A DNA stretch of 64,000 bases from Methanosalsum natronophilum. GTDB taxonomy: Archaea > Halobacteriota > Methanosarcinia > Methanosarcinales > Methanosarcinaceae. The notes under the pieces are model-generated. The model did not search any database. It was not told where the DNA came from and saw only the letters and a list, made by a program, of their open reading frames with translations. The stretch is from positions 1-64,000 of the forward strand of contig NZ_JANUCS010000011.1 of NCBI RefSeq assembly GCF_024808815.1. Direction: 5' to 3'. The position numbers were made by a program, and so were the translations under genes. This document shows positions 1 to 64,000 of this stretch, one piece after another. The stretch's first letter is position 1; each line of letters starts with the position of its first letter.

Positions 1-90
1 CCATGCCGAACACAGAAGATAAGACTGCCAGCGTTCCACTCTGTACTGCGGTGCGAGAGCCTCCGGGAACAGTGGATCGCTGCTAGGTCC
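1..90 (+). rRNA. rrf: 5S ribosomal RNA, 3' part (5' end outside window)
   Basis: The first ~90 bases read as the 3' two thirds of an archaeal 5S rRNA. A CCATGCCGAACACAGAAG block matches the conserved loop B/C region, followed by the arm around TACTGCGGTGCGAGAGCCTCCGGGA and a closing CGCTGCTAGGTC. The 5' strand of the terminal stem lies before base 1, so the 3' end (about base 90) is set by analogy, not pairing. It is probably the last gene of an rRNA operon. T-rich sequence follows at 121-138. Confidence 0.85.
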
Positions 91-124
91 GATCATTCAA
101 GTAAATAAAAAATACCTTTGCTGA

Positions 125-138
125 ATTTTACTTTTTTA
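125..138 (+). terminator. T-rich terminator of the 5S rRNA transcript
   Basis: A T-rich stretch (TTTTACTTTTTTAT) lies about 35 bases after the 5S gene with no strong hairpin before it. Archaeal RNA polymerase commonly stops at oligo-T, so this is the likely rRNA terminator. It also separates the rRNA from the next gene, whose Shine-Dalgarno lies at 163. Confidence 0.4.
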
Positions 139-174
139 TAAAACTAATATCTATTTTGTTATGGAGTTGCTAAT

Positions 175-1242
175 ATTAGTGAAGTTTATTTTAAATCAGC
201 CGAAGATGTCAACCATAACTATAACCATTTAGATCAAATTAAAGATCTATTTGATCTTGTTTCTCCAGTAAATGAAGGAGATATTGTTGCTGTAAAAATC
301 CATCCGGGTGAATATGGAAATATTGCTTATATTAGACCAATAATTGTAAGAAAAATTGTTGATTTAATTAAGGAACAGGGCGGAAATCCATTTTTAACTG
401 ACACTACTGTGTTGTACAAGGGCCAAAGATTCAATGGAGTAGACTTACTTTTAACAGCTTTTGGAAATGGTTTCTCAGAGGCATCTATTCATGCTCCTTT
501 TGTAGTAGCTGATGGTTTAAGAGGAGATGATGCCATAAATATAGACATTAATGGAGAGTACTTATCTAATATTAGTGTTGCTTCTGCTATATGTAAAGCT
601 GATTCAATGATTGTTTTATCCCATTCAAAAAGTCATCCAGGGTCTGGATATGGTGGTGCAGTTAAAAACTTAGGTATGGGTTGTCTTGATAAAAAAGGAA
701 AAACTGCGGTACATGAAGTTGGAATACCTTCAATTGATTATAATAAATGTACCTCGTGCGAAAAGTGTTTAAATCAATGTGGTTGGAATGCGTTTAAAAA
801 AAATATTGAAGGTCAGGTATACTTAGATAAATCTCTTTGTAAGGGTGAATTGTCCTGTATTTCATGTTGTCCAAATGAAGCAATTGTACCACCAGTAGAT
901 TGCAATGAAAAGATGCAACTTAGGCTAGGTGAAGCTGCATTAGGTCCTGTAAAAGCTCTTAATCGTAAAATTGGATACATTAACTGGGCTTATGATATAG
1001 CACCTCTTTGTGACTGTTCAGATTTTTCTTTGCCGAATATAGCTGAAAATATTGGAATTTTGGCTTCAAAAGACCCAGTCGCAATTGATACAGCTTCAGT
1101 TGATTTGACGAACGAAAAAATGAAATTTGGTAGAACTGGCCTTATTGATCTTTGGGATACTGACCCAAAAATTCATTTATTTCAAGCAGAAAAAATGAAT
1201 TTAGGGACCTCTAACTATAACCTTATTAAAGATATTAAATAA
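175..1242 (+). CDS. DUF362 iron-sulfur protein, probable ATT start
   Basis: A 355-residue DUF362 family protein with a ferredoxin-like insert. Cysteine motif CTSCEKCLNQC lies near residues 193-203, a second set CKGELSCISCCP follows, and a glycine-rich GGAVKNLGMGC motif lies near residue 160. Such proteins probably bind two [4Fe-4S] clusters; the reaction is unknown. The frame is open from 148, yet it has no ATG, GTG or TTG before the GTG at 409, which falls inside conserved protein. ISEVYFKSAED at 175 matches the usual MSEVYF-type N-terminus. A GGAG at 163-166 sits 8 bases before the ATT at 175, so ATT is the best start. It follows the 5S gene and precedes NMD3 by 23 bases. Confidence 0.8.
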   Translation: MSEVYFKSAEDVNHNYNHLDQIKDLFDLVSPVNEGDIVAVKIHPGEYGNIAYIRPIIVRKIVDLIKEQGGNPFLTDTTVLYKGQRFNGVDLLLTAFGNGFSEASIHAPFVVADGLRGDDAINIDINGEYLSNISVASAICKADSMIVLSHSKSHPGSGYGGAVKNLGMGCLDKKGKTAVHEVGIPSIDYNKCTSCEKCLNQCGWNAFKKNIEGQVYLDKSLCKGELSCISCCPNEAIVPPVDCNEKMQLRLGEAALGPVKALNRKIGYINWAYDIAPLCDCSDFSLPNIAENIGILASKDPVAIDTASVDLTNEKMKFGRTGLIDLWDTDPKIHLFQAEKMNLGTSNYNLIKDIK

Positions 1243-1265
1243 ATAATGGAGATATTAAATCACAT

Positions 1266-2306
1266 ATGAACTCAATAGTATGCCCAAAATGTGGTAAATT
1301 CATTGAAAGTCTAATGGGCAGCTTATGTAAGGACTGCTATATTCAAAAATATGATCTTGCACATCTTCCTCATGTAATAGAAGTTGATATCTGCTCTAAA
1401 TGCGGTGCAATGTTTGATCGTGGACAATGGAACGATAGAAAAGATATTGAAGAAATTATCATGGAAAAAATTGAAAAGCATTTATTAATTCATGATGAAG
1501 CTAAGAATATTGAAATAGAATATGATATTTTAAAACTTTCTACGAATAAATATAATGTTAAAGTTAAATTGGATGCTACTATTCTTGGAGAGAATTTAAA
1601 GCAGACAATTATGACTGAAGTTAGAGTAAGCTTTAGGTCATGTGATGTTTGTAGCAGAATTTCAGGTGGCTATTATGAAGGTATTATTCAATTAAGAGCC
1701 ACTAATAGATTACCAACAAGAAAGGAAAAAGAAAGAAGTCTTTCAGTTACATCAGAAGTCCTTGGGGCCCAATATAATAAAGGTGATAGATTCTCGTTTA
1801 TAACTGATGTTCAAGAATTAAAGGCAGGTTTAGATATATATATAGGTTCTTCAAAAGCTGGTAGAAATGTGTGCAAATCTATAGAAGAAGATTTGGGAGG
1901 GCACTTTTTAGAATCACCGTCTCTTTATGGACAAAAAGATGGAAAAGAGTTGTACAGAATTACATTCTCTATGCGTTTACCAGAATTTAAAGCTGGAGAT
2001 ATTGTTCATGTAAATGATAAGCTGGTTTTGATTAGGAGTGTAGGTAAGACTGTAAACGTGCTTGATTTATCAACTGGTACAAGAATATCTTTAAAACTTA
2101 AAGAGTTAGATAATGCTAACTTGGTTGGGGATATAAATAATTCGAAGAGTACTGTTCTTGTTGCAAAAGAGGATGATATGATAATGGTACTTGATCCATT
2201 TAATTATCGTACTATCACGATGAAAAAACCATTACATTTAGAGGTTGATTCTGGAAAAGAAATAGATGTGATCAAGTTTGAAGATGAGTTGTTTGTTTTA
2301 CCTTAA
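1266..2306 (+). CDS. NMD3-family ribosome export/assembly protein
   Basis: A 346-residue archaeal NMD3 homologue. The N-terminus carries CxxC pairs (CPKC at 6-9, CKDC, CSKC and a later CDVC) for zinc binding, followed by the beta-rich OB/SH3-like body of this family. Eukaryotic NMD3 binds the 60S subunit and carries it out of the nucleus. In archaea a role in late 50S assembly or quality control is inferred. Length fits the archaeal form. It is 23 bases after the DUF362 gene and 45 bases before an ATP-grasp gene, probably co-transcribed. Confidence 0.85.
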   Translation: MNSIVCPKCGKFIESLMGSLCKDCYIQKYDLAHLPHVIEVDICSKCGAMFDRGQWNDRKDIEEIIMEKIEKHLLIHDEAKNIEIEYDILKLSTNKYNVKVKLDATILGENLKQTIMTEVRVSFRSCDVCSRISGGYYEGIIQLRATNRLPTRKEKERSLSVTSEVLGAQYNKGDRFSFITDVQELKAGLDIYIGSSKAGRNVCKSIEEDLGGHFLESPSLYGQKDGKELYRITFSMRLPEFKAGDIVHVNDKLVLIRSVGKTVNVLDLSTGTRISLKLKELDNANLVGDINNSKSTVLVAKEDDMIMVLDPFNYRTITMKKPLHLEVDSGKEIDVIKFEDELFVLP

Positions 2307-2351
2307 TTCAGTAAATACTTGTTTCTAAGATTTTTTAGAATAATGATTTGT

Positions 2352-3512
2352 ATGAAAAATGTGCTTATTATAGGCTTTAGTAGTAGAAATATTGTAAAAT
2401 CTGCTAATAATGCTGGATATAATGTTTATTCGATAGATTCATTTTGTGATTTTGATTGCAAATATTACTCCCAAAGCACTAGGATAATTGATTTGGGTGA
2501 TAAAACAAAAAGTTGCATTTTTCAGGAAATTCATGAACTAACTAAGAGTTTTAATGTTGAATTTGATTTTGCAATACTAGGTGCTGGTTTTGAGCATATT
2601 GATTTTTCTGAATTTAGTGTACCTGTATTGAACAATAAGTATGATGTCTTGGAAAAAGTTTCAAATAAGCTTAACCTTTCAAAGGAACTATCTAAGCTTA
2701 ATATTCCTCACCCAAAAATATATTGTCCATACGATATTGAAGAATGTGTTTTCCCTTTAATTGCTAAACCTATCTTAGGAGGAGGAGGAACATTTAATCA
2801 AAAATTGGAGGATTTGGAAGATTACTATAAGTTTAAAGATCATCTGGAGGTATCTTGTGGTAAGCTCACTGACTTTATTTTACAAGATTTTGTGGAAGGA
2901 GTTCCTGCAAGCGTATCTTTGATTTCAGCGGGCTCGAAATCAGTTCCACTATCTATAAATGAACAACTTATTGGTATAGAATGGCTTGGAAGCTATGCTT
3001 ATACATATTGTGGTAACATTACTCCACTTAAAAATTTCTATTCAAAACAAATGGAAAAGATTGCTGCAAATATTTCTAACGAACTTAATCTATTTGGTTC
3101 CAACGGTGTAGATTTCATTTTAACTAAAAATGGGCCTATTGTTATAGAGGTTAATGCTAGGTTTCAGGGTAGTTTGGATACCGTAGAATTAGCAACTAAT
3201 TTGAATCTTTTTAATGCGCATGTGAATTCTTTTAGATCTATACTTCCATCGGTTAATCCACTCAATTCCAGTTATGCAGGGAAAGCAGTTGCATATGCAG
3301 TGAAAGATTTTGTTGTAACTGATTCTATATTTGAAACAATTCTTGGCGAAAATAGTAGTGATATTCCTAACAAAGGTGATTTTATATGCACGGGTGACCC
3401 AATTACTTCTATTATAAAGAAAGGTTTTTCGAGACATGAAGTTTTACAGAGTTTATGGACATCTTCAAAAACTATATATAACTCAATTAATACTTCAGGA
3501 GAAGTTAAGTAA
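2352..3512 (+). CDS. ATP-grasp domain ligase (COG2232-like)
   Basis: A 386-residue protein starting MKNVLIIGFSSRN, a Rossmann-like pre-ATP-grasp domain. The central ATP-grasp fold follows, with a glycine loop (AKPILGGGGTFN near 145) and a metal/ATP segment IVIEVNARFQGSLD near 275. The family (predicted ATP-dependent carboligase) couples ATP hydrolysis to forming a C-N or C-S bond; the substrate is not known. The open frame begins at TTG 2319, but the conserved domain begins at the ATG at 2352, which I chose. ATG 2343 is an alternative. It sits between NMD3 and TFE; 150 non-coding bases follow. Confidence 0.75.
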   Translation: MKNVLIIGFSSRNIVKSANNAGYNVYSIDSFCDFDCKYYSQSTRIIDLGDKTKSCIFQEIHELTKSFNVEFDFAILGAGFEHIDFSEFSVPVLNNKYDVLEKVSNKLNLSKELSKLNIPHPKIYCPYDIEECVFPLIAKPILGGGGTFNQKLEDLEDYYKFKDHLEVSCGKLTDFILQDFVEGVPASVSLISAGSKSVPLSINEQLIGIEWLGSYAYTYCGNITPLKNFYSKQMEKIAANISNELNLFGSNGVDFILTKNGPIVIEVNARFQGSLDTVELATNLNLFNAHVNSFRSILPSVNPLNSSYAGKAVAYAVKDFVVTDSIFETILGENSSDIPNKGDFICTGDPITSIIKKGFSRHEVLQSLWTSSKTIYNSINTSGEVK

Positions 3513-3671
3513 GTAATTAGCATATTAGATATAGCTGTACGAAAGATCTTTTTAACTTTCAAAAATAAAATTAGAGATATTAAAGTCAAAAGAATAAAGA
3601 ATCAATTATTGTTCATTGTATGAAAAATTTCTAAGGCATGTACTTTAGTTGCATTATTAGAGGTGATTATT

Positions 3672-4172
3672 TTGGTAGATTTGAATGATCCTGTTGTTCG
3701 TGGTTACTTATCACGCCTTGTTGGAGATGATGGTTTGGAAATGATTGAAAAAATGCCTGAAGGTGATATTACTGATGAAAAAATAGCTGAAGAAACAGGC
3801 ATATTGCTTAACATAGTCAGGAGAACACTTTTCATTCTTTATGAAAATAAATTAGCTGTTTGCACAAGAGAAAGAGATTCGAGTAGTGGATGGCTCACTT
3901 ATCTATGGCATCTAGATTTGTCAGATATTGAACACCAGTTAGAAAAGGAAAGAAAAAAACTTCTTAGAAACTTACGAACAAGACTTGATTTCGAGGAAAA
4001 CAATGTTTTTTATAGGTGTCCAGAAAGCTGCCTTCGCATGGTTTTTGAGGAAGCTACTGAGACAGAGTTTCTGTGCATCAATTGTGGAGAAGATTTGGTT
4101 TTTGAAGATAATAGTGAAATGGTAAATGCTATAAGAAAAAGGGTTGATGCACTCAATATAGATGAATCTTGA
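3672..4172 (+). CDS. tfe: transcription factor E (TFE alpha)
   Basis: A 166-residue archaeal TFE, homologue of the eukaryotic TFIIE alpha subunit, which helps TBP/TFB-bound RNA polymerase open promoters. The N-terminal winged helix spans about 1-85 with the family stretch ETGILLNIVRRTLFILYEN. A charged linker follows, then a zinc ribbon. The first zinc pair is degenerate in spacing (CPESC at about 115); the second is CINC at about 134. I chose TTG at 3672: GAGGTG at 3660-3665 lies 6 bases upstream, whereas the GTG inside that Shine-Dalgarno (3663) would have no spacing. MVDLNDPVVRGYL also matches the family N-terminus. Confidence 0.9.
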   Translation: MVDLNDPVVRGYLSRLVGDDGLEMIEKMPEGDITDEKIAEETGILLNIVRRTLFILYENKLAVCTRERDSSSGWLTYLWHLDLSDIEHQLEKERKKLLRNLRTRLDFEENNVFYRCPESCLRMVFEEATETEFLCINCGEDLVFEDNSEMVNAIRKRVDALNIDES

Positions 4173-4217
4173 AAGTTATTTCAGATAATTGAATTAAGAA
4201 ACTTTAAATAACATTGA

Positions 4218-4769
4218 GTGTACTATTCATACTACCCATCGAATTACGTGATTTTCTTGAATGATCATGATAAAGAACTTTACTTAGCTCTTTTGAAAAA
4301 AGCAGGTTGTTCAGAAGATGTAATAGCACATTCAATTGCGGTATCCTCACTCGCTGAGGAAATTGGGGTTAAGCTTCTATCTAAAGGAATTGATTTAGAT
4401 ATTGAGTTGATAATAAAAGGTGCACTCCTTCATGATGTTGGGCGTGCTGTGACTCATGATGTAACTCACGTAATAGAAGGAGTAAAACTTGCTGAAAATT
4501 TCTCATTAGAACCTGAAGTCATAGGTATCATAAAGACTCATGTTGGTGCTGGAATAACATTCAAAGAAGCACGACAATTGGGATTCCCATTAGGTACATA
4601 TGTTCCACAAACTATAGAACAAAAAATAGTGGCGCATGCTGATAATTTAGTTAAAGGTAACAAAAGAATATCCTTACAAACACGTATTGAACATATGAAA
4701 AAAGAAAATATGTCTGATTATATTATTAAGAGAATTGTAAGGTTAGCAAGTGAAATTGAAAATTATTAA
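4218..4769 (+). CDS. HD-domain phosphohydrolase (HDIG type)
   Basis: A protein of up to 183 residues with the HD metal-dependent phosphohydrolase fold. The histidine of AHSIAV (near 37), the HDVGRAVTHD motif (near 74-83) and a later HADN (near 139) supply the metal ligands. Archaeal homologues are small uncharacterised HDIG proteins, so the substrate (nucleotide or cyclic phosphate) is unknown. The start is uncertain: GTG 4218, GTG 4251 and TTG 4257 are all in frame. The homologous region begins near LNDHDKELY, so the true N-terminus may be about 11-13 residues shorter than listed. Confidence 0.7.
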   Translation: MYYSYYPSNYVIFLNDHDKELYLALLKKAGCSEDVIAHSIAVSSLAEEIGVKLLSKGIDLDIELIIKGALLHDVGRAVTHDVTHVIEGVKLAENFSLEPEVIGIIKTHVGAGITFKEARQLGFPLGTYVPQTIEQKIVAHADNLVKGNKRISLQTRIEHMKKENMSDYIIKRIVRLASEIENY

Positions 4770-4884
4770 TACGGGAAAAGAAATATATATTGCAATTGCT
4801 TATTGAATGAATAGTACTGCTTTATACAGTACATTTCATTTTTACTAACAATAACTTTTCTCATTTTTATTTGAGGTATGTTTA

Positions 4885-5517
4885 ATGGTTGATGATAAAC
4901 ATTTAAAAGGTACAACTACTGTTGGCATAGTATGTAAAGACGGTGTTGTTCTAGCAACAGAGAAGAGAGCAACTATGGGTCATTTGATTGCAAGTAAAAC
5001 AGCAAAAAAAATCTATCAAATTGATGATTTAGTTGGTTTAACAACTGCTGGGTCAGTAGGAGATGCTCAACAGATAGTACGACTTATAAGCGTAGAATCA
5101 AGGTTATATAAGATGAGGAGACAAGAATCTATGACCATAAAAGGAATTACTACACTCTTATCCAATGTTCTTAGTGGACAGCGATATTATCCTTTAATGG
5201 TTCAACTTCTCATTGGTGGTGTTGACAAAAAAGGGCCTAACCTATATTCATTAGATGCTTTAGGTGGTGTTATTGAAGAGACCAAGTCAGTAGCTACTGG
5301 TTCAGGTTCCCCCATAGCATATGGTGTACTTGAAGATAGGTATCATGAAGATATGGCTATTGACGAAGGTGCAGAACTTGCAATACGTGCACTTCATAAT
5401 GCAATGAAGCGAGACTCTGCATCTGGTAACTCAATTGATGTTGTATGTATCACAAGCGATGGATATTCCTGCATGGAAGAAAGTGCAGTAAATGAAAAAA
5501 TCCAGTCCTTAAATTAA
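4885..5517 (+). CDS. psmB: proteasome beta subunit
   Basis: A 210-residue archaeal 20S proteasome beta subunit, the catalytic ring of the protein-degrading core particle. A 9-residue propeptide (MVDDKHLKG) is followed by TTTVG. Autocleavage would expose Thr10 as the N-terminal nucleophile; the mature-numbered Glu17 and Lys33 line up with the active-site Asp/Glu17-Lys33 pair. The C-terminal half has the [12 protein letters not shown] motif. The ATG has a GAGGT 7-8 bases upstream. The alpha subunit is not in the window. A hairpin plus T-run follows at 5560. Confidence 0.95.
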
Positions 5518-5559
5518 GTATAAAGATACTTTGTTAAGTATATTCTAGATGACTTGATC

Positions 5560-5590
5560 TGATCTCCTAATAAGAGGTCAGTATTTTTTA
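5560..5590 (+). terminator. hairpin plus T-run after psmB
   Basis: TGATCTC, a 7-base loop and GAGGTCA form a 7-bp stem (one G-U pair), followed by GTATTTTTTA. This looks like an intrinsic terminator for psmB, upstream of the aCPSF1 start at 5649. Confidence 0.5.
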
Positions 5591-5648
5591 AATAACTTTT
5601 AAAAATGAATGCACATTTTTGATTTTTCTGAAACAGGAAGGCTTTTTA

Positions 5649-7559
5649 ATGGCAGTTGAAGAAATTCTAGCAGATTTAAAAAAGAAAATTGAAGATGAAT
5701 TGCCCAAGGGTACTACAATTTCAAATGTTGAGTTTGAAGGCCCTCAACTGGTAGTTTATACTGAAGAGCCACGCAAATTTGCGGGAAACGGTGATATTGT
5801 AAGGAATCTGGCTAAAAACCTTAGAACAAGAATAGTTGTTAGGCCAGACCCAAAGGTCTTAGTTCCTGCAGAAGATTCAATAGAGCGTATAAAATCAATT
5901 GTTCCCGAAGATTCAGTTATATCTAACTTTTATTTTGACGAGGATGCTGGAGAGGTAATAGTAGAAGCTGAAAAACCAGGTCTTGTTATCGGAAAGCACG
6001 GTGAGACCTTACGTGAGATCACTAAATCTATTGGCTGGACCCCCAAAGTTGTCCGTACTCCTCCAATAAAATCAAGGACTGTAAATAATATTCGCGAGTT
6101 CATGCGAACAAATCTTAAAGAAAGAAAAGACATTTTAAAAACAGTTGGTAGACAAATACATCGAGAATGTACTTCTAAAGATGAATGGGTAAGAATAACA
6201 TCACTTGGAGGATGTAGGGAAGTTGGTAGAAGTTGTTTTATTCTTTCAACACCAGAATCAAAGGTAATGGTAGATTGTGGAGTCAATGTCGGGTCAGATG
6301 ACAATATGACACCTTATCTATATATACCTGAAGCATATCCACTCAACCAACTGGATGCAGTTATAGTGACACATGCACATCTTGATCATCAAGGTCTTAT
6401 TCCACTCTTATATAAATATGGATATGAAGGACCTATTTATTGTACACCACCAACACGTGACTTGATGGCACTACTAGAACTTGATTACATCGATGTTGCA
6501 GCAAGAGATGCTAAAAAGATACCTTATGAATCAGCTGATGTTCGTGAAGTACTCAAACATACAATTACTTTGGACTATGAAGAGGTTACAGATATCGCTC
6601 CTGACATTAAACTAACATTCCACAATGCTGGTCATATTCTGGGGTCTTCAATATCTCATTTCCATGTTGGCGATGGGCTGCATAATATTGTGATGACAGG
6701 TGATTATAAATATGGCCCTACTAGACTGTTTGATACAGCTACCAATAAGTTCCCAAGAGTTGAAACTGTGATTACTGAAAGTACATACGGTAATTCCAAT
6801 GCAATACAACCTTCACTCAAAGAAGCTGAAAAGAACTTGCAGAATATAGTTAAGCGAACTACCGAACGTAACGGAATTGTGATAATACCTGCTTTTGCGG
6901 TTGGTAGAAGTCAAGAAGTAATGATTGTTCTAGAAGAGGCTATAAGAAAAGGTATCATTAACGACATACCTGTTTACCTGGATGGAATGATATGGGAAGC
7001 TACTGCAATACACGCGACATATCCCGAGTATCTTAACAACGAACTTCGTAAACTTATATTTCAAAAAGGTCAGAACCCATTCCTTTCTGAAAACTTTAAA
7101 CCTGTAGATTCGTATGATCTCAGACGTAATATTATTGATAATCCTCATCCATGTGTTATTCTTGCTACTGCAGGTATGATGAATGCTGGCCCAATACTTG
7201 ATTATTTTAAAGCATTTGCACCTGATGATAAAAATACACTGGTTTTTGTTGGATATCAGGCCGATGGTACAATGGGTCGAAGGATTCAAAGGGGTTGGAA
7301 GGATATTCCACTACCAACAAAGAACGGTACTGAAATGATTAAGCTTAATATGGATGTAGAGATAGTTGATGGTTTCTCTGGGCACTCAGATAGAAAACAA
7401 TTGATGGATTACATAAAAAAGATGAAACCAAGGCCAGAAAGAGTTTTTACAATGCACGGAGAAGAAAGTTCTTGTATTGACCTTGCTAGTTCTATATATA
7501 AAAAATATAGGCTTGAAACACGTGCACTTACCAACTTAGAAACAGTTAGACTAGTTTAA
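5649..7559 (+). CDS. aCPSF1 / FttA beta-CASP ribonuclease and transcription terminator
   Basis: A 636-residue archaeal CPSF73-like nuclease. N-terminal KH domains (about 1-145, with [12 protein letters not shown]) are followed by a metallo-beta-lactamase core with HAHLDH (His242, His244, Asp246, His247) and ESTYG. The beta-CASP insert follows, and the C-terminal part has SGHSDR and MHGEE. Work on archaeal FttA/aCPSF1 shows that it cleaves nascent RNA at U-rich 3' ends, releases RNA polymerase and has exonuclease activity. The open frame begins earlier at TTG 5619, but ATG 5649 has AGGAAGG 8 bases upstream and starts the conserved N-terminus. Confidence 0.93.
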
Positions 7560-7636
7560 GAATTGAGTTTGATTAAATATATAGTAGAGCCCAGTAGAAT
7601 TATTTGCTTGTAAAAAATTGATATTTCAGCATATTT

Positions 7637-8281
7637 TTATCTTAAGGCATAAAGATATTTAATTAGTTCTTGATGATTATCCAATATTTTATCAGCATCC
7701 TTTAATTTATCAGGTTTCACATAGGTAGGAATCGCTATACAATATATTCCAGCATTTTTAGCTGAAACTACTCCAAAGGTAGCGTTTTCTACGACCAAAC
7801 ACTCATCTGGCTCTATTTTAAGCTGTTCCAATGCATTTAAATATGGCTCTGGATCTGGCTTGCCATTATTAACATCGTTTCCTGTAATGATAACATCGAA
7901 AATATTAGGATACTGTTGATTTAATATTTCCCTGACAATTTTTTGATCTGCTCCTGAAACAACAGCCAAGCTAAACTTTATTTTAAGCTTTGTTAGACAC
8001 TCATTCATACCTGTAAATTCTTTTATTTCCCAATTATTAAAAAAGTGTTCTTTTTTTAATTTAGGTAACTGATCAAAATGCTCACGCTTTGGTACTTTAT
8101 TGTATTGTTCAAAGATTTTTTCTATCATGCCTTTACTATTTGAGCCTTCTAAATTGTAAATATCTTCTTTGGAAACACTTTCAATTCCTGCTTTATTAAA
8201 TGTATATATCCACGACTGTGCATGGTATGGCATAGAATCGATTAAAACTCCATCCATATCAAAAATAATAGCTTTTAACAT
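7637..8281 (-). CDS. HAD-family phosphatase (beta-phosphoglucomutase-like)
   Basis: A 214-residue HAD superfamily subclass IA hydrolase. FDMDGVLID contains the nucleophile Asp8 and general acid Asp10. The helical cap follows. SGAD (near 115) is motif II, a Lys in GKPDPEPYL (near 140) is motif III, and VVENATFG (near 163) is motif IV, where Glu replaces one of the usual acidic pair. The substrate is a phosphorylated small molecule such as a sugar phosphate; which one cannot be told. The gene is convergent with aCPSF1 and divergent from ftsZ, and stands alone. Confidence 0.8.
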   Translation of the reverse strand: MLKAIIFDMDGVLIDSMPYHAQSWIYTFNKAGIESVSKEDIYNLEGSNSKGMIEKIFEQYNKVPKREHFDQLPKLKKEHFFNNWEIKEFTGMNECLTKLKIKFSLAVVSGADQKIVREILNQQYPNIFDVIITGNDVNNGKPDPEPYLNALEQLKIEPDECLVVENATFGVVSAKNAGIYCIAIPTYVKPDKLKDADKILDNHQELIKYLYALR

Positions 8282-8595
8282 AGATGTTAATCTATTATTT
8301 GCATAGTATTTAATATTTTAATCATATATTACATCAAATTAACAAAATCATTTAAGTGTTCAATTAGATTAATATACGATATATTTATATACAAAAAACT
8401 TTAAAAGTTAATATTAAGTTTATCTTTTTAGATAATTGATAACTTAACATTAGAAACTAATTTATCTAGCAATATACTTATAGAGCTAAAACGTATAAAT
8501 GGTTACCTAACATGAAATCTAGATGATTATTGTTTAGATAAGGCTAGAATACAGTCACTTTAAAAGCAAAAATTAGAAGCAAAGAGGGGATGACT
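8282..8595 (+). promoter_or_regulatory. ftsZ upstream region with TATA-like boxes
   Basis: About 310 bases lie between the divergent HAD and ftsZ genes with no open frame of note. Archaeal TATA-like boxes are visible at about 8377-8390 (ATATTTATATAC) and 8491-8499 (GTATAAATG, preceded by AAAAC as a possible BRE). The second would give a leader of about 75 bases. A purine-rich GAGGGG at 8584-8589 is the ftsZ ribosome binding site. Confidence 0.4.
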
Positions 8596-9783
8596 TTGCA
8601 AGCAATAGTACAAGAAGCACTAAAACAAGCAGAAAATGAAAAAGCGTATAGAGAATCACTAAATGCAGCTGATGAGATCGAAACGTTCGGGCTACCCCGG
8701 ATTATGATTGTTGGCTGTGGTGGTGCTGGAAACAACACAGTTAATCGATTATACAATATAGGTATAGCAGGTGCTGAAACAGTTGCGATTAATACTGATA
8801 AGCAACACCTTGATAATATAAAGGCTGACAAAAAAATCCTTGTTGGAAAAACCTTGACAAGAGGATTAGGTGCTGGCGGGTATCCTGAAGTAGGTACTAA
8901 AGCGGCAGAACTTGCTCGTGGAACTCTTGAAGAAGTGTTCAAAGACAGTGATTTGGTGTTTGTAACTGCAGGTATGGGTGGAGGCACAGGTACTGGAGTA
9001 GCACCCGTTGTAGCAGAAGTTGCTAAAGAACAGGGAGCAATTGTTGTTGGAATGGTTTCAAGTCCTTTTAGAGTAGAGCGTGCAAGGACATTTAAGGCTG
9101 AAGAAGGTTTGGAAGATTTCCGTAGAGCTGCAGATACTGTTATTGTTCTTGATAATAATAGGCTACTAAACTACGTTCCAAATTTACCTATTGAACAAGC
9201 ATTTTCGGTTATGGATCAACTAATTTCAGAAACTGTTAAGGGTATTACAGAAACTATCACTCAACCATCTTTGATTAATCTTGATTATGCCGATATCAGG
9301 TCGATTATGTCATGTGGTGGTGTTGCAGTGATGCTAGTGGGTGAAAGTAAACATCAAGATAAAAGTGATGATGTTGTCCGCGCTGCTTTAAATCATCCAT
9401 TGCTAGATGTTGATTATAGAGGAGCTACTGGTAGTTTGGTACACATAACAGGTGGAACAGATCTAAGCTTGAAAGAAGCTGAGGAAGTTGCAGCATCTTT
9501 AACATATGAATTATCTCCAGATGCAAATGTTATTTGGGGTGCACGAATAAGAGAAGATTATGAAGGAAAGATTCGTGTAATGGCTATCATGACTGGAGTA
9601 CAGTCACCACAGATACTGGGCGAACCCTATGAAGCAAATGTGGTAGGTAGGCAAAATGTAGGTGCATCTTATGACAGCATGTATGGCAGCACTAATGCTA
9701 ACATGAAAAAGAAGAGGAGGGCAACAGCTGAGCCATTGTCTTCTACTAAAAATGGTGGATCTATAATTGATATGATTCAATAA
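8596..9783 (+). CDS. ftsZ: cell division protein FtsZ
   Basis: A 395-residue tubulin-like GTPase that assembles the division ring. GTP-binding motifs include [12 protein letters not shown] (near 41-52), the tubulin signature GGGTGTG (near 128-134) and [13 protein letters not shown] variable basic tail with [10 protein letters not shown] ends in SIIDMIQ, probably the site for partner binding. GAGGGG at 8584-8589 abuts the ATG at 8590 but is 6 bases from the TTG at 8596. I therefore prefer TTG, giving MQAIVQEAL, as in relatives I recall. A hairpin terminator follows. Confidence 0.94.
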
Positions 9784-9805
9784 GATAAAAGAATTATAAT
9801 TCTTG

Positions 9806-9848
9806 ATAATGCCTCATATTTCAATGAGGACATTATTCATATTTTTTG
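9806..9848 (+). terminator. ftsZ hairpin terminator
   Basis: ATAATG-CCTCAT, a 6-base loop and ATGAGG-A-CATTAT form a 12-bp stem with one bulge, then a run of six T at 9842-9847. It resembles an intrinsic terminator and ends the ftsZ transcript. Confidence 0.6.
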
Positions 9849-9916
9849 AGGACTTGTATTTTTCTATTTTTATTTCAAACATAATCTTTTTAATATAATT
9901 TACTTCTATTAAGTTT

Positions 9917-11407
9917 ATGAAAATTTTAGTTGCTACAGGCCGTTGTGCTGAAAATACTGTTAGAGAATCAGTTGGTTCTAATGCAGATGTGTTAGTTTTA
10001 GATACTGACATTGCGGCCTTTATTACACCCTATAAACTTATTAAAGCATTAAAAAGTTATCATACACAGAAATATGATATTGTTTTCATTCCTGGATTTT
10101 GTTTAGGGGACTTTTCAGTTGTTGAAGATAAATTCGATACTGAAGTTTATTTAGGCCCAAAACATGCCTATGACCTTGGGTATATTTTAAATTATACAAA
10201 TGATTTTAATTTTTCAAAGACAGTTCCAGCATGTGATTTACTTTCAGGTATAAGAAAAGGGCTTGCACTTGATGAGGTAGCAGAAATAGAGTATAATTCT
10301 ACTCCTCTTTTTACTTTAGAGCATCTAAAGATTGGTGGTAATTCACGGATAAAAGTGATGGCTGAGATCGTCAATGCTACATCCATGGACGAGGAAGACC
10401 TTTATTATAAAATTAAGGAATTTATCGATAAAGGTGCAGATTTAATTGATCTTGGTGCCAGTTTAACTGCGTCCCCAGAGGAGGTTGAAAGGACAGTAAA
10501 TGTAGCAAAGAAATATTCTTCTGTACCTTTAAGCTTTGATTCCCTTGACCCGGAATTAATTCAAGCAGCAATCAAGAATGGTATTAATTTAATTCTTAGT
10601 TTAAATAGTAGTAATATGAACTCTTTATTAGATTTGATTATTGATAATAACGTTTCTGTAGTTATAATTCCGGATCTTGGTAAGGGTTTACAGAGTCTGA
10701 TCTCGAATGTTGAAATGGCGAAGCAGCATGGAATAAAGAATATTATAGCTGATCCAGTTTTAGATTCTCTTGGATATGGATTGGTGGATTCTATTGGTAG
10801 GTATAAAGAATTTAGGTTAAGATATCCTAACATACCCATGTTCTTTGGAGTTGGTAATGTAACTGAACTAATTGATGTGGACTCAGTTGGAGTTAATGGG
10901 ATTCTTTGTGGAATTGCTTATGAAACAGGTTGTTCTATTGTGTTCACTCCTGAGTTTAGTGATAAAAACCATGGTTCTATTGGAGAACTTAAAATAGCTT
11001 CTATGATGATGCTATTATCTCAAAAAAGGAACACTTCACCAAAAGACTTGGGTATTGATTTATTACAACTTAAAGAAAAACGTAAACGCTCTGTTATGGA
11101 GTTGTGTGAGAATCCACTATACGTCTCTGATTCTGTAACGTGGTTACTTGATCCTAAAGGTCCTATTAAAATAGGGATAATTCCTAAATACAGTTCTATT
11201 GGATCTAATTTTGATAAGGGCCTGATTGTAGCAAAACATGAAGAGTGCTGTTTGGTTGGCACAAACTCCAGTGCTATACTGAATAAATTAATTGAAAACA
11301 ATCTCGTGTCGAGACTGGATCATGCAGGTTATTTGGGACGAGAACTTCAAAAAGCTGAGATTGCTTTGAAATTTGGTAGAAGTTATTCACAGGATGATGA
11401 ATTTTGA
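9917..11407 (+). CDS. dihydropteroate-synthase-like protein (TIGR00284 type)
   Basis: A 496-residue protein. The N-terminal ~140 residues form a separate domain found in the archaeal DUF6513/TIGR00284 family. A TIM-barrel resembling dihydropteroate synthase follows (about 145-390): KVMAEIVNATSMDEEDL takes the place of the pterin-binding start, then KGADLIDLGASLTA and SFDSLDPE. The C-terminal ~100 residues are family-specific. In methanogens the family is proposed to act in tetrahydromethanopterin synthesis, joining a pterin to an arylamine; this rests on family knowledge, not on residues I can check. The ATG has no clear Shine-Dalgarno. It stands alone between ftsZ and a 460-base gap. Confidence 0.75.
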   Translation: MKILVATGRCAENTVRESVGSNADVLVLDTDIAAFITPYKLIKALKSYHTQKYDIVFIPGFCLGDFSVVEDKFDTEVYLGPKHAYDLGYILNYTNDFNFSKTVPACDLLSGIRKGLALDEVAEIEYNSTPLFTLEHLKIGGNSRIKVMAEIVNATSMDEEDLYYKIKEFIDKGADLIDLGASLTASPEEVERTVNVAKKYSSVPLSFDSLDPELIQAAIKNGINLILSLNSSNMNSLLDLIIDNNVSVVIIPDLGKGLQSLISNVEMAKQHGIKNIIADPVLDSLGYGLVDSIGRYKEFRLRYPNIPMFFGVGNVTELIDVDSVGVNGILCGIAYETGCSIVFTPEFSDKNHGSIGELKIASMMMLLSQKRNTSPKDLGIDLLQLKEKRKRSVMELCENPLYVSDSVTWLLDPKGPIKIGIIPKYSSIGSNFDKGLIVAKHEECCLVGTNSSAILNKLIENNLVSRLDHAGYLGRELQKAEIALKFGRSYSQDDEF

Positions 11408-11870
11408 TTATATTAAGATATACTTTTTAACTATAATCATAAAGGACTTAGGTTTATATTTGATTAGAGATAGTACCAGACTAACTAAGTTTCTATGTAG
11501 TAATTTATGTTTTCAGTGCTAATAATTATTATAATGCTACAAAAAGAAACATACTTGAATAATTTCCTCTGGTTATAAGAGAATCTCCTTAAATAGTTTG
11601 ATTATATTGGTTCTAAAAATAACCACGATAATAACATTAGGGAGATGTAAAATACAAGAATTTGTGCTTTATGAACAAAGTCTAATTACTGTGAAATCTT
11701 CATAGCAAGTTAAAGAGCTTGCTTACTTGTGAACACTAACTAACTAATGAAGTAAAAATAAATTCTACCTTTAAGCTGGTAGTAGTTCACTGAAGATAAA
11801 TATAGGTTAAACTAAATATTAGTATTAACGTAATACGGCATTATTTTTATTACATATTTCGAGGTTTTGA
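11408..11870. other. 463-base intergenic region with small hairpins
   Basis: No credible gene was seen on either strand. Two short inverted repeats are present: AGCAAG/CTTGCT (11704-11709 and 11718-11723) and CTACC/GGTAG (about 11765-11782). The region is dense in A/T and has several TATA-like strings. A GAGG at 11861-11864 serves the next gene. A small RNA is possible but not shown. Confidence 0.4.
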
Positions 11871-12329
11871 GTGATGAGATTAGAACAAGAAGATAAAGAA
11901 GCAATTATAAACATAGTTGCAGCAAGATATTTCTCGTGTCAAGATTGGATTTGGATTAATTTGAAGAATGATATTGAAAAAATTTATTCGGCATATGAAG
12001 AATTAAATCAACAATATATTGAATATCCCTATATGAGCAGAGACTGGTATGTAGCGAACTCAGTAACTAAAAATATACACATGTGTTCTACATGGGATGA
12101 ACTTAAAAACTTTGTTGATTTTTTGAAAGCTTATGGCAATCAATTTAACTTTTTGGTTAAAGCAGAAAAAAAATCTTTGTGTATAACTACAGAGAATGAT
12201 CAAATCAGTCCAGACTATAAAATAGCTATCTCAGAAGCTCGAAAAATGGGTTATAATGTTTTTGTTTTTACAGCAAGAGTTCCTGAGAGAATTGACTTTG
12301 ATTTGTCATATATCAGTGGTGGAATCTAA
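11871..12329 (+). CDS. protein of unknown function, 152 aa
   Basis: I do not recognise this protein. It is 152 residues, rich in aromatic and charged residues, with no membrane segment or signal peptide. A helical N-terminal half contains CQDWIWINL and YMSRDWY; the C-terminal part may be an alpha/beta unit (NQFNFLVKAEKK ... MGYNVFVFTARVPERI). Either GTG 11871 or ATG 11874 could be the start; GAGG at 11861 is 6 or 9 bases upstream. The frame and ribosome site look genuine. It is isolated between two long non-coding stretches, so context gives no hint of function. Confidence 0.6.
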   Translation: MMRLEQEDKEAIINIVAARYFSCQDWIWINLKNDIEKIYSAYEELNQQYIEYPYMSRDWYVANSVTKNIHMCSTWDELKNFVDFLKAYGNQFNFLVKAEKKSLCITTENDQISPDYKIAISEARKMGYNVFVFTARVPERIDFDLSYISGGI

Positions 12330-12700
12330 TAGTTACAACCTTAAATCGATACATTCATATTTATTGTGTTCTATCTCAACCTGATTTGTGTTAGATGTTT
12401 TTGGAAAATACCATCTACCTAATCTGCATATATGAAAAAAGCTGTTGACTGAGGAAGTCAGTGTACATAATCTAATACCCATTTAACATGGTATAATAAG
12501 CTAATTTAAACCAATACTGTACTCTCCATAAAACGGCTTATTTATATATAAAGTTGAAAATTTAGTGTAATCATATAGAATTTGCTAATTCAGGTTCTAT
12601 TGTGATAATACTATTATTAAGTGTATAGATGATTATAAACTGTATTGATTAAAAACTTTGAGTTAAATTATATGTAAAAATAAGTTATAGGAGTAATACA
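12330..12700. other. 371-base intergenic region before hppA
   Basis: No gene seen. A small hairpin (TGACT/AGTCA, about 12446-12460) may end the upstream transcript. TATA-like strings such as TTATTTATATATAA (about 12537-12551) could be the hppA promoter, implying a leader of more than 100 bases. The Shine-Dalgarno for hppA is TAGGAG, 8 bases before its ATG. Confidence 0.35.
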
Positions 12701-14719
12701 ATGGATACATTAGTATATCTTGCACCTGTAGCTGGTATTATTAGTCTTGTATTTGCTGCCTTTTTTGCACGTAGTGTGTTAAAAGAAGGCACCGGGAATG
12801 AAAAAATGCAAGAGGTTGCTATGGCAATTCAAGAGGGCGCAATGGCGTATCTGAATCGTCAGTTCAAGACTATAGCAGTAGTTGCTGTTATTATAGCAAT
12901 TTTAATACTGGTTTTGTTAGGTGATGATGCTTTAAAGATTGCAATTGGATTTTTGGTTGGAGCAGCAAGTTCTGCGTTAGCTGGTTATATAGGCATGCAT
13001 GTTTCTGTTAGAGCAAATGTAAGAACTGCAAATGCAGCATCAAAAGGCTTAAAACATGCACTCTCAGTAGCCTTTAGAGGTGGAGCTGTTACAGGTTTAG
13101 CTGTAGTTGGTCTTGCTCTGCTAGGGACTAGTGGTTTTTATATATTATATGGTGATGTCGACCTAATTCTCGGATTTGCATTTGGTGCAAGTTTAATTAG
13201 TCTCTTTGCAAGGGTTGGCGGTGGAATTTATACTAAAGCCGCTGATGTAGGTGCTGATTTAGTTGGTAAAGTTGAGGCTGGAATACCTGAAGATGATCCC
13301 CGAAATGCTGGTGTGATTGCAGATAATGTAGGTGATAATGTAGGTGATTGTGCTGGTATGGGTGCAGATCTTTTTGAGACCTATGTTGTAACTGTTCTCG
13401 CTGCGATGCTTTTAGGTACACTTATTATTGAAATTCATCCAAATGCTGTATTATATCCATTGATATTAGGCGCAGTTGCAATTTTTGCATCTATCATTGC
13501 AATGTTTTTTGTAAGAGTTGGTGATGATGGTAAAATAATGAAAGCATTGTATAAAGGAGTTGCAGTTTCTGCAATTTTATGTCTGCTAGCTTTCTATTTC
13601 GTGACTGTTACTCTATTTGGTGATGCAACATTCTATTTTGCAGCAATAGTTGGTGTAATTATAATGGTCTTAATGGTTGTGTTCACTGAATATTATACGT
13701 CTACAAGTTTCCGTCCAGTAAAAACAATCGCTCAATCATCTGAGACTGGAGCAGGTACAAATGTCATCTCAGGGCTAGCAATCGGATTTGAAAGTACTAC
13801 ATTACCAATGATCTTCATATCTGGTGGAATTTTAGCAGCTTTTTTTGTTGTAGGTGGAGCGACCGATCCTTCAATAGGCCTTTATGGAATTGCAATTGCT
13901 GCATCTGCCATGTTATCCACTACTGGTATGATTGTTGCACTCGATTCGTATGGTCCAGTTACTGACAATGCTGGTGGAATTGCTGAAATGGCAGGTCTAC
14001 CTGAAGATATTAGGGAGATTACAGATTCACTTGATGCAGTTGGTAATACAACAAAAGCTGTTACTAAAGGGTATGCTATAGGCTCAGCCGCATTAGGGGC
14101 TCTCGCGTTATTTGCTGATTATAGGCACAAGGTTGAGCTAGATATTGGAGTATTAGCACTTGATAATCCTCTTGTTCTTGTAGGATTGTTCATTGGTGCT
14201 TTATTACCTTTCATATTTAGTGCAGTTACAATGCGTGCCGTTGGAAGAGCTGCATTTAAGGTCGTAAATGAAGTAAGAAGACAATTTAGAGAAATACCTG
14301 GGATTATGGAAGGAACTGCAAAACCAGAGTATGGAAAATGCGTAGATATTGTTACAAGTGCAGCTATTAAAGAAATGGCTATTCCTGGTATACTTGCAGT
14401 AGTAGTTCCTATTTTGGTTGGTGTCATATTGGGTCCACTTGCGTTGGGTGGTCTTTTAATTGGTATTATTGCTGCTGGTCTGCTTCTAGCATTGACTATG
14501 GCCAATGGTGGAGGAGCATGGGATAATGCAAAGAAATTAATTGAGGACGGAGCGCATGGTGGTAAAGGCTCAGAAGCACATAAAGCTGCTGTTGTTGGAG
14601 ATACTGTTGGTGATCCGTTCAAAGATACATCAGGTCCCGCTATAAATCCGCTAATTAAGGTAGTTAACGTTGTTGCTTTACTTTTCTCTTCACTTTTTAT
14701 TGGTGGAGGCTTATTATAA
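12701..14719 (+). CDS. hppA: membrane proton-pumping pyrophosphatase, K+-independent type
   Basis: A 672-residue membrane-bound pyrophosphatase with about 16 transmembrane helices. It couples hydrolysis of pyrophosphate to ion export. The substrate site motif [11 protein letters not shown] is at 182-192, followed by [19 protein letters not shown]. The C-terminal motif contains [14 protein letters not shown]. At the position that separates the two classes the sequence reads GNTTKA, with Lys near 452. Potassium-dependent enzymes have Ala there, so this should be the K+-independent, proton-pumping class. TAGGAG precedes the ATG. It is a single-gene unit ended by a strong hairpin. Confidence 0.95.
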
Positions 14720-14732
14720 GTCAAAGCAACAT

Positions 14733-14764
14733 TTCCGCCAAAACCAGGCGGAATTCTTTTTTTT
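14733..14764 (+). terminator. hppA hairpin terminator
   Basis: TTCCGCC, loop AAAACCA and GGCGGAA form a perfect 7-bp GC-rich stem followed by TTCTTTTTTTT. It stands out in this AT-rich sequence and looks like a bacterial-style intrinsic terminator. Confidence 0.75.
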
Positions 14765-14855
14765 AATGACAAGAAATTTATATTTAGCTGCCTTTATTGA
14801 CCTAATATTATACTATAGTACAGATTAAATCTAAAGATCATAGGATATAAAAAAG

Positions 14856-15791
14856 ATGGCAGATGAAATCACTAATGTACTTGGAAAAGGATTCACGGCG
14901 TGGTCCAATAATCTAATATTATCGTTACCGTTCATTTTCATGAGTTTGATCTCATTGATAATTGTAATAATCTTTTTTATGTTAGTCTTTGTTGCATTCA
15001 TTTTTCCAGAAGTGGAGCAGCTAGGTGTTGATCCGCTAACTATAGATTCCAATGTTCTTACCGATTTAGTCATCGTTACGCTTTTAGACAATATTACAAT
15101 TTTGATAATAGGAGGTATTGTAGCTGGACTGGTAATTTACTTTGTTCAAGCATACTTCATTGCAGCAGCAATTGGAATGATTAAAGAAATTGCATATACT
15201 GGAAATACAAAACTTACCAAGATGTTCTACTATGGGAAACTGTATGTGGTAAATTTGTTCCTCTTAAACATTATTATATCTCTATTGATTTTTGCAGGAA
15301 TTGTATTTACAATACCTGGAATTCTGTTACTTGGAGATATTACACAATTTATTGAAAACCCACTACTTCATATTGATAGGATATCACTTTTAGTTATAGG
15401 TATATTGATATGGATAGTTTATGCACTGATTGTTACTGTTTCATTAGCATTATCTGAATATGTTCTTGTAATAGAAGAACTAGATCCATTAAACAGTATT
15501 AAAACAGCTTTTAATTTTTTCATGGACAATAAGCTCAATGTATTTATTTTATGGATTATTATAATATCAATTTCTTTTGTTATCAGTATCTTTAATGAGA
15601 TATTTGTATATGTTGAGTTACTGTCTTTGATATGGTCAATAGCTAGTGTTATTTTATCAATTGCAATAATTCCTCCCCTGACTGCAGCATGGTGGACATA
15701 CCTATATCTCACATTAACAAATAAGCAACTATATGATAAAAACGAGCTTTTGTCATATGGCGAATTAGATGAACTTGAATCAAATATATAA
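14856..15791 (+). CDS. six-helix integral membrane protein, function unknown (DUF7847-like)
   Basis: A 311-residue, very hydrophobic protein with about six transmembrane segments (near 25-50, 80-105, 125-150, 170-200, 225-250 and 255-285). The layout recalls archaeal DUF7847 or glycerophosphodiester-phosphodiesterase membrane-domain proteins: an N-terminal amphipathic stretch, paired long helices and a PPLTAAWWTYLYL motif near the end. No catalytic residues are evident. A role in membrane organisation or transport can only be guessed. It ends 5 bases before the convergent thiolation gene. Confidence 0.65.
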   Translation: MADEITNVLGKGFTAWSNNLILSLPFIFMSLISLIIVIIFFMLVFVAFIFPEVEQLGVDPLTIDSNVLTDLVIVTLLDNITILIIGGIVAGLVIYFVQAYFIAAAIGMIKEIAYTGNTKLTKMFYYGKLYVVNLFLLNIIISLLIFAGIVFTIPGILLLGDITQFIENPLLHIDRISLLVIGILIWIVYALIVTVSLALSEYVLVIEELDPLNSIKTAFNFFMDNKLNVFILWIIIISISFVISIFNEIFVYVELLSLIWSIASVILSIAIIPPLTAAWWTYLYLTLTNKQLYDKNELLSYGELDELESNI

Positions 15792-15796
15792 ATTTA

Positions 15797-16711
15797 CTAT
15801 TCTATAGAACTATTAAGAATTTTACAGGCCTGACATAACTGTGATGTGCATGGTTCGTTGCAGATTTTACAGCTTCCAATGTTAGTTTCCGGATAGGCTG
15901 TAGCAAGGATCTTCACCATTTTATCAAAACCACTTAAAAGAGAATATTTTGTGCCTGGGTGATTAACCTCAAGTTCATTTAAATGATCTCTAATTTCTCC
16001 TCTCATAGCTTCTTTTGCATAAGGACATTCACTATAATCCACTGGAAGATTGTGGAGATATGCATATAATGCAACTTCTTTTTCAGGTATTTTTCTTAGT
16101 GGTTTCGCCCTTAAAACCAACCCATCGAGTTCTTTTGTAGGGGCAAGTCTTACCAGTCTTTCTACATCTCCTCGAATATGGTTTAATAGTATAGTTTGAG
16201 CTTCATCATCTAAGTTATGACCTGTTGCTAGCTTATTTGCGCCCATTTCTCTTGCAACACGATTCAATATATGTTTTCTTAACACGCCACAATACGTGCA
16301 TGCACCTTGTATTCTTTTGCGAGCTACCAGATCATCTAAAGTTTTCCCAAACTCTTCCTGAAATGATACTATTTGGTGTTTTACATCCAACTTGTCAGCC
16401 AGTTCCTTTGCACTTTCAATAGTACTATTTCTGTAACCATGAATTCCTTCATCTACTGATATGGCTAATAAGCTGATGTCTGGTCTATGCTTGAATATTT
16501 TTTGTAGAATATAAACTAGAACGCTGCTATCCTTTCCACCACTAAGAGCAACTGCAATAGTATCATTCTTATTAATATTCATTTCTTTCCGGATTGAAAG
16601 TTTGATTTTTCTTTCAACATCTTCTATAAAGTGTTGACCACATAAGTGCATTCCCGAATACTTTTGAAAAATCACAGGCTTTTGATTGCATTTATTGCAT
16701 TTATATGACAT
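15797..16711 (-). CDS. tRNA 2-thiolation ATP pyrophosphatase (NcsA/TtuA-like)
   Basis: A 304-residue PP-loop enzyme of the TIGR00269 / Ncs6-TtuA family. It adenylates a uridine (U34 or U54) in tRNA before sulfur transfer. An N-terminal zinc motif (CNKC at 5-8, CGQH at 24-27) is followed by the PP-loop SGGKDS at 57-62. CTYCGVLRK (near 140) and CPYAKEA (near 225) carry candidate catalytic or iron-sulfur cysteines. A C-terminal second zinc motif reads CKICNEPC...CQAC. All cysteines expected for this group seem present. It lies 32 bases downstream of cooC on the same strand. Confidence 0.87.
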   Translation of the reverse strand: MSYKCNKCNQKPVIFQKYSGMHLCGQHFIEDVERKIKLSIRKEMNINKNDTIAVALSGGKDSSVLVYILQKIFKHRPDISLLAISVDEGIHGYRNSTIESAKELADKLDVKHQIVSFQEEFGKTLDDLVARKRIQGACTYCGVLRKHILNRVAREMGANKLATGHNLDDEAQTILLNHIRGDVERLVRLAPTKELDGLVLRAKPLRKIPEKEVALYAYLHNLPVDYSECPYAKEAMRGEIRDHLNELEVNHPGTKYSLLSGFDKMVKILATAYPETNIGSCKICNEPCTSQLCQACKILNSSIE

Positions 16712-16743
16712 AAAACCACTAATTCATAAATAGCTAAAGAATT

Positions 16744-17517
16744 TTAATTGGGATTATTGCTTTTATCTAATAATAACTGAAGCACATTGTTTTTTATATT
16801 CCAAATGGAATCAACAGCTTTCCCTCCATAATCAATAGGTGCAGCTCCCTCCAAATCGGCATTGACCATATTTTCATCGTATGGTATACCCCCAAGCAGG
16901 TGAATATTTAGCTCTTCAAGATGTTCTTTTACGGGCTCAAGCTCTCCTTTATTTACAACAGCAGCAAGTTTTTTTATTCCAATGTCATGGGCTAATTTTT
17001 TTATTCTAGATGCGGTTTCAATTGATCGCATTCCAGGCTCAACTACAACTATCATCAGATCAATACCTTTTGTTGTTCCTCTTCCAAGATGCTCAATACC
17101 CGCTTCCATATCGAGGACTACAGTTGAGTTTTCTTTTAATACCACATGCCTGAGAAACGCACGTAAGAAAGAGGAGGCAGGGCACATGCATCCAGTTCCC
17201 CCCTTTTCAACAGTACCCATGATAAGCATTTTTACATTATCGGGACCAACTACCCCATACTTTTCAACAATATCATCTACTTTAGGATTATAATTAAAGA
17301 ACCCACCTGTTTCTCCTGCTCTTTCTTGTATTAAATCTTTATAATCTGTTAGAGGTCTAGGTGGGTTTTTGATACCTAAGGAAGATGCAAGGTTCATATC
17401 AGAATCCGCATCAATTGCTATTGAATCGTATCCATCCTTTGCGAGCATTCTTGCTAAGGTACCGGAGAAGGTAGTTTTACCGACGCCGCCTTTACCTGTA
17501 ATAGCTATCTTAAACAT
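16744..17517 (-). CDS. cooC: CooC-type nickel-insertion ATPase
   Basis: A 257-residue SIMIBI-class NTPase. The P-loop is GKGGVGKTT (8-16) with the MinD/NifH deviant pattern. CMC (Cys110, Cys112) inside GTGCMCPASSF is the metal-binding pair seen in CooC, which matures nickel-containing carbon monoxide dehydrogenase. IDADSD and LDMEAGIEHLGRGT are the switch regions. In methanogens CODH is part of the acetyl-CoA decarbonylase/synthase. No CODH gene is in the window, so the partner is inferred. It probably shares a transcript with the thiolation gene. Confidence 0.85.
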   Translation of the reverse strand: MFKIAITGKGGVGKTTFSGTLARMLAKDGYDSIAIDADSDMNLASSLGIKNPPRPLTDYKDLIQERAGETGGFFNYNPKVDDIVEKYGVVGPDNVKMLIMGTVEKGGTGCMCPASSFLRAFLRHVVLKENSTVVLDMEAGIEHLGRGTTKGIDLMIVVVEPGMRSIETASRIKKLAHDIGIKKLAAVVNKGELEPVKEHLEELNIHLLGGIPYDENMVNADLEGAAPIDYGGKAVDSIWNIKNNVLQLLLDKSNNPN

Positions 17518-17677
17518 ATTTTATCCCTCATTCATGTAACGATGAATAATCCGCGTTATTGAACTATTGATTATAGTTTGATTAAAATATATTAATACTT
17601 TGTAAAAACGAACAAGTATAGGTAGAATGTATTTGTAATATAGAAATAATACAGTATAGTAATGATATTGTGATAAT

Positions 17678-18778
17678 ATGACAGGAAGTACTTTTGGTAA
17701 AATATTTAAAGTTACTACATGGGGCGAATCTCATGGTAAAGCCTTAGGCGTTGTAATCGATGGAGTCCCACCCGGAATAGCTATCAGCTCTAAGGATATC
17801 CAGAAAGAACTGAACCGTAGAAAGCCTGGGCAAAGTCAAATCTCTACATCAAGGAAAGAAAAAGATATTGTAGAAATCTTGTCGGGTGTTTTTGATGAAA
17901 AAACAACAGGTGCACCAATATCTATGGTAATTTGGAATCAGGATGCTGACTCGAGTGCTTATGAATATATGAAACACATACCAAGACCGGGACATGCAGA
18001 TTTTGCTTATGATATGAAATATGGTGTTGGTATTAGGGATTATAAAGGAGGTGGAAGGTCATCAGCCCGCGAAACTGTTGCTAGAGTCGCAGCTGGTGCT
18101 GTTGCTAAACTGTTGTTAAATAGGGAGAACATTAAAATTGTCGGTCATGTAATCTCAATTGGTGATATTAATGCAAAAGAAATGAATTTCGAAAATGTTT
18201 CCTTGAATGTTGAAAAAACACCTGTCAGATGTGCTGACATCGATGCTGCTCATTCTATGATGCAACTTATTGAAAGGGTTAAAGAGGAAGGAGATAGTTT
18301 AGGAGGAAAAGTTGAAGTCTTGGTAAAAGGTATTCCAGCAGGACTTGGAGAACCCGTATTTGATAAATTGGATGCAGATATCTCAAAGGCAATGATGAGC
18401 ATAGGCTCAGTAAAAGGTATTGAATTTGGTGCAGGTTTCAACTGTATTTCTATGAAAGGGAGTGAAATGAATGATGAAATAACTGTTCAAAATGGCACTA
18501 TTGAGATGACTACTAACAATGCTGGAGGTATATTAGGTGGAATTTCTACAGGTATGCCGATAATTTGTAGACTAGCAATTAAGCCAACACCATCAATATC
18601 TAAGGTTCAAAAAAGTATTAATTCTGATAAAATGGAGGAAGCTGAACTGTTTATTAGAGGTCGCCATGACCCAACAATACCTCCTAGAATAGTTCCAGTT
18701 GCAGAAGCTATGATGGCACTTGTTTTAGTTGATCATTTGTTATTGTCAGGGCTTATTACCCGACATACAACAAGATAG
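17678..18778 (+). CDS. aroC: chorismate synthase
   Basis: A 366-residue chorismate synthase. It converts 5-enolpyruvylshikimate 3-phosphate to chorismate, the last shared step of aromatic amino acid synthesis, and needs reduced FMN. Signatures are GESHGKALG (near 17-25), RRKPGQSQISTSRKEKD, the GGGRSSARETVARVA motif (near 126-140) and the C-terminal RHDPTIPPR. The length is normal. No aro genes adjoin it. It is divergent from cooC, with about 160 bases of shared upstream DNA. Confidence 0.95.
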   Translation: MTGSTFGKIFKVTTWGESHGKALGVVIDGVPPGIAISSKDIQKELNRRKPGQSQISTSRKEKDIVEILSGVFDEKTTGAPISMVIWNQDADSSAYEYMKHIPRPGHADFAYDMKYGVGIRDYKGGGRSSARETVARVAAGAVAKLLLNRENIKIVGHVISIGDINAKEMNFENVSLNVEKTPVRCADIDAAHSMMQLIERVKEEGDSLGGKVEVLVKGIPAGLGEPVFDKLDADISKAMMSIGSVKGIEFGAGFNCISMKGSEMNDEITVQNGTIEMTTNNAGGILGGISTGMPIICRLAIKPTPSISKVQKSINSDKMEEAELFIRGRHDPTIPPRIVPVAEAMMALVLVDHLLLSGLITRHTTR

Positions 18779-18848
18779 AGACGAAAACAATTTTTATTTT
18801 TAACTTAAAAAGTAGTTAGATGGATAGCTTAGAAATTAATCTATCCAA

Positions 18849-20006
18849 TTACAGTTCTAATTTTTCCATTCTTTCGACAGCTTCACCTATTCGTTCTACT
18901 GACCGAGTAAGTGCAAATCTGATATAGCCTTCTCCATATTCGCCAAACCCTACACCAGGTGTTGCTACAATTCCAGCTTCTTCTAACAAAAGCTTTGAAA
19001 ACTCGATTGAAGTATACTTTTCAGGGATAGGGGCCCATACATAGAATGTAGCTTTCGGCGGCTTTACATCTAATCCCATTTGATTTAAACCTTTTAATAA
19101 AGTATCTCTTCTTTTAGTATAAAGGTTATTCATATCAGCAACACATTGTTGTGAGCTAGTTAATGCTGTAATTCCAGCTCTTTGAATAGCATCAAATGCA
19201 CCGGAGTCAATATTCGATTTAACTTTTCCAAGTCCACTTATAATATCACTGTTACCAACAGCAAATGCAATTCTCCATCCAGTCATGTTATAAGTTTTTG
19301 ATAATGAATATAGTTCAATACCTACATCTTTTGCACCATCCACATCTAAGAAGTTTGGAGCATTGTATTCGTCATAGACCATTTCAGAATAGGCATTGTC
19401 ATGGATGACTATAATGTTGTTTTCTTTTGCAAAATCGACGACCTCTTTAAAGAAATCTTTTGTTGCTGTAGCTGATGTAGGGTTATTTGGATAGTTTAAG
19501 AACATCAATTTAGCTTTCTTCAATACATCTTGTGGGATGTTTTTAAGGTCGGGTAAAAATGAATTTTCTTTTAGTAATGGCATTATATATGGAGTTCCAC
19601 CCGCAAACTGTGTTCCTATTTTATACACGGGATAAGCAGGGTCTGGGACAAGTGCAATATCGCCCGGATTTATAAAAGCTAATGGAATGTGTGCCACACC
19701 TTCCTTTGAACCTATCATGGTAAGAGTTTCTGTTACAGGATCCACGTCTATACCTTTTTCATTTTTTAACCAGGTAGCTGCAGCTTCTCTGAAATCTATC
19801 AATCCACTGTATGATGGATATTTATGGTTCACAGGATCCTTAACAGCTTCACACATAGATTCAATAATATGTTCAGGTGTGGCTTGATCAGGATCACCAA
19901 CTCCAAGATCTATTACGTCTACACCTTTATTCATCATTTCAGCTTTAGCTTCATCGATCGTTGCAAATAAATATGGGGGTAATGCATTAATTCTTTCAGC
20001 GTACAT
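18849..20006 (-). CDS. dapL: LL-diaminopimelate aminotransferase (class I/II PLP enzyme)
   Basis: A 385-residue fold-type I aminotransferase. [12 protein letters not shown] at the N-terminus and [13 protein letters not shown] fit the archaeal DapL group, which makes LL-diaminopimelate directly from tetrahydrodipicolinate in lysine synthesis. [12 protein letters not shown] carries the PLP lysine (residue 237 from the start used here); NYPNNPT and the final arginine region FALTR complete the site. I chose the ATG giving MYAERI because GGTGA lies 6 bases upstream; the open frame extends five codons further to 20021. Annotation as a general aspartate-type aminotransferase is possible. Confidence 0.85.
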
Positions 20007-20200
20007 TTTTTTCACCAACATTTTTATGTAAATTTGTTTAGTAATTCAGCTTTAATTTGAATTAGAATTCTTTTTTTAATATTTAAATCCTATCAACAAT
20101 CTATTAAAGGGTTCAATTTATTGTAGTTGTTGCTCATTCTATAAAGTCCATGAAATAAAAGTTTCAACATCTTTTAAACCTTAATATCTTTATAACTTAC

Positions 20201-20237
20201 ATTATATGCTATATTGTTAAATAATGTAGCATATAAT
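20201..20237. promoter_or_regulatory. 11-bp perfect palindrome upstream of the fmdE-like gene
   Basis: ATTATATGCTA (20201-20211) and its exact reverse complement TAGCATATAAT (20227-20237) are separated by 15 bases. They lie 73 bases before the fmdE-like start, overlapping the probable TATA region. A symmetric site here suggests a dimeric regulator, perhaps responding to a metal. It could also be coincidence in AT-rich DNA, but an 11-bp match is long. Confidence 0.45.
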
Positions 20238-20309
20238 ATTAATTTAAATGCAAAAATTCATATGGATATACATAGATAAGTGTTTGGCTAAAACAAGGAG
20301 GAATTTATA

Positions 20310-20930
20310 ATGGATTGTTTTATAGATACTGATTTTAAAAAAGCTATCGAATTCCATGGGCATAGATGTCCAGGCTTAGCTATTGGTTACAGGGTTGCTT
20401 TGATTGCAATAGATTGTTTTCCAGATAAGTCTCAAGATGAAGAGATTGTAGCTATTGTGGAAAATAATTCTTGTTCAATTGATGCTATTCAAGTTATTAA
20501 TGGCTGCACTTTTGGAAAAGGTAATCTTATATTTAATAATCATGGGAAACATGTATACACTTTTTTTGGAAGAGATGAAGATAAAGCTTTTAGAATTTCA
20601 CTAATAAAAGACTTGTCTATATCTAATTCTAGCTCTACATCGAAAAATATTGAATTATTTGAAAAAGTAAGAAATGGGAATGCAACAGAAGAAGAGATAA
20701 AAATACATAATCAAATGAAAGATAAAAAGATATTGGATATTCTAAATTTTGATACTAATGATCTATTTAAGATAGAACAAGTTAATATGAAAATTCCTAA
20801 AAAAGCTAGAATATATCCATCGATTGAATGTGAGGAATGTAAAGAACATGTGATGGAACCTTTGGCAAAAAAAAGCGGCTCAAAAACAGTGTGTATTCCC
20901 TGCTATAACGAAAAAGATGAACAATCTTGA
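20310..20930 (+). CDS. FmdE-family protein
   Basis: A 206-residue protein of the FmdE family, named after a subunit that copurifies with molybdenum formylmethanofuran dehydrogenase. EFHGHRCPGLAIGYR (near 14-28) holds the His/Cys metal site and NGCTFGKGNL (near 69) a second cysteine. A C-terminal treble-clef-like zinc finger has CEEC and CIPC (near 175-198). The role in C1 metabolism is not firmly known. AGGAGG 8 bases before the ATG is the strongest ribosome site seen in this part of the window. A palindrome lies upstream and a transporter gene follows. Confidence 0.85.
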   Translation: MDCFIDTDFKKAIEFHGHRCPGLAIGYRVALIAIDCFPDKSQDEEIVAIVENNSCSIDAIQVINGCTFGKGNLIFNNHGKHVYTFFGRDEDKAFRISLIKDLSISNSSSTSKNIELFEKVRNGNATEEEIKIHNQMKDKKILDILNFDTNDLFKIEQVNMKIPKKARIYPSIECEECKEHVMEPLAKKSGSKTVCIPCYNEKDEQS

Positions 20931-21071
20931 TGACTTTTTGCCGACATAGATACGTTTATTTTTCACTATTTGATTCTATATTTCTAGAATACATTCCCAA
21001 TTTTCAACTGTATATATTCAATATGGTCAAAGACCTATCGAATCGAACTTTTGTCATAATGAGGTGTGAAG

Positions 21072-22031
21072 TTGAATGTTATAGAAAAATTTCAATCATT
21101 ATTCATACTTCTATCTGTGTTCTTAGGTCTAATTATAGGGCAGTATGAATTTTTTAATAACTATGCATCTATCTTTATATTACCCTTTCTTATTATAATG
21201 CTGTTAGGCATCTTCCTCCAAGTACCTCTCAGACAACTGAAAAAAGCGGTGCGTAACTGGAGATTTGCAGGAATATCTGCAAGCATTAATTTCATTTTAA
21301 ATCCTATTTTAGCGTTCTTATTAGGTTTCTTGTTTTTAAGAGAAGAGCCTGCGTTATGGATTGGTTTCATCATGTTAATGGTAACACCATGTACCGATTG
21401 GTATCTCTTATTTACGGGTACTGCTAAAGGTAATCTACCATTATCAACTTCAATATTACCAATGAACCTTATATTGCAACTAATATTGCTTCCAATTTAC
21501 CTATTCATATTTGTAGGAACTATAGCTACGATTGATATATTTTTACTTATAGAAAGCGTTGTTTTAGTACTTTTTTTACCATTTACTATGTCGGTTATTA
21601 TAAAATGGATTATTCCTTGGATAAAAGGAAAAGATTGGCTAGAAATGAAGATTTTTCCAAAACTTGATAAAATACAATTTATTTTTTTGAACTTAGCAAT
21701 AGTAGCAATGTTTGCATCTCAGGGTGAACAATTGCTAGACAACCCATTAATTTTCCTTCAATTATTTATTCCTATTATTTTGTTCTTTGCTACTGTTTTC
21801 ATTATAGCTCAGCTGGTTGGGAAACTAGCTCGATTGTCGTACAAAGACACTGTAAGCTTAAGTATGACAACACTTGCACGAAACTCACCTATTGTTTTAG
21901 CTATTGCTTTGATAGCATTTCCACATGAACCTTTAATTGCATTAGTTTTAGTAATTGGGCCTTTGATAGAATTGCCAATGCTTAGTATTGTATCTAATAT
22001 CTTGCTATGGTCAAAAAATCATTGGTGGTAA
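21072..22031 (+). CDS. bile acid:sodium symporter / ACR3-like transporter
   Basis: A 319-residue membrane protein with about ten helices in the BASS/arsenite-efflux fold. The PCTDWYLLFTGTAKGN segment (near 109) resembles the ACR3 PCT motif, and SMTTLARNSPIVLAIALIAF (near 262) resembles the second crossover helix. The substrate may be arsenite or an organic anion; the ACR3 cysteine is present but sequence alone cannot decide. I prefer TTG 21072, 5 bases after GAGGTG (21061-21066), over the GTG at 21066 that overlaps that site. It is 141 bases after the FmdE-like gene. Confidence 0.75.
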   Translation: MNVIEKFQSLFILLSVFLGLIIGQYEFFNNYASIFILPFLIIMLLGIFLQVPLRQLKKAVRNWRFAGISASINFILNPILAFLLGFLFLREEPALWIGFIMLMVTPCTDWYLLFTGTAKGNLPLSTSILPMNLILQLILLPIYLFIFVGTIATIDIFLLIESVVLVLFLPFTMSVIIKWIIPWIKGKDWLEMKIFPKLDKIQFIFLNLAIVAMFASQGEQLLDNPLIFLQLFIPIILFFATVFIIAQLVGKLARLSYKDTVSLSMTTLARNSPIVLAIALIAFPHEPLIALVLVIGPLIELPMLSIVSNILLWSKNHWW

Positions 22032-22340
22032 AGTATTAGTATAATTGTAGTTTAGAGTATTTTTGTAACAAACCATTTTTAAATATTGGAATAACTGATA
22101 AAAAAGAAAGGCTTAATACTAATAGAAGTTGCTATTATACCTTATGATGAGAACATTTTTTTAGTTGCAAATGGAGTACAATGATGTTGTGATTATTCCT
22201 AATCTTTTCGTCATGAACAAAAATATACTCGTGCGAATTTTTAGCCATTTCTTTATCTTATTCGATTTCTTAGCTAAACTTTTCTCTATTTATTCTTTTG
22301 AGTTATAAGAAGTTACATATATTTATTTTAAGATTTAGTA
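22032..22340. other. 309-base intergenic region between convergent genes
   Basis: Nothing was recognised. It contains no open frame with a ribosome site, only AT-rich sequence with a few T-runs that could end transcripts from either side. Confidence 0.4.
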
Positions 22341-23306
22341 TTATGTACACCATTTAAGTAATTCAGGTTCAGTAAAGGAATGAATCATTTCTTTTATACC
22401 TTCCTCATAAGGAGTTACTTTAAAATTTGGATATCTGGCTTTGAATTTATCAAAGGACATTATATATGGGTAGTTGAACTGGAATAACATTTCACGTGCT
22501 TCTTTAAGTTCTGGTATGAAAGGTGCGAGTGCTGTCTGCAGGAAAAATGGCATGAACCTGACTCTATGCCTTGTTTTGAATTCCTTATTAAACAACTCAA
22601 CTATTTCCTCCATGGTGATAGGGTCACCTACAGGCAAGTGCCATACATCTCCATATGAGCCATCATCAAGGGCGAGTTTTACTAGAGCCCTAGCATTATC
22701 TACTGTATAAGCATATGTGTGTTTAATGCCAGGCTTTGAGATGGACCTTGGACTCTTCTTATCAAGAATTCGGGCCAAGAAATTTATGTAAAACTGACTA
22801 TTTATAGCATGGGGGCCATAAAAATCAGCTGAACGAGCAATAAGTGCATCAATCATACCTGAATTCATAGCCTCGAGTAAAATGTCAGCAGTCTCTTTCC
22901 TTGCTGCGCCTTTTTTACTAGTAGGAAATTGTTTTGTAGTTTCATCAAATGGAACAGGTAATGGCGGGGGGCCGTACATGTAAACATTGTCAAAAAAAAT
23001 AAGTTTACTCTTTTCAGCTTTACATATGCTTATAATATTTCTCATTATATTGGGCCAGTCACGAGCCCAGATCTCACTACTATATGGTAGACCAATACAC
23101 AGGTAAATATGGGAAAAACCATTTATTGCCTTTTTAGCTTCTTCAAAATTCAGCAAATCAGCTTTTATGGTATCTACACAGTGTATTTTTTTAGTACGTT
23201 CGAGAGCCTTAACAGCTATTTTTTGTTTTTTCAGCTCTTTTATGACCGAATCCCCAACAACTCCTGCACCCCCAAGCACTAAATGAACTTGTTCATGTGT
23301 TTGCAT
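22341..23306 (-). CDS. NAD(P)-dependent sugar epimerase/dehydratase family protein
   Basis: A 321-residue extended short-chain dehydrogenase. The N-terminal Rossmann loop is LGGAGVVGDSVI (near 11-22). FDNVYMYGPPP (near 101-111) corresponds to the strand with the catalytic-region tyrosine. KHTYAYTVDNAR and WHLPVGDPITMEE are typical of the substrate half. The canonical YxxxK is not obvious, so it could be an atypical reductase or a nucleotide-sugar enzyme with altered chemistry. It stands alone and faces a long non-coding region. Confidence 0.72.
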   Translation of the reverse strand: MQTHEQVHLVLGGAGVVGDSVIKELKKQKIAVKALERTKKIHCVDTIKADLLNFEEAKKAINGFSHIYLCIGLPYSSEIWARDWPNIMRNIISICKAEKSKLIFFDNVYMYGPPPLPVPFDETTKQFPTSKKGAARKETADILLEAMNSGMIDALIARSADFYGPHAINSQFYINFLARILDKKSPRSISKPGIKHTYAYTVDNARALVKLALDDGSYGDVWHLPVGDPITMEEIVELFNKEFKTRHRVRFMPFFLQTALAPFIPELKEAREMLFQFNYPYIMSFDKFKARYPNFKVTPYEEGIKEMIHSFTEPELLKWCT

Positions 23307-24030
23307 ATATATCGAATATATATTTGGGGGGTATTATTATATAATCTTAATTAAGCCATATCCTACTATATTTGGTTTTATGTATTTGATTAATGATTAT
23401 ATCCTAAGTTACCCATCCCTTAACATCCGCTCGAATTATCTATGTAGGATAGGTGGTCTGCTAAAAGCATTAATGTAACAAATTTTAGTTAACTGCTGGA
23501 GTTAAATGTTACTATATTAGAAATTAAGGTGCAATTCAATTTATATCCAGGGCATTTTGAGGTCAATAAACTGGGCTATTTTAGAATGAAAGTTATTATC
23601 AGTATTCATGCTCATTGAAAGATATAAAACTCTGACCTTAATCATGTAATAAAATGACTTTCAAATAAATTGGTAATCATCTTACTTATTATTGAGCAAA
23701 AGAAATATTTGTAGCAATGCTACAATACGAATAATGTACATGATTCTTAAAGCGATTTGTTGTTAGTGCTCTGTTCATTTGTTTAAAGCACCATTAAACT
23801 TTATGATGCTTGCCTATTCAAATTGTAGGATACAAGTTGTTTATACAAGCACATTTGAAGAAACATTATTAGAGCAGAAAATAAACCACTTCTAGAATCC
23901 GAAATATATTTTACTATTGAAAGTAATTATGGATGCTTAACTAGACCATAATTATAAATATGCGTTTTATTATAATATGTACAAAGCTGAAGCTTGATAT
24001 TGTTTTTATATTCCCTAACTGAGGATTTCA
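23307..24030. other. 724-base non-coding region upstream of argH
   Basis: No gene was seen on either strand. Visible structures are a small hairpin (TGTAGCAATGCTACA, about 23710-23724), and TATA-like strings near 23305-23345 and about 23950-23980 that could serve the epimerase and argH. The region is large for this window and might hold a small RNA or a decayed gene; I found no protein-like trace. Confidence 0.4.
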
Positions 24031-25500
24031 ATGAGTGATATTTTAAGAAGAGGAAGACTTTCAGACGTTCCGGATGAAAAAATTCAGAATTTTTCTTCAT
24101 CAATGAATGACGATAAATGGATATTTAATGCTGATATTCTTGTAGATTTTGCGCATACTGTTATGCTTTTTGAACAAGATATAATATCAAGAAAAGAGTG
24201 TAAACTTATTCTGGGAGGCCTACAAAAAATAAAAAATGAAGGAATTGTAGGTCTAGATTGGAATTATGAAGATATACACATTTCACTGGAATCAAAGTTG
24301 ATTGATCTAGTTGGTGAAGATGTAGGCGGACGTATGCATTCAGGAAGATCTCGAAATGACGAGGTTGCTACTTGTATTAGAATAACTCTTAGAGAACAGT
24401 TAATTGAGCTGATGGAAGAGATTAATAAACTAAGGGTAGCACTATTAGACGTTTCTTTGTCTAATATCGATACTATTTTGCCAGGATACACTCATTTGCA
24501 ACATGCACAACCAACAACATTAGCTCATCATTTCCTTGCACATGCAGGTTCCCTAGAACGAGACTTTGGGCGAGCATTTGATGCATATAAAAGAATTAAT
24601 TTATGTCCATTAGGTGCATCTGCATTTGCTTCAACGGGATTTAACATTGACAGAACTAGAACTCAAGAACTGCTAGGTTTTGATGACATTCTTGAAAATT
24701 CAATGGATGCAGTAAGTTCTCGTGACTTTTTAATAGAAACCGCAGCATTATGTTCGAATATAATGATTAATTTAAGCAAAATGTCTGAAGAGATAGTGCT
24801 TTGGTCAAGTTCAGAGTTTAATTTCATTGAAATTCACGATAAATATGCATCAACGTCATCAATAATGCCTCAAAAGAAAAACCCTGACACAGCAGAACTT
24901 ATTAGGGGGAAGTCAGGTGCAGTTATAGGTAGCTTAATGTCATTAATCACTATATGTAAATCCTTACCTTTAAGCTACAATCGAGACTTGCAAGAAGCAA
25001 CACCAAATATTTGGAGGTGTATGGATACTACTATCACCTCAGTGTCTATTATGGCCGGTATAATCTCGACTTTAAATGTGAACAAAAAAGCAATGGAATC
25101 TGCTAATAGTGTTGGTTTTACTACAGCTACTGAACTGGCGGATACACTAGTTCGTTCTACTGGTATTCCTTTCAGGACAGCACATCAAATAATAGGAACT
25201 ATTTCTAAAAACACTTCAAGTCCAACTTTAGAACAAATTGATGAAGTTGCATATTCAATAACTAATTCTAAAATGAGTGAAAGAGGTTTAACCCAAAAAC
25301 ACGTTCATGATGCATTAGATCCGTTCCATAATATTAATAGACGTGATGTTGTAGGTGGCCCTGCAACAAATGAGACTCTAAGGTCTATAAATTCTCATCG
25401 AGATAGGTTAGGCGTAGATGACCAAAATTTGGAAGCTTGTAATAGTAAGTTAATTAGATGTGTTGATAAGCTAATGAAAGTAGTTGATTCTTATATGTAA
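24031..25500 (+). CDS. argH: argininosuccinate lyase
   Basis: A 489-residue member of the fumarase/aspartase superfamily that splits argininosuccinate to arginine and fumarate. Signatures are MHSGRSRNDEVAT (near 102), TILPGYTHLQHAQPTT (near 149) and the catalytic loop STSSIMPQKKNPDTAE (near 274-289). The length is normal. GAGGATTTCA sits just before the ATG. It heads a same-strand run with gatD, aspS and rpiA, although spacings of 79, 99 and 24 bases do not prove one operon. Confidence 0.95.
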   Translation: MSDILRRGRLSDVPDEKIQNFSSSMNDDKWIFNADILVDFAHTVMLFEQDIISRKECKLILGGLQKIKNEGIVGLDWNYEDIHISLESKLIDLVGEDVGGRMHSGRSRNDEVATCIRITLREQLIELMEEINKLRVALLDVSLSNIDTILPGYTHLQHAQPTTLAHHFLAHAGSLERDFGRAFDAYKRINLCPLGASAFASTGFNIDRTRTQELLGFDDILENSMDAVSSRDFLIETAALCSNIMINLSKMSEEIVLWSSSEFNFIEIHDKYASTSSIMPQKKNPDTAELIRGKSGAVIGSLMSLITICKSLPLSYNRDLQEATPNIWRCMDTTITSVSIMAGIISTLNVNKKAMESANSVGFTTATELADTLVRSTGIPFRTAHQIIGTISKNTSSPTLEQIDEVAYSITNSKMSERGLTQKHVHDALDPFHNINRRDVVGGPATNETLRSINSHRDRLGVDDQNLEACNSKLIRCVDKLMKVVDSYM

Positions 25501-25579
25501 CAATTATCCCTTTGTTATAATAATATCAACCGTGTAGAAGAATAGTAATATTATATTAACATTATTTGTAGGTAATAGT

Positions 25580-26830
25580 ATGGAGTTAGAAACTGGAGAT
25601 AAAATTAGAGTTAAGAAAAATGGCTTTATTTATGAAGGTGTTCTCATGCCAAAGTCAGCAGATCACCTTGTCATAAAAATGGCAAGTGGATATAATGTGG
25701 GCATAAATCCAGAAGATAGTTTAATTGAATTGATAGAAAAGAACTCAATTTCTCCATCGGATTCACCTAAAAAAAAAGATGTCTGTAAAACAAATAAAGA
25801 GTTGCCACAGGTTTCAATTATTTCAACTGGTGGAACTATTTCGAGTAAGATTGATTATAGGACCGGTGCAGTATCATCTCAATTTTCAGCAGATGAAATT
25901 CTTTCTTCAATCCCTGAACTTGAAGATATTGCTTGGTTTTCAGGACGTGTAGTATACAATATTCTTTCAGAGAATATGAAACCAGAATACTGGTCACAAC
26001 TTGCAACAGCTGTCTATGAAGAAATTAAAAAAGGAGCAGATGGAATCATAATAGCTCATGGAACTGACACAATGATGTATACAGCTTCTGCATTATCCTT
26101 CATGATAGAAACACCCGTGCCTATAGTATTTGTAGGCTCACAAAGGAGTGCTGATAGACCAAGTAGCGACAATATAATGAATGTTATCAGTGCTGCTAAA
26201 GTTGCAACTAGTGAAATAGCAGAGGTATGTGTGGTAATGCATGATAGTATTTCAGATGATAAATGTGGGATATACCGGGCTTCATGTGTTCGAAAGATGC
26301 ACACATCAAGAAGAGATGCATTTTTTAACATCAATAATACAAAAATTGGGTATGTTAACTATTCGAATCAAAAAATTGACACTATTTCAGATTACAATAA
26401 GAAAGGCTGCAATGCTCTTAAATTAAACACAGCAATTGATTCAAAGTGTGCACTTCTCAAGTACTATCCTGGAGCTGAACCCAATATATTATCTTACTAC
26501 GTAGATGAAGGGTATCGTGGTATTGTAATTGAAGGTACTGGACTTGGTCATGTTTCAACAGAGTGGGTACCATACATAAAACAAGTTGTTGAGTCAGGTA
26601 TTGTTGTTGTAATAACATCACAGTGCTTGTATGGAAGGGTTTGTGACAGAGTTTATGACACTGGCAGGGACTTGATACAAGCTGGTGCAATTGAAGGTAA
26701 AAACATGTTGCCTGAGGTTGCACTAGTCAAGCTGATGTGTGCATTAGGTCAGTATGATGAAAGAAATAAGGTAATTGAGTTCATGAACACCAACATATCA
26801 GGAGAATTTTCACTAAGAAGTTTGCTTTAA
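25580..26830 (+). CDS. gatD: Glu-tRNA(Gln) amidotransferase subunit D
   Basis: A 416-residue GatD. The N-terminal beta-barrel domain (about 1-70) binds tRNA or the partner subunit. The asparaginase-like domain has ISTGGTISS (near 80), [12 protein letters not shown] (near 156) and [13 protein letters not shown] (near 182), giving the two catalytic Thr, Asp and Lys. With GatE it converts Glu-tRNA(Gln) to Gln-tRNA(Gln), the archaeal route. gatE is not in the window. The adjacent aspS is another tRNA-charging gene. Confidence 0.93.
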
Positions 26831-26929
26831 AGTACTTTGATTATCACTTGATATATAATATTCATATATGGAAAATAATTTATTGATGAATGTAATCTAG
26901 AGTCTCTTAAGTTTAAATGGAGAATAATC

Positions 26930-28264
26930 ATGTTATCAAATATGCTTAGAACACATTATACCAATCAGATATCACCACAAGAGATTGGTGAAGGTGAACA
27001 AATAAAGGTTGCTGGATGGGTTTATGAGGTTCGTGACCTTGGAGGAATATGTTTTGTTGTTGTCCGTGATCGTGAGGGTAAAGCACAAGTAACTTTAGTT
27101 AAGAAAAAAACAGATTCTGAATTATTTGATTTTTCAAGAAAGTTGATTAGAGAAGCAGTCATTTCAGTTACTGGAACTGTTAAACCATCTGATAAAGCAC
27201 CTAACGGATTCGAAATAATACCATCTGAAATCAATTTGTTAAATAATGCTGATTCTCCTTTACCAATGGATACAACAGGTAAAGTGGAAGCAGAACTTGA
27301 TACACGATTAGATGCTAGGTACATTGATTTGAGAAAACCTAAAACTAACGCTATTTTCAGAATAAGACACGAAGTTCTAAGAAGTGTTCGTGATTTTTTA
27401 ACATGTAATGGTTTCATTGAAACAACTACCCCAAAAGTAGTTGCTACAGCTACAGAAGGAGGTACGTCTTTATTTCCGATAACTTATTTCATGACCGAGG
27501 CTTTTTTGAACCAAAGTCCACAATTGTTCAAACAGATTTTGATGAGTAGTGGAATGGATAATGTTTTTGAAATTGGTCCTATTTTCAGGGCAGAAGAACA
27601 TGATACTCGTCGTCACTTGAATGAAGCTACTTCTATTGACATAGAGTCTAGTTTTAGTGATCATTATGATGTAATGCAGATTTTGGAGGATATGTTAAGT
27701 CAAGTTTACTTAAACGTAAAACAAAACTGTGAAAGTCAGTTAGATGTCCTTGACCTAGATCTTGAAGTTCCTAAAACTCCATTCTTGAAATTAAAGTACG
27801 AAGAAGCTATAAATATTGTTAACTCTGAAAGTGATGAGGAACTAGAATGGGGTGAAGATCTTGGTACTATTGCGGAGAACTTGGTGGGACAGGATGTATT
27901 CGAGCGCACTGGTCAATCACATTATTTTATTATAGACTGGCCGACTGAAATAAAGCCATTTTATGCAATGGGATATGAAGATAATGCTGAGATAAGCAAA
28001 TCATTTGATTTAATGCATCGTAGAATGGAATTGGCTTCAGGTGCACAACGTGTACATGAATATGATATACTCAAAAATAGAATAGAAGCTAAAGGACTAA
28101 ATCCAGACAATTTTGATTTTTATCTTGATGCATTTAGGTATGGTATGCCACCACATTCTGGGTGGGGTGTAGGCTGTGAAAGACTTTTGATGACAATGAC
28201 AGAAGTGGATAACATAAGAGATGTTGTGCTATTCCCAAGGGATAGACGCAGATTATCCCCATAA
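26930..28264 (+). CDS. aspS: aspartyl-tRNA synthetase
   Basis: A 444-residue archaeal/eukaryotic-type class IIb synthetase. The N-terminal OB-fold anticodon-binding domain contains [11 protein letters not shown]. The catalytic core has class II motif 2 ([15 protein letters not shown], near 224) and motif 3 ([15 protein letters not shown], near 408). The residue after GWV is Tyr, whereas discriminating archaeal enzymes usually have Trp and non-discriminating ones His, so specificity cannot be read here. A GGAG lies about 8 bases before the ATG. Confidence 0.94.
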
Positions 28265-28288
28265 TCAATTTTATTTGCACTCGAGTTG

Positions 28289-28993
28289 ATGAGTATGCAG
28301 CAAAATAGAAACATTCAAAGTTGTTCAAGTGAGAAGGAAGCTGTAGGAAAATCTGCTGCTATGGCTGTAAATGATGGGATGGTTATTGGTGTAGGTACAG
28401 GCTCAACTACTGCTTATGCGATTAAAGAAATAGGTAGGAGAGTTGTGGAGGAAGGTCTTGACATAAAAGCAGTACCCACTTCATATCAATCAGAGATGCT
28501 ATCAATAGATTCTGGTGTGCCACTAACAACTCTTGCTGAGAATCCAGTTCTTGACTTAGCTATTGATGGTGCAGACCAAGTTGATGCCAACCTTTTTGCT
28601 ATAAAAGGTGGTGGTGCAGCTCAGACACGTGAAAAAGTCGTTAGCTGTTCAGCAAATCATTTTATTTTACTGGTAGACGAATCTAAATTATCATATACAC
28701 TTGACCACTTTGTTCCACTAGAAATACTGCCATATGCAAGGGGAATTGTTTGTAAACAGATAGAAGAAATGAATGGTAGTCCAGAATTACGTATGGCTAA
28801 TCGTAAAGATGGACCAATTATTAGTGACAATGGTAATTTTATAATAGATGCGTATTTTGGAACTATAGAAGAACCTGAAGTTTTTTCTAAAAAGTTATCT
28901 TTATGTGTAGGTGTTGTAGAACACGGTATATTTTCTAATGTTGACGAAATTTATGTTGGTAAAAAGGATGGAAATGTTGAAATAATTTCTTAA
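28289..28993 (+). CDS. rpiA: ribose-5-phosphate isomerase A
   Basis: A 234-residue RpiA that interconverts ribose 5-phosphate and ribulose 5-phosphate. [10 protein letters not shown] (near 35), [10 protein letters not shown] (near 91) and the catalytic [11 protein letters not shown] loop (near 104) are intact. Several nearby starts are possible (TTG 28286, ATG 28289, ATG 28295); the conserved part begins with [10 protein letters not shown], so all give a plausible protein. It follows aspS by 24 bases and probably shares its transcript. Confidence 0.94.
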
Positions 28994-29127
28994 TATTTTA
29001 GCTTCAATGTCGTTTATATCTTGGAGTAGATTAAAAAAGGATATATACCACTAATTACATTAAGGAGTTGAAATCAATTATATCATGTTTGTTTTATGAA
29101 ATAATACTAAATATCTGTTAATTGATA

Positions 29128-29201
29128 GGGCCCGTGGTCTAGCTGGTTATGACATCGCCTTTACACGGCGGGGATCCTGCGTTCGAATCGCAGCGGGCCC
29201 A
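29128..29201 (+). tRNA. tRNA-Val (anticodon UAC)
   Basis: The acceptor stem GGGCCCG pairs with CGGGCCC. The D-arm, anticodon stem TCGCC/GGCGG with loop TTTACAC (anticodon TAC) and TTCGAATC T-loop are all present. The discriminator is A at 29201 and CCA is not encoded. No intron is visible. A T-rich region and a weak hairpin (ATTGTT/AACAAT) follow. Confidence 0.95.
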
Positions 29202-29635
29202 TTGTTCAAAAGCAAACAATTGGTAGACTTTTCACTTTTTTCTCTTTAATTTATTTTTATTTTAATTGGAATTATTAGATGACTGTACAATTTCTCTGTT
29301 CAATACATTGTTTGTTGCAAGAAAATAATCTTCTTCCCTATGTGATGGTTCAAAGATTTGTACATCATGCCTAGCTATGTCACTCTTTTTTTGTGTTAAT
29401 GCTAGTAAAGGATATTTATTATACTTATTTACTTTATTTTTTGAAAAAAGATTGCTTTACAGTCTGACATAGGAATTAATTTTAAGAGAATTCTTTGCTT
29501 TATTAAATACTTGAAGTATTAATGCAAAAAAACAAATTGATTTTATAGAAAGTAAAAAACAGTAAACCATTTATTCTACAATTAACATAATCAAGCGTCA
29601 TAAGTTTAGAGGTATTATATTTTGGAGATTTTGAA
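29202..29635. other. 434-base intergenic region after tRNA-Val
   Basis: No gene was recognised. T-rich stretches just after the tRNA probably end its transcript. The last ~50 bases before the paaK-like ATG carry AGAGGTATTATATTTTGGAG, with a possible TATA and the ribosome site TGGAG. Confidence 0.4.
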
Positions 29636-30937
29636 ATGGTATATTGGCAACAAGAATACGAGACTATGAATCATACTGAACTTCATGAACTGCAATTTAA
29701 GCGACTAAAGCAAACAGTTGCCAATGTTTATGAAAATGTTCCATTTTATAAAAAACAATTTAATGAAGCAAACATTAAACTTGAAAATATTAAGTCATTA
29801 GATGCAATAACCAAGATGCCATTTACAAACAAACATCATATACGTGATAATTATCCATTCAATTTATTTGCAGTGCCTAAGAAAAAGATTGTTAGGATAC
29901 ATTCATCTTCAGGTACTAGTGGAAAGCCAACTGTTGTTGGCTATACTTCAACTGATATTAAAAACTGGTCAAATATAATGGCTAGAAACATGGCTATGAT
30001 TGGTCTCACTGAAGATGATGTATTTCAAAATGCAGTGAATTATGGTCTATTTACTGGAGGTTTAGGTGTCCATTATGGTGTTGAAAACCTTGGGGCAATG
30101 GTAGTTCCTAGTGGTACAGGTAACACTAAGAAACAATTAGAGATGATGTTAGATTATGGCGTGACAGCATTACATTGCACTCCTTCATATGCACTATACC
30201 TAGCAGAGACTGCACAAGAAATGGATATTATCGATAAACTATCACTTAGGATAGGATGTTTTGGAGCTGAACCATGGTCATCTAATACAAGGAAAGATCT
30301 TGAGAATATACTTGACCTTAAGGCATTTGACTCGTATGGTCTTTCTGAAATGTATGGGCCAGGAGTAGCTTTCGAGTGTCAAGAACAAGATGGACTCCAT
30401 ATTTGGGATGATCATTTTTTAGTAGAAGTACTTGATGAAGAAGGTGAACAAGTTGCAGAAGGTGAAAAAGGAGAACTTGTAATAACATCTCTTACTAAAG
30501 AAGCACTTCCATTAATAAGATACAGGACAGGAGATATAACACGATTGCTTGAAAGTGAATGTGCTTGTGGTCGTACAACTACTAGACTCTCAAGAATGCT
30601 TGGTAGGGCTGACGATATGCTTATAGTAAGAGGTATTAATGTATTCCCATCTCAAATTGAGCAAGTTATTGTTCAGATACAAGAAATAACAGACCAGTTC
30701 CAGGTTATTATTGACCGAGGTAGGCATCATCTTGATGAAATACTTGTTCGTGTAGAACTTGATGATGATGCATTTACTGGTGAACTAAAGGATTTGGCTG
30801 CAGTTCGTAAACATGTAGAGAATGAGTTAAAGACTATACTTAATATAAGAACCAATGTTGAATTGGTGGAAAAAGGTACAATACCTAGAACCGGTGGAAA
30901 ATCTCAAAAAGTTATTGATAGGCGAAATGCGCTATAA
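29636..30937 (+). CDS. phenylacetate-CoA ligase family protein (PaaK-like)
   Basis: A 433-residue AMP-forming acyl-CoA ligase of the PaaK group. HSSSGTSGKPTVVGY (near 89-103) is the ATP loop. CFGAEPWS, SYGLSEMYGPG and YRTGDITRL are the adenylation motifs. The C-terminal domain has GRADDMLIVRGINVFPSQIE. It probably activates an aryl acid such as phenylacetate or indoleacetate to its CoA thioester, at the expense of ATP going to AMP. In archaea such ligases are often linked to 2-oxoacid oxidoreductases; one is encoded at 46-48.7 kb. A short unknown gene follows 8 bases later. Confidence 0.87.
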   Translation: MVYWQQEYETMNHTELHELQFKRLKQTVANVYENVPFYKKQFNEANIKLENIKSLDAITKMPFTNKHHIRDNYPFNLFAVPKKKIVRIHSSSGTSGKPTVVGYTSTDIKNWSNIMARNMAMIGLTEDDVFQNAVNYGLFTGGLGVHYGVENLGAMVVPSGTGNTKKQLEMMLDYGVTALHCTPSYALYLAETAQEMDIIDKLSLRIGCFGAEPWSSNTRKDLENILDLKAFDSYGLSEMYGPGVAFECQEQDGLHIWDDHFLVEVLDEEGEQVAEGEKGELVITSLTKEALPLIRYRTGDITRLLESECACGRTTTRLSRMLGRADDMLIVRGINVFPSQIEQVIVQIQEITDQFQVIIDRGRHHLDEILVRVELDDDAFTGELKDLAAVRKHVENELKTILNIRTNVELVEKGTIPRTGGKSQKVIDRRNAL

Positions 30938-30945
30938 AAAAATCA

Positions 30946-31197
30946 ATGAGTCAATTTTGTATGAAAAAAAATAAAGTATACAAAGGGTACATTGAATATT
31001 TTGAAAAAAGTATCAATAATAATGCTGATGGAGATCCTAAAGTATCCCAATCTTTTAAAGAGGATGGTATATGGTACTTATATAGATCATTTGAAGCTTT
31101 TGAAAGTGAAATGAACTATAAGGAGAAAGGAACAAACTCCATACCTCGAAAAAAGCTTGTTGTAGATCATTGGAAAAAATATCCAAATATTGGATAA
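30946..31197 (+). CDS. small protein of unknown function, 83 aa
   Basis: An 83-residue, lysine- and aromatic-rich protein with no membrane segment. It is not recognised. It begins 8 bases after the PaaK-like gene, so it may be translated from the same message. Its stop codon lies within a hairpin that probably ends that message. Clustered charged/aromatic pattern (VYKGYIEYFEKS, DGIWYLYRSFEAFESEM) suggests a folded alpha/beta domain, not a random frame. It could be an accessory to the ligase; there is no direct evidence. Confidence 0.5.
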   Translation: MSQFCMKKNKVYKGYIEYFEKSINNNADGDPKVSQSFKEDGIWYLYRSFEAFESEMNYKEKGTNSIPRKKLVVDHWKKYPNIG

Positions 31198-31210
31198 AGC
31201 TTTTTTATCC
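31192..31210 (+). terminator. hairpin overlapping the 83-aa gene's stop
   Basis: GGATAAA, loop GCTTT and TTTATCC form a 7-bp stem next to a T-run; A/T-rich DNA follows. It probably terminates the PaaK-like transcript ahead of the marker-8 gene. Confidence 0.5.
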
Positions 31211-31295
31211 AAAATTTATTTTTAGTATCTAAGAAATGTACATAGTATTAGATATTTAAATCATTAGACTACTTGTATATTATAGAGATGATAAT

Positions 31296-32144
31296 ATGGT
31301 TCATGTAATGGAAATGCTAGGTAAAACCCGTGTTGTTGTTGAAGATGGGAAAGTAGTAGAAGTCGGTGAGCCTATGATAGACTGGTGCCCTATTTTTGAT
31401 AAGGTACGTGGCATTAAACAATTTAATCCAGAGGAAGTTAAAAAGAACGTTGAGTTAAGAATAAATGATTTTGGTCTTTTCACACCAGATAGGCAACTTG
31501 AACAACCAGTTTTTGTAGGTTTTGGTGCAACTGAGGTTATGATGACCGGAATTGAAAGAGATATTTTGGATACTACAGTTACGGTTTGTGATGGTGCTGG
31601 AACTGTTATAAGCAGTAATCCGTCTTTAATCCAAGGGATGGGTGCAAGAATTTCAGGTCTTGTTGAAACTGAGCCTATCGACCGGGTTATAAACAATATC
31701 GAGTCACTTGGCGGTATTGTACTTGATCCTTCTACTGCAACTATTGATCCTTTGGAAGGTGTTAGGAAGGCAGCTTCAATTGGATATAAAAGGATTGCAG
31801 TTTCGGTGATTGATTCTAGTAGTGCACTTAAACTAAGAGAAATTGAGAATGAGCTAAACCTAGACATTACGATAATTGGTGCGCACTTAACGGGTATATC
31901 AAGAGATAATGCTGAAAAACTTGTTAAAACAGCAGATATAGTTACTGCATGTGCATCTTATTGCATTCGTGAATTAACTCAGCCATTAGTGCAGGTAGGT
32001 ACATCAATTCCTTTATTTGGCTTAACTCAGAAAGGAAAAGAACTTCTACTGGAAAGAGCAAAAGATGTAGATACATCTATACTTGTGAATACTATGCCTT
32101 TACCATATTTGCCTGATAAAAAGAAACCAAAACCATCAGTTTAA
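31296..32144 (+). CDS. methanogenesis marker protein 8 (DUF2099)
   Basis: A 282-residue protein matching my recollection of TIGR03275/DUF2099. It starts with a conserved block (EMLGKTRVVVEDGKVVEVG), then DWCPIFDKVRG, CDGAGTVISSNPSLIQGMGARISG and TACASYCIREL. The family is largely confined to archaea with methyl-coenzyme M reductase. Its biochemical role is unsettled; cysteines in the CASYC region could bind metal. Its presence is among the best clues that this genome belongs to a methanogen or methanotroph. Confidence 0.85.
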   Translation: MVHVMEMLGKTRVVVEDGKVVEVGEPMIDWCPIFDKVRGIKQFNPEEVKKNVELRINDFGLFTPDRQLEQPVFVGFGATEVMMTGIERDILDTTVTVCDGAGTVISSNPSLIQGMGARISGLVETEPIDRVINNIESLGGIVLDPSTATIDPLEGVRKAASIGYKRIAVSVIDSSSALKLREIENELNLDITIIGAHLTGISRDNAEKLVKTADIVTACASYCIRELTQPLVQVGTSIPLFGLTQKGKELLLERAKDVDTSILVNTMPLPYLPDKKKPKPSV

Positions 32145-32191
32145 ACCAATTTTTTTACAGGAATAGATTTTACATGTGGTGATTTAAAGCA

Positions 32192-32587
32192 TTATAGAAG
32201 TTCTTCATCTTCTAGCTCTACATCAAGAACTTCAAGTTCAATAATTTTACCACGAGAATCATAACATTCCCAACTATTTTCATCGTAAGGGTATCCAACT
32301 ATTATATGATGACTTCCAGTCCTAGCAAACATATTCAAATCAGCTTTAGATGGATTTATATTTGAGCTAGGATGGCTGTGTACAGACCCTGCGGATTTCA
32401 CATTAGGCATCATAAAAAGCTTCATAACTGCACTTCTATCAGTAGATTCTGTACCCGGTAATATTAGCACTTCTGATATTATTCCATCTCTTGCCTGTAA
32501 TAACCCTGCAAATTCGTAGGGATAAGATGATTCACTCACATTTAATATAAATTCAAGCGTTTCTGCAGCAATACCCTGTATATTCAT
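32192..32587 (-). CDS. JAMM/MPN metalloprotease-like protein
   Basis: A 131-residue single-domain MPN protein. The zinc site is complete: Glu25, then HSHPSSNINPSKAD with His70, His72 and Asp83. Archaeal JAMM proteins of this size remove SAMP ubiquitin-like modifiers from proteins or act on small peptide conjugates. The specific target is unknown. The acidic C-terminal tail (ELEDEELL) is unusual. It lies 32 bases downstream of the DUF92 gene on the same strand. Confidence 0.82.
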   Translation of the reverse strand: MNIQGIAAETLEFILNVSESSYPYEFAGLLQARDGIISEVLILPGTESTDRSAVMKLFMMPNVKSAGSVHSHPSSNINPSKADLNMFARTGSHHIIVGYPYDENSWECYDSRGKIIELEVLDVELEDEELL

Positions 32588-32619
32588 TGTATGATAATAG
32601 CTGAGAATCTATTAAGCTT

Positions 32620-34041
32620 TTACGCAGTAACTAGTAAGAACAATATCCCCGCAATCAGAGCACCTGCAACAGTTGCTACGAAATTAACACCACTGTTTGA
32701 TAATAGATCTTTTTTCTGTAAAGTTGCACCCATGAAACTATCAATGTTTGTACCTATAAATCCACTAAATGCAGTTATAGATACAACAAGTAATGGATCT
32801 TCAGCTAACCCGAAAAACAGTGCTAATATCCCTATAACAGCACTTCCAAAAAACGCTGCAATTTCTCCAAGAGGAGATACTGCACCATCGGCACCGGGCT
32901 CAGCTACTTTTAAATTAGTCACCATTCTTGGTTTTCCTTTAGCTGTAGTTCCAATTTCACTTGCTAGGGTGTCACCCGTAGCTGTTGCAACAGCACCAAG
33001 GTATGCATAAAGAATAACTTCGCTATATTGCTGGAATATACCGTATGATACTGCAAGTGCAAGTGCAGTTAAACTGTTACTTAGTACATTGTCATAAGTT
33101 CGGACTCCACCTTTTGATTGTGCAATCCCAATAGATTCCTTATATTTATATCGATATTTAGTAAACATTCCACCTAAAATAAAAAATGTTAGCAATAGAA
33201 CAAACCATAACATGTTGCTGAACACAATGATTAAAACACCTAGTATTGCTGCACTGATTAATGCAGAAATGTCTGCAATTTTTACTTTATACGCAAGAGA
33301 TGCTAGGAAAAAAGAGAAAATCAAAGCGGCAGTTAATTCATAGGGTGATACAGAATACCCAAAGTCAAAAAACAGCCACATAATCATAGCTGCACTAAGT
33401 GGAACAGATAACATATCATCAATTCTTGAAGGAATTGATTCAAATAGAGCACCTGTCATGGACCCAATAACTGAAACGAAAAAGATTATGTTATAAGGTA
33501 CAGTTCCACTTGCGTGGAATGATGTCCATGCACCTGCAATAAATGCTGCTATTATTCCTACCGCAAGAAAACCTATAGTAGATGGTAATGTACAAAACCT
33601 ACATTTTTTTATAGCACTGTTATCTCTTAACTCCATTAACTGTTGTTTTAATTCTTGCTTTGATTTTTTGTGTTCATTGATAATAGTTCCTGTAATATCA
33701 CCAAATATGGATAACGCAAAAGCAGAGCTAATAATGAAAATGGGTAGGTAATATGGAGTGAATTCTAATATGGATGCTATCAATAATAATATTAGGGTTG
33801 AAAGGAATAAAGCTCTAAAGTTAGATATAGTTGAATTGATTTTTTCTTGAAACCTTTCATTTTCATTAAATAACTCGTATTTAATGTATGTAAAGATAGT
33901 TTTATTCTCAGGTAGATGTTTTAATGAAAGATATATAATTAAAAAAATAGATGTCAATATAAATATATTTATAAATGGAAATAATATAAAGAGAAGGCCA
34001 GTAAATCCTTGCAATATATATCTTTTAGACTTACTGTTCAT
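32620..34041 (-). CDS. two-part membrane protein with C-terminal DUF92 domain
   Basis: A 473-residue polytopic membrane protein. The C-terminal half (about 225-473) is a DUF92/TMEM19 domain with GGVRTYDNVLSNS, ATATGDTLASEIG and GTNIDSFMGATLQ. The N-terminal half has another set of helices plus CRFCTLPST and resembles the dolichol kinase / CDP-diglyceride synthase type. Plant DUF92 relatives (VTE6) act as phytyl-phosphate kinases, so a role in isoprenoid-lipid phosphate metabolism is plausible; this is family-based inference. Single proteins with both halves occur in archaea. Confidence 0.75.
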   Translation of the reverse strand: MNSKSKRYILQGFTGLLFILFPFINIFILTSIFLIIYLSLKHLPENKTIFTYIKYELFNENERFQEKINSTISNFRALFLSTLILLLIASILEFTPYYLPIFIISSAFALSIFGDITGTIINEHKKSKQELKQQLMELRDNSAIKKCRFCTLPSTIGFLAVGIIAAFIAGAWTSFHASGTVPYNIIFFVSVIGSMTGALFESIPSRIDDMLSVPLSAAMIMWLFFDFGYSVSPYELTAALIFSFFLASLAYKVKIADISALISAAILGVLIIVFSNMLWFVLLLTFFILGGMFTKYRYKYKESIGIAQSKGGVRTYDNVLSNSLTALALAVSYGIFQQYSEVILYAYLGAVATATGDTLASEIGTTAKGKPRMVTNLKVAEPGADGAVSPLGEIAAFFGSAVIGILALFFGLAEDPLLVVSITAFSGFIGTNIDSFMGATLQKKDLLSNSGVNFVATVAGALIAGILFLLVTA

Positions 34042-34094
34042 AAGTATTATCTCCTAAGGAAAAAGGATAATTGACTGTTTAGTTGATATGGATC

Positions 34095-34979
34095 TTATTT
34101 TTTACATGTAGATACTACCGCAGTCCCTATAATATCAGTTGAACATTGAAAGTTTGCATCTTTAAATAACTTTTTCCAATCATTTTCATCTAATTGTGGA
34201 CCATGATGATGCCCTAGAGGATCGGAAGCTATTAAGGTGCCATTCTTTTTTAAGACACGGTTTATTTCACTTAAAGCATGTGGTATGTTATCTAAGTGAT
34301 GTAACATGAAAAAACATATTACTGTATCCAAAGAGTTGTCTTCAAAATATAATTTATAGATATCACCTTTACTAAATTGAATGTTATTAATGCCATAAAA
34401 TTCTGCATTAAGCTTGCTTTGACCTACTAGGTCTTCAATGATGTCTATACCGTATACTCTTGACCCGGTGTTTTTATTCGCGATTTTCATAGTAATTGAA
34501 CCTACACCACATCCAACATCTAGTATATTGTTTCCATCTATTCTTTCAATTATTTCTTTTAGCACTTGTTTTCTTGTATGTTCTATTTGTCTTACTGGGA
34601 AATCTGTTTCCTGGTGATCAAAACTGGTGTAAGGTAATATATCATAAACGTTTGAACCATTTTCAGCGATTAATCCTTTCAAGTACAATTTATTTTTGTC
34701 ATATTTGAGTAATTGTACTATAGAAACACCTACTTTACTGGTAAACCTATGGTTCCATTCTGATCTTTTATCAGAAAATTTCATCTGTAATGGATCATGG
34801 ATTATGATGTAGTGGGAATACTCTTTAGATGTGAATACAGTGCCTATGTGTTCTGAATGAATGTCTACAATTGAAACCGCATCTTTCCATAATGCTAGTA
34901 TATTCAAAGACTCTTCAGTTGCATAGTTTTTGATTTTACCAATGGGTAGAGTGTTCATGGATAAGTCAAAATAGTTCAA
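34095..34979 (-). CDS. TrmO-like domain fused to class I SAM methyltransferase
   Basis: A 294-residue protein. Residues ~150-290 are a Rossmann methyltransferase: ILDVGCGVGSITMKIA (motif I), YGIDIIED, DTVICFFMLHHL and NGTLIASDP. The N-terminal ~120 residues (start LPIGKIKN; VGVSIVQLLKYDKNKLYLKG; YDILPYTSF) align by eye with TsaA/TrmO proteins, which use SAM to N6-methylate t6A37 in tRNA. The usual RPNPIG loop is replaced by FTSKVGVS, so the TrmO site may be dead. The substrate could still be tRNA. It is a single gene between DUF92 and sfsA. Confidence 0.65.
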   Translation of the reverse strand: MNYFDLSMNTLPIGKIKNYATEESLNILALWKDAVSIVDIHSEHIGTVFTSKEYSHYIIIHDPLQMKFSDKRSEWNHRFTSKVGVSIVQLLKYDKNKLYLKGLIAENGSNVYDILPYTSFDHQETDFPVRQIEHTRKQVLKEIIERIDGNNILDVGCGVGSITMKIANKNTGSRVYGIDIIEDLVGQSKLNAEFYGINNIQFSKGDIYKLYFEDNSLDTVICFFMLHHLDNIPHALSEINRVLKKNGTLIASDPLGHHHGPQLDENDWKKLFKDANFQCSTDIIGTAVVSTCKK

Positions 34980-35062
34980 TAAATAAAAACATGTTCATTA
35001 TACATTAACTAGAATCTTAATCACAAAGTGGTATATCTTTTACATAATAAATATAGCTATCT

Positions 35063-35731
35063 TTATAAGTAAATGACACTTGTTTTTATTGTAACACCTT
35101 TTTTTTTAGCTTGCTCAAATACCTTTGCAAACTTTGGATCAATATCAAAGTTTGGCTTAAAACAATTAACATTTATTCTAAATATTAGTATTATTATAAG
35201 ACCAATATCTCCTTTTTCTACAATCTGGATTAACTCTTCAACATGTTTTTTCCCTCTTGATGTAACTGCATCAGGAAATGTAGCAATATCCCCTATTGCC
35301 ATGGTGCACCCTTTTACTTCTATCCAAACCCTATTTGTATCAGTTAAAATTAAAAAATCTAACCTACTATTCCCAATCTGTTTCTCAGGTACTATCTTTT
35401 TGATATTACCTAATTCATTAACAAATCCATTTTTTAATATATATTGTGCAATATGTGGATGGAAACCTGAGTTAACTAATACCCAATCATATCCGACCTT
35501 AGCCGAGATAAGCTCCCAAGCAGTTTTTCTCTTAGAACCGTCTTTTTTTTGTAAAATAACTTTACTTTCAGGGATAAGAATATTTTCAAGTCTACCTGGA
35601 TCCTTGATGTGCACATTCACGGTTCCTATTCCAGGGATGTTTACTAGCCCTAGAAACCTGTTTTCCCTATTAACAAAAGTACCTTCAGAGTCCCATGGAA
35701 TATGGAGAACTGGCTTAGTTAAATCTATCAT
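35063..35731 (-). CDS. sfsA: SfsA family protein
   Basis: A 222-residue SfsA homologue with an N-terminal OB-like domain (NRFLGLVNIPGIGTVNVHIKDPGRLE) and a PD-(D/E)xK nuclease-like C-terminal half: RLDFLI (near 122), WIEVKGCTMA (near 137) and DAVTSRGKKHVEEL. E. coli SfsA was named for maltose fermentation and binds DNA, and the fold suggests a nuclease. No firm function is known in archaea. It is divergent from the phosphoesterase gene at 35793. Confidence 0.87.
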   Translation of the reverse strand: MIDLTKPVLHIPWDSEGTFVNRENRFLGLVNIPGIGTVNVHIKDPGRLENILIPESKVILQKKDGSKRKTAWELISAKVGYDWVLVNSGFHPHIAQYILKNGFVNELGNIKKIVPEKQIGNSRLDFLILTDTNRVWIEVKGCTMAIGDIATFPDAVTSRGKKHVEELIQIVEKGDIGLIIILIFRINVNCFKPNFDIDPKFAKVFEQAKKKGVTIKTSVIYL

Positions 35732-35792
35732 TTGAAAAATGAAATGTTTTTAATATTTAAAAACTAATGGGATAAAGTGAATAGGTGCTTCG

Positions 35793-36383
35793 ATGAAAGA
35801 GCAATTAGATGAATATTTAAAAAAAAGAAATTTTAAAGAAACACGTGAACCCCAAGGCAAAACAGAGGAGAAGATTGAGAGTCAGTTATTTGTTGTCCAA
35901 AAACATGATGCATCAAACTTACATTATGACTTTCGAATTGAAGTAGAAGGTGTACTAAAATCATGGGCAGTACCAAAAGGACCATCTATGAATCCTTTAA
36001 GTAAGAGATTAGCAATACAAACAGAAGATCATCCATTTGAATATTCTGAATTTGAAGGTGTAATTCCAGAAGGTCAGTACGGCGCAGGCGCTGTACTAGT
36101 GTGGGATAATGGTGTATATGAAAATATCAATGAAAAAAATGGAAGACTAGTATCTATGTCTGAATCTATTGAAAATGGCCATATTAAAATTAGTTTAAAA
36201 GGTAAAAAACTTCATGGCAAATTTGCTTTATTACAAACATCAAAAAAAAAGAATCAATGGCTATTTTTCAAAATGAAGGAGCAAGGTATTGAATATAATG
36301 ATAACATATTAAACGAAGCACCTCAATCTGTTTTAAGTGGAAAAACAATTGATGATATAGCCAATAAGGAACCTAAAAGTTGA
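35793..36383 (+). CDS. stand-alone DNA-repair 3'-phosphoesterase (LigD PE domain)
   Basis: A 196-residue protein equivalent to the phosphoesterase module of bacterial LigD. QKHDASNLHYDFRIEVEG holds the metal histidine and aspartate, SWAVPKGPS follows, and TEDHPFEYSEFEGVIPEGQYGAG completes the site. Stand-alone archaeal PE enzymes characterised biochemically trim 3'-phosphates and 3'-ribonucleotides from DNA ends before ligation. No LigD polymerase, ligase or Ku gene is in the window. It is convergent with a transporter gene; the two stops are about 17 bases apart. Confidence 0.87.
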   Translation: MKEQLDEYLKKRNFKETREPQGKTEEKIESQLFVVQKHDASNLHYDFRIEVEGVLKSWAVPKGPSMNPLSKRLAIQTEDHPFEYSEFEGVIPEGQYGAGAVLVWDNGVYENINEKNGRLVSMSESIENGHIKISLKGKKLHGKFALLQTSKKKNQWLFFKMKEQGIEYNDNILNEAPQSVLSGKTIDDIANKEPKS

Positions 36384-36400
36384 TACTATCAATGATATTT

Positions 36401-37111
36401 TCACAAGATGAAATATATTCCCATTATTCCTATTATGACCAATACGAAAAATTTGAATCTAGTTTCAGATATTTTGAAAATAACTCTAGTTCCTATAAAT
36501 GAGCTTATTATTGCTATAAAGAAGAGTATAGGAATGTAAATTAATTGATCAGATGAAATATATCCATTTGCTATATAAACAGGAATTCGAATAAAATCAA
36601 TGATAAGTGCTATTGAAGCACCAGTTGCTATATATTTTGTTTTCTCTAATTTAAATGAAGTAAGAAATGCACTTTTAATAGCGCCACCTGTACCTATAAT
36701 ACCAAAAATAAATCCTGATAGTATACCGCCTATAGCGTGAGTTGATATAGTAGATTTCATGGATATATTTGGGATCAGAAGTGATGTGACGCTATATGTT
36801 AAAAGAAAAATCCCAAGCAGTGGTTCAAAATAATGTGTTGATATATGAGCTACTGCTGATGCACCAATATATGTGAACAATATTGCTGGTAAGCTGAAAG
36901 TAAGAACTAATTTTCTATCAATACTTTTCCATAAAAATAAGATTCTTCCAATATTTCCAGCCATATGGAAAAATGCTACAAGTACTAAAGCTGTTGTAAA
37001 ATCAAAGAAAATTAATGAAAATGGCATTAAAATGGTTGATGATCCAAATCCCGCCATGGTTCCTATAATTTCTGCCAAAAATGCAATTAGGAAGAAAATA
37101 ATGTTTTCCAT
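36401..37111 (-). CDS. TauE/SafE family membrane transporter
   Basis: A 236-residue membrane protein with seven to eight hydrophobic segments and the paired glycine-rich loops of this family: GTMAGFGSSTILMP (near 17-30) and the repeat GIIGTGGAIKSAFL (near 137-150). Family members move sulfite, sulfoacetate or other small organosulfonates across the membrane. The substrate here is unknown. It stands alone between a DNA-repair gene and the RPA operon. Confidence 0.8.
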   Translation of the reverse strand: MENIIFFLIAFLAEIIGTMAGFGSSTILMPFSLIFFDFTTALVLVAFFHMAGNIGRILFLWKSIDRKLVLTFSLPAILFTYIGASAVAHISTHYFEPLLGIFLLTYSVTSLLIPNISMKSTISTHAIGGILSGFIFGIIGTGGAIKSAFLTSFKLEKTKYIATGASIALIIDFIRIPVYIANGYISSDQLIYIPILFFIAIISSFIGTRVIFKISETRFKFFVLVIIGIMGIYFIL

Positions 37112-37325
37112 TGTTTAGATGTACCTCGAATTAGTTAGAAGCCAAAAAATATTTGGATATGAATTTGGATTTTAGCTATATAGAGTTAATTGCTGCGATT
37201 TATGCTAAATTTGTTATTTCATTTAACCAAAAACACTTTCATCTTTGAGGCTACACGTATAAATAAAACAAGATTCATATTATATCTAATTCTAATAGCT
37301 TATAAAGTACTTGAGGTAGATTCAC

Positions 37326-38267
37326 ATGGATATTAAAGAAACTGCAAATAACATACGGGCTAGATTTTCAGAACTTGGCCTGGATATTTCAATAGATGAA
37401 ATTGAAGAAAGACTTGAGAAATTATTGACAAAGTTCAAGGTCCCTGAAGATGAAGCCTACCGGAGTGTAGTGAATTATTTCTTAAAAGAACATAATGTAA
37501 GTAAGAATAGCTTTTATTCATCTAATCAATTCGATGTACCTCAAATGAAAATAAGTGACTTGTCTGAAGATGGTCAGTGGGTAAGCATTAAAGGAAGAAT
37601 TGCACAACTATGGGAAAATTCTCATGAATCTATTGATCAAGTTGGACTCATAGGCGATGAAACAGGTGTCATTAAGTTTACGAAATGGAAAAATGCAAAC
37701 CTCCCCGAAGTTGCGGAAGATAAGACATACACATTCAAAAATGTAGTTGTGAATGAATGGAACGAAAAATTTCAGCTCAATCTGAACAAAACTAGTTCAA
37801 TTGTAGAGGAAGATGATGAAATAGAGATTGGAACCTCTGTAATAACATTTACTGGAGCTATGGTAGATATTCAAACTGGATCAGGATTAATTAAACGATG
37901 TCCAGAATGTAATAGGGCATTAACAAAAGGGGCATGTAATGAACACGGTAAAGTTAATGGAATTTATGATCTTAGAATAAAAGCTGTTTTTGACGATGGA
38001 TTTTCTATCCAAGAAGCTATAATCGGTAGAGAGATGACTGAAAAGCTAGCTGATATAAGTTTAGATAATGCAGTTGCAATGGCTGCGGATGCACTGGATC
38101 AAGGGGTAGTACATGAACATTTAATGAAAACATTGAATGGAAGGTATTATACTATATCAGGTTCGAAGTTGGAGAGATATATACTGGTAGATGAGATTTA
38201 TATGGAAACTGAACTGAATAAAGAACGCTTAGTTGAACTTATTTCCAAAGCACAGGAGCTGGTGTAA
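37326..38267 (+). CDS. replication protein A (ssDNA-binding, zinc-finger type)
   Basis: A 313-residue archaeal RPA. A helical N-terminal region (1-60) is followed by a first OB fold (about 70-165; WVSIKGRIAQLWE, GVIKFTKW). A second OB-like domain has an embedded zinc finger C-x2-C-x8-C-x2-H (CPECNRALTKGACNEH, about 192-207). The protein coats single-stranded DNA in replication and repair. The ATG of the next gene directly follows its stop, so the pair is translationally linked. This resembles the Methanosarcina RPA with its associated gene. Confidence 0.88.
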   Translation: MDIKETANNIRARFSELGLDISIDEIEERLEKLLTKFKVPEDEAYRSVVNYFLKEHNVSKNSFYSSNQFDVPQMKISDLSEDGQWVSIKGRIAQLWENSHESIDQVGLIGDETGVIKFTKWKNANLPEVAEDKTYTFKNVVVNEWNEKFQLNLNKTSSIVEEDDEIEIGTSVITFTGAMVDIQTGSGLIKRCPECNRALTKGACNEHGKVNGIYDLRIKAVFDDGFSIQEAIIGREMTEKLADISLDNAVAMAADALDQGVVHEHLMKTLNGRYYTISGSKLERYILVDEIYMETELNKERLVELISKAQELV

Positions 38268-38840
38268 ATGAGAGGATATGTTAGAGAAGTTGCACAAAGA
38301 ATTTTTGCTCAAGAATTTAGAGAATCTAATTTGAGCTTTAAAGATGGAGATGATATCTATGCTCCTCAGTACTTATTAACACCAACAGCCGCGAAGGTAA
38401 ACAGGTTGTTCATTGTGGGAACTCTTACAGAAACCGAAGACATCGGAACCGAGACCGAATATTGGAGGGGTAGAGTATCAGATCCAACTGGATCTTTTTT
38501 AGTTTATGCGGGCCAATATCAACCAGAAGCTGCACAGATGTTATCGGAATGTGAAACACCATCATTTGTAGCGGTTGTTGGTAAACCGACTACATTTACT
38601 ACTCAAGAAGGAGATATTATTACATCAGTAAGACCGGAGTCTATTAATGTCGTGGATGAAGGTACACGTGATTTATGGGTAATGGATACTGCAGAAAACA
38701 CATTAGACCGAATTGAAGTACTCGATGAAACACAACCCAACATTGTAAAAGCTAATGAGCATTATAATACTGATAAGAAGTATTATGTTGAGCTGGTCTT
38801 AAAAGCTTTGGAGTCTTTGGAAGAAGAAGTTATTCGTTGA
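38268..38840 (+). CDS. RPA-associated OB-fold protein (COG3390)
   Basis: A 190-residue protein with one OB-like core (VNRLFIVGTLTETED, EYWRGRVSDPTGSFLVYAG) and a C-terminal helical tail. It is the usual partner encoded next to archaeal RPA genes and probably binds RPA. Its start directly follows the RPA stop codon with no space, which implies coupled translation and matched amounts. No zinc motif is present. Confidence 0.85.
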   Translation: MRGYVREVAQRIFAQEFRESNLSFKDGDDIYAPQYLLTPTAAKVNRLFIVGTLTETEDIGTETEYWRGRVSDPTGSFLVYAGQYQPEAAQMLSECETPSFVAVVGKPTTFTTQEGDIITSVRPESINVVDEGTRDLWVMDTAENTLDRIEVLDETQPNIVKANEHYNTDKKYYVELVLKALESLEEEVIR

Positions 38841-38894
38841 GTTACCAAAACTAAAATAAACTTGTAATTTGTAATTAGTAGTTAGGTGATAAAA

Positions 38895-39128
38895 TTGAAA
38901 ACTTATCTTTTAGTGTGGTTCAATAGTGAAGGGACCAGACCATCAGAGGTAAATAGAGCCCTTATGTCTTTAGGATTTCAGGCAATGCAAGGCTCATATG
39001 ACTTTGTGTATAATTGGGATGATAATGTGGATGTAAATGAAATTCTCGAGTTTGGTGATAAAGTACATCTGAGCCTTAAAGGGATGGGTGTAATGTTTAA
39101 GATTGAAACAGTTGACAATAAAAGCTAA
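38895..39128 (+). CDS. small conserved protein, 77 aa, function unknown
   Basis: A 77-residue protein (MKTYLLVWFNSEG start) with a ferredoxin-like alternation of strands and helices: TYLLVWFN, RPSEVNRALMSLGF, YDFVYNWD, VNEILEFGDKVHLSLKG, VMFKIETV. It resembles short proteins I recall beside RPA genes in Methanosarcina-type genomes, but I know no function. I chose TTG 38895 because AGGTG lies 6 bases upstream; the GTG in that motif (38886) would have no spacing. It is 54 bases after the RPA-associated gene and may belong to the operon. Confidence 0.6.
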   Translation: MKTYLLVWFNSEGTRPSEVNRALMSLGFQAMQGSYDFVYNWDDNVDVNEILEFGDKVHLSLKGMGVMFKIETVDNKS

Positions 39129-39145
39129 ACTCACATGAAAATAGT

Positions 39146-39676
39146 TTATTTTTCTTCATCCAGTTTTTTTAGAAATTCTAAGTAACTGCAACAGTGACCT
39201 TCAAATTCACGAATTTCAAAGTATGGGATTCCATCTTGAATATCTATAACAACATAAGTCGGGTTAGACATTCTCGGTTTAGTGGGTGAACCAGGGCAGA
39301 TAAGAATCACATCTTTTTCATCTATTAAAGGTCTGTGAAAATGACCAAAGATTAAAATTTTAACATCCATCTCCATAGCTAAATATTTTAGTGCAGTAGT
39401 ATCATTTATTGATAATGACCCTTCATGAACCACACCTATTTTAATTCCATCTACTTCAAAGACTAATCTTTCGGGTAATGTTTTTTTGATAGACCTTTCA
39501 TCTGAATTACCATGGACAGCTTTAAGTTTACCTGTAGAGTTAAGGAACTCATAAAATTGTCTAGAAGAAAAATCTCCTGCATGAAGAATCATGTCAAAAT
39601 CTTTAGTATTAGTTAGAAACTCTGGTATAGAGTCCCCATCTTTTATATGAGTATCAGACATAGCTAAAATTTTCAT
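39146..39676 (-). CDS. YfcE/MJ0936-type metallophosphoesterase
   Basis: A 176-residue calcineurin-like phosphodiesterase. MSDTH (near 6), HAGDFSS (near 34), HGNSDE (near 57), HEGS (near 86) and FGHFHRP (near 112) give the full two-metal site. MJ0936-like enzymes hydrolyse phosphodiesters; the natural substrate is unknown. GGAG sits 6 bases before the ATG giving MKILAMSDTH, so I start there; the frame extends four codons further to 39688. It is the last of three same-strand genes with two HTH proteins. Confidence 0.85.
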   Translation of the reverse strand: MKILAMSDTHIKDGDSIPEFLTNTKDFDMILHAGDFSSRQFYEFLNSTGKLKAVHGNSDERSIKKTLPERLVFEVDGIKIGVVHEGSLSINDTTALKYLAMEMDVKILIFGHFHRPLIDEKDVILICPGSPTKPRMSNPTYVVIDIQDGIPYFEIREFEGHCCSYLEFLKKLDEEK

Positions 39677-39693
39677 AAGCATCTCCAATTTAT

Positions 39694-40488
39694 TTATACT
39701 GCATTTAATGTTAGGTCTACTAGTTCATAATCAAGGTTTTCTGCTTCTAATCGACTTAGAATTGAAGATACTTCTTCATCAATTGTAACTACTGCCGAAC
39801 CTAGTCCATGAAATGCTGCTTCTATTATTGCTTCTCTTGCTCCAAATAATGCATCGGGTTCAATACCTATTTTTTTTAGAGCAATAAAAGATTCTACACC
39901 AACAGAAGCAATAAAAGGTTTTGACTTAACAATTGTCTCCAGTCGACTCATATCTATGTTTCTAGTACCACCTCTTTCAACTCTTGGTACTTTACATATT
40001 GAAATACTTGCAGTTTCCACGTTCATGTAACCCATAAGTTCGGTTACACCCACATCTTCACCTTCAAAAGCATCTGATATTGTTATGCCTTTAGCTTCAC
40101 TAACTTCGGTTCTATTAACATAGAGTAATCCTTTTTTCATAGCTAAATGAACTGTTTCACCCTTTTTTAGGTCATGTTCAGCAATAGCAGTCCATGTAGA
40201 AACATGGCTGATAATATCACTCATGACAAACTGAGCAAACTTTTTCATTTCGGCAGCATTTTCAATTACCCATTCAACACCAGATTTGGTTATTTTATAC
40301 TTTACTCTACCTGCAGAAACAATAAAACCTTGATTAACAAGCTCTTTGATATACTCTGAGACTGCTTGCGGTGTAATCCCTATTTTATCAGCAATCTCTT
40401 TTTGACGAACATTAGGTTGATGGGCAGCGATTTCAATGAGTATCTGGAATTTGGTAATCCCACTCTTGCTATGCAAGAGCTTTATCAT
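39694..40488 (-). CDS. winged-helix transcription regulator with C-terminal sensor domain
   Basis: A 264-residue protein. Residues 1-75 form a winged helix (KFQILIEIAAHQPNVRQKEI, then DKIGITPQAVSEYIKELVNQ). The rest is an alpha/beta domain with a glycine-rich segment near 120-240, as in archaeal DUF7839-type regulators; ESFIALKKIGIEPDALFGAREA may be a ligand pocket. Its start codon adjoins the stop of the upstream HTH gene, so the two are co-expressed. The target is unknown. Confidence 0.75.
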   Translation of the reverse strand: MIKLLHSKSGITKFQILIEIAAHQPNVRQKEIADKIGITPQAVSEYIKELVNQGFIVSAGRVKYKITKSGVEWVIENAAEMKKFAQFVMSDIISHVSTWTAIAEHDLKKGETVHLAMKKGLLYVNRTEVSEAKGITISDAFEGEDVGVTELMGYMNVETASISICKVPRVERGGTRNIDMSRLETIVKSKPFIASVGVESFIALKKIGIEPDALFGAREAIIEAAFHGLGSAVVTIDEEVSSILSRLEAENLDYELVDLTLNAV

Positions 40489-40995
40489 TTATAGCTCCTC
40501 ACTAATTTTAAGTCTCTGCCCCATGACAGCGATTTTTGGGGATCTACGAGCAACAGCACGTATGTAGAGTGGACTCCTGTTCAAAATCCTTGTTAGATTG
40601 CTCATTGATTGGTTTCCTTCGCTGACTAGCTTTTCAAGTTCTTCAACAGCCTCACTAACCTCTTCATAAGGTTTAAATGCCAACATAATGATATCACTTA
40701 AGTCTTCAAACGAACACTGGAAATTGGTTTGAACTTTTGAGTATGACGTATGATATTCCATACTGGGTTTTTTTCCAGGCTCAGGCATTTTCCACTGACT
40801 TTCAATCAATCCACTTTTTTTTAATAATAGTATACTATTGCTCGAATCTTTTCCAAGGTATTCATTGAGCTCTTCTTCAGTCATCCACTTGGTTGATAAT
40901 GCATCAAAGACATTTTTATTTGTTCTAGAACCAAATGTTCGAAGCAATGGCACTAATTCAGAAGGATCGTTTATGATTCGAGTTCTTTTTCCCAT
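40489..40995 (-). CDS. ArsR-like HTH regulator
   Basis: A 168-residue protein with an N-terminal winged helix (ALSTKWMTEEELNEYLG ... ILLLKKSGLIESQW). A middle region (CSFEDLSDIIMLAF) and a short C-terminal HTH-like segment (MSNLTRILNRSPLYIRAVARR) follow. It belongs to a group common in Methanosarcina-type archaea, annotated ArsR family. It ends where the next regulator starts, so the two probably act together. A promoter is expected in the 280-base gap toward glgP, which both sides share. Confidence 0.72.
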   Translation of the reverse strand: MGKRTRIINDPSELVPLLRTFGSRTNKNVFDALSTKWMTEEELNEYLGKDSSNSILLLKKSGLIESQWKMPEPGKKPSMEYHTSYSKVQTNFQCSFEDLSDIIMLAFKPYEEVSEAVEELEKLVSEGNQSMSNLTRILNRSPLYIRAVARRSPKIAVMGQRLKISEEL

Positions 40996-41274
40996 TAATA
41001 AACCTCTTATGACAAACTATTAGTTATGGATTTTAAGATTAATAAAACTATTGTGTTTCTATGCATCTTTATTGGCCTTGGATTAAAAAAAGTATACATA
41101 GTAGAGATGTGTCAAATGTAAACTGATTAATTTTCTCAATTTTCAATTAACTTATATATACATCTAATTAGTTAAATATTAGTTTATAATATCCAATATT
41201 TTAATATTGATTGACCAATTTATGTACATATACTAAAAATAATGTATTTTCATTTTTATGAACTGAGGTATATA
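40996..41274. promoter_or_regulatory. divergent promoter region between HTH regulators and glucan phosphorylase
   Basis: This 279-base AT-rich gap separates divergent units. TATA-like strings occur at about 41151-41162 (CTTATATATACA) and 41182-41191 (TTTATAATAT). The phosphorylase ribosome site GAGG (41265-41268) is 6 bases before its ATG. No operator symmetry was obvious. Confidence 0.35.
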
Positions 41275-42951
41275 ATGGACGATTTTGAAGGAGTATTGGA
41301 AGGGCAGAAAATAGCTTATTTTTCTATGGAAATTGGATTTAATAATATAATTCCGACATATTCAGGAGGTCTAGGGGTACTTGCAGGTGATACTATCAGA
41401 GCAAGTGCTGATTTGAGTGTTCCTCTAGTTGGTGTAACCCTTGTGAGCAAGAAAGGATATTTTTTGCAAGAACTAGATTTAAATGGGAATCAGATTGAGA
41501 AGCCTGATGATTGGAATCCGCAAGATTTTATGAAACAACTATCTACTCAGGTTACGGTTCAAATTGAGGGTAGGGATGTACAAATTAAAGCATGGTTTTA
41601 TGAACACGTTTCACCAACTGGTTTTAAGATACCCATTATCTTATTAGATACTGATATTGATGAGAATTTACCTGTGGATAGAGAAATAACTCATTACCTT
41701 TATGGTGGAGACCAGGTGTACCGTTTGAAACAAGAAATAGTTCTTGGAATGGGTGGCACTAAAATGCTTGAAGCACTTGGGTTTAGCGTTAGGAAATATC
41801 ATATGAATGAGGGGCATTCAGGTCTTTTAACTATAGAACTACTCAAAAAGAATAATATGGATGCAAAGGTTGTAAAACACCTTTGTGTTTTCACGACACA
41901 TACTCCAGTTGATGCAGGTCACGATAAGTTTAGTTATGATATCGTAGATAAGCTGATAGTAGATGAAGAGACCCGAATGTTATTGAGAAAGTATGGTGGG
42001 CATGATAAACTTAACATGACACTACTTGGTTTGAATTTATCTAATTTTATTAATGGAGTGGCAAAGAGGCATAAAGAAATATCTGCACAAATGTTTCCGG
42101 GTTATAAAATTGAAGCTATAACAAATGGAGTACATTCCTATACCTGGACATGTGAATGTTTCAGGAAATTATATGATAAATATATACCTGGTTGGGCAAA
42201 TGAGCCAGAACTGCTTGTCAGGACGCATGGAATACTTGATAGTGAAATATGGGAAACACATATGAGTGCTAAAAGGATTTTGATTGACTATGTTAATGAT
42301 AGGACTGATATAGGTATGGACTATGAGTCCTTGACTCTAGGTTTTGCTCGGCGTGCTACAGGTTATAAAAGACCAAAGTTCATTTTCCACGATATTGATA
42401 GATTAAGAAGAATTAATGCTAGAGGTAAGATCCAGATAATCTTTGCAGGCAAAGCACATCCAAAAGATATTGAAGGTAAAGAACTTATAAGAGATATCCA
42501 TAGAATAATTGATGAACTTAAAGATGATATCAAAATAGTTTATCTAGAAGACTATGATATGGATTTGGGGTCCAAGATGACATCTGGAGTTGATGTATGG
42601 CTGAATACACCACAAAGACCTCTGGAGGCTTCTGGAACAAGTGGGATGAAAGCTGCTCATAATGGTGTCATTAATTTCAGTGTGCTTGCAGGATGGTGGA
42701 TTGAAGGTTGCATAGAAGGTGTAACTGGTTGGTCAATAGGACCACATCCGAGTGAAAATTGGAGCCATGAACAAGTAAAAAAACTTGAGCATGATGATTT
42801 TTACAATAAACTTGAATATGTGATTGTTCCGGGATATTATCACTCTAGAAATAGATGGATTAGAATTATGAACAACTCTATTGGGATGATAGCTTATTAT
42901 TTTAATAGTCATCGAGTAGTTCATCAATATGTGACAAATGCTTATCTTTAA
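41275..42951 (+). CDS. glgP: alpha-glucan (glycogen/maltodextrin) phosphorylase
   Basis: A 558-residue short-form phosphorylase that releases glucose 1-phosphate from glycogen-like glucan. YSGGLGVLAGD lies near 24-34, MNEGHSG near 178 and GFARRATGYKRP near 356. The PLP site EASGTSGMKAAHNG (near 457-470) contains the cofactor lysine. It lacks the long N-terminal extension of eukaryotic and E. coli enzymes, as usual in archaea. The frame opens at 41242, but GAGG 6 bases before the ATG at 41275 fixes the start. It implies carbohydrate storage. Confidence 0.93.
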   Translation: MDDFEGVLEGQKIAYFSMEIGFNNIIPTYSGGLGVLAGDTIRASADLSVPLVGVTLVSKKGYFLQELDLNGNQIEKPDDWNPQDFMKQLSTQVTVQIEGRDVQIKAWFYEHVSPTGFKIPIILLDTDIDENLPVDREITHYLYGGDQVYRLKQEIVLGMGGTKMLEALGFSVRKYHMNEGHSGLLTIELLKKNNMDAKVVKHLCVFTTHTPVDAGHDKFSYDIVDKLIVDEETRMLLRKYGGHDKLNMTLLGLNLSNFINGVAKRHKEISAQMFPGYKIEAITNGVHSYTWTCECFRKLYDKYIPGWANEPELLVRTHGILDSEIWETHMSAKRILIDYVNDRTDIGMDYESLTLGFARRATGYKRPKFIFHDIDRLRRINARGKIQIIFAGKAHPKDIEGKELIRDIHRIIDELKDDIKIVYLEDYDMDLGSKMTSGVDVWLNTPQRPLEASGTSGMKAAHNGVINFSVLAGWWIEGCIEGVTGWSIGPHPSENWSHEQVKKLEHDDFYNKLEYVIVPGYYHSRNRWIRIMNNSIGMIAYYFNSHRVVHQYVTNAYL

Positions 42952-42981
42952 AACAAATAATATCTAAGGAGTTTATTTATT

Positions 42982-43563
42982 GTGACAGAGGATAATGATA
43001 AGAAGAGGTCTCTTTTTTACGGAGGAATAATGGTCATTGCAATCATGATCATTTATACTATGTATCTTAACCCTGGGAATATCTTGGAGATAGTTATAAG
43101 GGGTTCAGCCTTGTTTGGTTTCATGAGCTTGTTTCTAGCCATTGTTATGACTGAATATATGACAGAGATTAAAAAAATAGTAGGTAAACCGTTTTTGAAA
43201 GTCCATCATTATTTTGCATACACTGGAGTAATACTCATTTTAGTTCATCCCTTGGCCTTTTCTTTAAAGGTAGGCAGTCTTTCACCGTTCATTCCGGTAT
43301 TCACACCACTAGAAACCTTTCTAGAACTTGCTGGAAGGCCTGCTTTGTATTTGTTTATGATTGGTGCTTTAGCTGGTATCTATAGGGCAAGACTAAAAGT
43401 AACTTGGAAACAGATACATTTAGTTAACTATGTTGCGATTTTATTTGCTTTGATACATGGACTGTTAATAGGCACAGACCTATCTTTCAATAATCCACTT
43501 GGTATATTGTATATTTTGATGGGAATTGTTGTAATTTACATATTTTTCGATAAGAGAAAATAA
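42982..43563 (+). CDS. ferric-reductase-like heme-type membrane protein
   Basis: A 193-residue membrane protein with five to six helices. Two helices carry histidine pairs 13 residues apart (HHYFAYTGVILILVHPL near 74 and IHLVNYVAILFALIHG near 150), the pattern for bis-heme ligation in ferric reductase/YedZ-type domains. It lacks the soluble flavin domain, so it may be only the transmembrane electron carrier. Partner and acceptor are unknown. It is 30 bases after glgP and may be co-transcribed. Heme proteins fit a cytochrome-containing archaeon. Confidence 0.72.
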   Translation: MTEDNDKKRSLFYGGIMVIAIMIIYTMYLNPGNILEIVIRGSALFGFMSLFLAIVMTEYMTEIKKIVGKPFLKVHHYFAYTGVILILVHPLAFSLKVGSLSPFIPVFTPLETFLELAGRPALYLFMIGALAGIYRARLKVTWKQIHLVNYVAILFALIHGLLIGTDLSFNNPLGILYILMGIVVIYIFFDKRK

Positions 43564-43657
43564 CTTAGAATATAAAGATATAAATAATATTATTATTTCT
43601 CTAAATTTGGTTCTTTATTATTCCATTTAAATGATTTACTAGTAAACAGGTTATATT

Positions 43658-44215
43658 ATGAAAAAAGAAAAATTGCAAGAAATTTCTTTACGGATACAAG
43701 AATTGCGTAAACTATCCAATATTTCAATTGAAGAAATGGCAGAATTTTTGGATATACCACTTCAAACCTATATAGATATTGAAAACGGTAATGAAGACAT
43801 TCCGGCTAGTATGTTATTAGAGATTTCACAAAAGTTGAATGTCGATATGTCTGTGCTATTAACAGGTGAAGATCCCAAAATGCATATTTTTACAGTCACC
43901 AGAAAAGATAAAGGTGTAAGTGTTCAGAGACGAGAACAGTACGATTATCAAAACCTAGCATCTAATATGATTCATAAGAAAGCAGAACCATTTATAGTTA
44001 CTGTTGATCCAAAGCCTGGAAATACGAGTCCTTCTATTAACCATCATCCTGGACAAGAGTTCAATTATGTATTACAAGGTAGATTAAAAGTATATATCCA
44101 TAATAATGAGATTATTTTAAATGAAGGGGATTCTTTATTTTTTGACTCCAATTATGGACATGCAATGGAAGCACTTGATGGTAAACCAGCTAAGTTTTTA
44201 GCAATAATCCTATAA
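43658..44215 (+). CDS. XRE-family HTH regulator with cupin sensor
   Basis: A 185-residue protein. An N-terminal XRE helix-turn-helix (residues ~8-62; [22 protein letters not shown]) is followed by a linker and a cupin domain ([20 protein letters not shown] near 129, [16 protein letters not shown]). Such proteins usually sense a small organic ligand and control neighbouring genes. It lies 36 bases before an acyl-CoA ligase and has a paralogue at 50870-51448 at the other end of the same cluster. Confidence 0.85.
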
Positions 44216-44251
44216 TCTAGGTATATTTTTAAAATTACGGGTGAAAAAAGA

Positions 44252-45916
44252 ATGTCTACAATGTTAGATAAATTTGTAAAATGGTCGGAATTTGATTCAT
44301 ATGAAGACTTCAAAAACAATTTACACATAATAGTTCCAGATAACTTCAATTTTGCATATGATGTAGTAGATGTGTACGCGAAAAAGGATCCTCATAAGGT
44401 AGCTATGGTTTGGTGTAATGATAATAATGAAGAAATGAAATTTACTTTCAAGGATTTAGAATCTTTTAGTAATAAAGCTGCTAATGTATTCAAAAAATTT
44501 GGTATTAAGAAAGGCGATAATGTCATGTTGACATTAAAGAGCAGATATGAATTTTGGTTTTGTCTGTTAGGGCTACATAAAATTGGTGCAATAGCAGTTC
44601 CAGGGACTCATATGCTAACTTCTAAAGACTTAAAGTATCGATTTGAGCATGGTAATATCAAAATGATTATCAGTGTACATGATGACAACCTACTTGATCA
44701 AATTGATGAGGCTGATGAAGAGACTAAAGGTATAATAGAATATAAAGCAGTTTTTTCAGGTGAACGTGAAGACTGGATTAATTTCAGTAAGGAATTGGAT
44801 GATGCATCAGAAAAGTTTGAAAGACCCACTGGTGACCAAGCAACTAATAATAGTGATATTTCTTTGATGTACTTTTCATCGGGTACTACTGGGCTTCCAA
44901 AGATGGTAGAACACAATTTTGCATATCCATTAGGGCACATAATAACTGCAAAGTACTGGCAAAATGTTGAAGAGAATGGGCTACATTATACAGTAGCTGA
45001 TTCAGGATGGGCTAAATGTGTTTGGGGTACTATTTATGGTCAATGGATTTGTGGCAGTGCTGTATTTGTTTATGACTATGATAAATTCAATGCTAAGAAC
45101 CTTTTAGCAAGAGCAGGAAAATATGGTGTTAATACCTTCTGTGCTCCTCCAACTATCTATAGGTTCTTAATACGTGAAAATTTAAATGAGTATGATTTTA
45201 GTAGCTTAAAGTATTGTGTTGTTGCTGGGGAACCACTAAATCCAGAAGTTTTCCAGAAATTCTATGATCATACGGGTATCAAACTGATGGAAGGTTTTGG
45301 ACAAACAGAAACAGTGGTCAGCATAGCTACATTTCCATGGATGGAACCTAAACCAGGTTCTATGGGCCGACCATCTCCTGAATATAATATTGAATTATTA
45401 AACTCTGAGGGTAAACATTGTGATGTTGGAGAAGAAGGGGAGATAGTAGTGAACACGAAAAAAAACAATCCTATAGGTATATTCTGCGGGTACCGTGCAG
45501 ATCCTGAAAAAACTAAAAATGTTTGGAAACATGGATATTATTATACTGGTGATATGGCATGGATGGATGAAGACGGGTATTATTGGTTTGTTGGCAGGGC
45601 CGATGATATCATAAAAACATCTGGATATAGGGTTGGTCCATTTGAAGTAGAAAGTGCTTTGATAGAACATCCTTCAGTACTAGAGTGTGCAATTACCGGC
45701 GTTCCAGATGAAATCAGAGGACATGTGATTAAAGCATCTATTGTGCTATCAAGTGGTTATACACCCTCCGAGGAACTTAAAAAGGAACTTCAAGAACATG
45801 TGAAAAGTGTAACTGCACCATACAAATATCCTCGTGTAATTGAGTTTGTTACTGAATTACCCAAAACAATCAGTGGAAAGATTAGACGTGTTGAAATTAG
45901 ATCATATGATAATTAA
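44252..45916 (+). CDS. medium-chain/branched acyl-CoA synthetase (AMP-forming)
   Basis: A 554-residue ANL-superfamily ligase that joins a carboxylic acid to CoA at the cost of ATP to [19 protein letters not shown] (near 208) is the ATP loop, [10 protein letters not shown] (near 345) the core motif, and [20 protein letters not shown] (near 432) the hinge. KTISGKIRR holds the C-terminal catalytic lysine. The overall resemblance is to archaeal medium-chain/2-methyl-branched acyl-CoA synthetases. The reader sits between a cupin regulator and a ferredoxin-oxidoreductase operon, so its acyl-CoA product is probably the oxidoreductase substrate. Confidence 0.87.
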
Positions 45917-45987
45917 AGTAAAAGTGATAAATTTTAGATTCTTTATTTGATATTACCCTTTTGCTAATATTTAAAGTGGTAGATTTT

Positions 45988-46221
45988 ATGAGTTCTAACG
46001 ATGCTTATCCAGTAATACATATAGTTGAATGTAAAGGATGTGGACGATGTGTCATAGATTGTCCAAAAGATGTACTTTCCCTTAGCAGTGATCTAAATGA
46101 ACGTGGATATCACTACATAGTATATTCTGGGGAGGGCTGTACAGGCTGCGCTAATTGCTATTATACGTGCCCAGAACCATCTGCTATAGAGGTACACATA
46201 CCAGTTAAAAGGAAAAATTGA
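45988..46221 (+). CDS. 2[4Fe-4S] ferredoxin subunit of 2-oxoacid oxidoreductase
   Basis: A 77-residue ferredoxin with two cluster motifs, [15 protein letters not shown] (near 14-28) and [17 protein letters not shown] (near 51-67). The layout is that of KorD/VorD-type delta subunits that pass electrons from the catalytic subunits to external ferredoxin. The frame runs from TTG 45961, but the ATG at 45988 starts the conserved part. It is 16 bases before korA, so the three genes form one operon. Confidence 0.85.
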
Positions 46222-46237
46222 TTTTTGGAGATTAATT

Positions 46238-47299
46238 ATGGCTACACAATTAATAAAAGGCAACACTGCAGTTATTATCGGAGCACTTTATGCAGGATGC
46301 GACTGCTTTTTTGGTTACCCTATAACTCCTGCAAGTGAAATATTACATGAAGCTTCTGCTCATTTTCCGAAAGTAGGTAGAAAATTTGTTCAAGCAGAAT
46401 CTGAGGAAGCTGCTATTAATATGGTATATGGTGCAGCAGCTGCAGGACATAGAAGTATGACGGCATCTTCTGGACCGGGTATAAGTCTAAAGCAAGAAGG
46501 TATCTCATATTTAGCGGGTTCTGAATTACCAGCTGTCATTGTTGATATAATGAGAGCAGGTCCTGGACTTGGAAATATTGGACCAGAACAGGGTGATTAT
46601 ACTCAAGTGGTAAAAGGTGGTGGACATGGTAACTTTAAAAATATCGTATTAGCACCAAACTCAGTACAGGAAATGTGTGATATGACAATTCAGGCATTTG
46701 ACCTCTCTTTTAAATATCTAAATCCTGCCTTTGTACTTTCAGATGGCGTATTAGGTCAAATGGTGGAACCATTAAAGTTTCCAGAAAAATCTATATCACC
46801 AGAACCTGATGAATCATGGGCAGTTTGCGGTAATGCTGAAACTAAACACAATTTGGTAAGTTCAATTTTCCTTGATTTTGATCAACTTGAAGAGTTTAAC
46901 TTTCAATTGCAGGAGAAGTATGATGTCATACAAAACTCGGAATTTGATTACGAGGAGTATAAAATAAAAGATGCATCGATAATTCTAGTATCTTATGGTA
47001 TCAGTAGCCGTATATGTAGGTCTGCTGTCGATGTTGCAAGACAAGATGGAATTGAAGTGGGTCTTTTTAGACCAAAAACTCTGTTTCCATTCCCTGGAAA
47101 AGAATTATTAGAACTTGCTAGATCTAGAAAATGTACTTTTATTTCAGTAGAAATGAGTAATGGCCAGATGAGAGAGGATATCCTTGCGTCTATAATGTAT
47201 AGTAGACCAGTAGAGCTGGTTAATCGAATGGGTGGAAATATAGTCACTTTAGATGGGGTTATGAAAAAAGTATATGAAGTTGCAGATAGGGAGAATTAA
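46238..47299 (+). CDS. 2-oxoacid:ferredoxin oxidoreductase alpha subunit
   Basis: A 353-residue alpha subunit. [16 protein letters not shown] (near 23-38) and [20 protein letters not shown] (near 48-67) form the pyrimidine-side TPP domain, and a C-terminal domain follows ([16 protein letters not shown]). The enzyme interconverts a 2-oxoacid plus CoA with an acyl-CoA plus CO2 and reduced ferredoxin. Whether it takes 2-oxoglutarate, branched or aromatic oxoacids cannot be read from sequence alone. GGAG precedes the ATG; the next gene starts 1 base after its stop. Confidence 0.88.
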
Positions 47300-47300
47300 A

Positions 47301-48734
47301 ATGGCAGAAAAAGTTATTAAAAGACCTGACTCTATGTATTCAGAATTTGCTCGTAAAGGTGGAGCTGCTCCAACTGCAACACATTATTGTCCTGGTTGTG
47401 GTCATGGAATAATACACAAATTAATAGCAGAAGCAATGGATGAGCTTGATATACAGGACAGGAGTGTGATGATTAGCCCAGTAGGTTGTGCAGTGTTCGC
47501 TTATTATTACTTTGATTGTGGAAACCTTCAAGTAGCTCATGGCCGGGCTCCTGCTGTAGGTACAGGGATGTCTAGGGCAAGAGACGATGCTGTTGTAATG
47601 GCATATCAAGGTGATGGAGATCTTGCATCAATTGGTCTTAATGAAACAATACAAACAGCAAACCGTGGTGAAAAGGTAGCTGTGTTCTTTGTGAACAATA
47701 CTGTTTATGGCATGACAGGTGGACAAATGGCTCCAACTACAATGATAGGAGAAAAAACCGTTACTTGTCCCGAAGGTAGAACTGCAGAACAGGCTGGTTA
47801 TCCATTACATATGGCTGAACTCTTAAACGAGCTGAAAGCACCTGTTTTTATTGAAAGGGTATCAGTTTCTGATATAGGTCATATCAGAAAAGCTAAAAAA
47901 GCTATAAGTAAAGCTTTAAAAGTTCAAAAGGAAAGTAAAGGGTATGCTTTTGTTGAAATTTTAGCAGCATGTCCTACAAACCTAAGACAAAGTAGTGAAG
48001 AAAGTATTAGGTTCATTAATAATCAAGTTGAAAAGGAATTTCCTTTAAAGAATTTTAGAGATATATCAGATTGCACAGTTCCTTTGTTTAGAGGAGCAAG
48101 TGATTTTTCAAAAAAATCTTTGGACAATATATTTAATCTTGAAAAAGATTCATCACTTGACTCCGTAGACACTCCTAATTTTGGTGATATAGGTATAAAG
48201 ATAGCTGGATTTGGTGGGCAAGGGGTGCTGAGTATGGGATTAATGGTTGCTAGAGCTGCTTGTGATGAACAGTACCACGTTTCATGGTATCCATCATATG
48301 GTCCTGAACAAAGGGGGGGTACTTCCAATTGCTCGGTAGTTATATCAGGTGAGGCTATAGGCTCGCCTATTGTATACGAACCCGATATTCTAGTTGCTTT
48401 TAACCAGCCCTCATTGGAAAAATTCGCTTCAGATGTTAAAAAAGATGGTGTAATAATTTATGATTCAACAGTAGGTAACTGTGACCATATTATTCCTGAG
48501 GGAATCAAATCGATATCAGTACCTGCAACCAAAATTGCAATGGATGCTGGATCTAAAAAAGGTGCTAATACTGCGATGTTAGGCATAATGTTAGCCACAG
48601 GTAGAACTAAACTTCCACCAGAAGCTTTTAATAAAGCACTTGATGAAACTTTTATAAACAAACCTAAGCTCATACCGCTAAATAAAAAAGTGTTAAATGC
48701 GGCAGTAAAATGGGCTGAAAAAAACATCAAATGA
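47301..48734 (+). CDS. 2-oxoacid:ferredoxin oxidoreductase fused beta-gamma subunit
   Basis: A 477-residue fusion. Residues ~1-280 are the beta subunit: [12 protein letters not shown] (near 31), [12 protein letters not shown] (near 106) and [15 protein letters not shown] (near 130) bind thiamine diphosphate. Residues ~295-477 are a gamma subunit: [27 protein letters not shown] and the helical end. This differs from operons with separate beta and gamma genes. I start at ATG 47301 (GGGAG about 8 bases upstream), not 47274, which lies inside korA. Its transcript ends at the palindrome just after the stop. Confidence 0.88.
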
Positions 48735-48757
48735 AACTTGGCTTTTAAGCCAAGTTT
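48734..48757. terminator. bidirectional palindromic terminator
   Basis: AAACTTGGC, loop TTTTAA and GCCAAGTTT form a perfect 9-bp stem that abuts both stop codons of convergent genes. It is followed by T-rich sequence on the + side (CCTTTTTTTG at 48764). It probably ends transcription from both directions. Confidence 0.65.
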
Positions 48758-48758
48758 A

Positions 48759-50417
48759 TTATGCCTTTTTTTGTTTAATTAGTTCTTGTGCTAATTCTCT
48801 TAACTTAAATTTTTGAACTTTCCCACTAGCAGTCATGGGATATTCATTCACAATAAAAATATGTTTTGGTACTTTGTACCTAGCAATTTTAGTGCGAGCA
48901 TAGTCCCTGATATCAGAGGCATTTATACCAGAATCATCATTTAATATGACAAATGCCCCTACAATTTCACCATATTTCTCATCAGGTATACCGACAACTT
49001 GAGCATCTTTGACTCCAGGGACTGTATATAAGAATTCTTCAATCTCCTTTGGATAAATGTTTTCTCCACCACGTATGATCATGTCTTTTATTCTACCAGT
49101 GATACTATAATAACCATCTTCATCCATAATAGCTAGGTCTCCACTGTGTAACCATCCTTCAGAATCAATTGTTTTTTTAGTCATATCAGGCATCTTATAA
49201 TATCCTTTCATAACATTATAACCTCGACAACAAATCTCCCCAGGTTGATTAGGACCTAGCTCTTCACCGGTATCTGTATCTATCACCTTAACATCTATTT
49301 CAGGTAATGCTGTCCCTACTGTGTTCACTCTTTTTTCGATAGGGTCATCTGTACTGGTTTGTGTGAATACCGGTGAAGCTTCTGTTAATCCATATGCAAT
49401 AGTTATTTCATCACAATGCATATCAGTCATTACTTTTTTCATAGCTTCAGTTGGACACGGGGAACCTGCCATAATTCCTGTTCTCAGTGATGAAAGGTCA
49501 AATAACTCAAACATTGGATGAGAGAATTCTGCGATGAACATTGTAGGCACTCCGTAAAGTGCAGTACATTTTTCCTTTTGGACTGCTGCAAGAACCATCA
49601 GGGGATCAAAGTTCTCAATCATTACTAATGTACCTCGATGTGTTAATGTTGCTAAGACTCCTAGAACTATTCCAAAGCAGTGGAATAAAGGTACCGGTAA
49701 ACATAACTTATCAATTTCTGTAAATTTTTGTCGCTCACCAATATAATAACCATTGTTTAAGATATTCTTATGTGTTAACATAACTCCTTTTGGGAATCCC
49801 GTAGTACCGGAGGTATATTGCATATTAATTACATCATCACTTTTCAACGAACTTGAAATACGTGTCAATTCATCATCATTTACAGTGCTTCCAAGTAATA
49901 ATAGCTCGTTTGTATTGTACATTCCTCGATGTTTTTCTTGTCCTATGAAAATTACATTTTTAAGGAATGGAAAATCTTTGCTCTGCAGATTTCCTCTTTT
50001 ACTCTTTTTAATTTCGGGGATTAGTTCATAAATGGTTTCGATATAATTAATGTCTCTAAACCCATCAATTATAGCAAGTGCTTTCATATCTGATTGTTTT
50101 ATCACATAAGCTATTTCGTGGCTTCTATAAGCTGTGTTAACAGTAACAAGCACTACTCCAATCTTTGCAGTTGCAAACAAAAATGTCAACCAATCAGGAA
50201 CATTACGTGCCCATATTCCTAAGTGATTTCCTTTACGTAATCCGATTGCTAACAGCCCTTTAGCTAATTTATCTACCCGCTCTTTGAAATCACTATATGT
50301 GAACCTCAAATTTCGATCTGGATAAACTATAAATTCATGTTCCGGATCGATTTTCACCATTTCTTCAAAAATATCGGTAATTGTTTCATCTTTGAATTTC
50401 AAAATATCTAACTCCAA
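48759..50417 (-). CDS. long/medium-chain fatty acid-CoA ligase (AMP-forming)
   Basis: A 552-residue ANL ligase. [18 protein letters not shown] (near 200) is the ATP loop, AYGLTEASP (near 343) the core motif, [19 protein letters not shown] (near 425) the hinge, and [14 protein letters not shown] the end with the catalytic lysine. It belongs to a different ANL branch from the ligase at 44252. Transcription is convergent with the oxidoreductase operon. A thioesterase gene lies only 3 bases upstream and a cupin regulator beyond it, so these three form one operon. Confidence 0.87.
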
Positions 50418-50420
50418 AAA

Positions 50421-50849
50421 TCATTTTATAGAATCCCAGGTAGTGTTATTTTCAGGAACTAAATGGCTCTCTAACCGCTTTCTGCATTCACCTTGAATAG
50501 GAATAGACATCTCTTCCTTGAAATCATAATGAACAATTACAGCTTTACCCCTTACTTTCAATTTATTGTGCTGCCATGCTTCATGTCCAATCGTAAAAGA
50601 CGTATTACCTATTTTTAAGATATATGTTTTAATTTCTACATCACCATCGAAGAACATTTCACCTAAAAAATCGAATTCCATCCTAACCATGATAAGTTTC
50701 CATTTATCTTCGCCTAAATCTAAGTCAGGTGTAAATATTCTAAAAATCGGATTTCTAGCAGTTTCAAACCATCCCGGAAGAACAGTGTTATTAATATGAC
50801 CTAACCCATCAATATCTCCAAAACGTGGTGTGACTGTTAAAGTGAACAT
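50421..50849 (-). CDS. hot-dog acyl-CoA thioesterase (4HBT type)
   Basis: A 142-residue 4-hydroxybenzoyl-CoA thioesterase-like protein. It starts with TPRFGDIDGLGHINNTVLPG (catalytic Asp near 14 in the family pattern), a long hot-dog helix and the strand MVRMEFDFLGEMFFDGDVEI. It would hydrolyse acyl-CoA to acid plus CoA, opposing the ligase encoded 3 bases downstream. Such pairs may set the acyl-CoA pool or salvage CoA. The length fits. Confidence 0.82.
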   Translation of the reverse strand: MFTLTVTPRFGDIDGLGHINNTVLPGWFETARNPIFRIFTPDLDLGEDKWKLIMVRMEFDFLGEMFFDGDVEIKTYILKIGNTSFTIGHEAWQHNKLKVRGKAVIVHYDFKEEMSIPIQGECRKRLESHLVPENNTTWDSIK

Positions 50850-50869
50850 ATTTTATCTCCTAGTATTGA

Positions 50870-51448
50870 TTAGAATGGGGTGTATATGATAGCAATTATC
50901 TTTGCACCATCTTCTTTTGTAGAGTACAAATTATGAGGGACAACCGAATCATAATAAATACTATCTCCTTTTTTTAGGTTAAACTTATCTTTTCCATACA
51001 CAATTTCAATCTCTCCTTCTAGAACAAAAATGAATTCTTCACCTTCATGAGAAGATAGATTAATATTTTTATCGTTTAAAGACTTAATATCAATTAAAAA
51101 AGGCTCCATATGTCTATCTTTTTTGTCGGCAGCAAGAGAATAGAACTCTAAAGCTGGCCTGTTGTTATTAGAGGTGTTACCTGAAAATCTCATTACATTG
51201 TGAGAACTGTCATAGGTAGTTATTATAGGTCCATCTTGTTCTGCACCATCTAAGAGTGTACCTAACCTTACTCCTAATCCTCTTGATATTTGTAACAATG
51301 GGGATAATGAAGGAATAAGACTTCCATTTTCAATTTGTTCAATTAGTTCAACACAGCATTGACTTGAATGTGCAAGATCCTCTAGTTTCATCTCTCGTTC
51401 TTCCCGTAATTGCCGAACTTTTGCGCCTACATAATTGTATTTTTCCAT
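50870..51448 (-). CDS. XRE-family HTH regulator with cupin sensor (second copy)
   Basis: A 192-residue protein with an XRE helix-turn-helix (residues ~10-65; KLEDLAHSSQCCVELIEQIE) and a C-terminal cupin (SSHEGEEFIFVLEGEIEIVYG near 131, KKGDSIYYDSVVPHNLYS). It is homologous to the protein at 43658-44215 and heads the thioesterase-ligase operon. Cupin ligand and operator are unknown; each copy probably controls its own operon, perhaps in response to the same acid. Confidence 0.85.
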   Translation of the reverse strand: MEKYNYVGAKVRQLREEREMKLEDLAHSSQCCVELIEQIENGSLIPSLSPLLQISRGLGVRLGTLLDGAEQDGPIITTYDSSHNVMRFSGNTSNNNRPALEFYSLAADKKDRHMEPFLIDIKSLNDKNINLSSHEGEEFIFVLEGEIEIVYGKDKFNLKKGDSIYYDSVVPHNLYSTKEDGAKIIAIIYTPF

Positions 51449-51648
51449 TAAATCATCCTCTTTAAATTAATATTATTAGTATAAGCCAAATTTTAATTAT
51501 ACGTAAATAAGGTTTTCATTTTTATTTAATTGAAGTAAAAAAAAACAATTTTTGTTAAAAAAATATCAACTTAAAAAAAGGTAAAATAAACTTATTGCCT
51601 TATCAATAGCAAAAGTTCTATGGATAATGAACCAATGGCCTATTATTG

Positions 51649-52335
51649 TTAAGATTCGTTTTTTAGAGATATTTCACCAAAAGCTACTATTCCTGTAATG
51701 ATCAGATCAACTTTTTTGTTATCTGTATTGATGAAAGACCTATTATCTTTTAGCCCAGCAAAAAAAGGGACTAAATCAATATTTATATTCCAGTTTTTTG
51801 GGACTATTATTTCACCACTTCCAAATATAACAGTAGCTTTAATTTCTGCTGTATTTTCAGTTTCAGCAAGTTTCAAGTTAAGATCACAAGCTCCAAAAAT
51901 CGATTTGATGTTACCACCCTTAAAATTATTGGAAGCGTTAATCATTTCAATATTTCCAAAAATACTAGACATATTCACGCTGTCATTATTATTCATATCA
52001 TTACTTGAATTTTGTTTGCTCGTAAACTTTTTAATTACTATCCAGAGACCAAAGAAGATTAAAACTAAAGGCGACCAATCAACTATCAAAGTAGCTGTTA
52101 AAATGTCCAATAGATACAATTGAAAAAGACCAAATAATAATATAATTAATAAAGAACTTACAAATCTTCTAAATTTACTTGCTATTAAGATATACAGCCC
52201 ATATATTACAAACAAAGATGGAATAAATAAAACAAAATTACTAGTGTCATAGATGCTAGTAGTTTCTAATAGGAGAAAAAAGCCAGTTGTGATTATAATT
52301 ATACCAAAAATTAGTTGATAAGATATTTTCTTCAT
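51649..52335 (-). CDS. LiaF-type membrane protein
   Basis: A 228-residue protein with four N-terminal hydrophobic helices (about 8-25, 33-52, 60-80, 85-103), a hydrophilic linker rich in Asn and Ser, and a C-terminal beta-rich domain (SSIFGNIEMINASNNFKGG, KSIFGACDLNLK) as in LiaF/DUF5668 proteins. Bacterial LiaF represses cell-envelope stress two-component systems. In archaea the role is unknown and no kinase is nearby. It is followed by a noncoding stretch rich in A and T. Confidence 0.72.
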   Translation of the reverse strand: MKKISYQLIFGIIIITTGFFLLLETTSIYDTSNFVLFIPSLFVIYGLYILIASKFRRFVSSLLIILLFGLFQLYLLDILTATLIVDWSPLVLIFFGLWIVIKKFTSKQNSSNDMNNNDSVNMSSIFGNIEMINASNNFKGGNIKSIFGACDLNLKLAETENTAEIKATVIFGSGEIIVPKNWNINIDLVPFFAGLKDNRSFINTDNKKVDLIITGIVAFGEISLKNES

Positions 52336-52512
52336 ATTATGAAATCCACCAAATCTTCGTTATTTTTAACGGAAATAGATTGTGATATAAGTATAATAAA
52401 TCTTCTAAATTGAAAGAAAAAGCACTCAATTAAGATTTTAGTTGTCACTAATGCTTAATTTTTCTTTTAAATAGCATGCATTAAAAATAATAAAGTTATA
52501 GATATGACCTTT

Positions 52513-52692
52513 TCATAATTTTTTCTTCCCTAAGAAGTAATATGCTATGGCGCCTATAATGCCAAATAAAAGAGCTGCAAGAATCCATACAACCTTCATA
52601 ATAGGCTTCAGTCCTGTATTCTGAGTTAATACATCATATACTACCCATATAACTGAAAAAAGTACAATTAAACTCCAGATAGTTGAAAGCAT
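52513..52692 (-). CDS. small membrane protein with PLDc_N-like fold, 59 aa
   Basis: A 59-residue gene: ATG at 52692, stop at 52515-52513. Two transmembrane segments (SLIVLFSVIWVVYDVL and KVVWILAALLFGIIGAIAYYF) flank a short loop, ending GKKKL. The second helix plus preceding Lys resembles the phospholipase D nuclease N-terminal (PLDc_N) domain, a small membrane module without catalytic residues. GGAGG lies about 8 bases before the ATG, which supports translation. Function unknown; it lies between two other membrane-protein genes. Confidence 0.75.
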   Translation of the reverse strand: MLSTIWSLIVLFSVIWVVYDVLTQNTGLKPIMKVVWILAALLFGIIGAIAYYFLGKKKL

Positions 52693-52853
52693 TTTTTAAA
52701 CCTCCATTTAGAACTTAGTCTATGCCTTATAAATAATTATCTCAATGGATTTTGCTTTTAACACTAATTAATAAAAATAAATATGGTTGTGATTATTATA
52801 GAAATAAAATACAGTATAGTTCTAATATTCTAGTTAATTTTATAGTGTTATTT

Positions 52854-53813
52854 TTATTGGATATAAGCTAATGTAATAAACCCAATTATGCTCATCATTG
52901 AAAAAACTACAAATGTAGTGAAGTTGAATTTAGCTCCTTTAACTAAGTTTACTCTATCATCTACTCCTTTTAATAGGAACGAGAAGGTTTTAGGTAGTAA
53001 CAAAAAGTAAGGCATGAGGAACAAAAATAAGTACCAACCTTTGTTTTCTATTAAGGTTGATATTATTGCAATATTTAAGATTAAAAGTATATGCAATAAA
53101 AGAACTATGACAATGCTTTTTTTAACGCCAATTCGGATTACAAGACCATTCTTACCAGCTTTAATATCATAAGGGCGATCAACCATTTCACCACTTAATG
53201 AAAAGATTAATGTGCTAATTCCTGTAAGAGGCATTATTGCAAAAATTAGAGGATGGATGACTATGCCCTGTGCAGCTGCTCCTAATAATACAGCAAGTGG
53301 CCCAAATCCAAACCAAACAACAATTTCTCCTAATCCACGATATGCAAATTTAATGGGAGATGCTGTATAATACTTGCTTAAAAAAGTTGCAGTGATAAAA
53401 ATAAAGATAAATATAGGCCATAATTCACTATCTGAAACAAAAAGAAGTCCTAATATTCCAAAAAATGCAAGTATAATTCCAGTTCTTGCGATGAAAAACA
53501 TTTTTTGTTCTAAATTAGGGTAAGTTATTAAATATGCAGAACCACCACTGAAAAGATTTTTGCTGGATTCTAGTGTATCTGAGCCTTGTTTGGTATCGTA
53601 GATATCGTTATAAACATTCATAGATATGTGTAGACTAAACCCCACAATGCATGCTAGAAAAAAATTCAGGATATATATCTCATTTGTTATCATATAGGTA
53701 GTGGATGTACTTATTAGAAGAGGGGCTAACATTGCAATGAGGCCATGTCCTCTCACAAGGTTAAAAAAAGTAGGTTCAATTGATTTCATGTATCTTAATA
53801 TATTTTTATCCAC
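52854..53813 (-). CDS. UbiA-superfamily prenyltransferase
   Basis: A 319-residue membrane enzyme with about nine helices. The first Asp-rich motif is NVYNDIYDTKQGSD (near 67-80) and the second is DRPYDIKAGKNG (near 212-223); both bind the magnesium-prenyl diphosphate. Such enzymes attach a polyprenyl chain to an aromatic acceptor (MenA/COG1575 type) or to a lipid headgroup. In this group the product could be methanophenazine or an archaeal lipid precursor, but the acceptor is unknown. GTG 53813 is used; ATG at 53789 is an alternative. Confidence 0.78.
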   Translation of the reverse strand: MDKNILRYMKSIEPTFFNLVRGHGLIAMLAPLLISTSTTYMITNEIYILNFFLACIVGFSLHISMNVYNDIYDTKQGSDTLESSKNLFSGGSAYLITYPNLEQKMFFIARTGIILAFFGILGLLFVSDSELWPIFIFIFITATFLSKYYTASPIKFAYRGLGEIVVWFGFGPLAVLLGAAAQGIVIHPLIFAIMPLTGISTLIFSLSGEMVDRPYDIKAGKNGLVIRIGVKKSIVIVLLLHILLILNIAIISTLIENKGWYLFLFLMPYFLLLPKTFSFLLKGVDDRVNLVKGAKFNFTTFVVFSMMSIIGFITLAYIQ

Positions 53814-54675
53814 TTACTGCAAGCACAATTTTAGATTGATTCATATAACTAACAAACTAACAAAAAACTGCTTTTATCTTATAAATAGTTAGCTTATATA
53901 CAAATAATAATGATTTATAAAAATATTTTAACATATATTCGTGTAGCAATTATTCAGAGTATAAATTAGAAAATTAAGTTCTTATTTCTATTTAACAAAT
54001 GGGCTTAATCTCTAAAGTGTGTAGTTTTTAAATATATCAGGGCAAATATTTCATGAAAATATCACTTTTTTTAAAACTATCATGCCTCAAAACGTTGGTC
54101 CATGAAATATTTTGCCCTGTAAGAAATTATTGTGATTGAAACGGTTCTTAATAATATTAGCTGCTAGTATCAACAATCTAAAAGTTAAAAATAAAAAAGG
54201 GTAGTACTTTATTTATTTGTACCAATAGTATCTGTCGAACCTGTTAATTAATTTTCAAATTGAGATTGTGTAGTTATATTTATTTGCTGATTTTTTGTTC
54301 TATAACTCCTTTAATCTATAAACCTGAGAATTTTGAGAGGTCAGATATATCCTACCAGTTAACTTCATACGATTCCTCTGTGATGCCATGTTGTAGCAAG
54401 AACATTGAGAAGACGTAATTATAATTTTTCATTTCATGCAACTAAATAACTAAGTATTTTCACACTATAATTTAAAGCTAAAACCAGATGGTTGGTACAA
54501 TATGGTTATGTTTATAACTATTCGGTTTTTTGAATTACTAAGATTCATATGGAAGGATTGTATTACATTGCTGACTAGACACTTAGTGGAAGATTTGGTA
54601 AAAGACATAATTAAAATGGGACTATGTTAAAATAATTTATGAATCATATATAAAAAAGGTTAAAAAATTGATTCC
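53814..54675. other. 862-base non-coding region with an inverted-repeat unit
   Basis: No protein gene recognised. It holds the 82-base inverted repeat listed separately at 54038-54119. At 54646-54660 ATCATATATAAAAAAGG is a good TATA box for the YihY-like gene, only about 20-28 bases before its ATG, suggesting a very short leader. The remainder is plain AT-rich DNA. Confidence 0.45.
54038..54119. repeat. 82-base inverted repeat (possible MITE or structured RNA)
   Basis: CAGGGCAAATATTTCATG (54038-54055) and CATGAAATATTTTGCCCTG (54101-54119) are reverse complements apart from one extra base, with 45 bases between. The arms are long enough to be meaningful. They could be the ends of a miniature transposable element, a two-way terminator or a small structured RNA. 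I found no clear target duplication and no second copy in the window. Confidence 0.5.
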
Positions 54676-55518
54676 ATGAAAAAAATAATAGAAATTTTTG
54701 AAAAAACAGTGCATAAGTGGAGGTATGATGATGGTATCACTTATAGTGCAGCACTTTCTTTTATGATTCTAATGAGTTTTCCTGCATTGATATTATTTGT
54801 GATATCTATAAGCAGCTTTTTTTTGAAGGAAAAGGTAATACAAGAGTCAATTATACATTTTATTTCTCCTATTGCAACTCAATCAACAATTAACTTGTTG
54901 CATATTATTTTCCAGCACATTCCGAATACTAATATCATCACTTTTAGTTTGCTAATAAGTTTTATTTTATTTTTGTGGATATCAACTAACCTTTTCCTAC
55001 AATTGCAGAAGACAATTAATATTATGTGGGGTGTATCTCATGAAGAAAAAAGCTGGTATGAAAAAGCTATAGGAAAAAGAAAAACTGCTTTAATTACGGT
55101 ATTAGTGTTTACTTTTTTTGTATTTATGGTAACTATATTTGAATTAATATTTTCTACTGTTTTACCAGAAATTGGACAAATTTTACCAATATCATCTTGG
55201 ACAGTGCAAGCACTAACTTCAATATTGAATTTTATAATTGTTTCACTCTTTTTGGCTTACCTTTACAGAGTACTCCCGGACATAAAAATGGAGTATAAAT
55301 TCATTATCCCAAGTAGTTTCCTTACAGCTGGACTAATGACCTTAGGTAAATATGTTTTCAGTATATATCTAATGCATGCTAACCCAACTGGACTTTATGG
55401 TAGTATAGGATCCCTAATTGCTATCTTTCTCTGGGTATTCTTTATTTCAGTTATTGTGACCATTATGATAGAATTTACAAAAATATATGAAGAGTATGAT
55501 TACATGCATAAACTGTGA
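54676..55518 (+). CDS. YihY/BrkB-family membrane protein
   Basis: A 280-residue membrane protein with six helices. The N-terminal motif DDGITYSAALSFMILMSFPA (near 17-36) and the GLYGSIGSLIAIFLWVFFIS segment (near 241-260) are the family hallmarks. It was once annotated as ribonuclease BN; the actual function is unknown. TATA box and start are close together. It has no same-strand neighbour. Confidence 0.85.
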   Translation: MKKIIEIFEKTVHKWRYDDGITYSAALSFMILMSFPALILFVISISSFFLKEKVIQESIIHFISPIATQSTINLLHIIFQHIPNTNIITFSLLISFILFLWISTNLFLQLQKTINIMWGVSHEEKSWYEKAIGKRKTALITVLVFTFFVFMVTIFELIFSTVLPEIGQILPISSWTVQALTSILNFIIVSLFLAYLYRVLPDIKMEYKFIIPSSFLTAGLMTLGKYVFSIYLMHANPTGLYGSIGSLIAIFLWVFFISVIVTIMIEFTKIYEEYDYMHKL

Positions 55519-56060
55519 AGTATTCTAAGATTAAAAAAAAATTTATTATTCAATTTTATTTTTATAACAATAGATTAGACTGAGAAATTTATAATCTTGA
55601 AGTAGATTATTAGAATTCATCACTTAATCGATGACATATGAATTGTTATTAGGTTTAATAGGTTCATTATTTGGAGTTATTGTAGGTTTTGTTTGCAATA
55701 TTTGTAGGGCATGGGATGTCTGCTTGCTTTAGAAAACAAGTCTTTGCATGTTGTTATTGATTTTTATGCAAAAAAAGTAGGGTATTAGGAATTATTGTTG
55801 TATAATTTTTAATAGAGTAGGAACTATTAACCCTGAAAAAATCGATAGTTATAACACCTTAGTAAAAGGTTAATGCATAAATAATCTATAATTTATTTAG
55901 ATTAACTGCAGCTTGTGGTTGCTTTTTTTGTTCAAAAATTTTCATCCTAAAATCCCTATGATTTCAGTCAAATGAGAATCAATTTTTTATTTGTCATAGG
56001 CTGAATAGTTATTTAATGACCAATAATACTAAAGTGTAAAAAAACAAATTTCACTATATG
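55519..56060. other. 542-base non-coding region
   Basis: No intact gene. A short frame near 55631 reads as one hydrophobic helix (MTYELLLGLIGSLFGVIVGF) and then loses coding character, perhaps a remnant of a small membrane gene. The rest is AT-rich without a ribosome site. Confidence 0.35.
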
Positions 56061-57064
56061 TCATCTGAATTCTTTAATGTATTGGACTCTTTGACCTGCA
56101 CTCACGTAGCTTTTTTCTTTGAACACGGTAGAATTAGTTTTAGGAGTATGAATCTCAATTGACTTAAATAGGATAGGTAAACCCATTCCCAGGAAGAACT
56201 TTGGATGATCCTGAATATGAAAATGGAGATGTGGTTCTGTAGAGTTTCCGAGTTTCCACAGTAACCAATCAAAGTACCCTGCTTTACGACGTCACCGACG
56301 TTGACAGTAACGCTATTATAAGCTAGATGGGCAATGACACTGAATTCATGGCCATTATCAATAATAACATAATTACCTCGAAGATCTTTCTGTAAAATAT
56401 CCAGTGATCCTCCTGGACGAGGAGCATCATGATGAGAGGTGCGCATTTCGATGACTATTCCATCTCCAGGAGCATATATGGGTTTACCGAAGCAGTAATG
56501 ATCCTCATTTGAGATTCCAGAAACTCTATGGGTGCGCCCATTCTCATCTGTGATGACAAAATCATATGCATACCTTTGAGTATATAAGAACCACGAGTGT
56601 GAATGTTCTTTTTCAACATTTCCATTAAGCACAGTCCATTCGCCGTCAAAAGGAAGTCTGTAAGCAATATTATTAGAGTGTTCCTCAATGCCAGGAATTG
56701 ATTCCGAATATCGAAAAAAAATTGCAATATGACCCAAAAGTTGTTTAATTGAGGCAAAAAGCACGAAAGGATTGAACATTGTGAGGATTGAAGTAATCAT
56801 GAATTTTGTATTATATGATTTACCTCCAAAGTCTATCCAATCGGTAGGATGGGGAGTATCTGTGGGCGTAGTTCATAGCATCGAAATGTACGGCCATAGC
56901 CAAAAAAAGAAAAATAGCCCACATAATGTTAGCGGTTGTAATGAAGGGAATAAAAAACCAGGGACTGATATAAATCCAAGATACCCAACAACTGTAGAAT
57001 TAATACGTCGAAATCTAGAACTTATTTGACAATACACCTTGATTACTTTTTTTTTAGTACTCAC
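56061..57064 (-). pseudogene. M23 metallopeptidase, disrupted by TGA and an 8-bp duplication
   Basis: Reading from GTG 57064 (GGAG 7 bases upstream) gives an N-terminal membrane region (VVGYLGFISVPGFLF, LCGLFFFFWLWPYISML). It then hits an in-frame TGA at 56875-56873 and continues in the same frame into TTPTDTPHPTDWIDFGG and the peptidase domain (YAYDFVITDENG, GKPIYAPGDGIVIE, VIAHLAYNSVTVNVGD). The frame is lost after GYCGNS at an 8-bp tandem duplication (56242-56257). With one copy removed the reading becomes CGNSTEPHLHFHIQDHP, restoring the HLH metal motif, and runs to a TGA at 56063-56061. Intact it would be about 331 residues. Similar LytM proteins act on cell-envelope peptides; in archaea the target is unclear. 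Confidence 0.8.
56242..56257. repeat. 8-bp tandem duplication inside the M23 gene
   Basis: GAGTTTCC occurs twice head to tail on the + strand (GGAAACTC twice on the coding strand). Removing one copy joins the two peptidase frames exactly, so this is the mutation that broke the gene. Because it is a perfect tandem copy it could revert by slippage. Confidence 0.85.
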
Positions 57065-57366
57065 CGTGTTACTCCTCTTTTGTTCAGCTCCGAAATCGAA
57101 TCTAAAAAAAATTTCCTCCAATATTGGAATCATTTCTATTAAAAGCAGACTATGATTTATCAAACTTGTGTGTGTTTATCAATGAAAATAATTCTTTGCA
57201 AAAACACTTTTGATTTAAGAAATCCACCCTTTAATACTAGTTTTCAAATTATTCTTAAACAGCTTTAATTAAACCTAACAAAAAATACTCTTAACCAAAG
57301 CAGGTATAGCTTAAAAAAACAGCTTTGAAATCTAATTTAAGATAACTAAAGGTTACTAGAAACTAA
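57065..57366. other. 302-base non-coding region left of the element
   Basis: No gene. It contains the ribosome site of the M23 gene at its left edge (GGAG on the minus strand at 57072-57075) and A/T-rich DNA running to the 14-bp direct repeat that marks the element boundary. Confidence 0.35.
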
Positions 57367-57380
57367 TAGCCAAATATGCG
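57367..57380 (+). repeat. left target-site duplication of the casposon-like element
   Basis: TAGCCAAATATGCG abuts the left inverted repeat. It matches TAACTAAATATGCG at 62014-62027 at 12 of 14 positions, both differences being transitions. The right copy contains the last three tRNA-Leu bases. Confidence 0.6.
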
Positions 57381-57410
57381 GGGTTATAGTTATCTTCAAA
57401 AAAGGAACTC
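57381..57410 (+). repeat. left terminal inverted repeat
   Basis: It starts GGGTTATAGTTATC, then TTCAAAAAAG, then GAACTC. The first 24 bases are identical to the reverse complement of 61990-62013, and GAACTC matches after one extra base on the right side. Confidence 0.7.
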
Positions 57411-57570
57411 CTGTTTTTTATTTAATCTTTTTTGATTTTATTAGCTCTTTTTTAATTTTTGTTATATCACTATTTCACCTTTTTTTATTGTTATCATAAT
57501 ATGGAACTGATAGAAATCTTTCTATATGAGCACTCAAATATTTATTTTATAGTTTTTTAGAAGGTATTAT

Positions 57571-58062
57571 ATGTCAAAAACATCAAAACAAATTCTATAT
57601 GTTTTTTTATAGTTATAGTTGTGGCTACAGTAGGGTGTGCTAATCTTATAAGTGATATCAGATAATAATTGATGAATATAATGCTTATATTAACCAGTAT
57701 AATAGCTTAATAGAGAATGACCGAGAAATACGAAACAATGAACAGAAAAAAACTGATCAGTACAATGACATTATTTACCGATATAATTCAATGTCTTATT
57801 CTCAGCAAACATCTCCAAATACTCAAAGAGAAAATGATAGAGTAAAACCTGAACTTAATAGAGCTTCAAGAGATTTCCTAATTCACCTTAAAACTAAAGA
57901 AAGACATGTAGAAGACATGCTTAGATTAATGGGATTAACAAAGATAATTTAATTAAACAAGAACTTGCACATTATTTAGAGATAAGGTCAAACTTAATAG
58001 AAGCAAAGGTAAGTATTCGAAGTGATAAAGAAATAGCTAAGAACTGGCTCTATTCACAATGA
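57571..58062 (+). pseudogene. lipoprotein gene broken by frameshifts
   Basis: The ATG at 57571 opens MSKTSKQILYVFL and stops. One frame over, IVIVVATVGCAN continues as a signal peptide with a lipobox-like cysteine. Two further frames carry a coiled-coil-like body (IDEYNAYINQYNSLIENDRE ... ASRDFLIHLKTKERHVEDML) and a tail (NLIKQELAHYLEIRSNLIEA ... KNWLYSQ) to the TGA at 58060-58062. Pieced together it is a ~160-residue membrane-anchored lipoprotein of unknown function. Three frame changes make it a pseudogene unless the assembly is wrong. It is the first gene inside the element. Confidence 0.7.
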
Positions 58063-58152
58063 TTAATCTAACATTGTAATTTTTATTAATTCAAATGATT
58101 AACACAAGGCTAAACCATTAGTGAAAAATGTTGAATTCAAGATGTTGATAAA

Positions 58153-59001
58153 ATGAAGGATATTTATTTATTTTTGATCCTGGTTCCATCGGTTCTAATT
58201 ATGAACGTGATTGCATACTACCTTTTCATTCCTGATAAATACAAATACAAAAAAAGAAAGATAAATGAAACTATTTCAGCAACAACTCATAAGTTTTCGT
58301 TTTTATCTGAAATTTTGCCCTACCTGTTGCTGGTAGCTTTTGCATATATATTTGTGAAGTCTCAATGGTCAATAGTAACCATGCTTGGAATTTCTCAAAG
58401 TTATGCACTTGCAGACTACATTCTTGATGTGGAAGGCAACATTGTAAGCTTTTTCCAGATAATTGCCAGTCCCTTTTTGACCTATGTGAGCTCATTTATT
58501 TATCTTATAGGATTCCCTTTCCTTTTAACCTTCACATTTGTGATACTTCTGTTCACAAGACAGGTCAAAGCACTGCAGGAGTATGCCATTGCAATCACAA
58601 TTGCCTATATGCTGGCTTTCTTTTTCTATACCTTCACTCCTGTAGCTGTTACTGGACACACATTGCCTGATGTTGTTCCTCTTCTTTACAATCTAAGTCC
58701 TATTATAAACGATGGTTTAAGGTCATTAGACCCATTTCTCAACAGATGCTTTCCAAGCCTGCATGCAGGCCTCTCCTTTTTGGCAATGCTATTCATAATA
58801 TTCAAAACAGACCTCGATAATTTCAAACCCATTGCCATATTCATTACAATAGCTATTCAGTTTACCATATTCTATCTGGGAATACACTGGATACTGGACT
58901 TCATTGCAGGAGTGATACTTGCAGGTATCAGTTTTTATACAGCTGAACAGGTCCACAAAAGAATATCAAATTTCCAGGTTATTTATGGTAAAAGAAATTA
59001 A
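58153..59001 (+). CDS. PAP2-type membrane phosphatase
   Basis: A 282-residue protein with six to seven helices and the acid phosphatase/PAP2 motifs: RCFPSLHAGLSFLAM (near 197) and GIHWILDFIAGV (near 237), with catalytic histidines; the first motif is degenerate. It would dephosphorylate a lipid phosphate at the membrane, as in inositol-phosphorylceramide or polyprenyl-diphosphate enzymes. Codon use is noticeably less AT-rich than its neighbours: about 47% G+C in 58561-58620, with many CTG and GCC/ATC codons. That suggests later arrival. It is the only intact-looking large gene in the element. Confidence 0.75.
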   Translation: MKDIYLFLILVPSVLIMNVIAYYLFIPDKYKYKKRKINETISATTHKFSFLSEILPYLLLVAFAYIFVKSQWSIVTMLGISQSYALADYILDVEGNIVSFFQIIASPFLTYVSSFIYLIGFPFLLTFTFVILLFTRQVKALQEYAIAITIAYMLAFFFYTFTPVAVTGHTLPDVVPLLYNLSPIINDGLRSLDPFLNRCFPSLHAGLSFLAMLFIIFKTDLDNFKPIAIFITIAIQFTIFYLGIHWILDFIAGVILAGISFYTAEQVHKRISNFQVIYGKRN

Positions 59002-59087
59002 TATTGATTTTTGGCTATGTTACAAATTTAAAAGTCAAAATACCGTTGCTAGAATGATTGATCTGGTTTTTTAACTACTTTGAATAA

Positions 59088-60212
59088 GTATACTGTGGTG
59101 AGAAAGAGGTTGGTGAAGAAGAAATGATTGAAGGTAATATAGTGATACTTGGCAAAAGTTGAAATCTAACTCTTGAAGGTATTAGATGGTTAATAAAACA
59201 TAATGTACAGGTTACAATTATGGATTGGAATGGAAAATTATTGACTACAATGTTACCATCTGAAAGTACCAATGTTAAAACTAAATTTGCTCAATATCAT
59301 GCATTTGAGAATAAGAAAGCTAGAGTGTATTTAGCTAAAAAGCTAATCGAAGCCAAGATTTCAAAATCTGAAACTGTTCTTGACGATCTTAAATAAAAAA
59401 ACTCTAAAATTGAATTTGATTTTTCAGTTGAATTGAATAAAATACAAAATGCAACTACGATTAAAGAGATTATGGGTATTGAAGGTGGTATTGCTTGGAA
59501 ATACTGGAAAGAGTTTGGAAAATCAGTTCCATCAAAATATGAATTTGGCTCAAGGATTGATGACTACAGAAGACCAGTAAATGCAGGAGACAAAGTTAAT
59601 GTTATGTTGAATTATGGGTATGCTCTGCTTGAAGCTGAATGTTTAAGAGCTATTAATTCAAACGGTCTTGATGCTCATGTAGGGTTTTTACATGAAATGA
59701 ATCCAAGTAAGAACAGTCTAGCTTATGATTTACAAGAGCCTTTTAGATTCCTTGTTGATCTTGCAGTAATTAACCTGATTGAAAGAGATGAAATGGATAA
59801 GAAAGATTTTATCAGAACTGAATCTTATTCATTAAGACTTAGACCAACAGGTGCAAGAAAAGTAACTAATGAATTCAACAAAATGTTGAACAAAAGGGTA
59901 AGTTACAAAAACACCAATAAATCATGGAATTATATTCTATTTTTAAAAGCAAGAGAACTTACACATTACCTTACAGGAAAAAAGGATAACATAGATTTTA
60001 ACAAACCGTTGTATAAAATTGAAAGAGCTGAGTCAGAATTACTTAGACAAAAAATTATTGCTTTATCATACTCTGAATGGAAAGAAATGGGGTTTTCTAA
60101 AGGTACACTACATTATATGAAAAAGAATGCTAAATCAGGTAAACCATTTAAACTGAATTCTCATGTTAAAGAAAGACTTGAGAACTGGGAAATTTTGAAG
60201 GGTGAAGCATGA
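59088..60212 (+). pseudogene. cas1: cas1 pseudogene (casposase or orphan Cas1)
   Basis: The frame reads YCGEKEVGEEEMIEGNIVI, TGA at 59160-59162, NLTLEGIRWLIKHNVQVTIM ... STNVKTKFAQYHAFENKKAR ... TVLDDLK, TAA at 59394-59396, then 259 open residues. These include EIMGIEGGIAWKYW, the catalytic-region ALLEAECLRAINSNGLDAHVG with His/Glu/Asp (HVGFLHE, YDLQEPFRFLVDL), and a C-terminal helix-turn-helix (YSEWKEMGFSKGTLHYMKKN). The N-terminal strands are missing. Casposases and some CRISPR Cas1 proteins share that HTH tail. No cas2, other cas gene or CRISPR array lies near, which favours a casposase. Confidence 0.8.
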
Positions 60213-60414
60213 TAATTTAATATTATATTTACGATTTTATAGGATTAGAAAAGCAGTAGTGATAAAATAAATTAGATGATGATTTAATATTGTATCAAAT
60301 AATATTAATAAAAAAATATATAACTACAAGCTTTATTATGTACTCGAATCTATGAAAAATTAAATTACCAAATACAATAATTTATTTCATAACAGAAAAT
60401 ATTTAGAATCACTC
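60213..60414. other. 202-base AT-rich gap
   Basis: No gene, no palindrome of note and no cas2-like frame. It separates the cas1 pseudogene from the convergent repeat-protein gene. Confidence 0.4.
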
Positions 60415-61035
60415 TTATGCCATGGTTTCAGGATTAGCCTGACTATCATCATCTAAAGCATGCATCATTTTCACAAGATTAGGTATTACTTTCACAAGAC
60501 CAACTACTACTTCTGTACGGTCATTCCAATTAATATTAGCAAGACCAACCCAACAATCATAATCTAAATTATCCATCACTTTCACTAGACGATCCATGAA
60601 TTTCATAAAATCATCCCAATTAATATTATCACTTTTTTTAGAATAATTCAGTATTGCTAATAAACCAAACTCTTCTGAAAACCTATTTAATATTTTTTTA
60701 GTATCATCATTAAGATCATCCCAATTAATATTACCAAATTTGTTAGAAGAATTGAATAGTGCTAATAAACCAAACTCATCTGAAAACTTATTTAATATTT
60801 TTTTAGTATCATTATTAAGATCATCCCAATTAATATCACTAGTTTTGTTAAAAGAATTGAATAGTGGTGATATACCAAACTCTTCTGAAAACCTATTTAA
60901 TATTTTTTTAGTATCATCATTAAGATCATCCCAATTAATATCACTAGTTTTGTTAGAAGAATTGAATATTGATAATAAGCCCAAATCCTCTGAAAAATTA
61001 TTTAATTTCTTTTTAGCAACATCCAAGCTCAACAT
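60415..61035 (-). CDS. 35-residue tandem-repeat protein, function unknown
   Basis: A 206-residue protein with three and a half tandem copies of a 35-residue unit, with core (N/R)xFSEEFGLLxxFNSSNK, xxDINWDDLN, DDTKKIL, at about residues 11-137. A different C-terminal part (WDDFMKFMDRLVKVMDNLDY ... ANINWNDRTEVVVGLVKVIP) looks like weaker copies. The DNA repeats (105 bases) are nearly identical, so duplication is recent. The units resemble amphipathic helix pairs, as in a solenoid; DUF1641-like helical repeats are a distant possibility. It is acidic, without signal or membrane segment. On the minus strand inside the element. Confidence 0.6.
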   Translation of the reverse strand: MLSLDVAKKKLNNFSEDLGLLSIFNSSNKTSDINWDDLNDDTKKILNRFSEEFGISPLFNSFNKTSDINWDDLNNDTKKILNKFSDEFGLLALFNSSNKFGNINWDDLNDDTKKILNRFSEEFGLLAILNYSKKSDNINWDDFMKFMDRLVKVMDNLDYDCWVGLANINWNDRTEVVVGLVKVIPNLVKMMHALDDDSQANPETMA

Positions 61036-61168
61036 TACTCACCTACTGTTTTGATATTTTTGGTATAAAAAAAGCCCTCGAAAAATTATAAAAGAAGTAT
61101 TTGGGTGACCATATAAAAATATTTTTATTAGTTCCATTCATCATTGACAATGAAAGGGAGTTAGAATA

Positions 61169-61926
61169 GTGACACTACAGGAAAAAAGATATCAAGAAAT
61201 ATTAAATAAGGTTCAAAAGCTAATTGGTGTGGATTTGAGTGATCAGAAAATTTTAAGAGAAGCTCTTACTCACATTTCGTATCTTAACGAACATCCCGAA
61301 ATTAAATCTAATTGTGGGCTTTTCGATGGACATAATGAAAGATTAGAGTTTTTGGGGAATTATGTTTTAGAACTCTCAATAGCACATAATCTTTATTCAA
61401 AATACCATGGAAGAGAAGGAGAGTTATCATATATAAAAGAACATTACAGTAAAACTAACACTTTATATGAAAAATTTGCGGGTCTCAATTTGGATAGAGA
61501 TTTATTATTTCTAGGTAATGGAGAATATAAAAAAAAACAAAACTTGAAAAAAGGAGTGAAGATTTTTTAGAGGCTTTGATTGCAGCAATTTATCTCGATC
61601 AAGGATTTGAGAGGGCAAATAAGTTTATAGAAACTTTTTTTTTGTCTGATTTAGATGATTATTTAAAAAAATATTCAGAACACCCCATTAAAAGTAAAAG
61701 AGATGAAAACCCAAAAGGGTACCTACAAGAGCAATGCCAGAAGCATGGATATGGAATCCCTTCTTATTCTAAAGAATGTGAAAAAACGGGAGAAGACCAT
61801 TCACCTAAGTATGCAACTTATGTGGAGATAAAGAAAAAAAAATATAAAGGGACTGGAGATAGTAAAAAAAATGCAGAAGATGATGCTGCTGAAAATGCAA
61901 ATAAAGAACTTTTTGACGAATCATGA
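61169..61926 (+). pseudogene. rnc: RNase III-like gene with a frameshift and a lost catalytic Asp
   Basis: GTG 61169 follows AGGGAG. The first frame has the RNase III signature as NERLEFLGNYVLEL (near 56-69), with Asn in place of the catalytic Asp of the family motif LGD. It runs to KKGVKIF and a stop. One frame back, KRSEDFLEALIAAIYLDQG restores the second catalytic motif, then a double-stranded RNA-binding domain (NPKGYLQEQCQKHGYGIPSY). The shift lies at the A-rich tract 61532-61560. RNase III is rare in archaea, so transfer from bacteria is likely. A slippage product is possible, but with the Asp missing the enzyme is probably inactive. Confidence 0.75.
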
Positions 61927-61982
61927 AGATATTTTAACCTGGGAAACCAGTTTTGTAAATAAACATTATTAAAAAATGATGA

Positions 61983-62013
61983 GAGTTCACTTTTTTGAAG
62001 ATAACTATAACCC
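61983..62013 (-). repeat. right terminal inverted repeat
   Basis: Reverse complement GGGTTATAGTTATC ... AAAAAAG, then TGAACTC. It mirrors 57381-57410 with a single inserted base and ends exactly at the 14-base duplication. Confidence 0.7.
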
Positions 62014-62027
62014 TAACTAAATATGCG
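62014..62027. repeat. right target-site duplication, overlapping the tRNA-Leu 3' end
   Basis: TAACTAAATATGCG lies directly after the right inverted repeat. Its last three bases (GCG) are the 3' end of tRNA-Leu on the minus strand; the left counterpart is 57367-57380. Confidence 0.6.
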
Positions 62028-62108
62028 AGGGGTGGGATTCGAACCCACGAAAACCTTCGTTACCAGATCTTAAGTCTGGCGCCTTTGACCTGGCTGGGCA
62101 ACCCTCGC
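62024..62108 (-). tRNA. tRNA-Leu (anticodon UAA)
   Basis: On the minus strand the sequence runs GCGAGGG ... CCCTCGC with a discriminator A at 62024. Anticodon stem CAGAC/..TCTG surrounds TTAAG (anticodon TAA), a long variable arm (AACGAAGG...) follows, and the GTTCGAATCC T-arm is present. It is a class II leucine tRNA, about 85 bases. CCA is not encoded. It is the integration site of the element; the target duplication keeps its 3' end intact. Confidence 0.95.
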
Positions 62109-62285
62109 AAAAAAGAGTAAATTCTGTGCTCTACTAATGTTACAACTAATATATAATTTTCACTATACTTTTGTATTGACATTGGAAAGCCATTAGTTTA
62201 AGCTAAATTTGTCTCAACTTGTTAAACAATCTTTATTAAACAACCCATAATTAAAGTTAAGTTACTTAAGCCTTATTATTATAGT

Positions 62286-63044
62286 ATGATCATTCGATTT
62301 CTTGGAACTGGTGTGGCTATACCACAGAAGGACAGAATTCAATCAGGAATACTTTTAGAGGATCAGATGAACTTTTTACTACTTGATTGTGGCAGTGGGA
62401 CTCTAAATCGTATAAATGATGAAAACATAAAACACACTTCAATAAATAAAATATTGCTAACACACTTACATTTAGATCATGTATCTGACCTCCTTTGTTT
62501 GGTTAAAGCGAATCATCTATGTGGACTAAATGAACTTGATTTATATGGTCCAACGGGAACTTTGCAATATATTGAAAATATGCTTAACACTTATTCTTAC
62601 TTAAAGGAAAAAGTAAAAGTTAACATTAAGGAAATTGAAGCATATGAAGACTTTGTTATAACAGGTACAAATTTTAGAATAAAGGCAATTAATGGAATTC
62701 ATAGTGTACCTTCACTTATTTACCGAATAGAATCCAATCAAAAAACAGTTGTTTATACAGGTGATACTGAACCTAATTCTTCAATAATTGATTTTGCTGA
62801 TGGTGCTGATTGTCTTATTCATGAATGCTCATTTCCAAGTGAATTCATAACTACTAATCACACAAAGCCAGATATGTTAGCTCAAGTCCTAATTGAACAA
62901 AAGGACATCAATTTAAGTGGAATAATTCTTACTCATCTATATCCTCATATGAAAGGTCATGAAAAAGAGGCAATAGAATGTTTAAATAATAGTTTTACAG
63001 GTTGGATAAAAATAGCTGAAGATAAAATGGTACTTGAAATTTAA
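62286..63044 (+). CDS. RNase Z-like metallo-beta-lactamase fold protein
   Basis: A 252-residue MBL protein. THLHLDHVSDL (near 58-68) is the His/Asp metal motif. FRIKAINGIHSVPSLIYRIE, YTGDTEPN and HECSFPSE (near 178) then ILTHLYPHM hold further ligands, in an order like that of tRNA 3'-processing RNase Z. The usual exosite arm is short or absent, and the final motif is HLYPHM instead of HFS, so it may be a related phosphodiesterase instead of true RNase Z. The ATG at 62286 has no clear Shine-Dalgarno; it may be leaderless. Confidence 0.7.
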   Translation: MIIRFLGTGVAIPQKDRIQSGILLEDQMNFLLLDCGSGTLNRINDENIKHTSINKILLTHLHLDHVSDLLCLVKANHLCGLNELDLYGPTGTLQYIENMLNTYSYLKEKVKVNIKEIEAYEDFVITGTNFRIKAINGIHSVPSLIYRIESNQKTVVYTGDTEPNSSIIDFADGADCLIHECSFPSEFITTNHTKPDMLAQVLIEQKDINLSGIILTHLYPHMKGHEKEAIECLNNSFTGWIKIAEDKMVLEI

Positions 63045-63077
63045 TTTATACTTTTCTGAAGGCATAATAATTCTTTT

Positions 63078-63473
63078 TCAAATTGGGTTTACATATATTT
63101 GGCTAAGTTGAAACCTAGAGCCTTTTAAATCAATGTCTGATCTATATACACCTGTAGCTTGTATTTCAATATAATCATCTGAGTTACATATAACCAAGTA
63201 AAAAGTTACATTCGACATATCAAAATTAGGCTCTACTAAGATATTAGCAGCCATATGCAGCTTATTTTTTTCATTTGATATAAGTGAACTCGAAACGAGT
63301 TCATTTTTAAGAATATTTTCATATGTTTTTTGCATAGCTGAATTTGGTAATCCATTATTTTTACTTGGTCTATCAGTAGTAACGTATCCAGTTTTTTGCT
63401 GTAAACTAGATAAAATATAGTTAATACTGAGTAAAGCTATTTTTTTTATATCTTTTTCCGATAACGTTGGCAT
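63078..63473 (-). CDS. protein of unknown function, 131 aa
   Basis: A 131-residue protein without known motifs. The N-terminal half is helical (SEKDIKKIALLSINYILSSL) and the C-terminal half predicted beta-rich (VTFYLVICNSDDYIEIQATG, SQIYVNPI). There is no signal, membrane segment or cysteine cluster. It lies convergent with the MBL gene and divergent from ppsA. The frame looks genuine by amino acid composition, but homologues could not be checked. Confidence 0.5.
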   Translation of the reverse strand: MPTLSEKDIKKIALLSINYILSSLQQKTGYVTTDRPSKNNGLPNSAMQKTYENILKNELVSSSLISNEKNKLHMAANILVEPNFDMSNVTFYLVICNSDDYIEIQATGVYRSDIDLKGSRFQLSQIYVNPI

Positions 63474-63714
63474 TATAGCATCTCACCAAATTTTATTATT
63501 AAGATATAACAAATTAAATAATAAACATTTATGTCAAATCAGCTCTCTAATAAAAAATATAAGGTTTATCTTAAAATATAGTTATTGAAATTTAGTTTCG
63601 AATCTATATTATAACTATGTTTCAAGACTCATAGCATATTATTTATTTTTTGAATTCCTATACTATTTGTAGTTATTTCAATAAATCATTAATTTTTTAT
63701 TTTAGGGGAATTTT

Positions 63715-64000
63715 ATGAAGGAACCAAGTTACATAATGTGGAATAAGGACATTACAATTAATGATATTCCTTTAGTAGGCGGAAAAAATGCATCTATTGG
63801 TGAGATGTATAGTGAATTAAAACAACAAGATATAAAGATACCAAATGGCTTTGCTATAACTTCGAAAGCATATTGGCACATTTTAGAATCAGCTAATATT
63901 TTAAAAGAGCTCAAGAGTATCCTCGAGGACTTAAATCAATCTGATTTATCTGATCTTTAAAAAAAAGGCTATGCTGCTAGGTCGTTGATTTTAGATGCAG
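63715..64000 (+). pseudogene. ppsA: phosphoenolpyruvate synthase 5' end with in-frame TAA (partial)
   Basis: ATG 63715 begins MKEPSYIMWNKDI, then the PEP-synthase opening LVGGKNASIGEMYSELKQQD, PNGFAITSKAYWHILESA and LNQSDLSDL. A TAA at 63958-63960 ends the frame, yet reading on in the same frame gives KKGYAARSLILDA, the expected continuation. One nonsense substitution (not an indel) breaks the gene at codon 82. The rest is beyond the window. The enzyme makes PEP from pyruvate and ATP in gluconeogenesis. Readthrough or a sequence error cannot be excluded. Confidence 0.7.

Follow-up and report, generated by a model that had tools for sequence, protein, structure and literature searches.

The stretch from 57381 to 62013 of the window (the whole 64,000-nucleotide stretch of Methanosalsum natronophilum DNA that was analysed) is almost certainly a degraded family-2 casposon, located at the usual tRNA-Leu target, that has lost a block of core genes and carries stop codons and a frameshift. 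The CRISPR adaptation machinery is proposed to derive from casposons, and to our knowledge few non-intact casposons have been described. The original prediction had called this region a decayed casposon, and both parts of that claim were borne out, as it contains a gene of casposase identity and carries stops, a truncation and a frameshift.

The relic measures 4,633 bp, and the outer coordinates first proposed for the element and its flanks, 57367-62027, are correct. Its ends are terminal inverted repeats (TIRs), the left one (GGGTTATAGTTATCTTCAAAAAAGGAACTC) at 57381-57410 on the plus strand and the right one at 61983-62013 on the minus strand. As predicted, 24 identical bases are followed by GAACTC: 57381-57404 and 61990-62013 form an exact inverted repeat of 24 nt, and inward of it the sequence reads GGAACTC on the left and GTGAACTC on the right, a one-base indel in which the left TIR is one T short after the 24-nt core before GAACTC resumes in both, for a total of about 30/31 nt. 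This pair is the longest inverted repeat in the 64-kb window and the only one of at least 18 nt; the longest distant inverted repeats in 20 window-sized order-1 Markov sequences were 15-20 nt. Abutting the TIRs are two 14-bp target-site duplications (TSDs) with no strand assignment, TAGCCAAATATGCG at 57367-57380 and TAACTAAATATGCG at 62014-62027, which are identical at 12 of 14 positions and have their edges exactly at the TIRs; in most intact relatives the two copies agree at 14/14. The right TSD overlaps the 3' end of a tRNA-Leu(UAA) gene at 62023-62109 on the minus strand, the insertion target, and in tRNA orientation it reads CGCATATTTAGTTA, with the conserved CGCA at the tRNA 3' end as in casposon family 2. 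Alignment and ARAGORN reproduced the flanking repeats and the tRNA overlap of the original prediction. The TIRs match right up to the borders of a direct repeat (12/14), and a tRNA 3' end supplies one of its two copies; such a coincidence makes a chance origin untenable. Furthermore, the left TIR is homologous to the TIRs of intact casposons of the archaeal family and of MetMaz-C1 (PMC10359463).

Between the TIRs, a casposase (cas1-solo) pseudogene occupies 59124-60212 on the plus strand. When read through its stops, this frame matches Pfam Cas_Cas1 (E=1.8e-63), in agreement with the Cas1-like gene reported earlier, and in the PDB the M. mazei casposase 6opm (E=1e-159) far outscores the runner-up, a CRISPR Cas1 (E=1e-34). 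The alignment to 6opm is gap-free over residues 5-359 and reaches 6opm residue 418, the C-terminal HTH included. In the M. mazei casposase, E162, H232 and E247 are catalytic, R191 and R192 contact the target, and the HTH is essential (PMC6977970); the read-through frame has E120, H190 and E205 and R149 and R150 at these positions, with a constant offset of 42. The C-terminal HTH of family-2 Cas1 is absent from other Cas1 proteins (PMC4046053). In a tree of 41 proteins (LG+C20), with 28 Methanosarcinaceae casposases and 12 CRISPR Cas1s, the frame grouped within the casposases and apart from the CRISPR Cas1s with a support of 100/97, which was the outcome expected from the original prediction. 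Its nearest neighbor was the casposase of G034 (92/76), which is also the closest intact casposase (72% identity). Judged by its sequence, the frame is a casposase.

A leftover CRISPR-Cas adaptation module lying near repeats by chance would also present a Cas1 domain, and three CRISPR Cas1 genes are found elsewhere in the host genome, all of them away from the relic. However, the tree separates the frame from such proteins, the casposase HTH is present, and no cas2, cas4, CRISPR array or CRISPR repeats were found inside 57381-62013, the lack of cas2 and of an array having been noted before. The tree and the C-terminal HTH refute this origin, whose probability we regard as negligible. On host contig C4 (L006), type I-E-like cas5, cas6, cas1 and cas2 genes adjoin a CRISPR-like repeat array. 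Searches of viral contigs returned no casposons, and phages and plasmids gave distant Cas1 matches only, those on plasmids being annotated as CRISPR Cas1.

The casposase frame of the relic is visibly decayed. Its first ~46 residues are gone, codons 13 and 91 are TGA and TAA stops, respectively, and the missing N-terminus was not found when sought upstream of the 59124 frame. Readthrough of the stops by pyrrolysine was rejected, since they are TGA and TAA, not TAG. Casposon family 2 has a five-gene core (PMC4046053), which in the relic is cut to cas1 alone. The HNH gene and both HTH core genes are absent, as tblastn of the core of the L053 casposon against the relic recovers cas1 only, and no family B DNA polymerase was found in 57381-62013 by ORF or Pfam analysis, which confirms the predicted absence of polB. 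A homology search for a casposon PolB was likewise negative in all three genomes that represent the genus, among which there was no positive control; in the host genome, a casposon PolB query replaced PF03175, whose controls were silent. Because it has no PolB, the relic is filed as a degraded derivative and not as an intact casposon.

The cargo consists of a PAP2 phosphatase, a protein of 35-residue repeats and an RNase III, as originally described, together with a decayed small gene at 57572-58064 (plus strand) that has a lipoprotein-like start and several frame breaks in three-frame translation, and no family match. The PAP2-superfamily membrane phosphatase (58153-59001, plus strand, 282 aa) retains an open frame (Pfam PF14378, E=1.1e-14). 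The 206-aa repeat protein (60415-61035, minus strand) is built from ~35-residue units encoded by 105-bp repeats and is an orphan, with no relative in 112 genomes of the family. The RNase III with its dsRBD (61169-61926, plus strand) is spread over two frames (PF14622, 5.6e-14; PF00035, 9.8e-11) by a frameshift near 61555-61575, and it is ~41% identical to the RNase III of G061, which lies ~11 kb from a casposase relic or casposon end. The usual RNase III signature is ERLEFLGD, and that of the relic reads ERLEFLGN. In G039 (C17), G052 (C5), G053 (C45) and G063 (C1), too, an RNase III gene occurs at most 5 kb from a casposase relic or casposon end, which is commoner than a rough expectation. The idea that RNase III is conserved cargo of casposons was rejected, for in three of these genomes (G052, G053 and G063) the gene is located outside the recognised TIR; the tie is one of casposon neighbourhood only.

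A second cas1 relic was observed in the host genome at C13:34191-34621 (L052:9693-10121), with the C-terminal 120 codons open plus ~70 bp downstream, between genes whose products resemble subunits of type I restriction-modification systems. It was rejected as a second full element, because nearly the whole 67-kb contig contains no TIR or core gene. Comparison of the Cas1 frame with this fragment (90.5% nucleotide identity) gave a dS of 0.28 and a dN/dS of 0.24, and comparison with a cas1 relic of the sister genome G002 gave a dN/dS of 0.16; pairs of intact casposases range from 0.06 to 0.16. These ratios indicate a selection history for cas1 that is apparently mostly purifying and recently relaxed. 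If a functional dN/dS of ~0.08 is assumed, roughly 1/6 of the divergence would have been unconstrained, or ~5% over both branches, and this estimate fits the differences between the TSDs (2/14) and between the TIRs (0/24) within small-number error. Loss of function may therefore simply postdate insertion. That the TSD copies differ at 2/14 positions yet the TIRs agree at 24/24 is slightly odd under uniform neutral decay, and it too is within small-number error.

A casposase match was found in 48 of 112 genomes of the family, including named relatives such as Methanolobus and Methanohalophilus. In the loci retrieved from them, units were recognised by homologous TIRs together with TSDs of at least 11/14. 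PolB, HNH and cas1 are combined in L053, L041, L056, L040, L095, L097, L098, L099, L100, L101 and L102, most of which have 14/14 TSDs and several of which are at tRNA-Leu; in L053, L041, L056, L040, L097 and L101 the order polB-HNH-213aa-HTH-cas1 is preserved between homologous TIRs with 14/14 TSDs. Of the comparison with relatives that was proposed at the outset, one half succeeded, as homologous TIRs and 14/14 TSDs at tRNA-Leu do occur on intact, PolB-bearing casposons of sister genera, but the exact pre-insertion (empty) site was not found; in the sister genome G002 none exists, because the flank of the orthologous tRNA-Leu(UAA) gene is occupied by a casposon TIR and a 196-bp cas1 relic. 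Neither this comparison nor the Cas1 tree refuted the original prediction. Similarly, the suggestion of a new, partly degraded lineage holds for the degradation but not for the novelty, as family-2 casposons were already known in this archaeal family.

Units lacking PolB or cas1 were also found (L055, L090, L091, L093, L096, L075 and L054), and in L075 and L054 C-terminal pieces of PolB are still present. L091 (G094, C30) has a 14/14 TSD and 31/31 TIRs, no cas1, and a broken polB as its sole core gene, and L090 (G089, C65) is 2.0 kb long with a 14/14 TSD and no core genes; both are candidate non-autonomous elements. The relic itself might have been such a derivative, with PolB and much of cas1 already gone at insertion and moved in trans in the manner of a MITE. 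Its TIRs are near perfect despite the decayed coding content, TIR-bounded units without PolB or cas1 but with 14/14 TSDs exist in relatives (L091, L090, L055 and L093), and a synthetic mini-casposon of TIRs and TSD only was mobile in M. mazei through the resident Cas1 (PMC10359463). Nevertheless, the host genome has no intact casposase and no second element bearing the TIR of the relic, the low dN/dS means that cas1 was functional through most of its divergence, and several of the short units have unlike TIRs and are better read as deletions between tandem insertions. Mobilisation in trans, which the original prediction had offered as an alternative, thus gained no positive evidence; it is not needed to account for the relic, and we consider it unlikely while granting it a minor share of the probability. 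The broader proposal that Methanosarcinaceae casposons spawn natural TIR-only cargo carriers, moved by co-resident casposases, with the relic, L090 and L091 as examples, is equally doubtful.

The unlike left and right TIRs of several reduced units suggest deletion between tandem insertions. By the same route, the relic could be a composite that arose by deletion between two casposons in tandem at one tRNA-Leu gene, its outer ends coming from different elements; tandem insertions are known in the family (L095 and the G034 cluster), and the mismatched-TIR units L099 and L054 look like such products. In contrast, both TIRs of the relic are of one type, identical at 24/24 and then sharing GAACTC, and no other copy is present in the genome. 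As the left and right TIRs are alike, 57381-62013 reads as one element, and a composite origin is improbable, more so than movement in trans.

For a single, degraded casposon, we infer the following order of events. A casposase would have joined the TIR ends to a 14-bp target at the tRNA-Leu(UAA) 3' end, an event that duplicated the target but did not disrupt the tRNA. The relic or its immediate ancestor would then have lost the segment that separated codon ~47 of cas1 from the left cargo, comprising PolB, HNH, both HTH genes and the N-terminal strands of the casposase, and afterwards the two nonsense mutations in cas1 and the frameshift in the RNase III gene would have followed. Self-driven movement is presumably impossible now, and the intact ends might still be used by a compatible casposase supplied in trans.

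TIRs were also found behind other tRNA-Leu genes. In G002, the orthologous tRNA-Leu(UAA) gene has its casposon TIR 14 nt from CGCA, with the 196-bp cas1 relic 2.6 kb away; the cas1 sequences of the two loci are 90.8% identical, as against 67% for their orthologous flanks. As the relics are more alike than their hosts, the comparison suggests that one casposon lineage arrived separately in each, not that a single ancestral insertion was inherited by both. A single casposon TIR 14 nt from CGCA accompanies 5 of the 6 tRNA-Leu genes of G002 (L154, L155/L164, L156/L165, L157/L166 and L071), and no second TIR was found within ~19 kb of these genes (10 kb for UAA). Behind tRNA-Leu(CAG) in the congener G001, a TIR matches the right TIR of the relic at 30/31 positions next to a different 14-mer (L170:26-56, contig C70). 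This TIR is ~25 nt from the contig end, and past the break there may be an element of this lineage. G037 lacks any long casposase match; it carries a TIR at tRNA-Leu(UAA), one of three tRNA-Leu genes in 1.2 Mb, with cas1 fragments 7.5 kb away; none of the 16 other tRNAs in that 1.2 Mb is followed by a TIR. The other three tRNA-Leu genes of the host genome have no TIR behind them. At the start of host contig C15 (L167:1-224), the 5' half of a tRNA-Leu gene is present three times in tandem, ~95 bp apart, at the contig end. Over these four genomes, 8 of 15 tRNA-Leu genes are flanked by a TIR versus 0 of ~39 non-Leu tRNAs in all loci. Lone TIRs at tRNA-Leu genes, even in casposase-free genomes, are fossils of past insertions; the proximal TIR likely survives the element because deletions past it would hit the tRNA.

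The relic adds a further Methanosarcinaceae genus, apparently Methanosalsum, to the casposon carriers; that genus was not named in the casposon papers of the open literature searched. Together with the lone TIRs of casposase-free genomes, it makes past casposon insertions countable long after gene loss, so that rates of gain, loss and site re-use become measurable. In these methanogenic archaea, the sequence directly following tRNA-Leu genes preserves a record of past casposon insertions.

Among the systems to which the relic can be compared, the tRNA-Leu TIRs and cas1 relics of G002, G001 and G037 share homologous TIRs and a target 14 nt from CGCA; unlike in the relic, the second TIR is lost or was not found. 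An inactive casposon has been reported before: MetBur-C3 of Methanococcoides burtonii, from the same archaeal family, is probably inactive (review PMC9939771), with amber codons in two genes, whereas the relic has TGA and TAA stops and has lost its core block. The L053 casposon (G034, 8,928 bp) resembles the relic in its TIR (GGGATATAGTTATCTC) and tRNA-Leu target, with a 14/14 TSD of its own; however, it has the full core gene set and other cargo. Finally, MetMaz-C1 and other M. mazei family-2 casposons share with the relic a TIR beginning GGGATATAGGTAACTC, a Cas1 with a C-terminal HTH, and a 14-bp TSD ending in TGCG at the 3' end of tRNA-Leu, the target named for them in the original prediction (PMC10359463, PMC6977970). 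In contrast to the relic, they are ~10 kb long, carry PolB, HNH and HTH genes and an intact Cas1, and their movement has been demonstrated in vivo.
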